From a bacterium (GTDB lineage Bacteria > Armatimonadota > Fimbriimonadia > Fimbriimonadales > Fimbriimonadaceae), in NCBI GenBank assembly GCA_027483535.1, contig JAIXUN010000002.1:1426001-1490000 (forward strand): a stretch of DNA of 64,000 nucleotides. The letters run 5' to 3'. The notes under the pieces are model-generated. The model worked only from the letters and a program-made list of their open reading frames with translations. It ran no database searches and had not been told where the DNA came from. Positions 1 to 64,000 of this stretch are shown in pieces (the first letter of the stretch is position 1; each line of letters opens with the position of its first letter). Position numbers and translations under genes: made by a program.

Positions 1-300
1 GATTCAAAAGACATTGGCGGCGGAAGCTGGCGCGATCTCACCAGAGTTGCAGGGGTAGACCCCGACCTCTGGACGCAAATTCTAACCGGAAACAAAAAGC
101 CCGTTGCCGACCTCCTGCGACTCGCCGCGGCCGACCTCGAGTCCTTGGCTCAATCCTTAGACGAGGCTTCGCTTTCCGAACCAGAGAAGAATCGTGGAGT
201 TGAATCTTTCTTCCGAGACGCTCAAACCGCAAAGCAAGCGTTTGCAGAGACGCCGACATTCGAAAGCAAGCCTAATCGCCGAGCCAAGAAGTCAAACTAG
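1..300 (+). CDS. tyrA: Prephenate dehydrogenase, C-terminal fragment
   Basis: The frame is open from base 1 to a TAG at 298-300, giving 99 residues of a protein that starts upstream of the window. The stretch GGGSWRDLTRVAGVDPDLW matches the conserved C-terminal helical part of prephenate dehydrogenases (pattern GG-x-RD-x-TR-x-A-x-x-x-P-x-x-W). The enzyme oxidatively decarboxylates prephenate to 4-hydroxyphenylpyruvate for tyrosine synthesis in the cytoplasm. Only 6 bases separate it from aroA, and a tyrA-aroA-cmk order is common in bacteria, which supports the call. The NAD-binding domain is not visible here, so a related family member cannot be fully excluded. The tail after residue about 80 is basic and not conserved. 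Confidence 0.75.
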   Translation, partial: DSKDIGGGSWRDLTRVAGVDPDLWTQILTGNKKPVADLLRLAAADLESLAQSLDEASLSEPEKNRGVESFFRDAQTAKQAFAETPTFESKPNRRAKKSN

Positions 301-306
301 ATTCTA

Positions 307-1593
307 ATGAGCCTCCGAATATCCCGTGCAAAGTCGGTGACAGGGCAGTTTCGTCCGCCGAGTGACAAGTCTCTCACGCATCGGGCATACATGTTCGCGG
401 CGATTGCGAACGGAGTCAGCCGGGTGTACAGCCCACTTCGCGGGGAAGATTGTGAATCCACGCGCCGTTGCCTAGAAGCAATGGGTCTGCAGTCGAACGA
501 ATTGCCGACCGGTTTCGAACTGACCCCGGTAGGCGAATGGAAGGAACCGACGGGTGAATTGGACTGCGGGAACTCCGGGACCACCATGCGATTACTCTCG
601 GGTCTCATCGCATCCAGACCCCTTTCGGCGACCCTAGTCGGCGATGAAAGTCTCAGCCGGCGACCCATGAAGCGCATTGCCACCCCTCTCAAGCTCATGG
701 GCGCAAAAATCGAGGGTGATCAAGCCCCGCTAACGATTCATGGCGGAACGCTGAAGGCGATCGATTACATGAGCCCCGTGGCAAGCGCACAGGTGAAGAG
801 CGCCATCCTGCTCGCCGGATTGCGTGCGGAAGGTGTGACCGTTGTTCGCGAGCCAAGCCTTAGTCGAGACCATACCGAGCGGATGCTCACTTTCCTCGGA
901 GTCGATCTTCAAACCACCACGCTTTGCGAGGGAACCGTTCAGCACGTTCTGGAAGGTGGTCAAACGGTGAAGCCGTTTGAGTTCACGGTTCCGGGGGATA
1001 TTTCATCGGCCGCCTTTTTCTTGGTGGCGGGTGCTCTATTCGGTGAGGAGGTTGTTGCGACCGAGCTCTCGCTGAATCCTTCTCGGACGGGCATCTTAGA
1101 CGTCTTCGAGCAATGTGGCCTTTCTTACACGGTGGAATCGCCCAAGTCGGAGATGAATGAACCGTCCGGAAACTTGGTTCTCCATGCCCGCCCCGAGCCC
1201 TTGAAACCGTTCCAAATCAGTGGCGATCTCGTCCCTCGATTGGTTGATGAGATTCCCGTGCTTGCGGTCTTGGCGACCCAGGCAGAAGGCACGTCGGTGA
1301 TCAAGGATGCCGCCGAGCTCCGGGTGAAGGAAACCGACCGAATCGAAACCGTCGCAAAGCACTTGAAGATGATGGGAGCGAACGTCGAGACGTTCGAGGA
1401 CGGGATGGCGATCACCGGTCCAACTCCTCTGGTCGGGGCCAAGATTCAAGCCAAAGGCGACCACCGAATTGCGATGGCGTTTGCAATCGCCGGGCTCATT
1501 GCCGAGGGTGAAACCGTGATCCAAGGCGAAGAATCTATCGCGACGAGCTACCCGGACTTTCTCGAAGACCTAGCCAGACTCGCCACCTACTGA
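307..1593 (+). CDS. aroA: 3-phosphoshikimate 1-carboxyvinyltransferase (EPSP synthase)
   Basis: A 428-residue protein of normal family length (about 430). It transfers the enolpyruvyl group of PEP to shikimate 3-phosphate, the sixth step of the shikimate pathway. Visible landmarks: K21-S22 and R26 in the substrate-binding N-terminal segment (equivalent to K22, S23, R27 of the E. coli enzyme), the PEP-site motif GNSGTTMR at about 88-95, the RVKETDR motif around residue 340 and the DHRIAMAFA motif near 385. The ATG lies 6 bases after tyrA, so the two are very likely cotranscribed. Nothing looks degraded. Confidence 0.97.
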   Translation: MSLRISRAKSVTGQFRPPSDKSLTHRAYMFAAIANGVSRVYSPLRGEDCESTRRCLEAMGLQSNELPTGFELTPVGEWKEPTGELDCGNSGTTMRLLSGLIASRPLSATLVGDESLSRRPMKRIATPLKLMGAKIEGDQAPLTIHGGTLKAIDYMSPVASAQVKSAILLAGLRAEGVTVVREPSLSRDHTERMLTFLGVDLQTTTLCEGTVQHVLEGGQTVKPFEFTVPGDISSAAFFLVAGALFGEEVVATELSLNPSRTGILDVFEQCGLSYTVESPKSEMNEPSGNLVLHARPEPLKPFQISGDLVPRLVDEIPVLAVLATQAEGTSVIKDAAELRVKETDRIETVAKHLKMMGANVETFEDGMAITGPTPLVGAKIQAKGDHRIAMAFAIAGLIAEGETVIQGEESIATSYPDFLEDLARLATY

Positions 1594-1619
1594 GGTCGCG
1601 AGTCTCCGCCGCAAGCGAC

Positions 1620-1625
1620 TACACT
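1620..1625 (+). promoter_or_regulatory. -10-like box close to the cmk start
   Basis: TACACT lies 8 bases before the GTG start of cmk, so a transcript from it would begin at or just before the start codon. No -35 box is clear. It follows the same layout as several other genes in the window (see the leaderless-promoter finding). Confidence 0.4.
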
Positions 1626-1633
1626 CTTCAACT

Positions 1634-2296
1634 GTGGACAGCACTCACCTAGTGATCGCCATCGATGGACCTGCGGGAGCAGGGAAGAGCACGGTCAGCA
1701 AGATTCTTAGCCAAAAGCTCGGCATTCGATACCTCGACACGGGCGCGATGTATCGCGCGATTGGGCTAAGAGCGCTGCGTGAGGGCGTTTCCACATCAGA
1801 CGAATCTGGCCTGGTTGCACTGGTCGAATCTTCTGATATTTCCTTCGGCGAAGGTGACCCGCAGCCGGTTTTCATCAATGGGGAAGACGTGACCAACCTC
1901 ATTCGCACCCCGGAAGTGGCTCAGGCGGCCAGTGAACTCAGTACTCACGGTCAGGTGCGGGTGGCGATGGTGAAGCGTCAGCAGGCTATGGTCGCCAAGG
2001 GCGGAGTGGTGCTCGAAGGTCGTGATGCAACAACGACGATTGCTCCTAACGCGACCCTGAAGGTTTATCTCACCGCGAGTCTCGAGGAGCGGGCGAAGCG
2101 ACGTCACCTAGAGAGCAAAACAAAAGGGATGGCGCTCGACTACATTAGCGTTCGACGCGATATTGAAGAGCGAGACCACCGGGACATCACCCGGGACGAG
2201 AGCCCCCTCACGGTTGCCGAGGATGCACACCTTCTCGAATCGGCCGGACTCGACCCAAATGGCGTCGCCGATGCAATCATTGCCTTGCTTGGGTGA
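1634..2296 (+). CDS. cmk: Cytidylate kinase
   Basis: 220 residues, typical of bacterial CMP kinases. It phosphorylates CMP and dCMP with ATP, feeding CTP and dCTP pools. The P-loop GPAGAGKST is at residues 12-20, followed by the DTGAMYRA segment; the C-terminal part holds the RRD-x-x-x-RD and SPL-x-x-A-x-DA signatures of the family. The start is a GTG with no Shine-Dalgarno sequence but with a -10-like TACACT 8 bases upstream. A second GTG at 1652 would remove only six residues. It sits 40 bases after aroA, an arrangement often seen. Confidence 0.96.
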   Translation: MDSTHLVIAIDGPAGAGKSTVSKILSQKLGIRYLDTGAMYRAIGLRALREGVSTSDESGLVALVESSDISFGEGDPQPVFINGEDVTNLIRTPEVAQAASELSTHGQVRVAMVKRQQAMVAKGGVVLEGRDATTTIAPNATLKVYLTASLEERAKRRHLESKTKGMALDYISVRRDIEERDHRDITRDESPLTVAEDAHLLESAGLDPNGVADAIIALLG

Positions 2297-2371
2297 TTGA
2301 ACCAGCCTTCGGCGTAGGAAGGGTCGGTAAAATGCCACCCGACGGGAACACGGTTCTCGCACCAAATCATC

Positions 2372-3283
2372 ATGGGAAAATTCTTCGCACCTAAGGATTG
2401 GGGTCGACTTCTAACGGCCATGATCACGCCGTTCCACACCGATGGGACGGTCAACTACGCCGAAGCCAAACGAGTGGCAAGGTATCTGGTCGACGAGCAG
2501 AAGAACGATGGTTTGGTAGTGGCTGGAACAACGGGTGAATCCCCGACGCTTAGTCACACCGAAAAACTAACGCTTTTGGAAGCGGTGCTTTCGGAAGTCG
2601 GAGATCGTGCGGCGGTTGTTTTCGGTGCAGGGACCTACAACACCCTTGAATCGATGGAACTGGCGCAAGAGGGCGAGAAGGCGGGGGCCCACGGCGTCAT
2701 GGTCGTGAACCCGTACTACAACAAGCCTGGACAGGCCGGATTGAAGGCCCACTTTCAGGCCGTGGCCGGGGCAACAACCCTTCCGGTCATGCTGTACAAC
2801 ATTCAGCCGAGGGCAGCGATCAACCTCGAAACCTCGACTCTTCTGGAGCTCGCCCAAATAGAAAATGTTGTCGCCGTAAAGGAAGCCAGTGGCAACCTTT
2901 CGCAAATCTCAGACGTGATTCGGCTCGCGCCAGAGGGATTCCGCGTGTACAGCGGCGATGACGGGTTGACGCTCGCGATCCTCGCCCTTGGCGGCCATGG
3001 TTTGGTTTCGGTTGCGGCTCACTTGTTCGGAGGATCGCTGAAGACGATGATCGAATCGTTTGAAACAGATCCGGCAAAGGCTCGCGCCATCCATCATGCG
3101 GTGACGCCAGGCATCACGGGATGTTTCCATGCTCCTAACCCTGTGCCCGTAAAGACGGTGCTCTCTGGTCGCGGGTTTGAGACGGCAACCCTTCGATTGC
3201 CACTCGTGCCGGCTTCGGAGAGCGAGAAAAGCAGAATCCTCGAACTGGTTGAGCAATCCGACGCAGCTTTGAAGGCTCGTTAG
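2372..3283 (+). CDS. dapA: 4-hydroxy-tetrahydrodipicolinate synthase
   Basis: 303 residues. It condenses pyruvate with aspartate semialdehyde, the first committed step towards diaminopimelate (peptidoglycan) and lysine. All catalytic residues can be placed: T53-T54 in the AGTTGE motif, Y116 in NPYYNKP, Y142, R147 and the Schiff-base lysine K170 in VAVKEASGN; these match E. coli T44, T45, Y107, Y133, R138, K161 at a constant offset of nine. A TAAAAT box at about 2328 could be its promoter, leaving a leader of roughly 30 bases. dapF, another gene of this pathway, is elsewhere in the window at 32411. Confidence 0.96.
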   Translation: MGKFFAPKDWGRLLTAMITPFHTDGTVNYAEAKRVARYLVDEQKNDGLVVAGTTGESPTLSHTEKLTLLEAVLSEVGDRAAVVFGAGTYNTLESMELAQEGEKAGAHGVMVVNPYYNKPGQAGLKAHFQAVAGATTLPVMLYNIQPRAAINLETSTLLELAQIENVVAVKEASGNLSQISDVIRLAPEGFRVYSGDDGLTLAILALGGHGLVSVAAHLFGGSLKTMIESFETDPAKARAIHHAVTPGITGCFHAPNPVPVKTVLSGRGFETATLRLPLVPASESEKSRILELVEQSDAALKAR

Positions 3284-3335
3284 AATCAGGTTCAAACTAG
3301 GTCGAATTGACCTCCCAAGGAAACTCTTGTAACTC

Positions 3336-3357
3336 TCTCGCGTCTGTAATCGCGAGA
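3336..3357 (+). promoter_or_regulatory. Inverted repeat before the DUF4139 gene
   Basis: TCTCGCG (3336-3342) and CGCGAGA (3351-3357) form a 7-bp inverted repeat 8 bases before the ATG at 3366, with TGTAAT in the loop. A TTGACC at 3308 lies upstream. It may be an operator or a 5' leader hairpin; no Shine-Dalgarno sequence is evident. Confidence 0.3.
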
Positions 3358-3365
3358 ACACAGTT

Positions 3366-4796
3366 ATGGGAGTTTCTGCTTTTATTGCGGGCACGCTTTT
3401 GGCCACAGTCGGAATGTCTACTAAATCTACAGAGGTAACGGTTTACAACCAGGGAATCGGTTTTGTAAAAGAAAACCGGTTGGTCCAAGTTAAGAAAGGG
3501 CGCCAGTCGGTGACGGTTGATGGAGTGGCGCAACTCATCGACACCACGTCGGTTGGTTTTCGGTCGATCACTTCGCCCGGCGCGCTAAGCATTCTCGAAC
3601 AGAACTACCGCTACGACCTCATCAGTCCTCAAGCCATTCTCGCGAAGTCTGTGGGCAAGCGCGTGAAGGTAACTCGAGCTTTCGGACAGTTCAAAGAGAC
3701 CGTCGAGGGAGTCCTCATGAGTTCCCCGACTTCGATCGTGGATGGACCGAACGGCCTTTCTAACCAGTACAACGGCATGGTCATTCGAGTAGACGACGGG
3801 ACGATCATTCTTTCTCCCGTTGGCGAAGTCTCGGTTATGGAGATGCCTGCCGGGCTGATCAGCACCCCATCGCTTCTTTGGGAACTCCAATCTGAGAAGG
3901 ATGGCGAGGAAGAAATCGAACTCAGCTATATCACGCAAGGGATGAAGTGGGACGCCAACTACGTTCTTACGCTCGACCCGGCGGGGAAGAGCGATCTGCA
4001 GGGTTGGGTGACGATCGACAACAACTCGGGAGCCAATTTTGAAAATGCAAAGTTGAAGCTGCTCGCGGGCGAAGTGAACCTTGTGCGTCCTGCTCAGCCA
4101 GAGATGATGATGATGAAGAGTCGGACGGGCGCGCCCGGTGGAGCGATGGCGGACGGATTCCAAGAGGAGTCTCTGTTTGAATATCACCTTTACACCCTTG
4201 GTCGACCCGCGACCGTCTTGAACAAAGAACGGAAGCAACTGAGTCTTCTTTCGGGATCGGATGTGCCCTTCCGAAAGAGAATCATTGTCGATGCGATGAT
4301 GGGCTTCAACGGCTACTACCCGGGAGAGGGCGAGGTTGGGACCGGCAACCAGTCGCCGCTCGTGAAGGTGGAGTTCGTCAACGACAAGAAGAGCGGACTC
4401 GGCATGCCACTGCCCCAAGGAAAAGTTCGCATTTACCAGCGAGACAAATCGGGCTCGGTGCAGATGCTCGGCGAAGATTCGATTCGGCACACGCCACGCG
4501 ATGAGAAGATTTCACTCAATGTTGGACGTTCGTTCGACATCGTTTCACAACGAAAGCGAACCAGTTACAAGCGACTGACCGACCGAAGTTTCGAAGAAAC
4601 CTTCCAAATCGAGGTTCGAAATCGCAAAGAAGAGGCGTCGACCGTGCACGTCTACGAGCGGCACTGGGGCGATTGGAAAATTACCAAGAAGAACCTCGAC
4701 TTCACCAAAGAGGATTCGAACACCGCCGTTTTTGAGGTGAACCTCAAGGCAAACGAAGTGAAAACGGTCGAATACACCGTTGTCACCAAGTGGTGA
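3366..4796 (+). CDS. DUF4139 domain-containing protein
   Basis: 476 residues, probably exported: a short hydrophobic N-terminus (MGVSAFIAGTLLATVGMS) precedes a beta-rich segment that starts EVTVYNQGIGFVKE. The central and C-terminal part carries the DUF4139 pattern, for example GMKWDANYVLTLD followed by GWVTIDNNSGANFENAKLKLLAG, where a newly folded domain repeats W-x-x-x-Y and N-x-S-G-x-x-F. Members are beta-sandwich proteins of unknown function found in many phyla; an oligomeric coiled-coil half found in some relatives is missing here. The TGA at 4794-4796 directly abuts the stop of the convergent gene at 4797. Function cannot be assigned from sequence. Confidence 0.75.
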   Translation: MGVSAFIAGTLLATVGMSTKSTEVTVYNQGIGFVKENRLVQVKKGRQSVTVDGVAQLIDTTSVGFRSITSPGALSILEQNYRYDLISPQAILAKSVGKRVKVTRAFGQFKETVEGVLMSSPTSIVDGPNGLSNQYNGMVIRVDDGTIILSPVGEVSVMEMPAGLISTPSLLWELQSEKDGEEEIELSYITQGMKWDANYVLTLDPAGKSDLQGWVTIDNNSGANFENAKLKLLAGEVNLVRPAQPEMMMMKSRTGAPGGAMADGFQEESLFEYHLYTLGRPATVLNKERKQLSLLSGSDVPFRKRIIVDAMMGFNGYYPGEGEVGTGNQSPLVKVEFVNDKKSGLGMPLPQGKVRIYQRDKSGSVQMLGEDSIRHTPRDEKISLNVGRSFDIVSQRKRTSYKRLTDRSFEETFQIEVRNRKEEASTVHVYERHWGDWKITKKNLDFTKEDSNTAVFEVNLKANEVKTVEYTVVTKW

Positions 4797-5333
4797 TCAA
4801 AAATTCATTGAAGCCCCGAAGTAGTTGACCAGGTGCTTTAGATAAAGGAAGCCATAGGCAAGAAAAGCGACCCACGTGCCGATCTCGGCAGTTGTGGGTC
4901 GCTTTGTTCTTGCGTACTCTAGAATTCCGACCGGGACAAAGACGAAAACAAGCTTGGCGATGGCAAAGCCGATGCCGCCGAACCTGGCCGCAATCGCCGC
5001 AAAGAGAGGGTTCCCCTCTCCAAAACCGATGTGCAGCCAGAAAAGGGTTGTCACAAGGTCGAAGGTCGCCAAGATCACCAGGCAGAGTGTGCTGAGGTGA
5101 ACTCGACCTTGCGGACCTAAGGGCCTGCTCAGCGCTGGGCCAACCCGAGCCAAGGTTGGGCGTGTAGGGCTAGCTGCAGTGGTGCTGATTACAGGAGGCT
5201 GAGGCGAGGTAACAGGAGGGCTCCCCGAACCATCGGCGGGCAATATGATTTGCGGCTGCGACTGACGTCTCCTCGGCGGCGGATTAGAACCGGGCGACGG
5301 GTTGGAATTGGCCGGACCGTTCATCTGGTTCAC
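4797..5333 (-). CDS. Proline-rich small membrane protein, DUF5658-like
   Basis: 178 residues. Residues 1-75 are low complexity, rich in Pro, Ser and Asn and predicted to be disordered. The remainder holds about three to four membrane helices with the DLVTTLFWLHIGFGEGNPLF motif characteristic of DUF5658-like proteins (a helix with D-x-x-T-T, then a G-x-x-x-E-x-N-P loop). A second, shorter relative without the disordered arm is at 52478-52780. Start is GTG at 5333; an ATG three codons downstream is equally possible. Its stop codon shares the palindrome TGATCA with the stop of the DUF4139 gene. Function unknown. Confidence 0.6.
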   Translation of the reverse strand: MNQMNGPANSNPSPGSNPPPRRRQSQPQIILPADGSGSPPVTSPQPPVISTTAASPTRPTLARVGPALSRPLGPQGRVHLSTLCLVILATFDLVTTLFWLHIGFGEGNPLFAAIAARFGGIGFAIAKLVFVFVPVGILEYARTKRPTTAEIGTWVAFLAYGFLYLKHLVNYFGASMNF

Positions 5334-5383
5334 GTGGAAGCTCGAGATGCCTTTGGAGACGTTGAAAAGTTGCGTTTCGTTCG

Positions 5384-6004
5384 CTAGAGAGTTCCGTAAA
5401 GACGATCGCCAAAGTCTCCCAAGCCCGGAACGATGTATTTCTTATCGTTTAGGCGTTCATCGTATCCGGCAACAAAGATGGGGACGTCCGGGTGGGCATT
5501 CGAGAGGAACTCGACCCCTTCTGGAGCGGCAATCACGCTCACCATTGCAATCTGCTGCGCTCCTGCCGCCTTTAGAAAGTGAATCGCCTGCGCCGCTGAG
5601 CCTCCCGTTGCGAGCATTGGATCGAGGCAAAGCGTGTATCGTCCATCGAGTTGAGGCAACTTAGCGTAATACCGCCGAGCTTGAGCGGTTTCTTCGTCTC
5701 GCTCTAACCCGATGTAACCAACCGCGACATCTGGAAAGAGGTCGAGAACGGGTTCTAGCATGGCGAGACCTGCCCGCAGAATTGGCACTGCGGCAAGGCT
5801 GTTTGCTAGGACGGGCCCAGACGTCGGCTGAATGGGCGTGTTGACGGTTTCTGCTCTTGTCTTAACTTGTCGAGTCGCTTCGACCACGAGCAAAGTCGTG
5901 AGATGCTTGGCAAAACGGCGAAAGCGGTCTGGCTGAGTGTTCTCGTCTCGGAGGTGCGTTAAGTAGTGCTGGGCGAGAGGGTGATCCACCAGAACAAGCG
6001 ACAT
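5384..6004 (-). CDS. upp: Uracil phosphoribosyltransferase
   Basis: 206 residues, normal for the family (about 208). It converts uracil and PRPP to UMP in pyrimidine salvage. The PRPP loop is DPMLATGGSA at residues 128-137, the PILRAGL segment is at 74-80, and the C-terminus YIVPGLGDFGDRLYGT carries the uracil-binding GLGDFGDR motif. It is transcribed away from glmU across a 142-base intergenic region that must contain both promoters; I could not pick them out with confidence. Confidence 0.97.
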   Translation of the reverse strand: MSLVLVDHPLAQHYLTHLRDENTQPDRFRRFAKHLTTLLVVEATRQVKTRAETVNTPIQPTSGPVLANSLAAVPILRAGLAMLEPVLDLFPDVAVGYIGLERDEETAQARRYYAKLPQLDGRYTLCLDPMLATGGSAAQAIHFLKAAGAQQIAMVSVIAAPEGVEFLSNAHPDVPIFVAGYDERLNDKKYIVPGLGDFGDRLYGTL

Positions 6005-6112
6005 GTTTCGATTTTAATCGGTCGTGGACCGGGAGGAGAGTCCCTTGCGGGGGAAACCTATTGAAGAAAGGTTGTATGCGAGGGCAGATAAGTTTCAGAA
6101 TGAATCTTCCTC

Positions 6113-6128
6113 TCGGTGAAATCACCGA
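6113..6128 (+). promoter_or_regulatory. Short hairpin in the glmU leader
   Basis: TCGGTGA (6113-6119) and TCACCGA (6122-6128) make a 7-bp perfect inverted repeat separated by two bases, ending 18 bases before the glmU ATG. It could be an operator for the glmU operon or a leader hairpin. No sequence of the glmS ribozyme type is present. Confidence 0.3.
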
Positions 6129-6146
6129 TGAGGCAAACCTGTTGCC

Positions 6147-7562
6147 ATGTCTGAGAGACCCATCGCCGCCCTTGTCCTCGCTGCCGGTAAAGGCACTCGC
6201 ATGAAGAGTGATCTACCGAAGGGGTTGCATAAGGTCGGAGGACTCTCCATGGTTCAATTGGTCACGGATGCTCTCTTGGCTGCCGGAGTGACCGACGTCG
6301 CGATCGTGGTAGGTCACGGCGGAGAACTCGTGCAAGCTGAGTTGGGGGATCGCTTCGGCTACGCCTGGCAACACGAGCAACTTGGCACGGGTCACGCGGT
6401 TCAGTGCGCCGAGCCGATTCTCAACCACTTTCAGGGCGATATCATCGTCACCGCAGGCGATACCCCGCTGGTGACCGAGCAGATGTTTGCCGACCTCATC
6501 GCGGCTCACCGTTCGACAGGTGCCGCCTGCACGGTCGCCACTTCGATTCAGGAAGATCCGACAGGCTACGGGCGAATCCTGCGAGAGACGAATGGCACCG
6601 TCGGAGCGATCGTGGAGCAGAAGGACGCCACGCCCGAGCAGTTGGCGATTCAAGAGGTCAACGCTGCCATTTATGTGTTCCGATCCGAGGGATTCTTTGA
6701 TCGTGTCAACCGGATCGGTAACGACAATAAGCAGCAGGAATACTACTTCACCGACATCATTCACATCCTTCGTGAAGATGGGCTCCGTGTGGATGCCTAT
6801 GTTTGCCCCGATGCCGACGTCTTGGTCGGGATCAACGATCGCTGGCAATTGCAAGATGCAGACCGCCGCCTTAGGGCACGCACGCTCGAAGGGCTGGCTC
6901 GATCCGGTGTTACGATTGTGGATCCGAACAACACCTACGTCTCGCCCGGCGTCAAGATAGGTCGAGACACCACGATTGAACCCAACACTTACCTGTACGG
7001 ATCGACGGTTATCGGCGAGCGGTGCTCAATCGGACCGAACGTCCGTCTCGTGGACACAAAGGTGGGCTCAGATGTTCTCATTCTCTTCACGAACGCTCAA
7101 GAGTGCGAAATTGGAGATGAGTGTAAAGTTGGGCCCTTCGCCAATATTCGTCCGAAGAGCCGCTTAGAGGTTGATGTCAACATCGGCAATTTTGTCGAGG
7201 TCAATCGGTCGGTGCTTCACGATGGCGTGAAAGCTCGTCACTTGGCATACATCGGGGATGCCGAAGTCGGAGCTGAAACCAATATTGGCGCGGGCACCAT
7301 CACCTGCAACTACGATGGGTTCTTCAAGCACAAAACCAGCATCGGTGCGAACGCGTTCATCGGTTCGAACTCAACCCTGATCGCCCCGGTGAACATCGGC
7401 GATCGTGCGATTGTCACCGCCGGAAGCGTCATCACCGACGCCGTTGCCGACGATGCAGGAGCCTTCGCTCGCGCCCGCCAGATCACGCGGGAAGGCTGGG
7501 CAAAGGCGTGGCGGTCTAGAAAGGCCGCCGAAAAGGAGAATTCCAAGAAGGGGAACCCTTAG
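6147..7562 (+). CDS. glmU: Bifunctional N-acetylglucosamine-1-phosphate uridyltransferase / glucosamine-1-phosphate acetyltransferase
   Basis: 471 residues, slightly longer than E. coli GlmU (456). It makes UDP-GlcNAc for peptidoglycan and outer-membrane polysaccharide. The N-terminal uridyltransferase half begins with the nucleotide-binding LAAGKGTRMKS at residues 11-21; the C-terminal half is a left-handed beta-helix of hexapeptide repeats, including NIGAGTITCNYDGFFKHKT, the acetyltransferase active-site segment. The last about 20 residues are basic. It heads a long head-to-tail run with prs (68 bases downstream), the membrane module and recO; glmU-prs pairing is common in bacteria. Confidence 0.97.
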   Translation: MSERPIAALVLAAGKGTRMKSDLPKGLHKVGGLSMVQLVTDALLAAGVTDVAIVVGHGGELVQAELGDRFGYAWQHEQLGTGHAVQCAEPILNHFQGDIIVTAGDTPLVTEQMFADLIAAHRSTGAACTVATSIQEDPTGYGRILRETNGTVGAIVEQKDATPEQLAIQEVNAAIYVFRSEGFFDRVNRIGNDNKQQEYYFTDIIHILREDGLRVDAYVCPDADVLVGINDRWQLQDADRRLRARTLEGLARSGVTIVDPNNTYVSPGVKIGRDTTIEPNTYLYGSTVIGERCSIGPNVRLVDTKVGSDVLILFTNAQECEIGDECKVGPFANIRPKSRLEVDVNIGNFVEVNRSVLHDGVKARHLAYIGDAEVGAETNIGAGTITCNYDGFFKHKTSIGANAFIGSNSTLIAPVNIGDRAIVTAGSVITDAVADDAGAFARARQITREGWAKAWRSRKAAEKENSKKGNP

Positions 7563-7630
7563 TAGTGAACGTTCCCTCAGTGTCGAGACCAGTCGTTTTT
7601 CCCCAATCAATCCTAGGAGCCCTTTTTTAA

Positions 7631-8602
7631 GTGATCGAACACACATACACAGCCCCGCTAAAACTGTTTGCCGGCAACGCAAACCCAGAACTGGCGAAAC
7701 AAATTGCTGATCACTTAGGGGTGCGCCTGGGAGCAATGACGGCTAAGAAGTTTGCCGACGGTGAGATCCAGATCATGATCGACGAGTCGGCACGGGGAAG
7801 CGATGTCTTCATCCTTCAGCCAACTTGCGCGCCGACCAACGACAACCTGATGGAGTTGTTCATTCTTCTTGATGCGTTTCGACGAGCCTCGGCGAAGCGG
7901 ATCACGGTGGTGATGCCCTACTACGGCTACGCTCGGCAAGACAAAAAGGTGAAGCCGCGAGAGCCGATCACGGCTCGGCTCGTGGCGGACATGGTGGAGA
8001 TGTGCGGAGCGTCACGAGTGCTGACCCTGGACCTTCACGCCGATCAGATTCAAGGCTTCTTCAATATTCCCGTCGATCATCTGTACGGTGGTCCGCTTCT
8101 TGGGCGCTACTTCCAACAAAAGGGCTTCCGAGACGCGGAAGATGTCGTTGTTGTGGCGCCGGACGTAGGCGGTGTTAGCCGAGCGAAGCGGTTGGCCGAC
8201 ATGCTCAAGTCGCCTTTCATCGTTATCGCCAAGCGTCGACCCGCGCCGAATCAAGTGGAGGTCGTCGAAATTGTCGGTGACTTCAGTGGAAAACGCTGCA
8301 TCATGATTGACGACATGATCGATACGGGTGGGTCTATTGCCTCTGGTGCGCAGGCTCTCATGGATCGAGGGGCAAAGGAAGTGATCGCTTGCTGTAGCCA
8401 CGCTATTCTGAGCGGCCCGGCGGTTGAGCGGCTTCAGAACAGTTGTCTCAGCGAAGTCGTGGCGCTGGATACGATCCCACTTCCGGTCGAAAAGCGCTTT
8501 GCGAAGCTCACCGTCATCCCCTCTGCGCCGCTGATAGCCGACGCGATCCGACGAATTCATTTGAACGAGTCGGTGAGCGAACTCTTCCACGAATGGAATT
8601 AA
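7631..8602 (+). CDS. prs: Ribose-phosphate pyrophosphokinase
   Basis: 323 residues. It makes PRPP from ribose 5-phosphate and ATP, the precursor used by upp and apt in this window. Motifs: YARQD at 100-104, the PRPP synthase signature DLHADQIQGFF at 134-144, the K201-R202 catalytic flexible loop, and the ribose-phosphate loop IDDMIDTGGS at 226-235. The start is GTG with an upstream AGGAG; the TAA at 8600-8602 overlaps the ATG of the next gene (8593), indicating translational coupling into the membrane module. Confidence 0.97.
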   Translation: MIEHTYTAPLKLFAGNANPELAKQIADHLGVRLGAMTAKKFADGEIQIMIDESARGSDVFILQPTCAPTNDNLMELFILLDAFRRASAKRITVVMPYYGYARQDKKVKPREPITARLVADMVEMCGASRVLTLDLHADQIQGFFNIPVDHLYGGPLLGRYFQQKGFRDAEDVVVVAPDVGGVSRAKRLADMLKSPFIVIAKRRPAPNQVEVVEIVGDFSGKRCIMIDDMIDTGGSIASGAQALMDRGAKEVIACCSHAILSGPAVERLQNSCLSEVVALDTIPLPVEKRFAKLTVIPSAPLIADAIRRIHLNESVSELFHEWN

Positions 8603-9051
8603 CCAACCCCGAGCCTGAGGTGGATTCTACTGATGAACTCTCTTGGTCTATCCGACCCGGGGCAGAGAATCCATCGAAGGTGGTGGTGGTGTTCATCATT
8701 GCCCTGTCTGCTGGAGTTTTGGTGACAGCGGTCACGAAGTCTCCCTTGCTCGGGCTGATCGGAACGGCGGCGGTTTTAGGCTCAACGGCCGAGTTTTGGC
8801 TAGGAACGACCTTTCGACTAGGCAAACAAGAAGCGACACGAAGGTGTGGGCTAAGTTTGTTTGGCATTCGCTGGGAAGATGTAAAGTTGGTGCGACTCCA
8901 AGGCAGCGAGATTCGTCTTTCGCCTTTAACCGAGGAAGGGAAGTGGTCCGAGTTCCGGGGAGTCCGCATTCGGACCCTTCCGCAGAACCGGGAACAAGCG
9001 TTATCTTTAATCAAAGCAAAGGTGGGGGCTGATGTCGGATTTTTGGAGTGA
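8593..9051 (+). CDS. Small membrane protein with C-terminal soluble domain, module gene 1
   Basis: 152 residues, no family recognised. Two membrane helices (about 29-46 and 52-70) are followed by an about 80-residue beta-rich cytoplasmic domain (GIRWEDVKLVRLQGSEIRL), which resembles in layout the two-helix plus PH-like proteins but with no certain homology. The ATG at 8593 was chosen because it overlaps the prs stop by ten bases; an open frame continues upstream inside prs but reads antisensical basic residues. Its 3' end overlaps gene 2 by 20 bases. First gene of the uncharacterised coupled membrane cluster. Confidence 0.6.
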   Translation: MELTNPEPEVDSTDELSWSIRPGAENPSKVVVVFIIALSAGVLVTAVTKSPLLGLIGTAAVLGSTAEFWLGTTFRLGKQEATRRCGLSLFGIRWEDVKLVRLQGSEIRLSPLTEEGKWSEFRGVRIRTLPQNREQALSLIKAKVGADVGFLE

Positions 9052-9376
9052 GGATCTATCACCCGAGAAAGAGACGGAGCTGCTTCACCGAGCAGCTAGG
9101 GATATCAAACGGAGAAAGATGGAGACACCCGCGATCATGGCTCTGGAGATGCATAAGCCAATCGCGAACACGTTAGCCTCAGGGGCGGTTGTCTTTGCAC
9201 CCTTTCTGGTGCCATTCTTTGGCTTCGATAAAGTTAACGAATATAGTCAGCTTTTTTCAAAGAGAGAGAACGTCGAGAAGCTTTTAGCGCTTCTCGAGTC
9301 TTCGGAGGGTTTTGAGGATTCGACAGAGGTGTCGGACGCAGAATCGCCGGAGAAGTCGGTAATGGAGAAATCATGA
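9032..9376 (+). CDS. Hypothetical protein with one hydrophobic segment, module gene 2
   Basis: 114 residues, no family recognised. The N-terminal 35 residues are charged and helical (KETELLHRAARDIKRRK), a hydrophobic stretch at about 48-67 (NTLASGAVVFAPFLVPFFGF) could span or dip into the membrane, and the last 40 residues are acidic. Start ATG lies inside gene 1; the stop overlaps the ATG of the DUF6754 gene by four bases (ATGA). Its position between two membrane proteins and the tight coupling suggest a small subunit or assembly factor of the same complex; that is inference. Confidence 0.55.
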   Translation: MSDFWSEDLSPEKETELLHRAARDIKRRKMETPAIMALEMHKPIANTLASGAVVFAPFLVPFFGFDKVNEYSQLFSKRENVEKLLALLESSEGFEDSTEVSDAESPEKSVMEKS

Positions 9377-10332
9377 TCGAATCTTGGAACGTGGGATTGC
9401 TTCCGACGCTCGGGGTGGGTCAGGTGTACATCGGTGGCCAGTATTTGGCAAATGGTTGGTTCGGGATATTTTTCACCGCACTAATGGCCGGTTTCATCTT
9501 GATCAACATCCGTCGAGCCAAAGGGAGCAAGGGCGTGTACATCAGGCGTATCGCGGGTATGAATGCGATTGACGAGGCTATTGGACGGGCTACCGAAATG
9601 GGCAAGCCGGTTTTAATGGTGCCAGGCCTCAGCGATACCGTGGATGCAATTGCCGTACAGGCACTGAACATCTTTACTTATGTGGCGCGTGTTGCTTCGC
9701 GTTTTTCGAACCCGATTCTGCTTTGCTGTTATAACGCCGCCGTTCTAACGCTGGGTCAAGAACTGATTCGAGACGTTTATCAGCAAGAAGGCGTGCCCGA
9801 TCGATTTGATCCGGACTCGGTTCGCTTTATCTCAGACAGACAATTTGCCTTTGCTGCGGGCGTCTCGGGCTTGATTCACCGTGAGCAAACTGCAGCCACC
9901 TTCTTTATGGGTGCGTTCTACGCAGAGTCTCTGATCTTTGCGGAGACGGCAAACGCGATCGGTGCGATTCAGGTTGCCAGTTCTACCGAAGCGACCCAGA
10001 CACCGTTCTTTATTGCCGCTTGCGACTACGTTTTGATCGGCGACGAGTTTTACGCTGCCTCGGCCTACCTCACCCGCCAGCCGATCTTGGTCGGAAGTCT
10101 TGCCGGTCAAGACTGGGTGAAGTTGTCGGTCATCGCCAGCATCGTGATCGGTGTTCTGTCCGCGTCCTTCGCGCCATTCATGGCAAAACGTGATGCTGCG
10201 GCAGAGCCGTCTGAACCCGGGTTCCTAAAGCTCTGGGAACAAGACAAAGAAGAATTGAAGAAGTACAAAGTCACTCGTGAGCAAAAGCCGGCCGAGCCGG
10301 CAGCCGCCGCTCCCGCTGGAGGTGGGCAATAA
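9373..10332 (+). CDS. DUF6754 domain-containing membrane protein, module gene 3
   Basis: 319 residues. Recognised as the DUF6754 type by its layout: an N-terminal GLLPTLGVGQVYIGG segment and membrane helix (29-46), a conserved soluble stretch with RRIAGMNAIDEAIGRATEMGKPV (59-81), a long central Ala/Gly-rich domain (NPILLCCYNAAVLTLGQELI, FIAACDYVLIGDEFYAASAYL) and a C-terminal helix (about 250-270). The last 45 residues are a charged then Ala/Pro-rich tail. The function of DUF6754 is unknown to me. Four-base overlap with gene 2 and one-base TAATG overlap with gene 4 imply coupled translation. Confidence 0.7.
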   Translation: MIESWNVGLLPTLGVGQVYIGGQYLANGWFGIFFTALMAGFILINIRRAKGSKGVYIRRIAGMNAIDEAIGRATEMGKPVLMVPGLSDTVDAIAVQALNIFTYVARVASRFSNPILLCCYNAAVLTLGQELIRDVYQQEGVPDRFDPDSVRFISDRQFAFAAGVSGLIHREQTAATFFMGAFYAESLIFAETANAIGAIQVASSTEATQTPFFIAACDYVLIGDEFYAASAYLTRQPILVGSLAGQDWVKLSVIASIVIGVLSASFAPFMAKRDAAAEPSEPGFLKLWEQDKEELKKYKVTREQKPAEPAAAAPAGGGQ

Positions 10333-11237
10333 TGTTTAACCTCCTTCCTATCGCCTTTTGGAGCGATCCTGCAGGGTCATCTGCCCTCACAGGCAAGATC
10401 GTGTTCGGGCTTCTGCTTGGAGTAGGCCTCCTCTTTGCGCTGACCAAAGTGCCCACCCAAATGCGCCGATCGATCGTATTTGGTGGAACGTTCCTATCCG
10501 GCCTGTTCTACGTCCTGTTCTATCTCTGGCCCCAGCCGATCACTCGGGGTCCGAACGATGTCCCACGAGACGCCGTCGAGGGTGTTGCGTTCTGGCTGAA
10601 GGACTCCTTCAGCGTCGTTGTCAACTTCACCCAGATCATTTCGGGCTTTATGCTCGGTTTGGGCGTTTATAGCTTGCTACGTATCCACCTGACCCGTATC
10701 GCAAAGGGTCACAAGGACGCCTTCTTTAGCTTTGTTCTGCTAGGAAGTATGGTTGCAATGGCGTTCTTTGCCTACGGCGATTACATTCTTCGACTCGACC
10801 CAGTTAAGGCGCAAGAACTTGAAAACCCAGACAAATGGGGCCCCCTGACACGAGGAAGAGACCTTCTCTTCGATGGATTGCTGCAACAGATGGACGCCGC
10901 GATGTTCAGTATCATCGCGTTCTTCATCTTGAGCGCAGCCTATCGAGCCTTCCGGGTGAGATCGGTGGAAGCCACGATTCTGTTGGCAACCGCTCTGCTA
11001 GTCATCCTCAGTCTTATGGGGCTCGTTGCTGATCGAGTCGATGGATTCTTTGGAGGCCTCGTTGCAAATGACCCGAATGACTTCTTTGAGAACTTCAAGT
11101 TGACTACCCTCCGGAATTTTATTGGAGACAATCTCCAAACCCCGTCTATCAATGGCATCACCCTGGGAACGGGAATCGGTGCGTTGGCGATGGGTCTGCG
11201 TATCTGGCTGGGACTTGAGAAGGGGAGCGGCAACTAA
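10332..11237 (+). CDS. Polytopic membrane protein, module gene 4
   Basis: 301 residues with about seven predicted membrane helices (near 22-38, 48-66, 100-118, 130-150, 188-205, 213-232 and one near the C-terminus). No transporter signature or cofactor motif is visible. A conserved-looking soluble loop follows helix 2 (QPITRGPNDVPRDAVEGVAFWLKD) and another lies before helix 5 with many charged residues. TAATG overlaps on both sides tie it to the DUF6754 gene and to gene 5. I do not recognise the family. Confidence 0.6.
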   Translation: MFNLLPIAFWSDPAGSSALTGKIVFGLLLGVGLLFALTKVPTQMRRSIVFGGTFLSGLFYVLFYLWPQPITRGPNDVPRDAVEGVAFWLKDSFSVVVNFTQIISGFMLGLGVYSLLRIHLTRIAKGHKDAFFSFVLLGSMVAMAFFAYGDYILRLDPVKAQELENPDKWGPLTRGRDLLFDGLLQQMDAAMFSIIAFFILSAAYRAFRVRSVEATILLATALLVILSLMGLVADRVDGFFGGLVANDPNDFFENFKLTTLRNFIGDNLQTPSINGITLGTGIGALAMGLRIWLGLEKGSGN

Positions 11238-12193
11238 TGTCTATTGCAAACAAACTCCAAACGCTGCCAAAGACCGCAATCTACGGCATTCTGATTCTTT
11301 GCACGTCGTTGCCGCTCTTCTTCCAAATACCGCTTCCGAACAACCCAGACCAAGCTTCTAAGGATTTCTTCCGAGAGATGATGACCTTGGACGCGAGTAA
11401 GCCCGTTCTGCTTTCGTCAGACTGGACAAACAGCACCCGGGGCGAATCGAAGGGCCAAATGAAGTCGGTCTTGCGGATGTTCATGCGACGAGGGCAAAAG
11501 TTCGTCTTGTACTCCACGGCTGATCCTCAGGCACCCCAGGTAGCTCTAGACGTGATCGCCGAGGTGAACCGAGAGAGAATCAAGAAGAATCAAGAGCCTT
11601 ACAAGCGATTCGAGGACTACGTTGTTCTTGGCTTCTTCCCGAATGCGGAGGCCGCCATCAACGGACTTGCCAACGACTTTAAAGCTACGGTCAAAGGTCG
11701 GAAGGATTTTCCGGTTGGTAAAGAAGCGACGGATGTATTCCAATCGCCCGTCCTGAAAGACGTTGACTCAATCAAGGACTTTCAAATGGTCGTTGTTGTG
11801 ACCGCGTCGAAGACCTCAAACTTCACCGTCGAGCGGGTTTACGGAAAGACGAAACTTGCGTTCGCAGTGACGGGTGTCATGGGTCCCGAGACAAAGGTCT
11901 ACTACCAATCCAAGCAGTTGGTTGGATTCGTGAATGGTCTTAAAGGAGCTTTCGACATTGAGCAATTGATGGAGAAGGGACTCAATGTCGATTCGTCTGC
12001 GTCGTTCAGAGACGACACGCACCCGGCTCCAGTTGAAGGATTCAAAGGTGATGACAACGTTGGGCAGGGAACTCGCTACTTCCCAACGCTTCACTTTGCC
12101 ATGGCTCTCATGATCATCATGGTCATCCTTGGAAACGTAGGCATGGTCCTAGCCAAGAAAGACTCGTCCAAGAAGGAATTGGGTGGTCGCTAA
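11237..12193 (+). CDS. Bitopic membrane protein with large soluble domain, module gene 5
   Basis: 318 residues. One helix at about 14-31, a large soluble domain (32-280), and a second helix at about 285-305 ending with a basic KKDSSKKELGGR tail, which by the positive-inside rule puts the large domain outside the cytoplasm. That domain contains LLSSDWTNSTRGESKG and an alternating alpha/beta pattern (FVLYSTADPQ, DYVVLGFFPNAEAAI) that may form a Rossmann-like fold, but no catalytic motif is apparent. No family recognised. Separated from gene 6 by one base. Confidence 0.6.
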   Translation: MSIANKLQTLPKTAIYGILILCTSLPLFFQIPLPNNPDQASKDFFREMMTLDASKPVLLSSDWTNSTRGESKGQMKSVLRMFMRRGQKFVLYSTADPQAPQVALDVIAEVNRERIKKNQEPYKRFEDYVVLGFFPNAEAAINGLANDFKATVKGRKDFPVGKEATDVFQSPVLKDVDSIKDFQMVVVVTASKTSNFTVERVYGKTKLAFAVTGVMGPETKVYYQSKQLVGFVNGLKGAFDIEQLMEKGLNVDSSASFRDDTHPAPVEGFKGDDNVGQGTRYFPTLHFAMALMIIMVILGNVGMVLAKKDSSKKELGGR

Positions 12194-12194
12194 T

Positions 12195-12908
12195 ATGTCT
12201 TACCCATTTATCAAAGCACTAGTCGGCGTCCTAGCGACGGTCGGCCTCTACAGCGTTCTCTACAAAGAGAACAAGTTTTATCGGTTCTTTGAGCATGTCT
12301 TCCTTGGCCTTGCCACGGGCTGGACCATCTTTGTGCTCTGGGCGGAAGTTCTCAAGCCGTCTTGGTATGAAAAGATGATGGGAACTCCATCGGTAAACGG
12401 AGGCCCCGCAACCGATGGTCAGTGGGCGTACATTCTGTTGTTGCCGCTTGGTCTGATGGCGTATTTCGTCTTCAGCAAGAAGCACAACTGGATGAGCCGA
12501 ATTCCGATCGGCATCATTTTGGGTCTCTGGTCTGGCCAGCAGGTCCAGGTCTGGTTCAACACCTACGGTCCTCAGATCAAGGGTGCGATGAAGCCAATTC
12601 TGCCCTCGGCGTTCAGCTCATTCACAGTCCCGGCAAATGCTTCGGCGGTGGATGTTTATCCGTCCCAGGCGCTTAGCAACCTGCTATACATCGTCACCCT
12701 CCTATCCGTCCTCAGCTACTTCTTGTTCAGTTTCGAGGTCAAGAACAAGGCGATCATCAAGTTCAACATGCTTGGTCGCTACCTGCTGATGATAGGATTC
12801 GGCGCGATCTTCGGATCGACGGTCATGACGCGCTTTACGCTGCTCATTGACCGCATGTATTTCATTTGGATCGAGTTCTTCCAACAGCAGGTACTCGGTC
12901 GCGGCTAG
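12195..12908 (+). CDS. Polytopic membrane protein, module gene 6
   Basis: 237 residues from the ATG at 12195 (a GTG at 12183 in the same frame, inside gene 5, would add four residues). About six membrane helices, with an extracytoplasmic loop of roughly 60 residues between helices 4 and 5 (YGPQIKGAMKPILPSAFSSF). No family recognised. Last gene of the membrane module; recO begins ten bases after its stop, so the module is embedded in a housekeeping operon. Confidence 0.6.
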   Translation: MSYPFIKALVGVLATVGLYSVLYKENKFYRFFEHVFLGLATGWTIFVLWAEVLKPSWYEKMMGTPSVNGGPATDGQWAYILLLPLGLMAYFVFSKKHNWMSRIPIGIILGLWSGQQVQVWFNTYGPQIKGAMKPILPSAFSSFTVPANASAVDVYPSQALSNLLYIVTLLSVLSYFLFSFEVKNKAIIKFNMLGRYLLMIGFGAIFGSTVMTRFTLLIDRMYFIWIEFFQQQVLGRG

Positions 12909-12917
12909 GTCGAGAAT

Positions 12918-13664
12918 ATGGAACAGTCGGTACGAGCAATCGTGCTGAGACGAAGAGATCAGGGTGAGGCGGATAGACGCCTCACCCTTCTTACTTCGGA
13001 GCTTGGCAAAATAGACGTGATCGCCAAAGGAGCCAAAAACTCCGGATCCCGTCTGCGCGGGGTGAGCGAGCCTCTGAGCGTGGCGACAATGAACATCGCG
13101 GTAGGCAAGGCGCGCCGATTTGTCACCCAGGCGCAACCCCACAGCTCCTTTCCAGGCTTAAGAGTGGACTTTGATCGCCTCTCTTACGCGCTGGCCTTTG
13201 CCGAGCTCGTTTCCGGTGTGGTCCCTTGGGAACAGCCTGACGAACAAATCTTCTCGCTCCTCATTGAAGTGATCTCCGAAATCGAGGTCCATTCAAAACC
13301 GCTGGTCGCACTCGTTTGGGGTCAGGTGATGCTCCTCGATGCCATCGGCTTCATGCCCAGTTTCGAAGAATGTGTGCTCACCGGGGTCAAGGTTGAGGAA
13401 GCGAACCCCTGGGTTTCTCCACGAGCGGGGGGATACCTTTGCTGGGACAAAGCCGATCTGTACCCAGATCGATTTCAAACGCGATTCGAAGTGCTGATTA
13501 ACATCACCGCGCTGCTCGGCAAAGAATCGGCACCGCAAAACTTGCGCTTTTGTGAGGCGACGCTTACGACGCTCTTCCCCTTCTGGCGATCAATTGCCGA
13601 ATCTGCGTTACCCGCCAACTCCGCTCTCCTAGATCGTTTAGGAGAGGGCTCACTTTCCGAATGA
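12918..13664 (+). CDS. recO: DNA repair protein RecO
   Basis: 248 residues, usual RecO length. RecO loads RecA onto SSB-coated DNA with RecR in the RecFOR pathway. The N-terminal OB-fold is clear (AIVLRRRDQGEADRRLTLLT followed by KGAKNSGSRLRG), then the helical domain. The usual zinc-finger cysteines of many RecO proteins are only partly present (one Cys near 154 and one near 174, one near 212), so the zinc site may be incomplete. It follows the membrane module by ten bases. Confidence 0.9.
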   Translation: MEQSVRAIVLRRRDQGEADRRLTLLTSELGKIDVIAKGAKNSGSRLRGVSEPLSVATMNIAVGKARRFVTQAQPHSSFPGLRVDFDRLSYALAFAELVSGVVPWEQPDEQIFSLLIEVISEIEVHSKPLVALVWGQVMLLDAIGFMPSFEECVLTGVKVEEANPWVSPRAGGYLCWDKADLYPDRFQTRFEVLINITALLGKESAPQNLRFCEATLTTLFPFWRSIAESALPANSALLDRLGEGSLSE

Positions 13665-13711
13665 TCTTTGGTGGTTCCCGCACGGACCCCACTCAAGATT
13701 TCACGCACGTG

Positions 13712-13717
13712 TAAACT
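13712..13717 (+). promoter_or_regulatory. -10-like box before the peptide-binding lipoprotein gene
   Basis: TAAACT ends 10 bases before the ATG at 13728. The same hexamer occurs at the same distance before the genes at 29440 and 59326. No Shine-Dalgarno sequence intervenes, so the mRNA would be leaderless or nearly so. Confidence 0.4.
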
Positions 13718-13727
13718 GCGAGTTAAC

Positions 13728-15350
13728 ATGCGCTTCCGGTCGTTTGTTTCTCTTTCTCTTGGAGCAGTCGTTGCTTCGGTTTTGCTCGTTGGTTGTGGAT
13801 CAGGCGGCGGGGGTGGCTTCTCCAAACGGGCCGGTTCCGATGCTGGGAACGTCTTCCGATATCCCATCGTTACGGTTCCGACCTCTCTTGATCCAGCGAA
13901 GGTGCAAGACGGCGACACCATCGACGTTGTTCAGCAGGTTTACGAAGGCCTCGTTCAGTGGTCTGAGACAAACGAAGTGGTGCCTAATCTTGCTGAAAAG
14001 TGGGAGATCAAGGACGGCGGCAAGACCTATGTGTTCAGCCTCAAAAAGGGAGTCAAGTTCTCGACCGGTCGAGAGGTCAAGGCGCAAGACTTCAAGTGGT
14101 GCGTCGAGCGAGCTTGTAATCCTAAGTTCACGTCCCCTACCGCTGCCACGTACTTGAGCGACGTTATCGGAGTGAAGGAGCGCCTCGCTGACAAGGCGAA
14201 GGAAGTCTCCGGCGTGAAGGTGATCGACGACTACACCCTGGAGGTTAAGATCGACAAGTCGCGACCGTACTTCCTTGGCAAGCTCACCTATCCCGTCTTC
14301 TTTGTCTATGACAAAGACGTCATCAAGGATCCTCTCGCCGATATCAACGATGTCTCGCAAATGGCAGGCACGGGTCCCTTTAAGTTTGAGAGCGTAAAGG
14401 TCGAACAGCAGATCAACCTCGTCGCCAACAAGGATTATCACGGCGGCGCGCCAAGTGTCGATCGGATCGAGCGACCGGTCGTTTTGGACTCACAGACGCG
14501 ACTCAACATGTACAAGAACGGTCAAGTTGACCTGGTTCAACTTGAGCGACAGAACGTAAAGGCCGTCCAAGAAGACGCCGCGCTCAAGAACGATCTGAAG
14601 TTCTTCGATCGTCCTTCTATGTGGTACATCGGCTTCCATTGCAAGATGGTGCCTGCGTTCCAAAACAAGAAGGTTCGACAAGCACTCGCCATGGCAATCG
14701 ATCGAGACAAGATCGTGAACGAAGTGCTCGGCGGTGTGAACAAACGAGCCGACGGCATTGTTCCTCCGGGCGTTTTTGGTCACCGAGAGAATGCCAAGGT
14801 CCTGGCCTTCAATATCGAGAAAGCAAAGGCATTGCTCGCAGAGGCCGGCTTCCCGGGTGGGAAGGGCTTCCCGACGGTCGAAATGTCTTTCCGAGACGGT
14901 CGGCCCGATGTGGAATTGGTCGCCCAATCCGTTCAACAGCAGTGGGGTCAAAACCTCGGGGTCAAGATTTCGCTTAAGAAGATGGAGTGGGGTCAGTACT
15001 TGAACCTTCACACCAAGAAAGAAATGCCTCTCTTCCACATGCGATGGGCAGCCGACTATCTGGACGCGGAGAACTTCCTGTCGACCCTGCTCGCCAGCTA
15101 TGGTCCGGAGAACAAGATCGAGTACGTGAATGCGAAATACGATGCTCTCTGTGCGGAAGCCGACTCCATTCTGGACTCGGAAAAGCGACTCAAGCTGTAT
15201 GCCGAAGCCGAGGATATCGTGCTGGATGATGCTCCTTTCGTTCCGATCTACTTCCAACGAGATGCAGAGCTGATCAGCCCGCGTGTGAAGGGCATGAAAG
15301 AGTCTCTCTTTGGGCACTTGCCTCACCGAACGGTTGAACTCGCAAAGTAG
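13728..15350 (+). CDS. ABC transporter substrate-binding lipoprotein, family 5 (oligopeptide type)
   Basis: 540 residues. Signal peptide with lipobox LLVGC (lipidated Cys at residue 23) followed by a Gly-rich linker. The body follows the extracellular solute-binding family 5 plan: SLDPAKVQDGDTIDVVQQVYEGL near the N-terminus, WEIKDGGKTYVFSLKKGVKF, AGTGPFKFESVKV, and VRQALAMAIDRDKIV in the second lobe. It would bind peptides or similar ligands at the cell surface. No permease or ATPase genes of the Dpp/Opp type are adjacent; an AraC-family regulator follows at 14 bases. The open frame upstream of 13728 (to 13668) is not needed for the signal peptide. Confidence 0.9.
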   Translation: MRFRSFVSLSLGAVVASVLLVGCGSGGGGGFSKRAGSDAGNVFRYPIVTVPTSLDPAKVQDGDTIDVVQQVYEGLVQWSETNEVVPNLAEKWEIKDGGKTYVFSLKKGVKFSTGREVKAQDFKWCVERACNPKFTSPTAATYLSDVIGVKERLADKAKEVSGVKVIDDYTLEVKIDKSRPYFLGKLTYPVFFVYDKDVIKDPLADINDVSQMAGTGPFKFESVKVEQQINLVANKDYHGGAPSVDRIERPVVLDSQTRLNMYKNGQVDLVQLERQNVKAVQEDAALKNDLKFFDRPSMWYIGFHCKMVPAFQNKKVRQALAMAIDRDKIVNEVLGGVNKRADGIVPPGVFGHRENAKVLAFNIEKAKALLAEAGFPGGKGFPTVEMSFRDGRPDVELVAQSVQQQWGQNLGVKISLKKMEWGQYLNLHTKKEMPLFHMRWAADYLDAENFLSTLLASYGPENKIEYVNAKYDALCAEADSILDSEKRLKLYAEAEDIVLDDAPFVPIYFQRDAELISPRVKGMKESLFGHLPHRTVELAK

Positions 15351-15364
15351 TCGTAGAAAGAGTC

Positions 15365-16588
15365 ATGGACTATGGTGGTGCCCCGGTTTACTTGCAGGCA
15401 GACCTGCCGCAATCGGGGCGTGACTTTCGGTTTCTTGACAAGGGCGAACTGCCTTTCCGAGTCACCGACGGGCCTCTTTGGCTGAGTCATCCTCCGATCG
15501 GAGGAACGATTCGGCGCGATCAGGGAGAGTCGTTCACGGTTTGTGCTCCTGCCGGGTCTCTTCTTGAACGAATCCACCTGGTAGGGGCTTTTGGCCTTTA
15601 TGCCGACGAGGAATCGAAAGGAACGATCGGGGCCTCTATCCACCTTTATCTTGGCGAGAAGAAGGTTCATCAGATCGATCTGGTGCAGGGAAGCCATTAC
15701 GCCGTGACCTCCAATCGTGAGTTTCGCGCGGAGTCCCTCGGCGATGGAGTCGAGGTCCAGCCAGTGGGCCTGTTGGAATCAAACGGTGCCAAACATCGCT
15801 GCGATTGGATTGCAATCGATGTTCCTGCAACAACCAATGTTGACCGAGTGGTGTTTGCGGATTCAGGCAGTCCTGCCGTTTTTGCCCTCACACAAGCTTT
15901 TCTTCAGGCACGGGCAACGGTGCGATGTCCGTTCCACTCTATGGGGGGAGGAATCCCCCTTCACGAAGTCGCCGCCATTGTTCGCGTGCGAGATCATGTT
16001 CGGTTCGAAAAAGCACTCGAACAGTTCGAACGGTCCCTTTCCATCACAACCGACCTGGATGAGGCTCGCGGTGAGGCGCTCACGTTTTTGGCGGTTGTCA
16101 CAGCAGGTTTGCTCGAGACAGGTGGTTCTCGGTCGATCCACCGCATTCAACTCGAGGCAGCACGCGAGTTTGATCGGTGCGGATCCATCGAAAGTGTATT
16201 GATCGCCTGCAAAGGCATTCTTTATGAGCTTGCGGGTGATCTGTTGAGCCACAGCACCGATGGTTCGGCGAGAATCATCGACAGGGCGCTGGCGCACATC
16301 GACCGAAACTTTGCCGCTGAACTTGCTGACGACACCCTGGCCGCGCAAGTAGGGCTCTCGACTTCGCACTTCCGATTCCTGTTCAAGCAATCGACCGGAC
16401 AACCTTTCCACAAGTATCTAATGTCGGTGCGGCTGGAAAAGGCCCGAGCGCTGTTGGCGGGTGGAACCCTTTCCGTCAGTGAAGTGGCGCATTCAGTTGG
16501 GTTTCACGGCCTGTCTCACTTTAGCCGCGCCTTTGCCCATCGGTTCGGCGTCTCTCCTAACGATTACCGGAGGTCGACGCGGGCATGA
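15365..16588 (+). CDS. AraC-family transcriptional regulator with a large unassigned N-terminal region
   Basis: 407 residues. The C-terminal about 105 residues are a typical AraC double helix-turn-helix domain (TLAAQVGLSTSHFRFLFKQ and VSEVAHSVGFHGLSHFSRAF, then GVSPNDYR). Residues 1-300 are not the usual cupin arm: they look like a beta-sandwich, carbohydrate-binding-like layout (GTIGASIHLYLGEKKVHQIDL, HRCDWIAIDVPATTNVDRVVF) followed by a helical segment. Placed between a solute-binding protein and an ATPase whose ATG overlaps its stop by four bases (ATGA), it may sense a ligand for this set. The fold assignment of the N-terminus is inference. Confidence 0.85.
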   Translation: MDYGGAPVYLQADLPQSGRDFRFLDKGELPFRVTDGPLWLSHPPIGGTIRRDQGESFTVCAPAGSLLERIHLVGAFGLYADEESKGTIGASIHLYLGEKKVHQIDLVQGSHYAVTSNREFRAESLGDGVEVQPVGLLESNGAKHRCDWIAIDVPATTNVDRVVFADSGSPAVFALTQAFLQARATVRCPFHSMGGGIPLHEVAAIVRVRDHVRFEKALEQFERSLSITTDLDEARGEALTFLAVVTAGLLETGGSRSIHRIQLEAAREFDRCGSIESVLIACKGILYELAGDLLSHSTDGSARIIDRALAHIDRNFAAELADDTLAAQVGLSTSHFRFLFKQSTGQPFHKYLMSVRLEKARALLAGGTLSVSEVAHSVGFHGLSHFSRAFAHRFGVSPNDYRRSTRA

Positions 16589-17313
16589 TCGAAGCCAAGA
16601 ATATTTCCAAGCGGTTTGGGGAGAAAGCTGTCCTGAAGGGAGTTTCGCTTCATGTGGCAAAGGGAGAGATCGTTGCCGTCATGGGAAGCAGCGGCGGTGG
16701 AAAAACGACGCTTCTGCGGTGCATCGCCGGGCTGATCGTGCCGGAATCGGGACAGATCGAACTGGCGGGGGTAGACGTTCTCGCAAATCCCGAAGAGGCG
16801 CGGCGGCATATGGGGATGGTCTTCCAAAGCGCCGCATTGTTCGATTACCTAACGGTTGAAGAGAACATTCTGTTCGGTGTGAAACGCCACACCAAACTGG
16901 CACCAAAAGTTCAAAGGGACCTCGTACGGGACACCCTGAGTCGTTTGGGGCTTTCCGACGTGGAGAAACTCTATCCAAGCGAACTGTCCGGTGGCATGAG
17001 AAAGCGGGTGGGAATCGCCCGAGCATTGGCCCTAAATCCAGACGTCATGCTTTACGATGAGCCTACGACGGGCTTGGATCCAATCACGACGTATCAGATA
17101 GATGAGCTCATGTTTGAGTTGTGCGAGACGCTCGGTGTCACTTCCTTGCTAGTGAGCCACGACCTATCGAGCGTTCGAAGAGTCGCTGCGCGGGTGGCAT
17201 TCCTTTATGCGGGTGAACTGGTTTTTGACGGGACTCCCGACGCATTCATGGAAGCCGAGCATCCGGCAATCGTGGAACTGGTCCATAAGACCCAAACGAC
17301 TTCACTGCGTTAA
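16585..17313 (+). CDS. ABC transporter ATP-binding protein, MlaF-like
   Basis: 242 residues, a complete nucleotide-binding domain: Walker A GSSGGGKTT (34-42), Q-loop VFQSAALFDYLTVEENI, signature LSGGMRKRVGIARAL, Walker B VMLYDEPTTGLDP and H-loop LLVSHDLSS. The SGGM-x-KRV-x-IARA form of the signature and the LFDYLTVEENI stretch are typical of MlaF/Ttg2A ATPases of phospholipid (MCE) transporters. No mlaE or mlaD homologue is adjacent; instead its start overlaps the AraC-type gene. The real partners must be elsewhere, or the ATPase serves another permease. Confidence 0.85.
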   Translation: MIEAKNISKRFGEKAVLKGVSLHVAKGEIVAVMGSSGGGKTTLLRCIAGLIVPESGQIELAGVDVLANPEEARRHMGMVFQSAALFDYLTVEENILFGVKRHTKLAPKVQRDLVRDTLSRLGLSDVEKLYPSELSGGMRKRVGIARALALNPDVMLYDEPTTGLDPITTYQIDELMFELCETLGVTSLLVSHDLSSVRRVAARVAFLYAGELVFDGTPDAFMEAEHPAIVELVHKTQTTSLR

Positions 17314-17340
17314 AACCATTGAACTTCAAAGATTTCTTTC

Positions 17341-17395
17341 CGTTCCTGCTTAGGAAGATTCGCAGGAACGACCTCTGACCAAACAGTTCGAGGTC
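17341..17395 (+). promoter_or_regulatory. Two hairpins in the 5' leader of the Spy-like gene
   Basis: CGTTCCTGC (17341-17349) pairs with GCAGGAACG (17362-17370), and GACCTC (17370-17375) with GAGGTC (17390-17395). Both lie between the ATPase gene and the ATG at 17413; the Shine-Dalgarno-like GGAG is just after. No T-run follows the first, so a terminator for the ATPase gene is possible but weak; a leader structure controlling the secreted protein is as likely. Confidence 0.4.
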
Positions 17396-17412
17396 TCAAC
17401 GGAGAAACAAAA

Positions 17413-17958
17413 ATGAAGAAAACCATTTCCATCATCATCGCCGCTGTAATGGGCATGACCCTTGTGACCTCGGCATTCGCTCAAGGCGCGGGCCCCGCAG
17501 GTGGACAAAAGCAAGGCGGTCCTGGCGGACCTGGCGGTCGACAAGGCGGACCACAAGGCGGTCGAATGCGCATGAACCCCATGCAAATGGACGAGCCGAT
17601 CCTGGCAAAGCTGAATCTCTCCGGTGATCAAAAGAAGCAGGTCAAGAACCTCAAAGAGCAAACCGGAAAGAAAATGAAGGAGCTGATGGAGAAGGGCCAA
17701 AAGGGTGGCGACCGATCCAAGATGCGCGAGGAGTTCCGAAGCATGATGAAGGGCTACAACGATGGCCTTGAGAAGATCCTCACCGCACCGCAACAAGCCC
17801 AGTACAAGAAGGAAATGGAAGCCGCTCGCAAGAAGATGCGAGAACAATGGGGCAACCGACAAGGCGGTCCTGGCGCGGGTGGTCCTGGTGCAGGCGGTCC
17901 TGGTAAGGGCGGCGCAGGAAAGGGCAAGCCCGGTAAGGGCGGCAAGAACGGCGGCTAA
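17413..17958 (+). CDS. Secreted glycine-rich Spy/CpxP-like protein
   Basis: 181 residues. A clear signal peptide (MKKTISIIIAAVMGMTLVTSAFAQ) is followed by a Gly/Gln/Pro-rich arm, a helical middle of about 100 residues rich in Lys, Met and Glu (LNLSGDQKKQVKNLKEQTGKK, LTAPQQAQYKKEME) and a second Gly/Pro/Lys tail. The helical part, with its LS-x-x-Q and LT-x-x-Q repeats, resembles the LTxxQ motif region of Spy/CpxP periplasmic chaperones. The arms are built from short DNA repeats around GGCGGTCCTGG and CAAGGCGG. A strong terminator follows at 18002. Function is inferred from the motif only. Confidence 0.7.
   Translation: MKKTISIIIAAVMGMTLVTSAFAQGAGPAGGQKQGGPGGPGGRQGGPQGGRMRMNPMQMDEPILAKLNLSGDQKKQVKNLKEQTGKKMKELMEKGQKGGDRSKMREEFRSMMKGYNDGLEKILTAPQQAQYKKEMEAARKKMREQWGNRQGGPGAGGPGAGGPGKGGAGKGKPGKGGKNGG
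17863..17912 (+). repeat. Tandem 15-base repeats in the Gly-rich tail
   Basis: Three consecutive copies of a 15-base unit starting GGTCCTGG and ending GGGC or GGGT encode GPGAG, GPGAG and GPGKG inside the Spy-like protein. Related GGCGGTCCTGG and CAAGGCGG units occur in its N-terminal arm (about 17512-17560). Such units can expand or contract by slippage. Confidence 0.6.
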
Positions 17959-18001
17959 TCGTTCAGCCGGAGTCGTTGGTTAACCAAGCGGCTCATTCTA
18001 G

Positions 18002-18039
18002 AAGCGAGCCCGGGGTGATTGCCTCGGGCTCGCTTTTTT
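18002..18039 (+). terminator. Intrinsic terminator after the Spy-like gene
   Basis: A 14-bp stem, AAGCGAGCCCGGGG (18002-18015) with CCTCGGGCTCGCTT (18022-18035), one G-T pair and a 6-base loop, followed by a T-run to 18039. It lies between convergent genes but has the T-run only on the plus strand. Confidence 0.9.
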
Positions 18040-18063
18040 GTGCGACTCAGCAAGGAGAGCAAC

Positions 18064-18603
18064 CTAAACAGGCAGGCGGAAGCCCCACTCGGGAGACTGG
18101 TCTGGGTCGTGACACAAACGATCGCCAACGGCCTCGGCTCCCATTCCCTGATACAGAGCATGGGCGCCTAAGAACTTCTTGTCGCTCCAAACCTCCATGC
18201 CCGTACAACCCCATTCCTTCGCTTCAGCGAGAATCGCGTCCATAAGCGCGCGGGCAATTCCTTGTCTGCGGGCATTGGGGTGCACGTAAAGCCGTTCGAC
18301 CGAGCAGTCCGTGCCCGCAACCCGGCGAACACCGTCCACCTCGGCGACGCCGTCTTCTGCTCCAGCTTCGATGGGAATCGAAGGGTGTCGAACAAGGGCA
18401 ATGGTGCCGACCACCTGACCGTCCGGCGACTCCGCAACCCAGAAGGAGTGCCCGTCGCGAAAGTAGCTGGCCTCGAAAGTGTAAAGGTCGAGGTGGTAGC
18501 TCTCCGGGAACCATCCAAACCCGTATTCGTCGTACACGGCTTTGATGCACGTCTGGACCTGGACGTCGTCTGTTGGCTTCGCTCGGCGAATGAGGTTTGA
18601 CAT
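18064..18603 (-). CDS. GNAT-family N-acetyltransferase
   Basis: 179 residues from the ATG at 18603. The GNAT fold is shown by the beta4 strand GTIALVRHP, the acetyl-CoA-binding VERLYVHPNARRQGIARALMD segment (Q/R-x-x-G-x-G/A type loop) and the C-terminal GAHALYQGMGAEAVGD motif. The substrate cannot be predicted; many such proteins acetylate small molecules or protein N-termini. An in-frame start at 18672 would add a Ser/Thr-rich arm with no homology. On the minus strand a TACAAT box lies 10 bases before the chosen ATG, in the divergent region shared with the DCC gene. Confidence 0.85.
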   Translation of the reverse strand: MSNLIRRAKPTDDVQVQTCIKAVYDEYGFGWFPESYHLDLYTFEASYFRDGHSFWVAESPDGQVVGTIALVRHPSIPIEAGAEDGVAEVDGVRRVAGTDCSVERLYVHPNARRQGIARALMDAILAEAKEWGCTGMEVWSDKKFLGAHALYQGMGAEAVGDRLCHDPDQSPEWGFRLPV

Positions 18604-18613
18604 TGACGGGGGG

Positions 18614-18619
18614 ATTGTA
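18614..18619 (-). promoter_or_regulatory. -10-like box before the acetyltransferase gene
   Basis: TACAAT on the minus strand, 10 bases from the ATG at 18603 and with no Shine-Dalgarno sequence between them; one of the leaderless-type starts in the window. Confidence 0.4.
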
Positions 18620-18664
18620 TCTGTCGAACTTGCCGAAGTTCTTGCCGTTCTTGGCACAAAACCT

Positions 18665-18686
18665 ACTTTCAAATCGTTTTGAAAGT
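18665..18686 (+). promoter_or_regulatory. Operator-like inverted repeat in a divergent promoter region
   Basis: ACTTTCAAA (18665-18673) and TTTGAAAGT (18678-18686) form a perfect 9-bp inverted repeat around TCGT, midway between the divergent acetyltransferase and DCC genes. There is no T-run, so it is more like a repressor or activator site than a terminator. The binding protein is unknown. Confidence 0.45.
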
Positions 18687-18706
18687 TAAGGAAGGGTAGA
18701 ACTCAG

Positions 18707-19153
18707 TTGTTGAATAACGCCGCCAGTGAAACCATCAGGGAAGGTTCCGAAACCGGGAGCAGAGTGCTCCTTTTCGATGGCGTATGCAACCTCTGCAACG
18801 GATTTATCCAGTGGATGATCAAGCGGGACAGCTTGGCGCTCTTTAAGTTCGGACCCCTTCAATCGCCCGTGAGTCAAGCTCTGCTGGAGCAAGCGGGCTG
18901 GTCCGGGAAGTTCCTTGACTCCTTTGTTTACATTCGACAGGGAGTTGCGTATGATCGGTCCGATGCGGCGCTTCGAGCCATCTCCGACCTCGGTGGCGTT
19001 TACGGAATCGCAAAAGCGCTCCTCATTTTCCCGAAGGGCCTCAGAGACGCCGTTTACGGCATGATTGCCAGAAATCGGTATCGCATGTTCGGCAAGGCCG
19101 AGTCTTGCATGATTCCCACCCCAGAACTCCGCGCACGATTTATCGACCAGTAA
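18707..19153 (+). CDS. DCC-family thiol-disulfide oxidoreductase (DUF393)
   Basis: 148 residues. The signature DGVCNLC at 24-30 gives the C-x-x-C pair (C27, C30) that names the family, followed by the W-M-I-K-R-D helix and FGPLQSP strand. Members are thioredoxin-like small proteins presumed to act in disulfide exchange; the partner is unknown. The TTG start at 18707 is supported by AAGGAAGGG ending about 10 bases upstream; a second TTG follows directly. An operator-like inverted repeat lies just upstream. Confidence 0.88.
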   Translation: MLNNAASETIREGSETGSRVLLFDGVCNLCNGFIQWMIKRDSLALFKFGPLQSPVSQALLEQAGWSGKFLDSFVYIRQGVAYDRSDAALRAISDLGGVYGIAKALLIFPKGLRDAVYGMIARNRYRMFGKAESCMIPTPELRARFIDQ

Positions 19154-19237
19154 GTTTTATTGGGCGGTCTGCAGACTCGGCTAAACGGTAGGGCTGAACC
19201 TTTGGGCAGCCTCTAGCGAAGGGTGGATAACGTTGGG

Positions 19238-19384
19238 TATAACTAACGATTGCGTGTCGGCACGTTCGCGTGTCGCTGCAGCGGCTTCTTAGCAATTGAG
19301 CCGAATGTCCCGTTCCCGAGCGAGGGCGACATTCTTTTTGACGGTTCGAATTGCGATTTAGAAGCTGCAATTTAGGAGGAATCA
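19238..19384 (+). promoter_or_regulatory. Structured leader of the ribosomal protein operon (attenuator candidate)
   Basis: A TATAAC box at 19238-19243 would give an about 135-base leader before rplC. GAATGTC (19303-19309) pairs with GACATTC (19328-19334) and is followed by five T, a terminator-like hairpin. An outer stem GCAATTGAGCC (19292-19302) pairs with GGTTC-G-AATTGC (about 19343-19354, one bulge). The same AATTGC can instead pair with GCAATT at 19367-19372, directly before the Shine-Dalgarno AGGAGG. Two copies of GCGTGTCG (19252 and 19268) precede all this. The mutually exclusive pairings suggest control of termination or translation; in E. coli the S10 leader is an L4-responsive attenuator. 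Confidence 0.5.
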
Positions 19385-20011
19385 ATGCTTCCAGGCATTC
19401 TCGGACGAAAAATAGGTATGACGCACCTCTTCACTGAAGAGGGCAAGATGGTGCCTGTAACCGTCGTGGAAGCGGGGCCGGTATTTGTCACCCAGATCAA
19501 AACGGATGACAACGACGGTTACACCGCAATCCAAGTCGGTTACGGAGAAATCTCTGACAAAAATTTGACGTTTCCCAAGCACGGCCACCTGAAGAAGGCG
19601 GGCGTAGGGAAGAACTTGCGCACTCTCAAAGAGTTCCGCGTTGATGCTGCTTCGGGCTTCGAGCTTGGGCAGGAGATCAATGTTGAGATCTTCGCTGAGG
19701 GTGAAGTTGTCACCGTTACGGGCAAGTCGAAGGGTCGCGGTTTCCAGGGTGGCGTTAAGCGCTATCACTTCCGCGGTCAGCACATGACCCACGGTTACAT
19801 GACCCACCGACGACCGCTCTCCAGTGGTGCGACGGGTCCGCAGCGTGTTTTCAAAGGTGTTCGAAAGCCGGGCCGAATGGGTAACGATCAAGTTACGCAG
19901 AAGGGTCTCAAGGTCGTTAAGGTCGATGTGGAGCGAAATCTTCTGCTCATCGACGGTAGCGTCCCCGGTCCTAACGGTGCACCCGTGATCATCAACAAGG
20001 TGAAAGGCTAA
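19385..20011 (+). CDS. rplC: 50S ribosomal protein L3
   Basis: 208 residues against 209 in E. coli. The N-terminus ILGRKIGMTHLF and the central KGRGFQGGVKRYHF-x-G-x-x-x-THG stretch are diagnostic of L3, an early assembly protein near the peptidyl transferase centre. It is the first gene of the cluster here: rpsJ (S10), which usually precedes it, is absent. A strong AGGAGGA lies 5 bases before the ATG, and a structured leader precedes it. Confidence 0.98.
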   Translation: MLPGILGRKIGMTHLFTEEGKMVPVTVVEAGPVFVTQIKTDDNDGYTAIQVGYGEISDKNLTFPKHGHLKKAGVGKNLRTLKEFRVDAASGFELGQEINVEIFAEGEVVTVTGKSKGRGFQGGVKRYHFRGQHMTHGYMTHRRPLSSGATGPQRVFKGVRKPGRMGNDQVTQKGLKVVKVDVERNLLLIDGSVPGPNGAPVIINKVKG

Positions 20012-20016
20012 GGGCG

Positions 20017-20676
20017 ATGGCATCTATCGAAATTAAAGGAAAAGACGGCAAGAAGGTCGGGACTCGCGATATTTCCGCGAAGCTCGCTGAGGCAGCCGCA
20101 TCGCACACAACGATTCACCGAACGGTTGTTGCTGAAGAAGCAAACAAGCGACAGGGTACGCAAAGCGCGAAGACCCGAAGCGAAGTTCGTGGTGGTGGTC
20201 GAAAGCCGTACAAGCAGAAGAAGACCGGTAACGCCCGACAAGGTTCTATCCGATCTCCTCACTACGCTCACGGCGGTATGGCGCTGGCAGTTAAGCCGCG
20301 CGACTACGAAAAGAAGGTCAACAAGCGCGAGCGACGAGCTTCTATCCTTACGGCATTGGCCGCTCATCTTGAGGCAGGCAACGTGTCGGTGGTAGACAGC
20401 ATCGCATTTGCAGCTCCGAAGACCAAGGATGCAACGGCTCTGCTGGCATCTCTGGGACTTGAGGGCGTGAAGCGCGTGCTGGTGATTCTTCCCGCACACG
20501 ACGAAGTGACGATGAAATCGTTCCGCAACCTTCCTAACGTAGAGGTTCGAACGGCTCCCAGTCGAGACGCTGAGGCAAAGACTCAGGCCTTCTCAACTCG
20601 AGACGTGCTCGTAGCTCACAAGTTGGTGGTTGCCAAAGAAGCTCTCGACAAGATCGAGGAGGTTTGGGCGCAGTGA
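20017..20676 (+). CDS. rplD: 50S ribosomal protein L4
   Basis: 219 residues, somewhat longer than E. coli L4 (201). The family hallmark QGTQSAKTRSEVRGGGRKPYKQKKTGNARQGS region forms the extended loop reaching the exit tunnel. L4 is also the repressor of the S10 operon in enterobacteria, which makes the structured leader upstream of rplC notable. The start follows rplC by five bases; the stop overlaps the rplW start. Confidence 0.98.
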   Translation: MASIEIKGKDGKKVGTRDISAKLAEAAASHTTIHRTVVAEEANKRQGTQSAKTRSEVRGGGRKPYKQKKTGNARQGSIRSPHYAHGGMALAVKPRDYEKKVNKRERRASILTALAAHLEAGNVSVVDSIAFAAPKTKDATALLASLGLEGVKRVLVILPAHDEVTMKSFRNLPNVEVRTAPSRDAEAKTQAFSTRDVLVAHKLVVAKEALDKIEEVWAQ

Positions 20677-21017
20677 AAAACCCGCACGACATTATCATCG
20701 CTCCGCACATCACCGAGAAGTCGGTGAAGTTGTCTTACGGAGATCCACAGATCAAGGACGAGAACGCAATCGTGCGAAAGTACACGTTCATCGTTGCTAA
20801 GAGCTCCAACAAGATTGAGATCAAGCGAGCGATCGAAGAGATCTACAACGATGGCAAGAAGAAGGGAGAGGGCATCGAGGTCACCTCCGTTCGAACCATC
20901 AAGGTTCTTGGTAGAGAGCGACGACGCGGTCAGAAGAGCACCGGTTACGAACCGGATCGCAAGAAGGCCGTGGTGACGCTTGCTAAAGGACAGCTCCTGG
21001 AGGATTACGGAGTCTAA
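20673..21017 (+). CDS. rplW: 50S ribosomal protein L23
   Basis: 114 residues from the GTG at 20673, whose GTGA overlaps the rplD stop and which has GAGGAGG about 10 bases upstream; a TTG nine bases earlier is the alternative. The N-terminal [11 protein letters not shown] is the L23 signature. L23 lines the polypeptide exit and docks trigger factor and SRP. The protein carries an about 12-residue insertion near residue 20-30 ([12 protein letters not shown]) compared with the E. coli form. Confidence 0.96.
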
Positions 21018-21019
21018 CC

Positions 21020-21853
21020 ATGGCAGTAAGAAAACTTAAGCCGACCTCTCCTGGCCGTCGCTTTATGGCGATTGCCTCCTACGAGGAAGTTACCAAAGGC
21101 AAACCAGAAAAGAGCCTAACTCGCAAGCTGACGAAGTCCGGTGGTCGAAACCACTTTGGTCGCATGACGATGGCGAACCGTGGCGGCGGTAACAAGCGAC
21201 GCTACCGAGTCATCGACTTCAAGCGACAAAAGGACGGAGTTGAGGCAAAGGTCGCCGCGATCGAATACGATCCGAACCGAACTTGCCGAATCGCGTTGCT
21301 CCACTACATGGACGGCGAGAAGCGATACATCTTGGCTCCGAAGAATCTGGAAGTTGGTCGACGCGTGGAGAGCGGTCCTGCGGCAGACATTCTGCCCGGC
21401 AACGCCCTTCCGTTGAAGAACATCCCGCTCGGTACGCTGGTCCACAACGTGGAGCTGCAACCCGGAAAGGGTGGCCAAATGGTCCGATCCGCAGGCGCTT
21501 CCGCACAGGTGATGGCGAAGGAGGGTAACTACGTGACCCTTCGACTCCCGTCTGGTGAAATGCGCATGGTGCACAACACCTGCCGAGCAACCGTTGGCGA
21601 GGTCGGAAACTCCGATCACGAGAACGAGTCGCTAGGTAAGGCCGGTAAGGCCCGAAATCTTGGACGAAAGCCGCACGTGCGCGGTGTCGTTAAATCGCCT
21701 CGCGACCACCCACACGGTGGTGGTGAAGCCAAGTCACCAGTCGGACGTAAGAAAGGTCCGGTCGACCGATGGGGCAACAAGGCTCTCGGTGAAAAGACGC
21801 GAAGCAACAAGCGGACCGATCGATTCATCGTTCGCCGACGAAAAGGTAAGTAA
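21020..21853 (+). CDS. rplB: 50S ribosomal protein L2
   Basis: 277 residues, near the E. coli 273. The [13 protein letters not shown] and C-terminal [19 protein letters not shown] motifs are those of L2, whose conserved histidine region lies at the peptidyl transferase centre. ATG two bases after rplW. By hand count about 18 of roughly 32 arginines use CGA, which is unusual for such a highly expressed gene. A 110-base gap with two hairpins follows. Confidence 0.98.
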
Positions 21854-21859
21854 ATCTCA

Positions 21860-21916
21860 TTGCCCGATCGTGTTCTGGTAAAGCCATTACGCGGTCGGGC
21901 AAGGCAGTGCACTGCC
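21860..21916 (+). promoter_or_regulatory. Two hairpins between rplB and rpsS
   Basis: TTGCCCGATCGTGT (21860-21873) pairs with ACGCGGTCGGGCAA (21889-21902) in a 14-bp stem with three G-T pairs; it is followed at once by the perfect palindrome GGCAGTGCACTGCC (21903-21916). No T-run follows, so a simple terminator is unlikely; RNA processing, protection or a regulatory protein site are options. Confidence 0.6.
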
Positions 21917-21963
21917 CACTCCAAAACGAGAGTTCGGGGTGAAGGTCAACACAGGAAACACGA

Positions 21964-22251
21964 ATGGGAAGAAGTCTTAAAAAAGGGTTCTTCGTTGACG
22001 ACCACCTTCTGAAGAAAGTGGACGCTCTCAACGACAAGAACGAAAAGAAACTCATCAAAACATGGAGCCGGCGATCGACGATCATTCCTGACATGATCGG
22101 CCACACCATCGCTGTCCACGACGGGCGCAAGCACGTTCCGGTCTTCGTTACCGAGAACATGGTTGGGCACAAGCTGGGAGAATTTGCCCCCACGCGAACC
22201 TACCGAGGTCACGCAGGCGGTCTTCCAGAGCGAGGAGCGCGACTCCGCTAA
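21964..22251 (+). CDS. rpsS: 30S ribosomal protein S19
   Basis: 95 residues. [12 protein letters not shown] at the N-terminus and the [27 protein letters not shown] core are diagnostic. S19 sits in the head of the 30S subunit with S13. Start ATG with a weak upstream AGGAAA; it follows the two-hairpin gap after rplB. Confidence 0.98.
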
Positions 22252-22260
22252 GAGGGAACT

Positions 22261-22806
22261 ATGGAAGTAAAAGCAATTACCAAATACGTCCGAGTTCAGC
22301 CTCGAAAGGTGCGGATCGTTGCGGATGAAGTTCGCGGTATGACCGCAATCTCCGCGGCTCACAAGCTTCGATTTCACAAGAGCAAGGGAGCCCAAATGCT
22401 CCGCAAGACTCTGATTTCTGCGATGGCAAACGCTTCGGAGAATTTCAACCTTGCACCAGAGGCTCTTAAGATCGCTGCTATCACCATTGACGAGGGTCCT
22501 CGCTTGAAGCGGATGCAAGCCCGAGCAATGGGCCGAGGCAACCGAATCCTTAAGAAGACCAGCCACATCACCGTGGTTGTTGAGGATGTCGAGCCGACAG
22601 CAGTTGTCAAGCCGCACGGAACGAAGGCTAAGCCTCGACCGACTCTTGCGGTAAAGGGCAAGAAGCCAGCTAAGAAGGATGCTCCGGTTGAAGCCCCTGT
22701 GGAAGCCGCTGCGCCTGTAGTCGAAGAGACCGTTGAGGAAACCAACGTCGCGGAGACAACGACCGATGCAGAGGCAGGAACCTCTGAAGAAAAGGTGGAG
22801 AACTAA
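22261..22806 (+). CDS. rplV: 50S ribosomal protein L22 with a long C-terminal extension
   Basis: 181 residues, about 65 longer than the usual 110-118. The first 118 residues are a normal L22 (KYVRVQPRKVRIVADEVRG, KRMQARAMGRGNRILKKTSHITVVV), including the beta-hairpin that reaches the exit tunnel. The extension starts lysine and proline rich and becomes acidic with Ala, Val, Thr and Glu; it is predicted to be disordered. Its ATG is nine bases after rpsS and its stop overlaps the rpsC ATG. Confidence 0.97.
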   Translation: MEVKAITKYVRVQPRKVRIVADEVRGMTAISAAHKLRFHKSKGAQMLRKTLISAMANASENFNLAPEALKIAAITIDEGPRLKRMQARAMGRGNRILKKTSHITVVVEDVEPTAVVKPHGTKAKPRPTLAVKGKKPAKKDAPVEAPVEAAAPVVEETVEETNVAETTTDAEAGTSEEKVEN

Positions 22807-23624
22807 TGGGTCAGAAGATTCACCCAGTCGGCCTGCGTATCGGCGTCATCCGAGGTCACGACAGCCACTGGTTTTACAAGAAGAAAGGCTACGCGAAGGC
22901 GATCGTCATCGACGATCGAATCCGCAAGCACATCAAGCGAAAGGTCGGCCTGGGTAGCGTTTCCCGTGTCGAGATCGAGCGCGCGGCAAACCGACTGAAG
23001 GTCAACATCTTCACGGCTCGCCCGGGTGCGATCATCGGACAGAAAGGTAAGGGTATCGACGCGCTTACGCAGCACCTGAACCGAATGGTTCGAGAAGAGG
23101 ACCCGACGATGGGCGTTCAAGTGAACGTTACCGAAGTTCGGCAACCCGAACTCGACGCTCAGATTGTTGCCGAGAACGTTTGCGCGCAGCTTGAAAAGCG
23201 GATCAGCCACCGACGGGCCATGCGACAAGCAATGACTCGTGTTGTCCGACTGAACGGTCGCGGCATCAAGATCCAGGTCTCTGGTCGATTGAACGGTGCA
23301 GAAATTGCACGACGCGAGGGCGATATGATGGGCAAGGTTCCGTTGCACACCCTCCGAGCTGATATCGATTACGGCTTTGCTGAAGCCCGAACCATTTACG
23401 GATCGGTCGGATGTAAGGTTTGGATCTACAAGGGCGAAGTTCTTCCGGAGAAGCGACTGCGAGAGATGGATGCAGTGATGCAAGCTCAGCAGGAGCGACG
23501 ACGTGAGGATCGACCCGAGCGACGTGACCGACGAGATCGAGGCGATCGTGGAGATCGCGGAGATCGAGCGTTTGCAAGCACTCGAACGGATGCTCCCGCC
23601 GAAAACCAGGGAGGTAACAGCTAA
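22806..23624 (+). CDS. rpsC: 30S ribosomal protein S3 with an Arg/Asp-rich C-terminal tail
   Basis: 272 residues against 233 in E. coli. The N-terminal [19 protein letters not shown], the KH motif [20 protein letters not shown] and the C-terminal domain [13 protein letters not shown] are typical. S3 forms the mRNA entry with S4 and S5. From about residue 225 a charged tail begins, with repeated RRDRG and GDRGDR units, ending in a small polar segment. The tail is encoded by near-repeats of a nine-base GATCGnGGn unit. Overlaps rplV by one base and rplP by one base. Confidence 0.97.
23533..23570 (+). repeat. Nine-base near-repeats in the rpsC tail
   Basis: Four successive units beginning GATCG (GATCGAGGC, GATCGTGGA, GATCGCGGA, GATCGAGCG) encode the [12 protein letters not shown] stretch of the S3 tail. 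The units differ only at third codon positions or the last residue, pointing to recent duplication. Confidence 0.6.
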
Positions 23625-24124
23625 TGTTGATGCCTAAGCGAGTTAAGGAAGGCCGCCGCAAAATGATGCGGGGTCGGATGAAGGGCAAGTCGACGCAAGG
23701 CAACAAGGTGTCCTTTGGCGAATACGCCATCGTGGCCCAAGAGCCGGCGTGGATCACTTCGCGACAAATCGAGTCCGCACGTATTGCGATGACTCGACAC
23801 ATCAAGCGTGGTGGAAAGGTCTGGATTCGAATCTTCCCGCACAAGTCGTACACGAAGAAGCCGCTTGAAACCCGTATGGGTAAGGGTAAGGCGGGCGTTG
23901 AAGGATGGGTAGCCGTCGTCAAGCCCGGTCGCGTTCTGTTCGAAATGGACGGAGTCAACGTGGACCTGGCAAAGGAAGCGATGCGCCTTGCCATCTTCAA
24001 ACTGCCGATGCGCTGTAAGTTCTACACCAAGGCTGACTTGGCCAAGGAACTCGCAGATGCAGAGAATGCCGCCCTCGAAGCAGCCGCCGCAAAGAAGGCC
24101 GCCGCAGAGGCGAGTGCCGAGTAA
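23624..24124 (+). CDS. rplP: 50S ribosomal protein L16 with an alanine-rich extension
   Basis: 166 residues against 136 in E. coli. [21 protein letters not shown] is the usual N-terminus and supports the ATG at 23624. [23 protein letters not shown] and [19 protein letters not shown] follow. L16 helps tRNA accommodation in the A site. The last about 28 residues ([23 protein letters not shown] region) are an Ala/Glu/Lys helix-prone extension. TAATG overlap with rpsC. Confidence 0.98.
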
Positions 24125-24136
24125 GGAGCCTGACGA

Positions 24137-24343
24137 ATGAAAGATATGAAAGCTACGGAACTACGCGAGAAGTCGGTGCCCGAACTCGAAGCGATGATTC
24201 GCGAAGAGAAGGCGGCGCTGTTCAAAGCGCGACGAGACCTAGTGTTCCGCCAATCTGCGGATACCACCGGGTTGAAGACGCGACGACACAATATCGCGCG
24301 AATTCTTACGGTCATCACCGAGAAGCAGCGAGGTAACAGCTAA
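24137..24343 (+). CDS. rpmC: 50S ribosomal protein L29
   Basis: 68 residues. The [22 protein letters not shown] and [13 protein letters not shown] segments are the two helices of L29, which sits beside L23 at the tunnel exit. ATG is 12 bases after rplP with AGGAG upstream; the stop shares TAATG with rpsQ. Confidence 0.96.
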
Positions 24344-24600
24344 TGGCGGAAGCAAGAAACACACGAAAGGTTCGAGAAGGCGTTGTCGTCTCGAACAAGA
24401 TGGAAAAGACCGTCGTGGTCCGAACCGTCCGACGAATCAAGCACCCGCTGTACGGCAAGGTTGTTATTCGCTCGGAGAAGTTCAAGGCACACGATGAGAT
24501 CGGATGCGACATTGGAGACACCGTAGAGATCATGGAGACTCGACCCATCAGCCGCGATAAGCGCTGGCGCGTCACCCAGATCATCGAAAAGGTCAAGTAA
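24343..24600 (+). CDS. rpsQ: 30S ribosomal protein S17
   Basis: 85 residues. [27 protein letters not shown] and the [23 protein letters not shown] stretch are typical of this OB-fold protein that binds 16S rRNA. It is the last gene of the S10-type part; an 87-base gap with three hairpins separates it from rplN, the position where the E. coli S10 and spc operons meet. Confidence 0.98.
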
Positions 24601-24606
24601 CAACCC

Positions 24607-24679
24607 GTCTCCTCGGAGTGACTCTGAGGAGACTATTCATGCCCACCCTGACCCTGGTCAGGACGGCCTCTGAAAGAGG
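24607..24679 (+). promoter_or_regulatory. Three stacked hairpins between rpsQ and rplN
   Basis: GTCTCCTC (24607-24614) pairs with GAGGAGAC (24626-24633), extended inside to 12 bp with a 3-base loop. CCTGACC (24647-24653) pairs with GGTCAGG (24656-24662). CCTCT (24667-24671) pairs with AGAGG (24675-24679), which is the only Shine-Dalgarno-like sequence before the rplN ATG at 24688. The third hairpin could hide the ribosome binding site. No T-run is present. Confidence 0.6.
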
Positions 24680-24687
24680 AAACAGAA

Positions 24688-25059
24688 ATGATTCAACAAT
24701 TCAGCAGACTGAAGGTGGCGGATAACTCCGGCGCACGGACGGTGATGTGTATCCGAGTTCTCAAAGGATCGCAGCCCCGGTACGGTCGCGTGGGTGACGT
24801 TATCGTCGCTTCCGTGAAATCGGCTAGCCCGAACATGCCCGTTAAGAAGGGCGACGTTATCAAGGCGGTTATCGTCCGAACCACACGTCCGGTTCGACGA
24901 CAAGATGGCAGCACGCTCAAGTTCGATGAGAACGCATGCGTCGTCATCAACCCCAACAACATGGAGCCGCGAGGAACCCGAATTTTCGGACCGGTAGCTC
25001 GTGAATTGCGAGATGCGAACTTCATGAAGATCGTATCCCTGGCTCCGGAGGTGCTTTAA
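24688..25059 (+). CDS. rplN: 50S ribosomal protein L14
   Basis: 123 residues, identical in length to E. coli. [25 protein letters not shown] and the [13 protein letters not shown] and [16 protein letters not shown]-type segments are diagnostic. L14 binds 23S rRNA and forms bridges with the 30S subunit. First gene of the spc-type part; the start may be covered by a small hairpin. Confidence 0.98.
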
Positions 25060-25062
25060 TCC

Positions 25063-25476
25063 ATGCCTACCAAAGCAGAAATCAAACGACTGAGCAAGCC
25101 GATCAAGGTTAAGATCCGCAAGGGCGATAAGGTCCGGATCATTGCCGGAAAGGACAAAGGCCAAGAGGGCTTCGTCGCGGCTGTCAGTGCGAAGGAAGGC
25201 AAGGTCATTATTCTCAAGGACAACCCAGAGAATCCTGAGCAACCGCTTCCTTTGAACGTCGTCGTTAAGCACCGAAAGGCTCGAACGCAAGGTGAGCGAT
25301 CCGCACGGATCATGATCCCGGCTCCGATCCACATCAGCAACGTGATGGTGCTCGATCCTAAGACGGGTGAGCCTACGCGAGTAGGTAAGAAGATCGTCGA
25401 TGGCAAGAAAGTCCGCTTCGCAAAGAAGAGTGGACAAGTCATCGTCGAAGTTCCGATCACTTCCGACAACAAGTAA
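25063..25476 (+). CDS. rplX: 50S ribosomal protein L24
   Basis: 137 residues, longer than the usual about 104. The KOW motif is clear (KIRKGDKVRIIAGKDKGQEG), followed by NVVVKHRKA. Two inserts explain the length: an about 17-residue KTGEPTRVGKKIVDGKK region near the C-terminus and a longer N-terminal helix. L24 initiates 50S assembly. Three bases after rplN; a 72-base gap with two hairpins follows. Confidence 0.96.
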   Translation: MPTKAEIKRLSKPIKVKIRKGDKVRIIAGKDKGQEGFVAAVSAKEGKVIILKDNPENPEQPLPLNVVVKHRKARTQGERSARIMIPAPIHISNVMVLDPKTGEPTRVGKKIVDGKKVRFAKKSGQVIVEVPITSDNK

Positions 25477-25482
25477 TTCCGT

Positions 25483-25538
25483 TTCCCTCTAGCCCCAGCA
25501 AGAGGGAAGCAACGATAGCGCCTGGTCAGCAATCAGGC
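25483..25538 (+). promoter_or_regulatory. Two hairpins between rplX and rplE
   Basis: TTCCCTCT (25483-25490) pairs with AGAGGGAA (25501-25508) and GCCTGGT (25520-25526) with ATCAGGC (25532-25538, one G-T pair). The pair lies in the third long gap of the cluster and again lacks a T-run. The rplE ATG is 11 bases downstream. Confidence 0.6.
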
Positions 25539-25548
25539 AACCGAGAAA

Positions 25549-26148
25549 ATGGCTAAAAAAGACAAAACATCCGCACCGGCAGGACCGACGGTTAACATTC
25601 AACCGCGTCTCAAAGAGAAGTACAGCAAAGAAGTTGCGCCCAAGCTGAAAGAGCAGTTCGGCTACAAGTCGGTGATGCAAATCCCGAAGCTTGAGAAGAT
25701 CGTGATCAACATGGGCACGGGTACGACCGACAAAGAGCCCAAGCACTTGGACAACTCTCTTCGAGACCTCACGCTCATCGCGGGTCAAAAGCCGATCACC
25801 ACGGTAGCAAAAACCGCTATCTCTAACTTTAAGGTTCGAGAGGGCATGAAGATCGGATGTAAGGTCACCCTTCGCGGAGACCGAATGTACCACTTCTTCG
25901 ACAAGCTCGCGACGGTAGTTCTCCCCCGTATTCGAGACTTCCAAGGTCTTAATCCGAACTCCTTTGACGGTCGAGGCAACTACGCCATCGGTCTCAAAGA
26001 GCAGCTGATTTTCCCGGAGATCCCTTACGATACGTTCGACCGAATTCGCGGTATGGACGTGGTGTTCGTCACCACTGCCAAAACCGACGATGAGGCACGT
26101 GTGTTCTTGAAGGCGATGGGTCTCCCCATCCGCGAGAAGCAAGGTTAA
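25549..26148 (+). CDS. rplE: 50S ribosomal protein L5
   Basis: 199 residues against 179 in E. coli; the extra residues are an N-terminal basic and Ala/Pro arm ([17 protein letters not shown]). The core shows [34 protein letters not shown] and [18 protein letters not shown]5 binds 5S rRNA and contacts P-site tRNA. It is the last ribosomal gene here: rpsN, rpsH, rplF and the rest of the spc operon do not follow, and a terminator comes directly after. Confidence 0.97.
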
Positions 26149-26161
26149 GGACTCCAAATTC

Positions 26162-26197
26162 AAAAGCGCCTCGATCCTATCGGTCGGGGCGCTTTTT
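26162..26197 (+). terminator. Intrinsic terminator after rplE
   Basis: AAAAGCGCC (26162-26170) pairs with GGCGCTTTT (26188-26196), with a further short stem inside, and a T-run. It closes the ribosomal cluster only a few bases before the ABC-2 permease gene. Confidence 0.88.
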
Positions 26198-26202
26198 CGT
26201 TC

Positions 26203-27015
26203 ATGATTGTCCATATGGCTCTTTGGTGGAGAAAGGTATTAGCCGTTTTCGGCATCTACTTCAAAGAGTCGATGGCGTATCGCGCCAGCGGCGTCATCTG
26301 GATTCTCACCGACGTGACAACCGCCATCACCATGCCGATGGTGTGGATCAGCGCCGCAAAGAGCGGTCTCATTGCCGGATTCAACGCCGGCGAGACGGTT
26401 GTTTACTATCTGGCAATGCTCCTGGTCGGTTCCTTTGTCACCAGCCACATCATGTGGGAGATTGCCATGGAGATCAAGGAAGGGCAGTTCTCCACGCAGA
26501 TCATTCGACCGATGAGCTGGTATCAGGTCACTTTCCTAAGGAATCTAACCTGGCGGATCGTTCGGCTTAGCCTGTTTGCCCCGTTCTTTCTGCTCTTCCT
26601 GTGGCTGTACCGAGCCCATCTGAGTGACGTCAAACTCGCCTTAGGTCCCGAGTTCTGGGTCTCCTTCCTTCTTGGTCACCTCGTCAGCTTTTCCTTTGTG
26701 ACGATGATGGCCCTGTTAGCACTATTTGTGCAGGAGGCCATGGCCATCTTCGAGCTCTACTATCTGCCGATGCTGTTCCTGTCTGGGCAGCTCTTCCCGG
26801 TCGCCTTCTTGCCGCCCTGGGCGCAGAAGATCGCGATGTTCTTCCCGTTCTACTACACCACTGGTTTGCCAACTGAGATTTTGATCGGAAGGTCCACCGG
26901 TGCCACCGCTTGGGGGCTCATCGGTGCTCAGCTTGCCTGGGTCGTTGGGTGCTATCTGGGAGCCAGGATCCTTTGGAAACACGGTTTACGCCAATACACT
27001 GCAGTGGGAATGTAG
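26203..27015 (+). CDS. ABC-2 type permease
   Basis: 270 residues with six membrane helices and the FKESMAYRASGVIWILTD N-terminal segment followed by the EIKEGQFSTQIIRPMS amphipathic stretch, both typical of the PF06182-like ABC-2 permeases that normally come as two permeases plus an ATPase. Neither partner is adjacent, so it looks like an orphan subunit. The ATG at 26203 lies 6 bases after the rplE terminator; an ATG at 26215 is an alternative and neither has a Shine-Dalgarno sequence. Substrate unknown. Confidence 0.8.
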   Translation: MIVHMALWWRKVLAVFGIYFKESMAYRASGVIWILTDVTTAITMPMVWISAAKSGLIAGFNAGETVVYYLAMLLVGSFVTSHIMWEIAMEIKEGQFSTQIIRPMSWYQVTFLRNLTWRIVRLSLFAPFFLLFLWLYRAHLSDVKLALGPEFWVSFLLGHLVSFSFVTMMALLALFVQEAMAIFELYYLPMLFLSGQLFPVAFLPPWAQKIAMFFPFYYTTGLPTEILIGRSTGATAWGLIGAQLAWVVGCYLGARILWKHGLRQYTAVGM

Positions 27016-27135
27016 GGCAGAGTTGCACAATTTAACGGTTCTCTGACTCGGGTGTTGGAAATCGTCCTGAGGATTATGTCCCGCAAATGATCGTCAAAAT
27101 AGGCAAATAAACAGCAGCCGAAATTGACAATCATA

Positions 27136-27978
27136 ATGGTCATGCGGCGACGAAACGGTTTCACGCTTATCGAACTTCTCGTAGTGATTGCGATCATCGC
27201 AATCCTTGCGGCGATCCTCTTCCCGGTCTTTGCACAGGCAAAGGTCGCCGCGAAGAAAACAGCGAGCCTGAGCAACATGAAGCAGGTCTCGACCTCGCAC
27301 ACGCTGTACATGGCCGATTACGAGGACGTCACGGTTCCGCTTCGATGGTTCAGCCCGGCAGCGGCAGTTCCGAACACTCCGTTCTTCTCGACCAACGGTT
27401 TCTTCTTCTATCCGGTTCTTCTTCAGCCGTATTCCAAGAACGCAGAGATGTTCCTTTGCCCCATGGATCGTGAAGAGGATCCGACCATGCGATGGGCTAC
27501 TTGTCCGCAGTTTGGTCGCTTTGAGCAGGCAGGATGCGCCTACTGGTACCTCATGGGTGCCTACCCCAGCTACGGCATGAACGCACGCTATTTGAACACT
27601 CAGCGAGCGGGATCGAACGGAGTCCTTCAATTCAGCGGAGTAAGTGCCACCTCTCTCCAATCGTCGGCCGATACGGTCGCGTTCGCGGAGGCAACAGGTA
27701 AGGACATTGTTTCCCCGGGTCGACCCGTCGTTCGAAATGCGGTTGGTTATCACCGAATCGAGGCTCCTTCCTTCTGGCTGAACGCCGGCGCATCCGATCC
27801 GGCTGCTCGACCCTTCGACGCACGAACTCAAGGCCAACTTTGGGGGCGATTCGATCGACGATCAGTGCTCGTAAACTTCCTCGATGGTCACGTCAAGTTC
27901 ACGCCGATCACTCAGCTCGTTGGACAAGGTCCTACCGCGCTGGAAGTAGATCGAATGTGGAACGGACTCGGCCGCTAA
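27136..27978 (+). CDS. Type IV pilin-like protein with N-terminal methylation motif (DUF1559-like)
   Basis: About 280 residues. The prepilin signal is [21 protein letters not shown], cleaved after Gly, followed by FPVFAQAK, a signature of the abundant pilin-like proteins of Armatimonadota and Planctomycetota. The C-terminus holds NFLDGHVKF, the DG-H-x motif of this family. Cys pairs (CPMD, CPQF, GCAY) may form disulfides in the exposed domain. Start choices are TTG 27124, ATG 27136 and ATG 27142. Such proteins are minor pilins or secreted sheath components; the exact role is unknown. A bidirectional terminator follows. Confidence 0.85.
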
Positions 27979-27995
27979 GATATTTGCCCAAAAGA

Positions 27996-28035
27996 TTGCG
28001 GGGGTTGCTCATCAAGAGCAACCCCCGCAATTCGT
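27996..28035. terminator. Bidirectional terminator between convergent genes
   Basis: A perfect 15-bp stem, TTGCGGGGGTTGCTC (27996-28010) with GAGCAACCCCCGCAA (28016-28030), and loop ATCAA. T-rich sequence follows on the plus strand (TTCGTTTCG) and, on the minus strand, TCTTTTGG. Confidence 0.88.
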
Positions 28036-28057
28036 TTCGCCCTAGATGGCTAGAGCG

Positions 28058-29320
28058 CTACCCTCGGGTGTAATTGAGGACCAACAGGGCCATTTCATCG
28101 GTGGTTTCCTCGCCCCAGGTCACCGCTTTGGGTGGGTTGCTGGGATTGTTCGGATTACCCTTAGAGTTGTCGTAGAACGCCTCGACGCAAAGCGTCGACC
28201 CAGCTTGAACCTTCAAAGGCTTCTGCAGACTGTAGACAAGCTGCCAATTGAAGTCCCATGCATCTACATGCACCAGCGGAACCTCGGTTCCGTCTTTCTT
28301 CTTGATCCATGCCTTCATGGATTTGCCCAGAAGGTGCATGTGCGGCATCACCCAATAGGCGGTGAGGTCGGCGGGGATGGGGATGTCCCAGCGAACGCGG
28401 TGGTTATCGGCGCCTGCGGGAATCCGGAAGATCGGATTCGCGGCCCAGAAGATGGAGCACTCTTTCTCAACGGGCTTATCTGCGAAGTAAAGCCCAACGC
28501 GGGTGAGGTCTGACTCTTCCTTTCCACTCTTGTGATAGTGGACCTGCATGATGATCTTCGTTCCCGGCGATAGCTTGTAACCGATACCGTCCGGCAAATT
28601 ACGTGCTCGTACACCTGGAGCCCAACCACCCAAAGCACCTCGAGGGATGAATCCAACTCCACCACCAGAACTGGTGTAGCCTTCCTGTCCATCGTTTTGT
28701 TTAGCCGCCAACTTCTGGCCTTGATCAGACGGGTCAAGAAAAGCGATGACGTGGTGAACGATTTTTGCGTTACCCGGCTTCACGTCGATGGCGGTGACGT
28801 ACTTGGTCTCCGTAAGGCCCGGATCGATCACGAAGTTGCGGTACACGTCTTCGCCCTCAGCGCCCAGTTTGAATGGCTGCGTCGCGCTGATGACCTTGTC
28901 GGGTTGACCAAGCGACCATTCGCCGCTGAACTCAGGTGCCTTGGGTTCCTTCTTCGCATCCCCTCTTGGCGCGCCGTTCTTTGCCCAAGTATCGAGCATG
29001 GCAATCTCTTCCTTACTCAGGCGGTTCTCATCGTGAAATTCGCCGTACCCTTCCACCGCTTTCCAAGGGGGCATCTGCCGAGATTCGGTAACGGCCGCAA
29101 TCATGCTGCTGCGCTTTTTGGCGTTCTCATAGCCCACTAGGCTGAAAGGTCCCACTTCGCCCGGACGGTGGCACTCCACACAACGAGAGTTCAAGAGTGG
29201 AGCCACGTGCTCGGCGTACGTCGGATTCTTCACCGGAGCGCTTTGCGTCCGCGAGGATCCCGTCGCAATGGTAAGACCTGTTACAAGGGCAAGGAGAGAC
29301 CCGGCGACTATCAAGCGCAT
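28058..29320 (-). CDS. Exported cytochrome c / copper type II ascorbate-dependent monooxygenase-like protein
   Basis: 420 residues with a signal peptide. A heme c site CVECH is at 47-51 and M83 or M73 could be the axial ligand. The rest matches the two-domain PHM/DBH copper fold: H189-H190 and H261 (in QVHYH) correspond to the CuH ligands, H327-x-H329 (MPHMHLLGK) and M410 (in TTDEM) to the CuM ligands. Such proteins occur in many bacteria with an unknown hydroxylation substrate; the heme may supply electrons. Transcribed alone and convergent with the pilin-like gene; a TAGACT box sits 6 bases before the ATG. Confidence 0.82.
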   Translation of the reverse strand: MRLIVAGSLLALVTGLTIATGSSRTQSAPVKNPTYAEHVAPLLNSRCVECHRPGEVGPFSLVGYENAKKRSSMIAAVTESRQMPPWKAVEGYGEFHDENRLSKEEIAMLDTWAKNGAPRGDAKKEPKAPEFSGEWSLGQPDKVISATQPFKLGAEGEDVYRNFVIDPGLTETKYVTAIDVKPGNAKIVHHVIAFLDPSDQGQKLAAKQNDGQEGYTSSGGGVGFIPRGALGGWAPGVRARNLPDGIGYKLSPGTKIIMQVHYHKSGKEESDLTRVGLYFADKPVEKECSIFWAANPIFRIPAGADNHRVRWDIPIPADLTAYWVMPHMHLLGKSMKAWIKKKDGTEVPLVHVDAWDFNWQLVYSLQKPLKVQAGSTLCVEAFYDNSKGNPNNPSNPPKAVTWGEETTDEMALLVLNYTRG

Positions 29321-29424
29321 AGGAACAGTCTATAGGCGATGGTTGATGCAATCCAAGTGAATCCGTTGAAAAATTCACCAACAAGGACCTTCGACCAAGC
29401 TAGGATCGTATCCCGGGCGGAGCG

Positions 29425-29430
29425 TAAACT
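29425..29430 (+). promoter_or_regulatory. -10-like box before the SDR gene
   Basis: TAAACT ends 9 bases before the ATG at 29440, with no Shine-Dalgarno sequence between them; same layout as at 13712 and 59312. Confidence 0.4.
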
Positions 29431-29439
29431 GGATTTTCC

Positions 29440-30174
29440 ATGGCGACACTTGTAACAGGAAGCTCACGGGGTATCGGAAAAGCGATTGCCAAGAAACTGG
29501 CGCTATCCGGACACAGCTTGGTGCTTCACGCATCAAAAGAATCCCCCGAACTTCATTCGACCGCAAACCTGTTGGGTGGAGCGGTGGTGGGAACGGTTAT
29601 CGGTGACCTTTCTGACCCAAGAAACGTGTTCAAGGTTTACGATTCTGCAAGAGGCTTGGCGATGATCGACCGGCTCGTCAACAATGCGGGCGTCTACCTT
29701 CAAAGCGAGTTTGCAAGTGCCAGTGACGCCGAATTCGAAGCGGTGCTTCACAAAACCATGGCGGTCAACTTTGAATCGCCGCTGCGACTCATGAAGCTGT
29801 TCATCGCAGACGCTGTGCTTCGCGGAGAAGGGAAGATCGTGAATGTCGCCAGCCGGGTCGGTTTCCGAGGAGAGCCGGGTGCTGCCGTTTACGCCGCCTC
29901 AAAAGCGGCCCTCATCAACGTCACACGAAGCCTAGCCGTGGAACTCGCGCCCAAGAATATTCAGCTCTTCGGCATTGCCCCAGGCTGGGTGGATACTGCA
30001 ATGGCGAGGGATGGAATGGACGATCGGATCAAGGAGATCCTGGCCGGAATTCCGCTGGGAAGGATGGCCTCGCCTGAAGATTGTGCGGCGACGGTTGATT
30101 TCCTCCTTAGCCCCGCCGCTTCTTACTTGAGCGGCGTTGTGATCGACATCAACGGCGGAAGTTACTTCCACTAA
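29440..30174 (+). CDS. SDR-family oxidoreductase, FabG-like
   Basis: 244 residues. Classical short-chain dehydrogenase: nucleotide-binding TGSSRGIGKAIA at 6-17, NNAG at about 84-87, catalytic Ser in NVASRVG, YAASK as the Tyr-x-x-x-Lys pair, and the C-terminal ASYLSGVVIDINGG. It reduces or oxidises an unknown alcohol or keto substrate with NAD(P). The lack of a fatty-acid synthesis neighbour argues against it being the only fabG. A terminator follows. Confidence 0.92.
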   Translation: MATLVTGSSRGIGKAIAKKLALSGHSLVLHASKESPELHSTANLLGGAVVGTVIGDLSDPRNVFKVYDSARGLAMIDRLVNNAGVYLQSEFASASDAEFEAVLHKTMAVNFESPLRLMKLFIADAVLRGEGKIVNVASRVGFRGEPGAAVYAASKAALINVTRSLAVELAPKNIQLFGIAPGWVDTAMARDGMDDRIKEILAGIPLGRMASPEDCAATVDFLLSPAASYLSGVVIDINGGSYFH

Positions 30175-30201
30175 GCCGTCCGAAACGCTCGAAAGCAAAA
30201 A

Positions 30202-30228
30202 GGGGAGGCCGATTCCTCGGCACTCCCC
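30202..30228. terminator. Terminator shared by convergent SDR and FKBP genes
   Basis: GGGGAGgCCGA (30202-30212) pairs with TCGGcaCTCCCC (30217-30228). On the minus strand it is followed by a T-run (CCCCTTTTTGC), so it best serves the FKBP gene; on the plus strand the tail is TCTTCTC. Confidence 0.75.
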
Positions 30229-30250
30229 TCTTCTCGTTGCTAGAGCGATC

Positions 30251-31075
30251 TTATTGAACCGAAAGCAACTCGACTTCGAAGTTGAGGATCATGTTCGGTG
30301 GGACGCCCGCTCGACCCGAGGGGCCAAAGCCTACCATCGGCGGAACTTTGATCTTGCGCTTTCCGCCAACCTTCATGCCTTCAATACCGGAATCCAAGCC
30401 CGGAATCAGCGAGCCCTGACCGAGTCGCTGCGAAATGGGTTTTCCTTCCTTCTTCGTTGAATCCCAGATTCGTCCACCTGGATAAGTGGCAACGAAGTGG
30501 AAGGTCACCATGGAGTTGGACTTGGCTTCTTTGCCGGTTCCGACCTTCGTATCTTTGACCACGACCACTTGTTGATCGGCCGCCTTCACAACATCGTGGA
30601 TGATGACGTCGAAGTACAGATCTGTTCGCGGCGGAATCTTTTCGCCAGAACCTTGCTCGCCGTAACCCAACTTCCAGGGGATGGAGATTTTTCTCTTCGT
30701 GCCAGGCTTTACGCCGATCAGGCCCTTTTCCCAACCCTGGATAACCATTCCTTGTCCAAGGGTAAGCATGAACGGCTCCTTGTCGTCACCCATGTTAGAG
30801 TCAAAGACCGTGCCGTCGCCGAGATAACCTTTGTATTGCACGGCAACTAAGTCTCCGGGCTTTGCTCCCTCTTTGCCCGTGCCGGGCGCAGAGTCTTCAA
30901 CCTTCAGTTCCTTGAGTTCTCCAAGGATGTTTTTCGGAGCGTCGCTTTTGCCTGCTTTCTCGCCGGGCGTATTCTCTTTACCGGGTGCGTTTGAAGCCGC
31001 ATCAGAAGATCCGCCGTTGCATCCGGTGCCGACAAGCGCCAATACCAATGCGCTAGAAAGAATCCATCGGTTCAT
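30251..31075 (-). CDS. Tandem FKBP-type peptidyl-prolyl isomerase lipoprotein
   Basis: 274 residues. Signal peptide with lipobox GTGC (Cys19), then a Ser/Gly/Lys-rich linker and two FKBP domains. Domain 1 (about 60-160) has GDLVAVQYKGYLGDGTVFDSN, GMVIQGWEKGLIGVKPGTKRKI and GYGEQGSGEKIPP; domain 2 (about 165-274) has IPGLDSGIEGMKVGGKRKI and PPMVGFGPSGRAGVPPN. Isomerase of cell-surface or periplasmic protein folding. Tandem domains in one lipoprotein are not the common FklB or SlyD layout. Domain 2 keeps the IPG signature better. Confidence 0.9.
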   Translation of the reverse strand: MNRWILSSALVLALVGTGCNGGSSDAASNAPGKENTPGEKAGKSDAPKNILGELKELKVEDSAPGTGKEGAKPGDLVAVQYKGYLGDGTVFDSNMGDDKEPFMLTLGQGMVIQGWEKGLIGVKPGTKRKISIPWKLGYGEQGSGEKIPPRTDLYFDVIIHDVVKAADQQVVVVKDTKVGTGKEAKSNSMVTFHFVATYPGGRIWDSTKKEGKPISQRLGQGSLIPGLDSGIEGMKVGGKRKIKVPPMVGFGPSGRAGVPPNMILNFEVELLSVQ

Positions 31076-31219
31076 TGCTTTTCAAGTTACCCGTCCACAG
31101 GGTCTTTAGTGATAACCCATAGCAAGTGGCAGATGTTCCCGGACTCAATCGAAGCAATGACCGCCGCAAGCGAGTGAGTACACTAATATTTCCCACACAG
31201 CGTAACGCGCGTGTTTTTT

Positions 31220-31705
31220 ATGGCTAAAGCAAAGGGCAAAGGTTCGGAAGAATCGAAGGGGCCAAAGACGATTCAAAATCGACGGGCCAGATTCGACTAT
31301 CACATCTTAGAGGATGTGGAGGCCGGCCTTGTGCTTGCTGGGGCCGAAGTAAAGAGCATTTTTCTTGGGAACGCCAACTTGACGGATGCCTACTGCAAGT
31401 TTGTCAACGATGAACTTTGGGTGATCAACTTGGATGTGGAGCCCTACAAGCAATCGAGCCACTTCACTCCCGAGCGGCGAAGAGACCGAAAGCTGTTGCT
31501 CCATCGCCGAGAACTCAACGTATTAGAGCGGAAATCCATGGAGAAGGGACTATCCCTTCTTCCACTTGAGCTGTACTTTAAAAATGGTCGGGTCAAGCTG
31601 AGGATTGGTCTTGGTCGTGGAAAGAAAGACTACGATAAGCGCGACCAGATTGCGAAGAACGACACCCGTCGCGAGATGGACCGGATACGGAAAGGGCACT
31701 TCTAG
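31220..31705 (+). CDS. smpB: SsrA-binding protein
   Basis: 161 residues from the ATG at 31220 (GTG at 31211 is possible). NRRARFDYHILEDVEAGLVL, GAEVKSI, NLDVEPYKQSSHF and the C-terminal KKDYDKRDQIAKNDTRREMDR are diagnostic. SmpB carries tmRNA to stalled ribosomes. No ssrA gene is visible in this window. The Lys/Gly arm at the N-terminus is family-typical. The PilZ gene that follows begins 68 bases downstream at its chosen start, although its frame is open through smpB. Confidence 0.97.
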   Translation: MAKAKGKGSEESKGPKTIQNRRARFDYHILEDVEAGLVLAGAEVKSIFLGNANLTDAYCKFVNDELWVINLDVEPYKQSSHFTPERRRDRKLLLHRRELNVLERKSMEKGLSLLPLELYFKNGRVKLRIGLGRGKKDYDKRDQIAKNDTRREMDRIRKGHF

Positions 31706-31772
31706 ACTGCGATCCTTGCCAGGTTTTTCGGCGGCGCTAAAGAGCGCGAGCTTCTTTGCCGATAGTACCAAT

Positions 31773-32390
31773 GTGGCAACGGATACACCAGTTAGCAATC
31801 ATCCGACGCTCAACAACACGGTCATCGCCGCTTTCTTCGTCAACGGAAAGCCAATGGCGGTCAACTGCATCGTGACGTCTGAAGCGCCGTTAGTGTTGTT
31901 TACCAAAGACGCGCGAGTAACGGGTCTCGCACTCCCACAGGCCGTGATCATGGTCTGGCACCGAGGCGAGGATGTTGTGAAGGGCGAAGCAGATGTTGTC
32001 GCCGTTCGCCCGTGGAAGAGCGGATACGCCCTCGAGATTCAGCACACGCAATGGAAGGAAGTCGATCGGCGCCAATACACCCGATACAAGATGACCCTTC
32101 CGGTGAGCCTGCGAGCAGTCATGGATTGCCGAGGCGCAACGGTATTCACAGTTTTCCAAGGGGAGACCGTCGACGTTTCCGCAGGTGGAGCGTGGGTCAC
32201 CGTCGAGCCGCAAATCGCGATGGGCAGCCTGGTTGAGTTCAAGACGACCATGCCTGATGGCGAATCCTTCTCGGCTTTCGCGATGGTCGCTCACCAGAAC
32301 AAGGATCGCGGCGGAGTCGGACTAGAGTTTCTGGACTTCCTTGGCGGAAGCAGGGAAGCTCTTGAAGAGCGTCTCAAGAAAGCAGCCTAA
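31773..32390 (+). CDS. PilZ domain protein
   Basis: 205 residues from the GTG at 31773; the frame remains open upstream through smpB, but only this codon lies after the smpB stop and before the domain. An N-terminal YcgR-like segment (about 10-95) precedes a PilZ domain with the c-di-GMP motifs R100-x-x-x-R104 (in DRRQYTRYKM) and D134-x-S136-x-x-G139. Expected to link c-di-GMP to motility, secretion or polysaccharide production; there is no partner gene nearby. A GATAGT box lies 6-9 bases before the GTG, again suggesting a leaderless start. Confidence 0.8.
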   Translation: MATDTPVSNHPTLNNTVIAAFFVNGKPMAVNCIVTSEAPLVLFTKDARVTGLALPQAVIMVWHRGEDVVKGEADVVAVRPWKSGYALEIQHTQWKEVDRRQYTRYKMTLPVSLRAVMDCRGATVFTVFQGETVDVSAGGAWVTVEPQIAMGSLVEFKTTMPDGESFSAFAMVAHQNKDRGGVGLEFLDFLGGSREALEERLKKAA

Positions 32391-32410
32391 AGCGGAAAGG
32401 TCTTTCGAGA

Positions 32411-33262
32411 TTAGATCTCGATTTCGCCGTCAAAAACCTTTGCCACGGGTCCGGTCAGAAATACATGACCGGACTCTTCGTATTTTGCAGTGAGTACTCC
32501 GCCAGGCACTTGAACCTGTACCAGGCGATCGGTTTTGCCGTTTAGGAAAGAAGCCACTGCCACAGCGCAAACTCCTGTCCCACAACTGAGCGTGGCACCC
32601 GCGCCCCGTTCCCAAATCCGGATTTTTACGGTCGAGCGGTCTAGAACTTGGACGAAATGGACATTGGTGCGGTTCGGAAAGAACGGGTGGTTCTCCAGCA
32701 ACTTGCCGTCTCGCTCCAAATGGATGGCGTCGAGATTGCCCGTAAAAAGGACAAGATGGGGGTTCCCCATCGAAACGGCCGTTGCCTTGATACCGCCGCC
32801 GATTGGCTGGTCGATAAAGCTCTCTGCAACGGGCACGTTCATGCCGATCTCTTCCGTGCGCAGGTAAGCCGGACCCATATCGACTCGGTAGCCGACGGGA
32901 TCGCGATAAACGACTAAGCGACCTGCGCCCGTCTCCGCATCGAATTCATCGATCGATTTCTCGCGTTCATCTTCGTCTAGAAGAGACTCAAAAAAGCGCG
33001 CGGCACACCTAAGACCGTTTCCGCACATCTCCGACTGAGACCCGTCCGGATTCCACATTTCCATTTGGAAGCAGGGAACACCTTTTCTAACCGCCTTCAA
33101 TCGATCGACCGTAATGAGCCCGTCTCCACCGATCCCGCGCCGCCGATCGCAAAGTATCGTCGCGAGATTTCGATATCCGGAAGCAAGTTCGCCCTCAGGA
33201 ATTGCTTCCATGAGGACGAAGTCATTGCCCGTACCGTGGAGTTTGGAGAACGGAAGTTTCAA
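32411..33262 (-). CDS. dapF: Diaminopimelate epimerase
   Basis: 283 residues. Converts LL- to meso-diaminopimelate for peptidoglycan and lysine. The two catalytic cysteines are in PDGSQSEMCGNGLRC and GAGATLSCGTGVCA, and the N-terminal SKLHGTGNDF motif is present. The start is a TTG at 33262, four bases after the hfq stop on the minus strand; no better start exists and the first residues MKLPFSKLHGTGNDF match the family. Coupled to hfq. Confidence 0.97.
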   Translation of the reverse strand: MKLPFSKLHGTGNDFVLMEAIPEGELASGYRNLATILCDRRRGIGGDGLITVDRLKAVRKGVPCFQMEMWNPDGSQSEMCGNGLRCAARFFESLLDEDEREKSIDEFDAETGAGRLVVYRDPVGYRVDMGPAYLRTEEIGMNVPVAESFIDQPIGGGIKATAVSMGNPHLVLFTGNLDAIHLERDGKLLENHPFFPNRTNVHFVQVLDRSTVKIRIWERGAGATLSCGTGVCAVAVASFLNGKTDRLVQVQVPGGVLTAKYEESGHVFLTGPVAKVFDGEIEI

Positions 33263-33266
33263 GGAG

Positions 33267-33524
33267 TTATTCGGTGCCGTCGTCTTTTAGCTCAGATGGC
33301 GACTTATAAGTCCCTACGGCCTTCGTGGGAACAATCGACGCAACCGCGTGCTTGTATACAAGTTGAGTCGGCTTACCCGCCGTATCTAGAAGAATCGTAA
33401 AAGCGTCAAATCCGCGAACGTGACCGCGAAGTTGCACTGAGTTGGTGAGATAGATTGTTACGCCCACGCCCTCTTTTCGGACCTGGTTGAGAAACATATC
33501 TTGAAGATTGATTGCCTTACCCAT
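33267..33524 (-). CDS. hfq: RNA chaperone Hfq
   Basis: 85 residues. NLQDMFLNQVRKEGVGVTIYL is Sm1 and FDAFTILLD with VYKHAVASIVP Sm2, the motif that binds sRNA U-tails on the proximal face. The conserved Q8, F39-like and YKH residues are present. The C-terminal tail is short and acidic. miaA lies just upstream on the same strand (22-base gap) and dapF just downstream; a miaA-hfq pairing is common across bacteria. Confidence 0.96.
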   Translation of the reverse strand: MGKAINLQDMFLNQVRKEGVGVTIYLTNSVQLRGHVRGFDAFTILLDTAGKPTQLVYKHAVASIVPTKAVGTYKSPSELKDDGTE

Positions 33525-33546
33525 GGAAAAATCTAGCCTTCTGCTT

Positions 33547-34434
33547 TTACGGTCCAGCGCAGCGTAACGCTTCCGTTAAAGTTGGTGTCTCGCTGAACTG
33601 AATCAGTCGAGGCTCCTTCTTCAACCAGGTTCGCTGTCTCTTCGCGTACTGAACGGTGTTGCGAACGATCTGGTCCTGGCACGCTTGAAAGGAGAGATCC
33701 CCTTTCAGGTGAGTCCAAATCTCTCGATAGCCGATTGCACGAAAACCTGGATCCGTGTCAAGGAATCCGAGCTTTTTGAGTTGCTCTACTTCCTCAACCC
33801 AACCATTTTGCATCATCTGCACAGTTCGTTGTTGAATTCGGGCATTTGAATCATCTTTTGTAGGGATGATTGCCAGCTTTCTAAGGTTGAATTCTGGCAA
33901 ACGGACCTGAATTGGGTCCGAAGGGGCGATGAGCTTTTCCAACGCGCGCGTCACCCTTATCGGGTTTTTCAAGTCGATCGTCGCTGCGGTATCCGGAGAA
34001 AGCTCCCGAAGTTCTTCTACCAGAGCTTCTAGTCCGTGAAGAGTTAGTCGTTCCTGGACAGCTTGTCTCGTCTCGGCGCTAGGAGCGGGGGCTAAGTCGC
34101 TGTAACCTTCGGTGAGGGCACGGATATAGAACCCTGTTCCACCCACGATTACGGCCGAACGTTGTTGCTGAAAGAGTTCTAAGAGGGTCGATTCAGCCAG
34201 GCGAAGCCACTCGCCAACGCCAAAGTCTTCGTTTGGATCCTTCAGGTCCAGCAAGGAGTAGTCGGCCTTGCGAGTTGGCTTTGCGGTGCCAACATCCATG
34301 TGTCGGTAAACCTGAAAGGCATCCGCATTGATCAGTGCCGCATCGAGGTGGTCGGCCAGGAGCTCCGCGAAATACGACTTACCAGAAGCGGTCGGCCCCA
34401 TTACTACGAACAGCAATGGGGCCGACTGCGACAT
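33547..34434 (-). CDS. miaA: tRNA dimethylallyltransferase
   Basis: 295 residues. Adds a dimethylallyl group to A37 of tRNAs reading UNN codons. P-loop GPTASGKS at 13-20, INADAFQVYRHMDVGTAKP, GGTGFYIRAL and the C-terminal AIGYREIW and TVQYAKRQRTW motifs are all present. The start ATG at 34434 was chosen because the open frame upstream overlaps the OB-fold gene and encodes only low-complexity Arg/Ser. Confidence 0.97.
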   Translation of the reverse strand: MSQSAPLLFVVMGPTASGKSYFAELLADHLDAALINADAFQVYRHMDVGTAKPTRKADYSLLDLKDPNEDFGVGEWLRLAESTLLELFQQQRSAVIVGGTGFYIRALTEGYSDLAPAPSAETRQAVQERLTLHGLEALVEELRELSPDTAATIDLKNPIRVTRALEKLIAPSDPIQVRLPEFNLRKLAIIPTKDDSNARIQQRTVQMMQNGWVEEVEQLKKLGFLDTDPGFRAIGYREIWTHLKGDLSFQACQDQIVRNTVQYAKRQRTWLKKEPRLIQFSETPTLTEALRCAGP

Positions 34435-34444
34435 GACTAGTAAC

Positions 34445-34828
34445 TTACTTGAGGATTTTGAGGGCGTATTTTTCACCCTTCTTCGGGGTGATGTCGATCT
34501 CGTTCTTGAACTCGAGGTCACCAACCTTCTTGAGCTTCGAGAACTTACCGGTGAGCTCAACCTTATCTCCGTTCTTTGGAGCCGGGTCGAGTTCTCCCTG
34601 ACCGTAAATGTGAACGGTTTCATCTTCCTCGATCACATCGAAGGTGAAGTACTTGTTCCCAGCCTTAGATTCCTTGGCTTTGAATTTTTTGACCGTTCCA
34701 GAGACTGAGACGGATTTACCGTCGAACTTCGTCGGGTTGTCCAGAAGGTCCGCGACCTTCGTTTTATCCGCCGCTAACACGATTGCTGATCCGAGGATCA
34801 GCAGCGAAAAGGCAAGTGCTCGTTTCAT
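34445..34828 (-). CDS. Exported small OB-fold protein
   Basis: 127 residues. A signal peptide (MKRALAFSLLILGSAIVLA) precedes one compact domain with the pattern GKSVSVSGTVKKFKAKES, VHIYGQGELDP, GDKVELTGKF, which resembles a periplasmic OB-fold of the bacterial tRNA-type or YgiW kind. Many lysines could bind an acidic ligand. It lies 10 bases before miaA and 5 bases after apt on the minus strand, hence in the same run. Function unknown. Confidence 0.7.
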   Translation of the reverse strand: MKRALAFSLLILGSAIVLAADKTKVADLLDNPTKFDGKSVSVSGTVKKFKAKESKAGNKYFTFDVIEEDETVHIYGQGELDPAPKNGDKVELTGKFSKLKKVGDLEFKNEIDITPKKGEKYALKILK

Positions 34829-34833
34829 TTTGT

Positions 34834-35355
34834 TTAGAACTCCATGAGGGCGGTGATTGGGAAGCCCTTAAGGTTTTGACGTCCGGCAAGGAAGCCCAGT
34901 TCGATTAAGCAACCGAAACCGCAGACCTCGCCACCGAGTCGCTCGATCAAGCGTTGGGCTGCTGCGGCGGTGCCGCCTGTTGCCAGAAGGTCGTCGACAA
35001 TGTAAGCCTTTTGTCCGGGGCGGATGGCATCGATGTGCATCTCAACCGTGTTCGTCCCGTATTCAAGTGCGTACTCCTCCGTGATCTTCTCGTACGGCAA
35101 CTTCCCGAGTTTACGAGTCATTGCGAACGGGAGTTCAAGCTGAAGGGCCATCGGCGTTCCAAACAAGAATCCGCGACTCTCAATGCCAACGATCACCTCG
35201 GCACCCTTTGCTTTCGCGTCTTCTGCGAGGAGGTTGACCACCTCTTGGAATGCCGCGGGGTGCTCCAGAACGGGCGTGATGTCCTTGAAAAGGATCCCTG
35301 CCTTGGGGAAGTCAGGGACGTCACGAATAAGGCTTTTCGCAATGAGCTCTGCCAT
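34834..35355 (-). CDS. apt: Adenine phosphoribosyltransferase
   Basis: 173 residues. Adenine salvage to AMP with PRPP from prs. The PRPP loop VDDLLATGGTAAAA, the FPKAGILFKDITPVL N-terminal stretch and VGIESRGFLFG are typical. It starts the run apt, OB-fold, miaA, hfq, dapF on the minus strand, 27 bases after the ferredoxin stop. Confidence 0.96.
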   Translation of the reverse strand: MAELIAKSLIRDVPDFPKAGILFKDITPVLEHPAAFQEVVNLLAEDAKAKGAEVIVGIESRGFLFGTPMALQLELPFAMTRKLGKLPYEKITEEYALEYGTNTVEMHIDAIRPGQKAYIVDDLLATGGTAAAAQRLIERLGGEVCGFGCLIELGFLAGRQNLKGFPITALMEF

Positions 35356-35382
35356 GTCGGGTGAATTCTACCGCTTGGCGTA

Positions 35383-35706
35383 CTAGGGCTCGATGACCGG
35401 GCCCGGCTCCCATCCCTTATCTTGGGCTCGCATCAGGACATCCACTTCCATGTCACGGTCCACGCGAATCTGGCACGCGAGTCGAAACTCTCCTAGGACA
35501 CCGTCTTCTTCCAGGCACTGATGCTCATCGGCGTTCATTGGGGGCTCCTCGGAGTGAAAAGCGACGCGGCACGTGGTGCAGCGGGCTTGACCACCGCATC
35601 GGTGGCTGATATCGACCCCATTCTGCTCGATGGCGATTGCCAGCTTTGTGCCCTCTTCAACCGCGAAGGTCCCCGCGTCTTTGACCGTAACTTGAAATGT
35701 TGCCAT
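35383..35706 (-). CDS. 2Fe-2S plant-type ferredoxin
   Basis: 107 residues. Cysteines C37, C43, C46 and C78 give the C-x5-C-x2-C-x31-C cluster-binding pattern of plant-type or adrenodoxin-like [2Fe-2S] ferredoxins (HRCGGQARCTTCRVAF, LACQIRV). The C-terminal acidic tail ends GPVIEP. Redox partner unknown. A 221-base region (35707-35927) separates it from the divergent peptidase gene. Confidence 0.92.
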   Translation of the reverse strand: MATFQVTVKDAGTFAVEEGTKLAIAIEQNGVDISHRCGGQARCTTCRVAFHSEEPPMNADEHQCLEEDGVLGEFRLACQIRVDRDMEVDVLMRAQDKGWEPGPVIEP

Positions 35707-35927
35707 GGTGTGATTTCCTTTTTTGCTGATGGAATCGCGATCTACGGAGAGAACGCGTGATCCCTCGCCTTGTCCGTGAGAGTCTAAAGGGTCTCGCCGT
35801 CAAATGCATGATAAAGAAACTCGATGGTAGTTGTGGGCAAACAAATTGCCACCAAAGGTTCTCTCCAGACAATAATCTGCCGCCTATAGAGCCTTCTCGA
35901 AACGGGTTCATCAGGTAAAAGCCGGGA

Positions 35928-37088
35928 ATGATCAATCGTGATCGGCTGAAAGACCTGTTCCTCTCCCTTTGCGCGATCGATTCGCCGGCCCTCCGCGAGA
36001 AAGATATCGTGGCTTGGACGAAGGATTATCTCCAGGCTCATGGTCTTGAAGTACACGAAGACAACGCCGGTGCAAAGATCGGTGGAAATGCGAACAACCT
36101 GATTGTTTGGTTGCGGGGAACCCTAACTGACGCTCCAAAGATTTTTCTTTCCGCTCATTTCGATACGGTGGAGCCAACCGCAGATCTTAAGATTATCGAG
36201 GACGGGGGAGTGATCCGTTCGTCCGGAAACACGATCCTCGGGGCGGATGACTATGCAGGAATGGCCCCCGCGATCGAAGCTGTGCTGAGCCTCAAAGAGT
36301 CGGGAGTGCCCCACGGGGACGTGTGCTTACTGCTCAGCGTCGCGGAGGAGATTGGCCTGAAAGGGGCCGATGCCATGGAGATCTACGATCTTGGGCTCGA
36401 CTTCGGCTATGTGCTGGATACAGGCCCCCCAGTAGGCTCCTATGTGACCAAAACGGCCTATCACGACAAGATGGACGTGACCATCACGGGCAAGCCCGCC
36501 CACGCAGGGAAGGACCCCGAGAAGGGAATCAACGCGATTCAAGTGCTCGCGGAGGCGGTTCACGGAATGTCGCTGGGTCGCATCGATCCCGAAACCACCG
36601 CCAACATTGGCTTGGTGGAAGGTGGTACCGCCGTGAACGTGGTGTGCCCATTCGTTAGCGTTCGTGCAGAGGCTCGAAGCACCAATCTAGAGGTGCTCGA
36701 AAATCAGATCGCCCACATGAGGACTCGGTTCGAGGAAGCGGCTAAGAAATGGGGAGCCACCGTCGAGATCGAATATCGACGGCACTACTCCGCTTACCAG
36801 ATCGACGAGAACTCGCCTGTGGTGGCCCTCGGTCTGAAAGCCGCCCAGAATTTGGGGCTGAACGCCTTTACGCGAACCACCCTTGGTGGATCGGATGCCA
36901 ACGTCTTCAACGCAAAAGGGTTGCCCTCGATTGTGATGGCGACCGGAATGGAGAAGATTCACACCCACGAAGAGTTCGTCACCGAAGCCGATTTGATCAA
37001 GACCGCGGAGCTGGCGCTTGAGGTGTTCCGAGAAGCGGCGAACCACACGATCGACCGAACTGGGAGCGGGCGAATCACGCTTCGATAA
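35928..37088 (+). CDS. M20-family zinc peptidase, PepT-like
   Basis: 386 residues. Metal-binding and catalytic motifs: SAHFDTVEP (H and catalytic D), GADDYAG (bridging D), VAEEIGLKG (catalytic E and Zn E) and LDTG, then the C-terminal HTHEEF. The dimerisation lid domain lies at about 185-290 with PAHAGKDPEKGINAI. The layout matches peptidase T and related tri- or dipeptidases. Cytoplasmic peptide breakdown is likely; no transporter is adjacent. Confidence 0.9.
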   Translation: MINRDRLKDLFLSLCAIDSPALREKDIVAWTKDYLQAHGLEVHEDNAGAKIGGNANNLIVWLRGTLTDAPKIFLSAHFDTVEPTADLKIIEDGGVIRSSGNTILGADDYAGMAPAIEAVLSLKESGVPHGDVCLLLSVAEEIGLKGADAMEIYDLGLDFGYVLDTGPPVGSYVTKTAYHDKMDVTITGKPAHAGKDPEKGINAIQVLAEAVHGMSLGRIDPETTANIGLVEGGTAVNVVCPFVSVRAEARSTNLEVLENQIAHMRTRFEEAAKKWGATVEIEYRRHYSAYQIDENSPVVALGLKAAQNLGLNAFTRTTLGGSDANVFNAKGLPSIVMATGMEKIHTHEEFVTEADLIKTAELALEVFREAANHTIDRTGSGRITLR

Positions 37089-37166
37089 GCTTGGTTCTGC
37101 ACGATGGATGCTTGGAGTGCTATAGTTCGTTGGGTTTGGCCACCAGGCCATGATGGAAGTTTAAGA

Positions 37167-37667
37167 ATGAAGAAAATTCTTGCTCTTGCGATTGCATCCT
37201 CGTCGATCGCATCGCTCGCTGTTGCCGACGATCAGCTGCTTGGCCTTTCCGCCAAGGTTGGTCTCCTTTTCCCGGTGGATTCTGAAACTCGCGACGCGCA
37301 TATCAATATGCCGACCGTCGGTTTCGCATACACCCTTCGCGAACTGAATTCGGCTGCTAAGTACAGCGCGGGTCTGGACTTCAGCGTCGACTTTTACTCT
37401 CGTGGCGACTACCGACACGTTCCGCTGTTGCTCAACTATGTTGGTTATCTCAACAATGGCCTCTACTACACGGCGGGACTTGGCGTAGGCTTCGTTCAGC
37501 GACCTTCCGGAACCGGCACCGAGACCGTTACTCGATTCGCAGGTGCGATCGGAATCGGCTACTTCTGGGACAAGCCCAAGAGCGGTGGATTCTTCGAGCT
37601 CCGATTCCTTGCTAGCCAAGCAAGCGAAGTAAACGGCGTCGCTGCAACCGTCGGTTACCGCTTCTAA
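37167..37667 (+). CDS. Exported beta-barrel-like protein
   Basis: 166 residues. Signal peptide MKKILALAIASSSIASLAVA, then alternating Gly and aromatic strands (AKVGLLFPV, YSAGLDFSVDFYS, LYYTAGLGVGF, AGAIGIGYFW) and a C-terminal aromatic residue (GYRF), as for small outer-membrane beta-barrels of 8 strands. Function unknown. The open frame begins 63 bases earlier but the signal peptide fixes the start. Its own terminator follows. Confidence 0.75.
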   Translation: MKKILALAIASSSIASLAVADDQLLGLSAKVGLLFPVDSETRDAHINMPTVGFAYTLRELNSAAKYSAGLDFSVDFYSRGDYRHVPLLLNYVGYLNNGLYYTAGLGVGFVQRPSGTGTETVTRFAGAIGIGYFWDKPKSGGFFELRFLASQASEVNGVAATVGYRF

Positions 37668-37682
37668 ACGAGTGTCAACCAA

Positions 37683-37731
37683 CGCCTCGGTGTGAGATAG
37701 GGATAAAGCCCTTTCTTGCCCCGAGGCTTTT
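37683..37731 (+). terminator. Terminator after the beta-barrel gene
   Basis: GCCTCGG pairs with CCGAGGC across a long arm that itself can form AGGG-CCCT, followed by TTTTTG. The T-run is at about 37727-37731. This means that the TTG at 37716 in the sigma factor frame lies inside the terminator and is not a real start. Confidence 0.8.
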
Positions 37732-37778
37732 TGTTAGGTGAACAAACAGAAACCTGGATCGTTTCCGCATTCAGGAAG

Positions 37779-38414
37779 ATGGTTATCGGTCAAGGTGCCC
37801 TGGCATTGAATTTTGAGAAACCGAAGGAGAGCGTGGTTGACGAGTCGCTTCTAGAGAAGTGTCGTCGTCAGGACTACGAAGCCTTCGGAAAGCTGGTTGA
37901 TGCCTACCAAAACCGAGTGTTTGGATTCGTTCGAAGAATGGTCCCAACCGGAGAAGATGCCGAAGATATCACCCAAGAGGTGTTCATTCGAGCTTTTCAA
38001 AACTTTCATCGGTTCGACATGCGGTCTTCGGTCAGAACTTGGCTGTTCAAGATTGCTCACAATCTCTGCGTAGATCGAGCGAGAAAGGTGGGTCGGTCTC
38101 CAGAGCAAGTGTCTTTGGCTCTTTCAGCAGATATTGAAGAAGAGTTTGAAGTGCCAGACGATCGATGGCAGCCGGATCAGATGCTGGCCCAAGCGAACCT
38201 AGAAGAGGCCGTAGAGTTGGCGGTTTCCCAACTTAGCGAGAAACTTCGCAGCGTTCTCATTCTCCACGACCGAGAAGATATGCCGTACGAAGAAATCGCA
38301 ACAACGCTAAACCTGCCGCTTGGAACAGTAAAGAGCCGACTCTTCTTGGCTCGTACGCACGTCCAAAACGCATTGAAGCAATACATGGAGGATCGAAATG
38401 GCAATTTGGCCTAG
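37779..38414 (+). CDS. ECF-type RNA polymerase sigma factor
   Basis: 211 residues from the ATG at 37779 (a GTG at 37833 is possible). Region 2 (EAFGKLVDAYQNRVFGFVRRM, DAEDITQEVFIRAF) and region 4 (LRSVLILHDREDMPYEEIATTLNLPLGTVKSRLFLAR) are complete; the linker carries an acidic EEFEVPDDR segment. The stop overlaps the next gene by 17 bases. ECF factors respond to envelope or redox stress through an anti-sigma protein, and the next gene fits that role. Confidence 0.92.
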   Translation: MVIGQGALALNFEKPKESVVDESLLEKCRRQDYEAFGKLVDAYQNRVFGFVRRMVPTGEDAEDITQEVFIRAFQNFHRFDMRSSVRTWLFKIAHNLCVDRARKVGRSPEQVSLALSADIEEEFEVPDDRWQPDQMLAQANLEEAVELAVSQLSEKLRSVLILHDREDMPYEEIATTLNLPLGTVKSRLFLARTHVQNALKQYMEDRNGNLA

Positions 38415-38853
38415 CGACAAGAAAGAACAAGTGATCTCTGATTCAAAACTGGAATCGACCCAACAGCAAGCGATTGCTAGCTTGGTGAAAAAGCTTCCGG
38501 AAGAGAATTTGAGCATGGCTTGGCGGTCCTCTTTGAACGAGCGGATTCGAGCGGAAGCCGAAAAGAAGCGAAAGCAGCGCCGAACCCGAATCGTTTGGTC
38601 GTCATCCCTTGGATTCGGAATGGCGGGTGCGATTCTCTTGATGGTGATGGTTCCCAATGCGATGCGCCCAACCTCCGAGGCTATTCCGACTTCCAACAAG
38701 TCCGAAGTTTTGGAGTCGTCGCTTTACGCGCTTCACCAGGAGTCGGTGGTGCTTGGCGGAGTCTCCTCGACCGGAGTTGCCTATCGTCGAACCCAAGAGT
38801 TTGATAACTCCGATCTTGGTGAGGATGAGTGGAACTCGTCCCAAATCTATTAA
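38398..38853 (+). CDS. Single-pass membrane protein, anti-sigma factor candidate
   Basis: 151 residues. N-terminal cytoplasmic part (about 60 residues, with a helix ending in RIRAEAEKKRKQRRTR), one membrane helix (about 68-84), then a short extracytoplasmic tail. No zinc-binding H-x3-C-x2-C motif, so not of the ZAS type. Function is inferred from the 17-base overlap with the sigma factor gene, its topology and from the RseB-like gene behind it, as in RpoE-RseA-RseB. Confidence 0.6.
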   Translation: MAIWPSDKKEQVISDSKLESTQQQAIASLVKKLPEENLSMAWRSSLNERIRAEAEKKRKQRRTRIVWSSSLGFGMAGAILLMVMVPNAMRPTSEAIPTSNKSEVLESSLYALHQESVVLGGVSSTGVAYRRTQEFDNSDLGEDEWNSSQIY

Positions 38854-38875
38854 CGCGCACTCCCGAAAGAACAAA

Positions 38876-39889
38876 ATGATTCAAATGCCTTCAACCAACG
38901 GAACTGCAGTGAAGTTTTTCGCCACCGGTGTGCTGGCGGTAACTCTCGTTTCACTCGGTTACGCAGGTGGAAAGGGACAGAATCAGAAACCCGACGATTG
39001 GCTCAAAGAGGCACCCGCGATACTGCGACTGGCGAACTCGAGCGCAACCTCGCTTCGGTTCACGGGCGTGCGCTTGATCAAATTCCGCCGAGCGGGTGTG
39101 GAAGAGGTGAACGAGGAGATCGTCACTCGTGATGGGCGGCGATCCCGTGTCGAATTTAGAAACGGGCCGCTGAACGGGCAGATCATTGTTGAAAATGGAA
39201 AGGAGCGCAAGCACTTTTTCCCCGATCGCAATGAGGTTAGGATCTCAGAATCGCGTCCAGAAGAGGGCGTGCTTCGAATTGGCCGGTTCTGGCGCGAGCG
39301 TAACAACCGAGCCCTAAAGTTTCGAACTTCGCCCGGTGGGGAAGTCGCGGGCATTGAGACCGAGAAGGTGGAAATGCTCGATAAGGATGGAAACCCCATT
39401 CTCTCCCTTAGCATCGATCCCAAGTCCGGACTGGTCATGAAGCGAGTCTTCTTCGACCGCGTCGGTACCGTGACGGGGCAGTTCGAATTCAAATCGGTTC
39501 GCTTCAATCCTAAGATCGCCCCCGATGCTTTCAAGATTGATCGAAAGGGCGTCAATATCGTTCGCCCCGTCGATGACGTTAGAAGGGTTGCGGCGGCTGA
39601 AAAGCTTCCTGCTTTGATGCTCAGCCCGAAAACAGGCTTCGTTTTGGAAGGGGCTCGTAGCTCGAACTTGCGCGGAACCGCGGTAATGGCTCAGTTCTAC
39701 ACCGCGCCTTCGGGAAGGTTGAGCCTATTTGTCACGAAGGACAAGTTAGAACCAGAGCGATTCCAGCGGATGGGGCGAGGCAGAACATCGGCTCACGTGT
39801 GGACTTCCGATGGAGTGTTCTTCGCCCTCGTCGGCGATCTTCTTCCCGCGCAGTTGAAGGCTTTGTCATCCAAAATGACCTCTCTGTAG
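38876..39889 (+). CDS. RseB/LolA-like exported protein
   Basis: 337 residues with an N-terminal hydrophobic signal (FFATGVLAVTLVSLGYAGG). The body has the beta-rich LolA/MucB pattern: SLRFTGVRLIKFRR, RVEFRNGPLNGQIIVENGKERKHFF, then PILSLSIDPKSGLVMKRVFFD, followed by a smaller domain with NLRGTAVMAQFYTA. MucB/RseB proteins bind anti-sigma factors and detect misplaced lipoproteins. The ATG at 38876 is 22 bases after the previous stop. The assignment to RseB rather than plain outer-membrane lipoprotein-sorting protein rests on context. Confidence 0.65.
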   Translation: MIQMPSTNGTAVKFFATGVLAVTLVSLGYAGGKGQNQKPDDWLKEAPAILRLANSSATSLRFTGVRLIKFRRAGVEEVNEEIVTRDGRRSRVEFRNGPLNGQIIVENGKERKHFFPDRNEVRISESRPEEGVLRIGRFWRERNNRALKFRTSPGGEVAGIETEKVEMLDKDGNPILSLSIDPKSGLVMKRVFFDRVGTVTGQFEFKSVRFNPKIAPDAFKIDRKGVNIVRPVDDVRRVAAAEKLPALMLSPKTGFVLEGARSSNLRGTAVMAQFYTAPSGRLSLFVTKDKLEPERFQRMGRGRTSAHVWTSDGVFFALVGDLLPAQLKALSSKMTSL

Positions 39890-39943
39890 TGGCGAAAGAC
39901 CCTTCGTTCGCTCGAACAAAACGGGCGATTCCCTTAAACCGTC

Positions 39944-39949
39944 TATAAT
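39944..39949 (+). promoter_or_regulatory. Perfect TATAAT box six bases before the PBP1 start
   Basis: TATAAT is at 39944-39949 and the GTG start at 39956, a gap of six bases, with no Shine-Dalgarno sequence possible. A transcript would begin at the start codon. No recognisable -35. It gives the PBP genes a promoter independent of the sigma factor operon. Confidence 0.6.
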
Positions 39950-39955
39950 TTCGCT

Positions 39956-42298
39956 GTGGCGAAAGGAGTTGCCGCGGGTTCTCGAAAGACCTCTACCGAG
40001 TCCGCTCGGAAAAGCAAGAGCGCCCCTTGGGTGAAGTGGTTGAAAATCACTTTTCTTTTTGGGTTGTGTCTCGCTTCGGCGGGCGCGCTTTTTGTCGTCT
40101 CGATTCTCTTCAATGCTTCCGAGGATGCGAAGAAGGCGCTCAACGGCCTTGAGAGCAAAATCCAGGCATTCAACTCCCGACCAACGCGGATTTACTCAGC
40201 GGATGGCAAGCTTCTCTACGAAGTGCAGCCGGAGTATCGCGAGCGTATTTCACTGACGGAAGTGCCCGAGCACGTTCGTAACGCGATCCTTGCCGCCGAA
40301 GACCACCGCTTTTACCAGCACGAAGGGGTCGACTATGTTGGCCTTGGCAGAGCTGTCGTCACCAATTTCCGGGATCGTCGGAGCACTCAGGGAGGCTCTA
40401 CGATTACGATGCAGCTTGCCAAAAGGCTTTACTCAGCATCCGAGAAGTCGATTCAGCGCAAGGTGCAAGACATCGCGATCGCCATAGAGATGGAGCGCCA
40501 AAAGTCGAAGGACGAGATCCTGGAGATGTATCTCAACCAGGTGTACTTCGGCGAGCGAGCTTACGGGATTGCGGCTGCGGCAGATATCTACTTTGGAAAG
40601 AAAGTTTCCGATCTGACGATCAGCGAGGCGGCGATGCTCGCCCGCTGCGTCCAGCGTCCGAGCCAGGTTAACCCGGTTCGAAACCCCCAACTTGCGGAGG
40701 ATAACCGAAAGGTAGTGCTTGAGAAGATGCGCGTCGAGAATATGATCTCGGAGCGCGACTACCGAGAGGCCCTCGCATCGAAACCTAAAATCCGAAAGGC
40801 GGGGACTTACGGGAGTGCTCGAATCTACCGCGCGCCTTACTTCGTGACCTCGATCCTGGCGCAACTGGACGATCTCCCTTTGAAGGAGGGTGGATATGAG
40901 ATTTTCACCACCCTTGATAGCCAGCTTCAAAAAATCGCCGAAGCCGAGGTTCGATCGATCGTCGAGAAGAATAGGTGGCGCTCGGTAAGGAACGCCGCAT
41001 TCGTCTTGATGGACCGCGACGGCAGGATTTTGGCGTATGTCGGAGGAGCAGACTTTGATCGCAACAAGGTCGACGTCGTTTCTCGCGGACTTGGAAAACA
41101 GCCTGGTTCAAGCTTCAAACCCATCGTCTACGCAACGGCGCTGAACAAAGGCAAACTCTCTGAATACGATTCAGTCTCGAACGCAAAGGTTCGCATCAAG
41201 ACCGGTCCGGGGACGTACTACGAACCCAAGAACTCTGGGGGCGGATCGGGCGGGTCGATGTCTCTTCAAAGGGCATTTTCCGCATCGGTGAACCTTCCGG
41301 CAGTCAACACGCTCCTCTCGTTGGGAGATACCGACCAGACTGGTCAGACATACAAGTCTGGAGCCCGAGTGGTCGTGGATACGGCGGTCAAAGAGTTCGG
41401 CTTTAGGAGTTCCCTGGCGCCTTACGCTTCGCTCGCCCTGGGCTCAAGTAACGTCAAGCTCATCGAAATGGCGGAGGCATATTCCGTCTTCATGCTTCGG
41501 GGTCAGAGAGCGGTGCCGTTTACGATGACTCGCGTGGTGGGTCCGGATGGCGAATTGGTTCCAAGAACGATGGGGCGCCAAATCCTATCGACCGGCATCA
41601 AGCCCGAGGTTTGCGACGTCATTGATCGTCTCATGAGACTGGTTGTCACGGGCGGTACGGGTAGAGCCGCATCGATCGTTCCAGACGCAAGAGGGAAGAC
41701 CGGAACCACGAACAGCAACGTGGATGCCTGGTTCTGTGGCTACTCTCAGGGCCTGATCGGGATTGGTTGGATTGGCAACGAGGTGGAAATTCGACCTGGC
41801 GTTTGGGTGCCTCGTCCGATGAGCAGCGCGGTCTTCGGAGGCACGGTCACGGTTGAAATGTGGGCGGCGATCATGAAAGAGGCCGTCGGTCGATTTGGAG
41901 TTCAGCTTGGCGACATTGCCCGTCCCAAGCCACGCGTGGAAGAGAAGCCGGAAGAGAATGTTCCGAATCTGATGCCCGATGAGGAGATTCCGGACTTGGA
42001 TGTTCCGGCGATTGTTCCGAACGATCCCGACAGCGGTGCAGGAACGAAGCCTCAGAATCCTCCTGTTGAGGATCCTTTGAAGGCTCCCACCGAGCCGACA
42101 ACCGTTCCTGCGAACCCAACGAAACCAACGAAACCAACCTCGGAGGACGCCGACGTCGATATTGAGGTCTGCGCCGATTCGGGCGCGGTCGCAACGCCTT
42201 ACTGCAACGAGACCATCACCAAGCGGTTCAAAGCGAACGCTCGGCCCCGCCAGAGATGTCCGATTCACAAGGGTAACGGAGACGGAGGAAAACGATGA
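39956..42298 (+). CDS. Penicillin-binding protein 1A-type bifunctional transglycosylase/transpeptidase
   Basis: 780 residues. Short cytoplasmic basic arm, one membrane helix (about 31-52), GT51 glycosyltransferase with catalytic E115 in AEDHRFY and QGGSTITMQLAK (146-157), then a transpeptidase with S385-x-x-K388 (GSSFKP), SVN and K581-TGTT. A Pro/Thr-rich linker (about 650-740) leads to a C-terminal Cys module (CADSGAVATPYC and RCPIH). Start is GTG with a TATAAT six bases upstream. It builds peptidoglycan at the membrane; mrdA-like PBP2 overlaps its stop by four bases. Confidence 0.94.
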   Translation: MAKGVAAGSRKTSTESARKSKSAPWVKWLKITFLFGLCLASAGALFVVSILFNASEDAKKALNGLESKIQAFNSRPTRIYSADGKLLYEVQPEYRERISLTEVPEHVRNAILAAEDHRFYQHEGVDYVGLGRAVVTNFRDRRSTQGGSTITMQLAKRLYSASEKSIQRKVQDIAIAIEMERQKSKDEILEMYLNQVYFGERAYGIAAAADIYFGKKVSDLTISEAAMLARCVQRPSQVNPVRNPQLAEDNRKVVLEKMRVENMISERDYREALASKPKIRKAGTYGSARIYRAPYFVTSILAQLDDLPLKEGGYEIFTTLDSQLQKIAEAEVRSIVEKNRWRSVRNAAFVLMDRDGRILAYVGGADFDRNKVDVVSRGLGKQPGSSFKPIVYATALNKGKLSEYDSVSNAKVRIKTGPGTYYEPKNSGGGSGGSMSLQRAFSASVNLPAVNTLLSLGDTDQTGQTYKSGARVVVDTAVKEFGFRSSLAPYASLALGSSNVKLIEMAEAYSVFMLRGQRAVPFTMTRVVGPDGELVPRTMGRQILSTGIKPEVCDVIDRLMRLVVTGGTGRAASIVPDARGKTGTTNSNVDAWFCGYSQGLIGIGWIGNEVEIRPGVWVPRPMSSAVFGGTVTVEMWAAIMKEAVGRFGVQLGDIARPKPRVEEKPEENVPNLMPDEEIPDLDVPAIVPNDPDSGAGTKPQNPPVEDPLKAPTEPTTVPANPTKPTKPTSEDADVDIEVCADSGAVATPYCNETITKRFKANARPRQRCPIHKGNGDGGKR

Positions 42299-44118
42299 GT
42301 GTGATCCATGCGCCGAAACAGAGGCGGATGGATTACCGCGTGCTGAGTTTTCCCTTTCTGATCGTTCCCATCTTAGGCACTCTATTCTTCCGACTCTGGC
42401 AACTCCAGGTCGTCGAGGCTCCGATTCTTGTCGAGCGTGCCGAAGCCACTCGCCAAACCAAAATTGAAAAGCTGGCGCCGAGAGGGCTGATTTTCGACCG
42501 AACAGGGAAGCTTGTGGCGGGTGTGAAGCCAGAGTTAGTGGTCACCGCCGTTCCTGCCGAGATCAAGAAGCATCCCGAATCGCTCCTTGCGGTTTCTCGC
42601 CTTGTGGGAATTCCACTTGAGAAACTCCAAGAAAAGGTCGACGCGGCCGCTTACCGACCGTATGTTCCGGCAGCGATCGCGGTTGGAATTTCGATCCAAG
42701 TCGCCACGCAGATCGCGGAAGAGTCCGCCTCCTTGCCGGGGATCTCGATCGAGAACAAACCCATGCGTTACTACACCGATCCAAAGGGGTTTGCGCATGT
42801 GATGGGATACGTTTGGCTTCCAAACGATCGTGACGAAAAGCGAATCAAGGATCTCGGTTTAAAACCTGCCGAATACGTCGGAAAAGAAGGAATCGAGCGA
42901 GCTTACGAATCTGATCTGATGGGGATTCCCGGTGGCGAGGTCGTTGAGGTAGATGCCCGGCGACGACCTGTTCGCGTGATTGGTAACGAGCCACCGATTC
43001 CTGGCACCCAGCTAGAATTGACCCTTGACGAGGACCTGCAACGGTACGCCAACGCGATTTTCTCGGAAAGAAAAATGCGCGGTGGAGTCGTTGCCATTGA
43101 ACCTAGCACGGGCGAAGTGCTCGCTATGGTGAGCGCCCCAACGTACGATCAATCCCAGTTTTACGGTGGCATTTCCAAAGCCGACTGGAAAGCGCTGATG
43201 GACGACGAGGCCAAGCCTCTTCTGAACCGACCCGTTCAAGCCGCATTTGCTCCCGGATCAACTTTCAAAATCGTCAGTGCGCTGGCGGCCTATCGCGCGG
43301 GCAAGTTCAGCCCCTCAACTTCGGTTTTCTGCGGAGGCGGTTACTACCACAACGGTCGCAAGGTCCTTGGTTGCATGTCCCACCACGGCGGCATCTCGTT
43401 TGGAACGGCCATGGAGAAATCGTGCAACACCTACTTCACCACAATCGGTGTTGCGGCGGGCAGGGAAGAACTCGGCAGAGCGGCGCGTGATCTCGGTCTA
43501 GGCGCTAAGACGGGCATAGAGATCGGGGGCGAGTGGCGCGCCTGTGTTCCGGATTCCGAATACTTCAAAGACTGGAAGAACCCACCTAAATGGTATTTGG
43601 GCGATACGGTGAACATGGCGGTTGGGCAGGGCATGGTAACGGCCACGCCGATCCAAATGGCCAATCTAGCCGCCATTGTTGCGAACCGAGGCACGGGCTA
43701 TACGCCCCACCTGGTGCGAAGTCGACGCCATCCCGTAACTGGTGAGCGGATTCCGCTTGCTCCAACCGTTGCTCACAAGATCGATGTCGATCAGGGATTT
43801 TGGGATGCGATGCACAATGCCCTTTTCCGCGTAATCAATCAGGGAACGGCGGCAGTTGCGCAGATTCCTGGCGTTGAATGGGCCGGGAAGACGGGCAGCG
43901 CGGAACATGGACGGCGAAAGGGCGGAAAGACGCACAGTTGGTTCATTGGCTTTGCCCCGGTCAACAATCCGAAAATAGCCATCTGCGTCATGGCAGAGGC
44001 GGCAGGACACGGCGGCGATATCGCCGCGCCGATTGCCCGTGATGTGGTTTCGCACTACTTGCGAAGGTTGGAAATGGCGGCCTCAAAATCGGCCTCTTCC
44101 ACTCCGGCTGCACCCTGA
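42295..44118 (+). CDS. mrdA: Penicillin-binding protein 2 (class B transpeptidase)
   Basis: 607 residues. An N-terminal membrane helix (LIVPILGTLFFRLWQLQV) and PBP dimer domain with RGLIFDRTG precede the transpeptidase: S322-x-x-K325 (FAPGSTFKIV), SCN in KSCNTYF, and K532-TGS. Class B PBPs of this type cross-link peptidoglycan in elongation with RodA; no rodA or mreBCD is adjacent. The ATG lies in the stop of the PBP1 gene (ATGA). The last 64 bases overlap the 3' end of the convergent O-antigen ligase gene. Confidence 0.93.
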   Translation: MSVIHAPKQRRMDYRVLSFPFLIVPILGTLFFRLWQLQVVEAPILVERAEATRQTKIEKLAPRGLIFDRTGKLVAGVKPELVVTAVPAEIKKHPESLLAVSRLVGIPLEKLQEKVDAAAYRPYVPAAIAVGISIQVATQIAEESASLPGISIENKPMRYYTDPKGFAHVMGYVWLPNDRDEKRIKDLGLKPAEYVGKEGIERAYESDLMGIPGGEVVEVDARRRPVRVIGNEPPIPGTQLELTLDEDLQRYANAIFSERKMRGGVVAIEPSTGEVLAMVSAPTYDQSQFYGGISKADWKALMDDEAKPLLNRPVQAAFAPGSTFKIVSALAAYRAGKFSPSTSVFCGGGYYHNGRKVLGCMSHHGGISFGTAMEKSCNTYFTTIGVAAGREELGRAARDLGLGAKTGIEIGGEWRACVPDSEYFKDWKNPPKWYLGDTVNMAVGQGMVTATPIQMANLAAIVANRGTGYTPHLVRSRRHPVTGERIPLAPTVAHKIDVDQGFWDAMHNALFRVINQGTAAVAQIPGVEWAGKTGSAEHGRRKGGKTHSWFIGFAPVNNPKIAICVMAEAAGHGGDIAAPIARDVVSHYLRRLEMAASKSASSTPAAP

Positions 44119-46175
44119 AGAGCCTTCAGCTCTCTAAGGGCTTTCAGGCCCGCTTCGAGTTTGGCGGTCGCGGCCTCTTTGGTCTCGCCACCAATTCCGT
44201 TCGCCCCTGCTGTGACAAATCGCTGAACAACGGGAATGGTTGTCGAGAGGTATTGGGCGTAAATCTTCACCGCCGCTTCAAGCAACTCGACCTTCTTCTT
44301 CTTGTCCGACTCCAGAGCGGCTAGGAAGGTTCGAGCCTCGGCAGTCTCGGTAGGAATGAATTCCGGCTGGCTGCGCACCGTGTAGTAGGTAGTCCCTTCC
44401 ACCGCGATCAGGCGTTCGGCAGTCTTTTTCGCCTTCTCAACATCGCCAATCTCTTGGGATGCCGAGATCAGCATCTTGAGTGCCGAGAGGTTGTTCGGAT
44501 CCCAGCGAAGCGCTTCATCCAGAGCGTACGCGGCCTCCAGGGCTTTTCCTGCTCTTAGACAAGCTGAAGCGTATGCGCGCCAACTCTTGGGCGAAGGGTG
44601 GGTTTGAGCTGATTGTTCCGTTTGGGCAAGCAAGTCGGCTTCGTCGGTCGGAACGATCGCCCGAAGGGCACGCGCCTGGCCATCGTTTGGAGTGGCTCCT
44701 AGAATCCCATCCAGCAGCGCACGGGCTTCCGTGACTTGTCCGGCCTCGATCAACCCCTTTGCCTGGGCGCGGCGGATTTCGTTCGTTGCGCTTAGTCCTG
44801 CCAGCAAGAGGGTCGCTCCGGCGACACATCCGAGAGTTCCTCGAATTGTCGGAGTGAGAAACTCCGGACTAGAAGCGTCCGTGGCGGTTAGGACAAGGGT
44901 TGAAAAGAGAATGAGCGTGATCGCTAGGAGTCCAAACGTAGCGAGGTCGGAATCGATCAAGTTGTGCCCAAGAGTCCCCACAAGCGCGCCAATGATCGCG
45001 GCGTAAAACGCCTTCTGACCATCGGGTCTAGACCGCAAGCCTCTCGCCGTGAAACCTAGCGTCACAACAATGAAAGCCAAGAAGGAAACCACCGACAAAA
45101 CGGAGGTTTCCAGAGCCATTTGAAGAAAGGAGTTGTGGGTAAGGGCGGTCTGAGTTGTGAGCCCGGCCTTGGTCGAATAGAAACGATAAGTTCCGATCCC
45201 TGTGCCTAATGGGTTTGCCTTGATGACCGCTAGGGACCCTTTCCAAAGAAGGGTGCGGAACCCAGCCGATTGTGTCACTGCCTCCTCAGAATTCGCGAGT
45301 CGAACCGAGGTTGCCTGATCATTGCCCGTTCCGGTAGGCGCTTTGCGGGCCTGAATCGATCCGAAACTCATTGCGCCGATCAAGAGGGCGACAACGAGCG
45401 TGACTCCGACCGCCTTGCCGACCAGCTTCGTTTTCGAGAGGAGAAGAACAATCGCGAAAGAAACCACCGCAATGGCAGCGAAAAGGATTCCGCCCTTCGA
45501 CTGCGTCAGGAAGAGTGCGAAGCCTTGGAGCAAGGCGCCTAGGGCTGCAAGTAGCCCCCCAAGCCTCGCGGAACCGCAACTGAGACCCAGCGCGAGGGGA
45601 ATGCCCATGGCGAAGGCAGCCGCTGCCGCGTTCGGGTTGTTGAATGTCGCAAAGATGCGGTGGTTCGGATCGTAAGCCCTCGCCGAACTGTATTCCAAGA
45701 TCCCAAGGAGGGCGGAAACGCTTAACCCGGCAACAACGGCGCCGACGATCCATTTGCCATGGGTTCGGCCACAGATTGCCACGAACGTAAAGAACAGGAT
45801 GACGGCCAGATTCCACTGGAGAAGTGAGACCAGCGATATGGATTTGTAGGAACTGAGAAAGACCGATAGGAAACTGACGAATAGGACCGTCACCAGCGGG
45901 ATTGCAATCTTGAAGTTTGGAATCTGGGTCACTCGCGTTCGGGCGAGGTGAAGGATGATTCCAACAATGGCGGGTAGACACGCTAGAACGACCCCGATCT
46001 GAGGGACCGGAGACGCATTGAGGAGGCTTGAAAGGACGGATTCACCCGGTGCCAACGCCACGGTTTCAACGCTCAGAGAGCCCGCTAGGAGTGGGAGAAG
46101 GAACGCGGTGATCGTCGCCAGAGCGGCCGGAATCTTGGGCACAGACGAGTGGTTTTGATCAGAGCGCGCAACCAT
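44055..46175 (-). CDS. O-antigen ligase family membrane protein with C-terminal TPR-like region
   Basis: 706 residues. About 11-12 membrane helices to residue 460, with the Wzy_C/O-antigen ligase core GAVVAGLSVSALLGILEYSS and the periplasmic loop carrying GFRTLLWKGSLAVIKANPLGTGIGTYRF and ALTHNSFLQMALETS, the H and R residues used by WaaL-like enzymes. Residues 480-706 are helical with Ala-rich TPR repeats (RAYASACLRAGKALEAAYALDEAL). It would join or polymerise surface glycans made by the two glycosyltransferases upstream on the same strand. C-terminus overlaps PBP2. Confidence 0.82.
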   Translation of the reverse strand: MVARSDQNHSSVPKIPAALATITAFLLPLLAGSLSVETVALAPGESVLSSLLNASPVPQIGVVLACLPAIVGIILHLARTRVTQIPNFKIAIPLVTVLFVSFLSVFLSSYKSISLVSLLQWNLAVILFFTFVAICGRTHGKWIVGAVVAGLSVSALLGILEYSSARAYDPNHRIFATFNNPNAAAAAFAMGIPLALGLSCGSARLGGLLAALGALLQGFALFLTQSKGGILFAAIAVVSFAIVLLLSKTKLVGKAVGVTLVVALLIGAMSFGSIQARKAPTGTGNDQATSVRLANSEEAVTQSAGFRTLLWKGSLAVIKANPLGTGIGTYRFYSTKAGLTTQTALTHNSFLQMALETSVLSVVSFLAFIVVTLGFTARGLRSRPDGQKAFYAAIIGALVGTLGHNLIDSDLATFGLLAITLILFSTLVLTATDASSPEFLTPTIRGTLGCVAGATLLLAGLSATNEIRRAQAKGLIEAGQVTEARALLDGILGATPNDGQARALRAIVPTDEADLLAQTEQSAQTHPSPKSWRAYASACLRAGKALEAAYALDEALRWDPNNLSALKMLISASQEIGDVEKAKKTAERLIAVEGTTYYTVRSQPEFIPTETAEARTFLAALESDKKKKVELLEAAVKIYAQYLSTTIPVVQRFVTAGANGIGGETKEAATAKLEAGLKALRELKALQGAAGVEEADFEAAISNLRK

Positions 46176-46182
46176 GAGCTTC

Positions 46183-47112
46183 TCAGCGAGCGAGTCGACG
46201 CATGATCACGTCGATCTTGTTCTTAAGTATGAAGAATCCCGCGCGAAGGGAGAGTCCCGCTCCGGCAACGAACAAGCTGAAAGGTCTCAGGAGCAACGGC
46301 TGTTCGGGCACCACATTCTTCGAGAAGAACCGAAACATCGACCGGTGGAATCGACCGATCATTCTGTTCGGTGCCTTATCGGTGCTTCTGCCGATGGCGT
46401 GCGTGATCACCGAGTCGGGAATGTAGACGACCTTCGCTCCCGCTTTCCAGGCTCGCCAGCACAGGTCCACGTCTTCGCAGAACATGAAATATTCGGGATC
46501 GAACCCTTGGAGTTTGTCGAGGAGTTCGCCCCGAATGAGAAATGCGGCCCCAGACACCCAGTCCACCTCGGCGACTGAATCGTGATCCCAACTTTGCATC
46601 AGGTAGTCGCGAGTGAAGGGATTGTTTGGAAAGAGCTTGCCGAGAGGGGTGTTCCGGAAGAGAGCCGCCATTGGGTGCGGAAATCTCCGACAGGAGTATT
46701 GAAGGGTCCCATCCGGGTTCAAGAGTTTTGGCCCAAGAATGCCTGCCTCGGGGTGCTCGGATAGGTACGCCATCAGTCGGCGCAAAGCACCTGCATGGAC
46801 GATCGTGTCCGAGTTCAGGGGCAAGACGTGGGTGCCTTTTCGCAAAGGAAAGGCGTGGTTATGCCCACCCGTGAAACCCAGGTTCACCGACATTGCCTCG
46901 AGCCTCACCCATGAAAACTCTTGCTCTACCATCTGGGGCGAACCGTCTTCTGAGTTGTTATCGATGACGATGACCTCGAACGATGCTTCATCTCGAACCA
47001 GTTCGAGGCTGTGCAAACAGGCGCGAAGATCTTCGAGCGTGTTCCAACTGCAAATGGTGATACTAAGGTCTAAATCCGGCACTCCAACCCCGAGCGCGTA
47101 CGAACGCGCCAA
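46183..47112 (-). CDS. Glycosyltransferase family 2 protein, membrane-anchored
   Basis: 309 residues. N-terminal GT-A domain: DLSITICSWNTLEDLRAC, VIDNNSEDGSPQ, and the DXD-like NSDT (residues about 98-101), followed by GPKLLNPDGTLQYSCRRFP and the catalytic-side CEDVDLCWRAWKAG. A C-terminal hydrophobic segment may tether it to the membrane. The rhamnosyltransferase-like layout is shared with the next gene. Its start overlaps the 3' end of that gene by 50 bases. Confidence 0.9.
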   Translation of the reverse strand: MARSYALGVGVPDLDLSITICSWNTLEDLRACLHSLELVRDEASFEVIVIDNNSEDGSPQMVEQEFSWVRLEAMSVNLGFTGGHNHAFPLRKGTHVLPLNSDTIVHAGALRRLMAYLSEHPEAGILGPKLLNPDGTLQYSCRRFPHPMAALFRNTPLGKLFPNNPFTRDYLMQSWDHDSVAEVDWVSGAAFLIRGELLDKLQGFDPEYFMFCEDVDLCWRAWKAGAKVVYIPDSVITHAIGRSTDKAPNRMIGRFHRSMFRFFSKNVVPEQPLLLRPFSLFVAGAGLSLRAGFFILKNKIDVIMRRLAR

Positions 47113-47917
47113 CTGTTATAACAAGCCAAAGCAAGGGAAGTGCCATTCTTGCGGCCCCGCTCAGATGCTTTTTAAGATACTTGTACAGGCTCCGGTGAGA
47201 TTCCCAAACCATGGGCTTCTTCACTTGCTTTGTCGACTCCCCACCATAGTGGGTGATCGAAAGATCGGAGAAATAACGGCAAGCCCAACCTTTCAAGTGA
47301 AGACGGTAAAGGAGATCCACCTCGTTGAAGAAGATTGGGAATTGCTCGTCAAACTCGGGGAGCGATAGAGACTCTAAGGCTTCGCGCTTGAACAACAGGA
47401 ATGTCCCCATGGGTTGTGGAGCCCCTTGAGTGACTTCGTAGTCGAACCCACGGAGACGATACGAATCCCACACCGAACCCGGCTTTGACTTGCTCAGGCC
47501 TAGGATGTCCCCGGCTATGCCGACGATGGTTGGCCAGCCTCGGACAGAGTTTTGTGTTCGCCCCGTCGGTTCGACCAAGCGGACCGTTCCCGATCCGATT
47601 TTGGCGTCGTTTTGAATTCTTCTCGCGACCTCGTTAATGACTCCCGGCGGAACGAGAGTATCGGAATTGAGGGTGAGAATGAACTCGCCTTCTGCCGCTC
47701 GAAAGCCGAGGTTGTTGCCCTTCGCGTAGCCATGATTTGTGGTCTCAGCGAGAAGCTGTACCCAGGGGAACTGTTCGCGTACCAGGTCCGCGCTGCCATC
47801 CCGAGAGGCGTTGTCGACCACTATAACCTGGAGGTTGTCTCGATCTTCCGCCAACGAAATCAGGCACTTCTCTAGGAAGTCCCGAGTGTTCCAATTGACG
47901 ATGACAACGCTGACCAT
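47063..47917 (-). CDS. Glycosyltransferase family 2 protein
   Basis: 284 residues from the ATG at 47917, chosen because MVSVVIVNWNTRDF is the standard start of this type; the open frame extends upstream to 48040. VVDNASRDGSADLV, the NSDT motif and FFNEVDLLYRLHLKGW are present, matching the gene downstream, so the two are paralogues. Both precede the O-antigen ligase, forming a three-gene surface-polysaccharide set. Divergent from the NlpC/P60 gene. Confidence 0.88.
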   Translation of the reverse strand: MVSVVIVNWNTRDFLEKCLISLAEDRDNLQVIVVDNASRDGSADLVREQFPWVQLLAETTNHGYAKGNNLGFRAAEGEFILTLNSDTLVPPGVINEVARRIQNDAKIGSGTVRLVEPTGRTQNSVRGWPTIVGIAGDILGLSKSKPGSVWDSYRLRGFDYEVTQGAPQPMGTFLLFKREALESLSLPEFDEQFPIFFNEVDLLYRLHLKGWACRYFSDLSITHYGGESTKQVKKPMVWESHRSLYKYLKKHLSGAARMALPLLWLVITVGAFVRARGWSAGFRP

Positions 47918-48120
47918 TCGTTTGGCTCTCACCCATTTTGGCTGGACCCCTCGAAAAATTGCCGGAACCTTCCGATGCTTAAGAGGTGTATTTGACCTCG
48001 GAAGCGAGGCCGTCTGTTCTTGTGCTAGGTTCTCTCGCAACGAGGTTGCGGGTTGACGTCAGGAGCTTATGGCTGGTAGTCTTAGCAAGGTTGAGGTTAG
48101 CCTTAACCGAGGAGAGAAGC

Positions 48121-49629
48121 TTGATTGATGCAATGCTAGTATCCGCCCTTTCGATCGTCCTAACGGCGACCCAAGTCCCGGCGAGCACGACATACAAGGT
48201 TAAGAAGGGCGATACGATTGCGAAAATCGCCTCTCGCCACAAACTCACTTGGAATCAGATTCGCAAAGAGAATCACCTGACTTCAGACAAAATTAAGCCT
48301 GGTCAACTCCTTAAGATTCCGCTCCCTTCAGCTTCTCTTGCCCAGCTTTCCACCGCAAAGCGTGTTCCGGCAAGCACAAAAACCCCGGTTACGGCAGCGA
48401 AGGTTGTACTAACCGCAGCTCCTACCGAAAAGACCACTCAAGACTATTTCGTCAAGAAAGGCGACAGCGACTGGTCGATCGCCCGCAAGCACGACATGCG
48501 AGTTAAAGAACTCCGGGCGATGAACCCTGGAGTTGATTTGACGAAGCTCCGGCTTGGTTTCCGGCTCAATGTTCCCGCCGCGGGTTATCAGCCAGATTTC
48601 GTTGCGAATGCTTCGTTTGGTGCGCCTGCCGCACCTGTAAAGGCAAAAGCAAAGCCGATTCAGCGCTTTGAGCGGTACGTGATGCTCAACGCTAATGGCG
48701 TTCGCCTGCGGAAAGCTCCGAGTCTTTCGTCGGGCGTAAACAAAGTTATTCCAACCTCCTCTCCGTGCTACGTCATGGACCGGAAGGGCGAATGGTTCCG
48801 AGTGAAGTTCCCCCACGGCTCCGAGGGCTGGGTTCGACAGGACATGCTCGGTCCGCTCACGCCTTCCGGAAAGAAAGCACTCATTGCCGCTCAAACGGCA
48901 AAGAGAAAGGCCCGGCAGCAGGCAGCAAGGCTTGCAGAACTTCGACGGGAGGCCCGGGAAGAAGAGCGCGCGTCAAGATCGCGTCGATCCTACGTGGCAA
49001 GCAAGTCTTCGAAGACTTCCAAATCCTCCAAGCGATCAACGGGACGCGTTGCGGGTTACAGCCGACGAACCGGTCGATCAAGCGGGCTTGCCTGGACGCC
49101 GAACGAAGCGGCTGAGGCTTCCTCGATCCTCGCAACGGCGGCAACCTACCGAGGAACTCCTTACCGATATGGTCGGAGTGATCGAAGCGGTACGGACTGC
49201 AGCGGATACACCACCCAAGTTTTCCGCAAGCATGGCGTGAAGTTGCCTCGGACCAGCGCGGAGCAATCCAAGGTTGGCCAGAAGGTCGATAAGCACGGAC
49301 TCAAAGAAGGAGACCTCGTCTTCTTCAAAACGACTCGTGGACGACGTGTGGGTCACGTCGGTATCTATGTTGGAAGTGGAAAGTTCATCCATGCAAGTTC
49401 CGGCGGTGGCAAGGTTCAAGTCAACTCGTTGAACGACGGCTACTACAATCGACGATTCGTCGGTGCAAGACGGGTGGTCAAGCCAACGGCAAAACCAACC
49501 GCAAAACCGGCAGCAAAAACTGCGAAAGCTGCGCCGAAGGTAGAGCCTAAGGTCGAGCCAAAGCAGGAGCCACAAAAGATCGTCGACCCGGTACCAACGC
49601 AAGATTCCGGTCAATCGTCCGGCAACTAA
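48121..49629 (+). CDS. Secreted peptidoglycan hydrolase: two LysM, SH3, NlpC/P60
   Basis: 502 residues from the TTG at 48121, supported by GAGGAG seven bases upstream; the next ATG (48133) would only shorten the signal peptide. Order: signal peptide, LysM 1 (TYKVKKGDTIAKIASRHKL), LysM 2 (DYFVKKGDSDWSIARKHDM), bacterial SH3 (NGVRLRKAPSLSSG, GEWFRVKFPHGSEGWV), a long Lys/Arg/Ser linker with SKSSKTSKSSKRS, then NlpC/P60 with C360 in GTDCSG, H412 in VGHVGIY and H424, and a Lys/Pro/Glu tail. It binds and cuts peptidoglycan stem peptides. A terminator follows. Confidence 0.93.
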   Translation: MIDAMLVSALSIVLTATQVPASTTYKVKKGDTIAKIASRHKLTWNQIRKENHLTSDKIKPGQLLKIPLPSASLAQLSTAKRVPASTKTPVTAAKVVLTAAPTEKTTQDYFVKKGDSDWSIARKHDMRVKELRAMNPGVDLTKLRLGFRLNVPAAGYQPDFVANASFGAPAAPVKAKAKPIQRFERYVMLNANGVRLRKAPSLSSGVNKVIPTSSPCYVMDRKGEWFRVKFPHGSEGWVRQDMLGPLTPSGKKALIAAQTAKRKARQQAARLAELRREAREEERASRSRRSYVASKSSKTSKSSKRSTGRVAGYSRRTGRSSGLAWTPNEAAEASSILATAATYRGTPYRYGRSDRSGTDCSGYTTQVFRKHGVKLPRTSAEQSKVGQKVDKHGLKEGDLVFFKTTRGRRVGHVGIYVGSGKFIHASSGGGKVQVNSLNDGYYNRRFVGARRVVKPTAKPTAKPAAKTAKAAPKVEPKVEPKQEPQKIVDPVPTQDSGQSSGN

Positions 49630-49639
49630 CTAGAAATGA

Positions 49640-49671
49640 AAAAGCCCCGTTGCTAAACGGGGCTTTTTTTT
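49640..49671. terminator. Strong terminator after the NlpC/P60 gene
   Basis: AAAAGCCCCGTT (49640-49651) pairs with AACGGGGCTTTT (49656-49667), loop GCTA, then T to 49671. Symmetric A and T runs make it work in both directions; on the minus strand it could end NIF3 transcripts that run antisense over the tRNA. Confidence 0.92.
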
Positions 49672-49673
49672 GT

Positions 49674-49679
49674 CATAAT
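49674..49679 (+). promoter_or_regulatory. tRNA-Glu promoter candidate
   Basis: CATAAT at 49674-49679 lies 11 bases before the tRNA. TTGCTA at 49650-49655, in the loop of the preceding terminator, is 18 bases upstream and could be the -35. Confidence 0.45.
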
Positions 49680-49690
49680 CAACGGTCTCT

Positions 49691-49766
49691 GGCCCGGTCG
49701 TCTAGTGGTTAGGATGCCGCCCTTTCAAGGCGGAGGTCGCGGGTTCAAGTCCCGTCCGGGCTACCA
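49691..49766 (+). tRNA. tRNA-Glu (anticodon UUC)
   Basis: 76 bases. Acceptor GGCCCGG pairs with CCGGGCT (one G-T), anticodon stem CCGCC-GGCGG with loop CTTTCAA gives anticodon TTC, and the T arm GCGGGTTCAAGTCCCGT is standard. CCA is encoded. The stop codon of the NIF3 gene on the opposite strand begins one base after it. Confidence 0.97.
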
Positions 49767-49767
49767 C

Positions 49768-50883
49768 TCAAACATCAAACAGAGACCTTCTTCCGCTACA
49801 GCCCGCTTTGGGCTGATACACCATTGCGGAGATCCCCGAGCACGCTTTTTCAAGCCGCTCCTTCAGTGCTTCCATTGAAGGGTGTTCGGTCTCGTAATGA
49901 CCCGCTTCAACGATCACGAATCCTGATTCGGAAGCTTCAAGAGCGGTGTGCTGCTTCACTTCGCCCGTGACTAAAACATCGGCGCCGGAAGCTTGGGCGG
50001 AACGCCACTCGCCATCGGCGGCTCCACCCACAACCGCAACTCGCTCAACGGGTCGATCCGGCTCGCCCCAATAGCTGCAGCTTGTGCTGAGAGTCTCATC
50101 AATGAGGCGCTTCAATCGGTTGAGGCTCATCGCAGAGGGGAGTCTGCCAACCCGGCCGCACGGTTGCTCGACAATTGATTCCAGGCTGTACAGATCGACG
50201 GCGGGCGTCTCGTAAGGATGGACGGACTTGAGTGCGGCTACGACCTTTCCAATGAGCGCAGACGGTACGACGAGTTCTACTCGGACCTCTTCGACCGATT
50301 CTGGAAATCCGATCCTTCCCACTGCGGGGTTAGCGCCTTCCAGTGCCTCGAACGTGCCTGTACCTCGCACGTAGAAGGCGCAGCGCCGATAGTTGCCAAT
50401 CACGCCCGCCCCTGCTGCGGTCACCTCGTCTAGCGTCGCATCTAGAAAGCGGCTTGGAACGGTGTACACCATCTTTGTTTGGGCGACCTTTGCGCCCGAT
50501 CCGAAGTCTTCGACATCGACCAACCCAAGTTTTGAGGCAAGGACGTCATTGACGCCGCCCGGGGCCGCGTCCCAGTTTGTGTGGGCGGCGATTACCGAGA
50601 TTTGGTGCTGAACAGCCTTGAGGGCAAACCTGCCTTCATAGGTGGAATCGTCTAGCTTGCCAATGGGGTGGAAGAAAAGCGGATGGTGGGTTAGCAAAAC
50701 GCTGTGCCCATTTGCGATCGCAAAATCAAGCGCCGCCATCGAGCGGTCGAGCGACAGCAGGACCTTATCGGCGGGCCAAGAATCGGATCCCACCTGAAGC
50801 CCAACGGAATCAAAATCAAACGCCCATCGAGAGGGAGCAAACGATTCGATGGCACTCAGCAGGTCAGCGACGGTGGTTGGCAC
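49768..50883 (-). CDS. NIF3/DUF34 family protein (YbgI/YqfO type)
   Basis: 371 residues, the long YqfO-type form with an inserted middle domain (about 130-240). Dimetal site: H66-H67 in LLTHHPLFF, the H-x-x-x-D of AAHTNWDAAPGG, and a C-terminal H-x-x-x-E in EAGHYETEHPS, matching E. coli YbgI H63, H64, D101, H215, E219. Often annotated GTP cyclohydrolase 1 type 2, but the true reaction is unsettled. It ends one base from the tRNA-Glu gene. Confidence 0.92.
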   Translation of the reverse strand: MPTTVADLLSAIESFAPSRWAFDFDSVGLQVGSDSWPADKVLLSLDRSMAALDFAIANGHSVLLTHHPLFFHPIGKLDDSTYEGRFALKAVQHQISVIAAHTNWDAAPGGVNDVLASKLGLVDVEDFGSGAKVAQTKMVYTVPSRFLDATLDEVTAAGAGVIGNYRRCAFYVRGTGTFEALEGANPAVGRIGFPESVEEVRVELVVPSALIGKVVAALKSVHPYETPAVDLYSLESIVEQPCGRVGRLPSAMSLNRLKRLIDETLSTSCSYWGEPDRPVERVAVVGGAADGEWRSAQASGADVLVTGEVKQHTALEASESGFVIVEAGHYETEHPSMEALKERLEKACSGISAMVYQPKAGCSGRRSLFDV

Positions 50884-50949
50884 AAACTACATTCTGCCAA
50901 TTTTTCGGGGGAATGCAATGTTGATCGCCCGGTGCGTACCTGGCTCAAT

Positions 50950-50976
50950 AAAAAAGCGAGGGCATTATGCCCCCGC
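50950..50976 (-). terminator. Terminator containing a stop codon in its loop
   Basis: GCGAGGGCA (50956-50964) pairs with TGCCCCCGC (50968-50976, one mismatch), and the minus strand continues into six T (50955-50950). The TAA of the small gene at 50965-51246 (minus) occupies the loop. Confidence 0.8.
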
Positions 50977-51246
50977 CTTGACGAGCTCACTAAGCTTTGT
51001 AGACGCTATTTCCGCGATATCTATTTTATGATTGCACTGGGCGCCTCGTTGCGCACAATAATCGGCTAGCTTTCTCAAAGCAACGTAGGAAGTGGAGTCG
51101 AGCGGTCCCGGACTAAGCATGCAAAGTCCAAGAAGCGCGAACGCCTCATCCTCGGTGAGCTTTAGTGACTCCGGATTGATTCCAGATTCCATATGCTCCT
51201 CCGCGTGCGGTTGCACTGTTAACTTAGACGACAATTGTCGTGCCAT
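50965..51246 (-). CDS. Small hypothetical protein
   Basis: 93 residues from the ATG at 51246 (an earlier start at 51294 and a later ATG at 51192 are possible). The N-terminal part is polar; the core (LKLTEDEAFALLGLCMLSPG, ALRKLADYCAQRG) is helical with two of the three cysteines near the end. No family recognised. It is supported as a gene by a tight minus-strand terminator whose loop holds its stop codon. Lies between the NIF3 gene and the divergent DUF1385 gene. Confidence 0.5.
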   Translation of the reverse strand: MARQLSSKLTVQPHAEEHMESGINPESLKLTEDEAFALLGLCMLSPGPLDSTSYVALRKLADYCAQRGAQCNHKIDIAEIASTKLSELVKAGA

Positions 51247-51383
51247 GATCCGGACAATTTTGAGCTTTTTTACTTTGTTAACAAAACGTGGCATTTAGCT
51301 CCGTGTTCTTAACAGGATGATCGGGACCTTAGACCCAATTCGAGTTAAGCGACAGGTTCCGTCGGCCCGGCGGGTCGCATCGG

Positions 51384-51389
51384 TATAAT
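51384..51389 (+). promoter_or_regulatory. TATAAT box before the DUF1385 gene
   Basis: TATAAT ends nine bases before the ATG at 51399; no Shine-Dalgarno sequence lies between (CCGCTCGGA). The mRNA would have a leader of two or three bases at most. Confidence 0.6.
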
Positions 51390-51398
51390 CCGCTCGGA

Positions 51399-52442
51399 AT
51401 GGCGAACGAAGAGGTTTCGACGAACGGTCTGGCAGAAACGCCGGCTGTTGCAACCGCAGATTTAGAAGGGAAGAGCGAATATCTCGCCTACGGTGGTCAA
51501 GCGATCATTGAAGGCGTGATGATGCGATCTCCCCGGTTCTACGCCATTGCTTGCCGCGCACCAAATAAGGAGATTGTTATCAAGGCGGAGCCGATCGAGA
51601 AAACGTGGATTGGTCGCCAAAAGTGGCTCAAGGTTCCATTCTTGCGAGGTACCTGGGCTCTCCTTGACGCGATGACGCTCGGCACGCGCGCCTTGAAGTA
51701 CGCAACCGACGTTCAACTCGCTCCCGAGTATCAGGTCCCCGAAGAGGGCAAGGAAGGCGAGGTGGTGAAGGTGCCGGAGCAGTCGATCAAAGACAAGAAG
51801 CTTCAGGAGTATGCGGTTGGAGGAGCTTTGGTGATCTCTCTCGCGGTGAGTCTTTTGATTTTCAAGCTCAGTCCCAACCTGGTGGCGACTTATCTCCAAA
51901 AGAATTACAAGCTCAGTGACCCCGCCACGAACGCCGCCACCGAGGGAATCAAGATCACCCTCTTCATTGGTTATCTGCTGCTCATCTCGCGGATGAAAGA
52001 GATCCAGGAAGTTTTCAAGTACCACGGAGCCGAGCACAAGGCCATCAACGTGCTGGAGGCGGGTCAAGAGCTAACGATGGACAACTGCCGAGCGCAGACG
52101 CGTATTCACCCGCGGTGCGGAACGTCTTTCGCCATCATCGTTCTTATCCTTGGGCTCTTTACCTACGTATTTCTGCCGCGACTAAAGGGTCCCAACGTTT
52201 TCGTAGAGGGCGTTTACAACTTCCTCTTCCACGTTGCCGTGCTGCCGCTCATTGCGGGTGTGGCTTACGAGCTTCTGCGATTCGCGGGCAAGTTCCGAGA
52301 CTCGAAATGGGTGCACTACCTCTTTGCGCCAGGAATGGCGACTCAGCTCATCACCACGAGCGAGCCGAGGGACGATCAAATCGAGGTCGCGCTGAAGTCG
52401 CTCCAAGCGTGCATTGACAAAGAAAAGGCCGAGCCCGCTTAG
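51399..52442 (+). CDS. DUF1385 domain-containing membrane protein
   Basis: 347 residues. YGGQAIIEGVMMRSP is the conserved N-terminal signature and FKYHGAEHKAINVLEAGQ with TRIHPRCGTSF the second, with several His and Cys that suggest metal binding. About four to five membrane helices in the second half. The family is widespread beside prfA and rpmE in other phyla but its role is unknown; here neither neighbour is present. The stop codon lies in the loop of a terminator. Confidence 0.9.
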   Translation: MANEEVSTNGLAETPAVATADLEGKSEYLAYGGQAIIEGVMMRSPRFYAIACRAPNKEIVIKAEPIEKTWIGRQKWLKVPFLRGTWALLDAMTLGTRALKYATDVQLAPEYQVPEEGKEGEVVKVPEQSIKDKKLQEYAVGGALVISLAVSLLIFKLSPNLVATYLQKNYKLSDPATNAATEGIKITLFIGYLLLISRMKEIQEVFKYHGAEHKAINVLEAGQELTMDNCRAQTRIHPRCGTSFAIIVLILGLFTYVFLPRLKGPNVFVEGVYNFLFHVAVLPLIAGVAYELLRFAGKFRDSKWVHYLFAPGMATQLITTSEPRDDQIEVALKSLQACIDKEKAEPA

Positions 52443-52462
52443 AGCTCGGCCACTTCGCTTTG
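52427..52462. terminator. Hairpin at the DUF1385 stop codon
   Basis: GGCCGAGC (52427-52434) and GCTCGGCC (52444-52451) flank the TAG at 52440. On the minus strand it is followed by CTTTTCTTTG, so it can end the convergent DUF5658-like gene inside the coding end of DUF1385; on the plus strand T-rich sequence follows 10 bases on. Confidence 0.75.
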
Positions 52463-52477
52463 CCTTTTTTGAGGGGC

Positions 52478-52780
52478 TCAGGCGGCTCCGAAGAACCAGC
52501 TACACCACAGAAGCACGTAGGCAACGCTTCCAACGGTGCTCGCTTTGTTCACGAAGTTCTTATCCGTTCGTGCGTACCAGGCAAGCGCGCCCCATGCCGC
52601 ACCAAGTGTTAACCCCTTAACGAATGCGAAGAGCCACTCGCTTTGCTCGATGAAGATGCGCATCAGCGGGTTGAGCTCTACGATGAGCCCTTGGCGGTGC
52701 AGTACGGCCGTCGAGATGAGGTCGACGAGGCCGATGCTCAGCAAGAAGGCAACACTTCTGGTGGGGAACAGCACGGTCAT
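52478..52780 (-). CDS. Small DUF5658-like membrane protein
   Basis: 100 residues from the ATG at 52780, with AGGGAAAGC directly upstream; the open frame continues to 52849 but overlaps the previous gene. Three membrane helices, with the FLLSIGLVDLISTAVLHRQG helix and VELNPLMRI loop that parallel D-x-x-T-T and E-x-N-P in the larger relative at 4797-5333. Function unknown. It follows the PBP4 gene by 28 bases on the same strand. Confidence 0.6.
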   Translation of the reverse strand: MTVLFPTRSVAFLLSIGLVDLISTAVLHRQGLIVELNPLMRIFIEQSEWLFAFVKGLTLGAAWGALAWYARTDKNFVNKASTVGSVAYVLLWCSWFFGAA

Positions 52781-52808
52781 GCTTTCCCTGGTACGCAACG
52801 TCCATGCC

Positions 52809-54128
52809 TTAGAGGGGGAGTTTGGCAACATTGGCAATAAACCTGTCAATCAAATCTCGCACTTCTGTCGGCGTCGCAGAAAAGTGGTTGACCACCACAG
52901 AAACGACGACTTCGGAGCGGTTGCTTCGTTTTACGTAGCCGGACAAGGAAACAACCATGTTCAAAGTGCCGGTTTTCCCAATAAAGTCCACTCCCTTTAG
53001 ACGACCGGCAAGTGTGCCAATTCCAGGCTTTGCCATGCATTCTCGCCAAATTGCTTGGTTTGGATGAGTTGCCATTTTTCTTAAGAGCGTTGCGATCGTT
53101 CGAGGGGTCGAGACATTGGTTCGAGTTAGCCCCGAGCCGTCGTCAAGAGAGAGCGCAGCGGGCGATACTCCGAGCCAGGATCGCAGCCTCTTGTTGTTGA
53201 TGGTCGAAGCCCGCGTGAACGTCATTGGTCCGTTGGGTTCGATTTCTCTCGCGGAACGGAACCAAAGACCTTCGGCGACAAAGTTATCGCTTGGCGGCAT
53301 CATCGCATTCAACCGTTGCCGCAGAGTGCTTCCGAGCAAAACCTTCGTCGTAGAATCCGTTCCATCGGCACTGGAGCCACCGTGTAGAAGGGAAGAGATG
53401 GTGGCGAGGGGTCGAGGAAGGGCGAAGTTCTCTTTGTAGGTTTTCTTGACGACTGCGCCGCGTACGTCGATGGATGACCCAAAGATGTCGAAGTCGGTTG
53501 CGATGCTCGACGCATCGGTGACCATCCGGTTGACCTTGATGCCGGCCTCTGGGAGAGGATCCGTCCCTCCGAGCGCGCAGATCGTCGCTGAGTCCTCTGT
53601 GTCTCCTTGAGGCGTCACGGTGAGGGTCCATGCGTTCCGGTCTATCGCGAAGGCCGTCACGGGAGCGCCGTACTTGTTCGGCAGATCGCCGTACTGCCAT
53701 CGCGGGCCGAACCCGGGGGCAGTCGCGCCGCCATAGAGAGAGTCAAAGCGGATCGGCCTCCCTTTGAAAGAGGAGTCGGCTAAGGATCGCCAGTCGCTTG
53801 CGGTGGTGAGAGGGTCCCCTCCGCCAGAAACGACAACTTCATCTGCCTTTTGCTCGACGGTGATCTTATCGAGCGGAACTCCCGTTTTTGGGAAGGTGAG
53901 CATCGCAAGGGCGCCCGTGAACAACTTCGAATTTGAGGCAAGAATCACGCGGGTGTCGGGGTTCATGCTGAAGAGAACTTTCCCGCTGGAGTCGGTCACA
54001 ATCGCCGAGATGGTCGCTCCTCGTAGCTTTGCGTCCTGAAGTGGTGCGCCAACTGCCGATGGGACGAGCGGGGCTGCTCGAAGCGCAATTGAATTGAGCG
54101 CAAGCGAGGCGAAGAGGACCGAACTCAT
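52809..54128 (-). CDS. dacB: D-alanyl-D-alanine carboxypeptidase, PBP4 (DacB) family
   Basis: 439 residues. Signal peptide, then the class C PBP layout: S65-N-S-K68 (ASNSKLFTG), a large domain-III insert, S-D-N in PPSDNFVAEGLW, and KTG in IGKTGTLNMVVSLSG. It trims or cuts peptidoglycan peptides in the periplasm. The N-terminal hydrophobic segment is short. Together with PBP1, PBP2 and the NlpC/P60 protein it completes a large cell-wall gene set in the window. Confidence 0.9.
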   Translation of the reverse strand: MSSVLFASLALNSIALRAAPLVPSAVGAPLQDAKLRGATISAIVTDSSGKVLFSMNPDTRVILASNSKLFTGALAMLTFPKTGVPLDKITVEQKADEVVVSGGGDPLTTASDWRSLADSSFKGRPIRFDSLYGGATAPGFGPRWQYGDLPNKYGAPVTAFAIDRNAWTLTVTPQGDTEDSATICALGGTDPLPEAGIKVNRMVTDASSIATDFDIFGSSIDVRGAVVKKTYKENFALPRPLATISSLLHGGSSADGTDSTTKVLLGSTLRQRLNAMMPPSDNFVAEGLWFRSAREIEPNGPMTFTRASTINNKRLRSWLGVSPAALSLDDGSGLTRTNVSTPRTIATLLRKMATHPNQAIWRECMAKPGIGTLAGRLKGVDFIGKTGTLNMVVSLSGYVKRSNRSEVVVSVVVNHFSATPTEVRDLIDRFIANVAKLPL

Positions 54129-54187
54129 GGGACTCGTTCTATCACATCTCGGGTGTGATTCGGAACCCCAAACTCGGCGCTTTCAGA

Positions 54188-55189
54188 TCAATACTCTTCA
54201 GGGAAAACGGGCTCAGGCGTGTGCTCAATTCCACCGCGCTGAATATCTTCGATCATCGCCCGGGTGAATTCTTGAAGGAGCGGGTCCGACTCGCGAACTT
54301 CATGAACTCTCAGATTGTGAATAACGTCCTTCTTCGTCTCCGGAACCCACTCCACAACGTGGAAAAGTCCATGAATTGCGGATCGGCGACCGAATTTACT
54401 CGGTGCGTCTAAGCATTCGATCAATGCCCGACCCCCATGGCGGTGGGGAAGGTGTCCGCCCAGCACCACGCCCGCTTTGTAAACCGTTCGGGCATAGTCC
54501 TCGGTCGCATCCCAGAGAATCCCCTGCATGCTGGCAACCGCGGAGAGTTCGTCTTCTGGTGACGTACAAAAGCTGGGCAGATCCTCGAACAGGTCGAGGA
54601 CGCACCACTGCGCCGATCGGCGGTGTGCATGCGTGCGGTCGTTCAGAATTGTGAGGAGCGCCGGAAGGTATTTGAACCGATCGTGGTCGGTCTCAATCAC
54701 CAGATGCGCGTCGTTCGCAACGTCTCGGTCGGGGCAGTAGAGAAGCTTGAGCAGATCCAGCGCCGGGAGTTCCCGGATGTTTCCAGAGAAGCGACCTTTT
54801 CGCTCCATGGTGGCGGCGATCATTTGCTGGCGACGAAAGAGCGGTTCGGCTGCGGCTCGAAGCGCGCCGAGCATCTCTTCTTCTGTGCCGCCCCGTGCTT
54901 CATGCCACGTTTCCTCACATCGACCGAAAACGCCGAAGGGTGTACGAGCCACTTTGACCTCGAACTTCTCCCCCTGTGCCTCGATCGTGGTTCTTCCCGT
55001 CCAGTCGCTGGCGACAACGTGAAAGCTGTAGCTAATGGGCGTCGGAGGCCACTCGAACTTCACTCGGTGGCTTGGCTTTACAGAGGTCGTATCGCCGCCC
55101 TGAAGGGCCAGGCACCTTTGAAGGTAAAGCTCGAGTTCGCTTTTGAGATTCGCTGGTTCAACAGAGAGCAGTCGGGTGGTTGAAGGCAT
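54188..55189 (-). CDS. Hypothetical protein with HEAT-like helices
   Basis: 333 residues from the ATG at 55189; a TTG at 55225 in the same frame would place the start inside a hairpin. Residues 20-120 are mixed alpha/beta with conserved aromatics (FEWPPTPISYSFHVVASDWTGRT is the best preserved looking stretch), and residues 150-333 are helical repeats (LLTILNDRTHAHRRSAQWCVLDLFEDLP, AIHGLFHVVEWVPETKK) like HEAT or armadillo units. No family is recognised. It is transcribed after clpB on the minus strand, 70 bases on. Confidence 0.65.
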   Translation of the reverse strand: MPSTTRLLSVEPANLKSELELYLQRCLALQGGDTTSVKPSHRVKFEWPPTPISYSFHVVASDWTGRTTIEAQGEKFEVKVARTPFGVFGRCEETWHEARGGTEEEMLGALRAAAEPLFRRQQMIAATMERKGRFSGNIRELPALDLLKLLYCPDRDVANDAHLVIETDHDRFKYLPALLTILNDRTHAHRRSAQWCVLDLFEDLPSFCTSPEDELSAVASMQGILWDATEDYARTVYKAGVVLGGHLPHRHGGRALIECLDAPSKFGRRSAIHGLFHVVEWVPETKKDVIHNLRVHEVRESDPLLQEFTRAMIEDIQRGGIEHTPEPVFPEEY

Positions 55190-55218
55190 GGCTCTCGGCG
55201 TCTCCTTAGGAAATTGTC

Positions 55219-55244
55219 CGGTCAAGGAAGACCTTCCTTGACCG
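55219..55244 (-). terminator. Perfect hairpin after clpB
   Basis: CGGTCAAGGAAG (55219-55230) and CTTCCTTGACCG (55233-55244) form a 12-bp stem with a 2-base loop, 15 bases after the clpB stop. The following minus-strand sequence (GACAATTTCC) is not a strong T-run, so it may be a weak terminator, a processing site or an operator for the next gene. Confidence 0.5.
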
Positions 55245-55258
55245 AAGTGCTTAATAGG

Positions 55259-57856
55259 TTACACGGTCTGAGAGTCTGAGGTGGCAAACTCCAGGCCGTC
55301 TGCTCCAACGCTCACTACAATTTTCTGGCCCGCTTTTATTTGCCCTTGGAGCATCTTGGTCGCAAGTGCGTTTGCTACTTCGCGTTCAACGATCCGGCGA
55401 ATCGGTCGGGCGCCAAATTGGGGATCGAATCCCTTCTGAGCAAGATAATCCAAAGCCTCTTCGGAAAACTCAATCTCGATTCTCCGCTCTGCCAACCTAT
55501 CTGCCAGAGAGAGCGTTTGGAGGCGCGCGATCTCTCGGAGATTGACCGCGTGGAGAGAATTGAAGACCACGATCTCGTCCAATCGGTTCAAGAACTCCGG
55601 CCGGAAGTAGAGGTTTAACTCCTCCCGAACCAACCGCTCCCGTTCTTCCGCACTCTCCGCGCTGACGGGTGAGAAGTGATGCGCTCCAATGTTTCCAGTG
55701 AGAATCAGAACGACATTTCGGAAGTCGATCGTTCGCCCCTGCCCGTCGGTGAGTCGACCGTCATCCATGACCTGGAGAAGGATGTTGAACACCTCCGGGT
55801 GGGCCTTTTCAATTTCATCTAGCAGTATCACGCTGAATGGCTTTCGCCGGATCGCTTCTGTGAGTTGACCGCCCTCGTCGTAACCGACATATCCTGGAGG
55901 CGCACCAACAAGACGAGCCACGGAGTGCTTCTCCGAAAACTCGCTCATATCAATGCGAACCATCGCCTTTTCATCGTTAAAGAGGAAACCTGCGAGGGCC
56001 TTGGCAAGCTCGGTTTTTCCAACACCCGTTGGTCCAAGGAACATGAAGTTTCCGATGGGACGATTGGGGTCGGAGAGTCCGGTTCTTGCCCTTCGCACCG
56101 CCTCGGAGACCGCGTGGATGGCGTTGGACTGGCCGATGACCCGGTTAGAAAGAACCTCTTCCATTGAAAGGAGTTTTTGCATCTCTCCCTCCAGAAGGCG
56201 AGAGACTGGGACTCCAGTCCACTTGCTCACGATCTCCGCGATGTCCTCGCTGCTGACTTCTTCCTTCAGCATTCGATTCTGCACTGTCGATGCCGCATCG
56301 GTTAGCTCCTGGAGGCGTCGCTCGGAGGCGAGAAGGGTGCCGTACTGAATCTCTGAGGCCTTCGCAAAGTCCGAATCGTTCCTGGCTTGCTCCAGTTCGT
56401 AGTTCAGGCGGTCGATCTCCTCTTTCACGTGGCGAATGGCATCAATGGCGTCTTTTTCCTTTTGCCATTCGGCTCTCAATCCGGAAGCCTGCTCTTGAAG
56501 ATCGGAGAGTCGCCGCTCGGCGTCGGCCAGCCGCTCGCGACTCGCGTCGTCCGTTTCTTTCTCCAGCGCGGCTTTGTCGATCTGGATTTGGATGATCTGC
56601 CGCTCGACGTCGTCAATGGCGGACGGTACCGAGTCGATCTCGATCTTTAACCTAGAGGCGGCCTCATCGATCAAGTCGATCGCCTTATCTGGCAGGAACC
56701 GATCAGTGATGTACCTCTGCGAAAGGGTGGATGCCGCCACGATGGCGCCATCGGTGATCCGAACACCGTGGTGAATCTCGTAGCGCTGCTTCAGTCCGCG
56801 AAGAATAGAGATCGTTTCTTCGACAGTGGGCTCATCGACCAGGACAGTTTGGAATCGCCGCTCCAGAGCTTTGTCTTTCTCGATGTACTTTCGGTATTCG
56901 TCTAGAGTGGTCGCCCCGATGCAGCGAAGTTCGCCTCGGGCGAGCATCGGCTTCAACAGGTTCGCCGCGTCCATGCTTCCCTCGGCTCGACCCGCTCCTA
57001 CAAGCGTGTGAATCTCATCGATAAAGAGGACGACTTGCCCCTCGGCCCGGGCGATATCGTCCAAGACAGCTTTGAGGCGCTCTTCAAATTCACCTCGATA
57101 CTTAGAGCCCGCCACGAGCGCACCCATATCGAGCACGATGACCGACTTGCCTCGAAGCCCTTCCGGAACGTCTCCGGAGACGATTCTTTGCGCGAGTCCT
57201 TCGGCAACCGCCGTTTTTCCGACACCAGGCGCGCCGATGAGGACGGGGTTGTTCTTGGTTCGGCGACTGAGTACTTGAATGACCCGCCGGATCTCCTCAT
57301 CGCGACCAATAACCGGGTCTAACGCACCCTGCCTGGCTCTTGCCGTGAGGTCGATTCCAAACTTTTCGAGCGCTTGATACTTCTCTTCGGGATTCTGATC
57401 CATCACTTTTCGCCCTCCGCGAACCGAGTCGATGGCCTTAAGCAAGGAGTCGCGGTTGATCGGCTGAGATCGAAGCAGCTTGCACGCCGGGGTATCTCCG
57501 CCAAGAAAGGCGAGCAGGAAGTGCTCGGTGGAGACGTACTCATCCCCAAGCTTTTCTGCCTCGCCAAATGCCCGTTGCGAAAGCTGCTGGAAGTTGGGTG
57601 CAAGGGCCGAGCCGTGGGAAGTGTTGGTCCCCGAAATTTTGGGCATCTGCCCGATGGCGCGCTCAATTTCAGTTTGGAGGGCATCTGTAGAAATGCCCAC
57701 TTTCTGAAGAAGGCTCAATGAGAGGGACTCCTTCTGGTTGAGCAACCCGGAGAGCATGTGCATATCCTCGATGAGTTGATGCTGCTGCTGCTCGGCAGTT
57801 TCTTGCGCCAAATGGAAGGCGTCCTGGGCTTTCAGAGTGAGTTTTTCGAATCGCAT
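55259..57856 (-). CDS. clpB: ATP-dependent disaggregase ClpB
   Basis: 865 residues. N-domain, first AAA+ module with GAPGVGKTA, the coiled-coil M-domain (about 410-530, with [20 protein letters not shown]), second AAA+ with GPTGVGKTE and the arginine-finger stretch, and the C-terminal domain ending ARPIRRIVE. It re-solubilises aggregates with DnaK. No CIRCE element is visible before its ATG; AT-rich sequence (TTAATAATTC) about 35 bases upstream could be a promoter. Confidence 0.97.
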
Positions 57857-57941
57857 TTGAGTCTCTTGTTATCAAGTGATTTGCTTGTAGAATTATTAAC
57901 TCTGTAACACGGGGATAGGTTTCCGTTCTAGCGAAGAATTT

Positions 57942-59234
57942 TCACTTTCCGATGCAGAATTTCGAGAAAATCCGCTCCAGGACGTCGCCCGATGGTGAAA
58001 GCCCGATGATTGCACCAAGGGAAAACTCAGCCGAGCGAAGATGGGTGACGGCAAGGTCCATTGGCAAAGCATGGTGAATGCTCGCAATCGCGGATTCAAT
58101 GGATTCGATTGCACATGCCAATTCCACTTTGTGTCGAGCGTTCGGAGTTCCGGGTTCGGTTTCTGGAACGAGACTGACGAGCTGTTTTCGAAGCTCTGGA
58201 AATCCCTCTTGAGTGAGCGTGGAAATGCTCAGGTCCGGATTGGTTGCGACTAGGTCCGCCTTTGTGGCGATGCGAAGTAGGGAAGCGTTGAGCTTGGAAA
58301 GTCGTGAGAATTCCGACTCGTCTTCCTCTGTCCAACCCTTTGAACCATCGTACAGATAGAGAATCAAGTCGGCCGATTCAGCTTGAATGCGAGTGCGACG
58401 AATACCCTCTTCCTCGACCGTATCCGTGGAACTTCTCAGCCCGGCGGTATCGACAAGAGTGAATAGAAGTCCCTCGATCTCAAATGAATCTTCTAAGTAG
58501 TCCCGAGTGGTGCCTTCAATTTCCGTGACAATCGCGCGGTTGCTGCCAAGTATTGCGTTGAACAAGCTCGATTTGCCCGCGTTTGGTCTGCCCAAAAGGG
58601 CGGTGCGGATTCCGTTGCGAACGAGACGCCCGTAGTGCTCGGCTGCGGTCAGCGCTTTCAACTCGTCAAGCGCAACTTCCAGTTTGGCGATCAACTCATC
58701 CGGATCTGGATCGCCGAGTTCCTCACTGAAGTCAACGTGCGCCTCGAGCGTTGCAATGACGGTTTGGAGGGGGTCGAGCGCCTTCTCTATCCTTATGCGA
58801 AGCGCTCCTTCTCGATTTTCATTCGCCATCTTGAGCTGACGATCGGTGAGCGCGCGGATGGTTTCGTCGATGGCTTCTGCCTGTGTGAGGTCGATTTTGC
58901 CGTTCAGAAATGCTCGCTCGGAAAACTCTCCGGGTCGAGCGGGGGCACACCCCCCTTGGTAGAGACGCTCTAGGATGTGGCGAACCGAAGCTGGCGACCC
59001 GTGGACAGCGCATTCGAAGCCCTCGTTGCCTGTGAAGGAGGAGCCCTGTTCGAAGAAGGTGATCAGACCATCGTCGCCGTTGAGAAACTTGGCATAGAGG
59101 GATCTTCGTGGAGTGGGCTCGATGGGTGAGGCAAGAATGGAGTTCCTCAACAACCAGCTTCCGGATCCATCCACCCGGATGACCGCCACCGCCCCCCCTA
59201 GAGCTGTGATCGGGGCGGCGATGGGGCCAAACAT
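57942..59234 (-). CDS. mnmE: tRNA modification GTPase MnmE
   Basis: 430 residues from the ATG at 59234; the frame is open 66 bases further but the family begins with the PIAAPITALGGAVAVIRVDG motif. Folate-binding N-domain, helical domain, G domain with GRPNAGKSS, DTAGLR and TKAD, and the C-terminal FCIGK cysteine motif. With MnmG it modifies U34 in tRNAs for Glu, Gln, Lys, Leu and Arg, so it links to the tRNA-Glu here. A CATAAT box lies 12 bases before the ATG. Confidence 0.95.
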   Translation of the reverse strand: MFGPIAAPITALGGAVAVIRVDGSGSWLLRNSILASPIEPTPRRSLYAKFLNGDDGLITFFEQGSSFTGNEGFECAVHGSPASVRHILERLYQGGCAPARPGEFSERAFLNGKIDLTQAEAIDETIRALTDRQLKMANENREGALRIRIEKALDPLQTVIATLEAHVDFSEELGDPDPDELIAKLEVALDELKALTAAEHYGRLVRNGIRTALLGRPNAGKSSLFNAILGSNRAIVTEIEGTTRDYLEDSFEIEGLLFTLVDTAGLRSSTDTVEEEGIRRTRIQAESADLILYLYDGSKGWTEEDESEFSRLSKLNASLLRIATKADLVATNPDLSISTLTQEGFPELRKQLVSLVPETEPGTPNARHKVELACAIESIESAIASIHHALPMDLAVTHLRSAEFSLGAIIGLSPSGDVLERIFSKFCIGK

Positions 59235-59311
59235 ATCCACACCTGAATTATGAAGTCGCAGAACTTTGCCGGCTTCATTAATGACCTGGAAAGGTGGCAA
59301 AGGAGTTGGCG

Positions 59312-59317
59312 TAAACT
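59312..59317 (+). promoter_or_regulatory. -10-like box before the transaldolase gene
   Basis: TAAACT ends eight bases before the ATG at 59326, with AGGTTCCG between. Divergent from mnmE; the two start codons are 91 bases apart. Confidence 0.45.
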
Positions 59318-59325
59318 AGGTTCCG

Positions 59326-59988
59326 ATGAAGCTCTTTGTCGACACAGGCGATATCGAAGAAGTCAAGCGTGCAGCCGAATGGGGCGTCCTTGACGGCGTA
59401 ACAACAAACCCGACCCTCATCGCTAAGTCCGGAAAGGGCTTTAAAGAAACGGTTCTGGCGATCTGCGAGGCCGTTCCCGGAGGCGACATTTCTGCGGAAG
59501 TGGTGGCAACCGATTACGACACCATGCTGAAGGAGGCTCTCGAGATTGCCTCGTGGCATCCTCAGATCGTTGTAAAGGTGCCTCTGATCGAGCCCGGGGT
59601 TCGGCTGGTGAAGACCCTTTCCGACAAGGGGATCAAAACGAACGTGACGCTAGTGTTCACCGTTGGCCAGGCTTTGATGGCGGCAAAGGCGGGCGCAACG
59701 TACATCTCGAACTTCGTGGGAAGGGTGGACGACTTGGCCACCGACGGGATGAACGCGGTCACCGAGACGGTAGAGATGGTCGCTACCTACGGATATCGTT
59801 CGGAGGTGCTCGTCGCATCCGTTCGGCACCCGCTCCACGTGCTGCAAGCGATTCAGAGCGGGGCGCATGTTGCCACGATGCCGCTTAAGGTCATTGAGGC
59901 TCTGTTCAAGCATCCTCTCACCGATTCCGGTCTGCAGCGATTCCTGGATGACTGGAACAAGGCCGGCTTGTCCATCTTCGAGAAGTAA
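59326..59988 (+). CDS. Transaldolase (small, TalC/fructose-6-phosphate aldolase-like)
   Basis: 220 residues, the short form. MKLFVDTGDIEEVKR, TTNPTLIAKSG, K84 in IVVKVPLIEPG as the Schiff-base lysine, NVTLVFTVGQAL and SNFVGRVDD are all present. Transfers dihydroxyacetone units in the pentose phosphate pathway, which supplies ribose for prs. Sequence alone does not separate transaldolase from F6P aldolase; the NVTLVFT motif fits transaldolase. Followed by a terminator. Confidence 0.93.
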   Translation: MKLFVDTGDIEEVKRAAEWGVLDGVTTNPTLIAKSGKGFKETVLAICEAVPGGDISAEVVATDYDTMLKEALEIASWHPQIVVKVPLIEPGVRLVKTLSDKGIKTNVTLVFTVGQALMAAKAGATYISNFVGRVDDLATDGMNAVTETVEMVATYGYRSEVLVASVRHPLHVLQAIQSGAHVATMPLKVIEALFKHPLTDSGLQRFLDDWNKAGLSIFEK

Positions 59989-60026
59989 GGGCTGACCGAG
60001 ACGGCACGTCTCAGGGATGAATGAAG

Positions 60027-60056
60027 GGGGAGTCACCGTAAGGTGCTCCCCTTTTT
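60027..60056 (+). terminator. Terminator after the transaldolase gene
   Basis: GGGGAG and CACC (60027-60037, one bulged T) pair with GGTG and CTCCCC (60042-60051), loop GTAA or GTAAA, then five T. Confidence 0.9.
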
Positions 60057-60220
60057 CTGTTTACTCAGAGTTCTTTGATGGCGAATTGAAATCGCACGGA
60101 GCGCTGAAGAAGCCCAACAAGGCCTATTTGCTAGGTTCAATTGAACCTGCGACGCCCAAAGAGTTCAAGACGATTCAGGAGCCCGAAAAGAGTTTTTTTC
60201 AAAGATTTCTTTACGTGCTC
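60057..60220 (+). other. Gene-free stretch before the rRNA promoter
   Basis: The region 59989-60360 has no gene. It holds the transaldolase terminator, then this stretch, in which I see nothing certain, then the rRNA promoter, leader and processing stem. An open frame of 101 codons runs through it into the rRNA leader but has no coding character. Confidence 0.5.
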
Positions 60221-60249
60221 TTGACATGGGGGATGGCTTCCGGTATCAT
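60221..60249 (+). promoter_or_regulatory. 23S-5S rRNA promoter
   Basis: Perfect TTGACA at 60221-60226, a 17-base spacer and TATCAT at 60244-60249; the start would be near 60256. This is the best sigma-70 type promoter in the window and stands directly before the 23S gene rather than before a 16S gene. Confidence 0.85.
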
Positions 60250-60305
60250 TTTCTCTTGTCAGCGACACAAAGACGCAGACAAAAAGAAAGCCGAGAGGCA
60301 GAGAA

Positions 60306-60334
60306 CTTTGAAAACCGCATAGAGATTCTAGCGC
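60306..60334 (+). other. 5' strand of the 23S processing stalk, with boxA-like sequence
   Basis: These 29 bases pair with 63326-63354, 28 of 29 positions (two G-U, one C-A mismatch). CTTTGAAAAC at its start resembles the rRNA boxA of Bacillus (TGTTCTTTGAAAACT), where the antitermination complex assembles. It lies 27 bases before the 5' end of 23S rRNA. Confidence 0.8.
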
Positions 60335-60360
60335 ATCGAGCACTCAATAAGAGCTGCGTA

Positions 60361-63303
<2,943 letters not shown>

Positions 63304-63325
63304 AAGCTTTTATTAAGTGTAAGAC

Positions 63326-63354
63326 GCGCTAGAATCTTTGTACGGTTTTCAAAG
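63326..63354 (+). other. 3' strand of the 23S processing stalk
   Basis: Complement of 60306-60334, ending GGTTTTCAAAG; the long helix encloses the 23S rRNA and is the expected substrate for RNase III. It lies 23 bases after the 23S 3' end and before the 5S gene. Confidence 0.8.
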
Positions 63355-63370
63355 GGCTAAGCCCTTCGAT

Positions 63371-63491
<121 letters not shown>

Positions 63492-63500
63492 AAGTTCAAG

Positions 63501-63525
63501 AACCCCACTTCGGTGGGGTTTTTTT
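63501..63525 (+). terminator. rRNA unit terminator
   Basis: AACCCCAC (63501-63508) pairs with GTGGGGTT (63513-63520), TTCG tetraloop, then T to 63525. Confidence 0.95.
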
Positions 63526-63583
63526 GTTTTTAAAACCATCGGTTTGAGACTTTCAAGTTAGGCGGTACGTATCACCTTGAGGT

Positions 63584-64000
63584 ATGGCTATCGCTGTTGG
63601 AACCAAAGCACCCGCATTAACTTTGAAAAGCATGGGACCTGAGGGTCTCGTGGACGTCGATCTTGCTAGCGAATACGCTGCAGGCCCTGTCGTTCTTTTG
63701 TTTTTCCCTGCCGCATTCACGGGTGTTTGCACCCAAGAGATGTGTGATGTGAGCGGTGGAGTTCACAGCATCCCCGGTGCCAAGGTCTTTGGAGTGTCCG
63801 TTGACTCTCCCTTTGCGCAATCGGCTTGGGCGAAGGCCAACAACATCTCGGTTCCACTCTTGAGCGACTATCGACATCAACTCGTGGAAGGGTTTGATGT
63901 AGTTCTGCCTGACCTGGTTGGTCTCGGACCGTCTTCTAAGCGAGCCGCTTTCATCGTTGCTACGGACGGGACGGTTGCGTATTCCGAAGAGACTCCGACC
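63584..64000 (+). CDS. Peroxiredoxin, AhpE-like (3' end beyond the window)
   Basis: 139 codons to the window edge. GTKAPALTLKS, the active-site FFPAAFTGVCTQEMCD with peroxidatic Cys in P-A-A-F-T-x-x-C and a second Cys four residues on, FGVSVDSPF and PLLSDYRHQLVEGFDV are typical of AhpE/BCP-type thiol peroxidases. It reduces peroxides in the cytoplasm. ATG at 63584 has GAGG four bases upstream. The C-terminus is outside the window. Confidence 0.93.
   Translation, partial: MAIAVGTKAPALTLKSMGPEGLVDVDLASEYAAGPVVLLFFPAAFTGVCTQEMCDVSGGVHSIPGAKVFGVSVDSPFAQSAWAKANNISVPLLSDYRHQLVEGFDVVLPDLVGLGPSSKRAAFIVATDGTVAYSEETPT

Follow-up and report, generated by a model that had tools for sequence, protein, structure and literature searches.

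Introduction

How is a large operon of the S10 type controlled when it opens with rplC? Feedback on such operons is understood mainly in Escherichia coli and its relatives, and rpsJ is the head gene of the corresponding operon in E. coli. The locus considered here lies in a Fimbriimonadaceae genome of the phylum Armatimonadota, and the nearest named relatives of its rplC are from Fimbriimonadaceae and Armatimonadetes MAGs. The analysis covered a 64 kb stretch of DNA, referred to below as the window, and rpsJ of this genome sits 71 kb from the rplC element. The genes concerned are the following.

19374..19379, + strand: ribosome binding site AGGAGG of rplC, from the sequence
19385..20011, + strand: rplC (ribosomal protein L3), which opens the operon, an open reading frame with its ATG at 19385
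20017..26148, + strand: rplD, rplW, rplB, rpsS, rplV, rpsC, rplP, rpmC, rpsQ, rplN, rplX and rplE, tandem open reading frames named by recognising their translations

The genes from rplD to rplE are presumably controlled by the same leader as rplC and are probably co-transcribed with it. This leader of the rplC-rplD-rplW-rplB... operon contains a conserved RNA structure at 19281-19368, whose helices P1, P2 and P3 covary among relatives and whose place is exclusively before rplC. The reading that we favour, at a probability of roughly 0.72, is that it represents a new family of autoregulatory ribosomal-protein leader in the Fimbriimonadales, acting mainly on translation and responding, by precedent, most likely to L4, or else to L3 or another protein.

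Architecture of the rplC leader

In the best predicted fold the leader forms one long interrupted hairpin, P1-P2-P3, which stops just short of AGGAGG. Its parts and the sequences in front of it are listed below.

19235..19243, + strand: probable -10 box GGGTATAAC (TATAAC at 19238-19243), from the sequence
19251..19280, + strand: P0, 5'-terminal hairpin just before the element, from the predicted fold
19281..19289, + strand: 5' strand of P1 (GCGGCTTCT), predicted to pair with 19360-19368
19292..19302, + strand: 5' strand of P2 (GCAATTGAGCC), pairing with 19343-19354, with one bulged G at 19348
19303..19311, + strand: 5' strand of the P3 core (GAATG-T-CCC), consensus NNCG-[A/C]-CCC
19303-19309/19328-19334, + strand: P3 hairpin GAATGTC...GACATTC, followed by TTTTT at 19335-19339
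19324..19334, + strand: 3' strand of the P3 core (GGG-CGA-CATTC), consensus GGG-CAA-CGNN
19335..19342, + strand: P3-P2 joint TTTTTGAC, which contains the T-run and is not conserved
19343..19354, + strand: 3' strand of P2 (GGTTCGAATTGC), pairing with 19292-19302
19360..19368, + strand: 3' strand of P1 (AGAAGCTGC), with its end 5 nt ahead of AGGAGG

The initial annotation had described an outer stem between GCAATTGAGCC and GGTTCGAATTGC. This stem is present where it had been placed and corresponds to P2, one of the strongly covarying helices. The outermost stem, P1, had been overlooked. It contains GCTTC/GAAGC, is the most conserved stem of the element and has a predicted pair probability of about 1.0.

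Transcription is expected to start at about 19249-19251. A start upstream of the element is likely because of the -10 box at 19238-19243 and because roughly half of the relatives have similar boxes (GGGTATAA-like, of the GGGTA(T/C) type) at 26-67 nt upstream of P1. These boxes are absent from the relatives that have rpsJ directly upstream. A generic sigma-70 scan returned no full promoter. At the position of P0, hairpins of differing sequence were seen by eye in members of the genus with their own promoter, and such hairpins perhaps protect the 5' end.

Conservation and covariation

The rplC upstream regions of 48 other genomes of the order were read. A common pattern is made of GCTTC, a variable arm, the core strand NNCG-A-CCC, a variable loop, the core strand GGG-CAA-CGNN, a second variable arm, GAAGC and the ribosome binding site. 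This pattern is present in nearly all of the family and in most of one sister family. Among 71 leaders, P1 occurs as GCTTC/GAAGC (47), GCCTC/GAGGC (9), GTTTC/GAAAC (2) and GATTC/GAATC (1), while the sequence of P2 differs in almost every species and stays paired nonetheless. In P3, the CCC/GGG stem is kept in 69 of the 71; the 3' motif reads CAA in 55 and CGA in six, and the outer pairs covary. The member in the window has diverged: it carries CGA in place of CAA, and beside the loop TG/CA replaces CG/CG, as in some other family members.

Covariation was measured by a partner-swap test, in which arms are exchanged between species and which gives a result independent of the alignment of P2. Across 34 leaders, cognate arms paired far better than swapped ones (z -11.1 for P2, -7.4 for P1 and -7.5 for P3a). 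In the same way, P2 stood well apart from composition-preserving shuffles (Stouffer -11.6), the window's own P2 lying 4.6 sd below them. A hand-made structural alignment of 14 leaders had 97% of its cells paired vs 72% after shuffling, a comparison in which hand fitting favours the structure. In 35 model-aligned leaders, most of them not used in model building and one of them a chance match (L136), 91.9% of cells were paired vs 70% when shuffled and at most 44% when slid, and 19 of 24 pairs had changed on both sides. The structured leader put forward in the initial annotation is therefore borne out, its base pairs being kept and covarying in relatives.

One may ask whether an intergenic spacer could fold in this way by chance. 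The folding energy of 19238-19384, taken as a single sequence, is only moderately below that of dinucleotide shuffles (z -2.2), which would fit such a view. It is refuted by the covariation of the helices, since three helices show compensatory changes, the element being in an unchanging position across over 60 genomes, and it retains practically no credence.

Proposed switches within the leader

A terminator-like hairpin had been noted ahead of rplC. P3 followed by TTTTT is indeed present as placed, and this T-run is peculiar to the window genome: it is absent at the corresponding place in the other leaders compared, where the P3-P2 joint consists of unrelated sequence or, in some members of the genus, of an extra hairpin, P4. 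Transcription attenuation of the E. coli S10 type, in which L4 would stabilise a terminator hairpin of the leader, was proposed on this ground and has a precedent in E. coli itself (PMC10931766). The five T after P3 in the window speak for it, and a terminator scan found one weak site, a count at chance level (0.6 expected). Besides the relatives without a T-run, the conserved P1 and P2 argue against an attenuator, as they enclose P3 and would hold it within a closed element. Given that no T-run is conserved, the family appears to have no intrinsic terminator, the attenuation claim is not supported, and such a mechanism is quite improbable.

A translational switch had also been suggested, by which AATTGC at 19349-19354 would leave P2 and pair with GCAATT at 19367-19372. 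The complementarity is real, with six perfectly matching bases next to the ribosome binding site. The switch drawn from it is energetically poor and not conserved: the best fold is favoured by 12.2 kcal/mol over the alternative pairing, whose predicted probability is 0.0, and across 34 leaders the cognate segments paired no better than swapped (z +0.2) or shuffled ones (Stouffer +0.4). We regard this switch as very improbable, even more so than attenuation. Another pairing, between GAAGC of the P1 3' strand and GCTTC at the start codon (ATGCTTCC), was seen in the window and rejected, being lost where P1 is GCCTC/GAGGC.

Distribution of the element

A covariance model (R1) was built from 14 leaders of relatives, the window sequence being left out. 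It recovered the window element as the single match in the 64 kb, at 19282-19367 on the + strand (24.3 bits, E 0.0022). With the family model R2, 37 of 113 genomes of the class were matched at E<=0.01, never more than once per genome, and all 37 matches lie directly upstream of rplC (30 loci checked by tblastn, seven by coordinates); rplC itself was matched in 105 of the 113. Weaker members were found by a targeted search of further rplC upstream regions, and one (L153) by eye, so that the element is carried by more than 60 genomes once divergent members are counted. The R2 search of the window genome (G000) reported nothing, its first pass having scored 150 of 1306 candidates. A plain core pattern matches once in this genome, at the leader; the reversed control also matches once, so the count is not significant alone.

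No element was seen in family f2, either in the three loci read or by the class-wide search, nor was one found in L045 (family f4) or in L038 and L041, two of the eight f5 genomes. In these cases, where rplC has no recognisable element, it has apparently been lost or has diverged. When 291 genomes of the phylum were searched, a single additional weak match appeared, in G238, outside the order (E 0.013). This match was dismissed as chance, no rplC-rplB homologue being present in the surrounding 4.2 kb.

Four members of the same genus (L008, L009, L016, L021), as well as the sister families f5 and f3, have rpsJ directly upstream of the element. The element thus stands between rpsJ and rplC; it therefore belongs to the part of the cluster that begins with rplC, which is also the part that it would control, if any. 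The genus includes species that have retained rpsJ directly in front of the element as well as species whose rplC has a promoter of its own. Such congeners provide a natural comparison for the splitting of the operon.

Comparison with known leaders

The S10 leader of E. coli, located before rpsJ, is regulated by L4 through both attenuation and translation, and its Rho-independent terminator works with NusA (PMC10931766). The present element resembles it in being structured and in preceding an operon that includes rplC, rplD, rplW and rplB among others, possibly with L4 feedback. It differs in standing before rplC, even where rpsJ is directly upstream, and in having no conserved terminator, and it is consequently not an E. 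coli-type S10/L4 leader, which precedes rpsJ as first gene. The same gene position is occupied by the predicted L4 r-leader of Archaeoglobi (Eckert and Weinberg 2020), upstream of rplC, rplD, rplW and rplB, which its authors rated as borderline and whose ligand was assigned by precedent only (PMC7247131). That motif is archaeal, and it was compared by its description. The Firmicutes S10 r-leader and the Peptostreptococcaceae rpsJ motif belong to the S10/rpsJ 5'-UTR (PMC7247131; PMC11109978); they concern the same gene cluster in other phyla, and their Rfam families do not match the element.

Rfam 15 gave no match at the gathering score, whether for the window leader or for about 40 loci searched. 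A survey of 20 new r-leaders has none in Armatimonadota, and only the archaeal L4 motif in it precedes rplC (PMC7247131). The main text of a 50-genome survey mentions neither Armatimonadota nor rplC (PMC11109978). The element does show the general traits of r-leaders, namely a structured RNA in the 5' UTR, found consistently upstream of a ribosomal-protein gene, with a structure supported by covariation. Judged from its sequence and placement, we call it a probable new ribosomal-protein leader with its own structure within this known kind, new because of the lack of an Rfam 15 match and of any Armatimonadota example in the r-leader survey.

Even within the gamma-proteobacteria, conservation of the E. 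coli S10 site is limited (PMC10931766). A well-supported, compact leader from another phylum would represent a second, independent solution to the feedback of S10-type operons. It also offers a defined RNA for finding out which ribosomal protein acts as sensor. In addition, it represents an RNA family that Rfam lacks and marks a regulatory site in more than 60 genomes.

Possible mechanism and ligand

The ligand being a protein, the effect being repression and the level being translation are suggestions based on the position of the element and on known ribosomal leaders. Transcription would start just downstream of 19243, and P1-P2-P3 would form in the nascent RNA immediately ahead of the ribosome binding site of rplC. 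The conserved core, that is the CCC/GGG stem with its A/CAA internal loop, could then be bound by one of the operon's own ribosomal proteins in its free form, by precedent most likely L4, otherwise L3 or another. Binding would lock P1 and keep ribosomes off rplC, and the translationally coupled genes behind it would be repressed too.

The spacing to the start codon agrees with this scheme in most of the leaders. In 40 of the 66 leaders measured, the start codon is at most 24 nt after P1; in 20 it is more than 44 nt downstream, and blocking of the binding site is therefore not a general explanation. The long-spacer members may need another step, such as a second hairpin, an effect on stability or ribosome trapping.

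About a third of the members have a further 45-130 nt with another hairpin between the element and the start codon (long-spacer loci L013, L015, L018, L022, L024, L028, L034, L103 and L128), and these often carry GGGTGC or TGCCC just before the binding site. The extra hairpin is possibly a second regulatory step, and TGCCC could conceivably pair with GGGCA of the core. This pairing is weak and post hoc, TGCCC being found in five of 20 long-spacer members (p about 0.01, among related sequences).

The variable distance to the start codon would also suit a conserved mRNA element that has no ribosomal-protein ligand and serves stability or processing, binds another protein (e.g. a DEAD-box helicase or an RNase) or senses growth rate through another ligand, and the protein ligand of the leader is indeed putative. 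Ribosomal-protein leaders are usually recognised by their exclusive association with a ribosomal-protein operon, and this association, together with the near contact with the binding site in the 40 short-spacer members, makes an element of that sort unlikely.

For the autoregulatory leader, L4 is our best guess as ligand, by analogy with its known role as regulator of the cluster in E. coli, and L3, product of the operon's first gene, is a candidate. It is possible, if rather doubtful, that the leader belongs to a new structural family whose ligand is not L4 but L3, or a different protein without a known role in regulating its own operon in bacteria. Such a ligand would recognise an A/CAA internal loop that resembles rRNA and lies within a GC-rich helix. 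A model search of the genome's own 23S and 16S rRNA gave no credible match, and a short-motif search of its 23S, which is without GGGCAACG, gave nothing credible either. GGG-CAA loosely resembles the GGG-UAA that adjoins helix 20, in the L4-binding region, and this resemblance was not counted as evidence.

As a side observation, the window holds a 23S-5S pair at 60360-63489 without an adjoining 16S gene. For 16S, the genome has a single match, which lies on a different contig from this pair (G000:C4:90597-92105, L156), so that the rRNA genes of this genome appear to be split.
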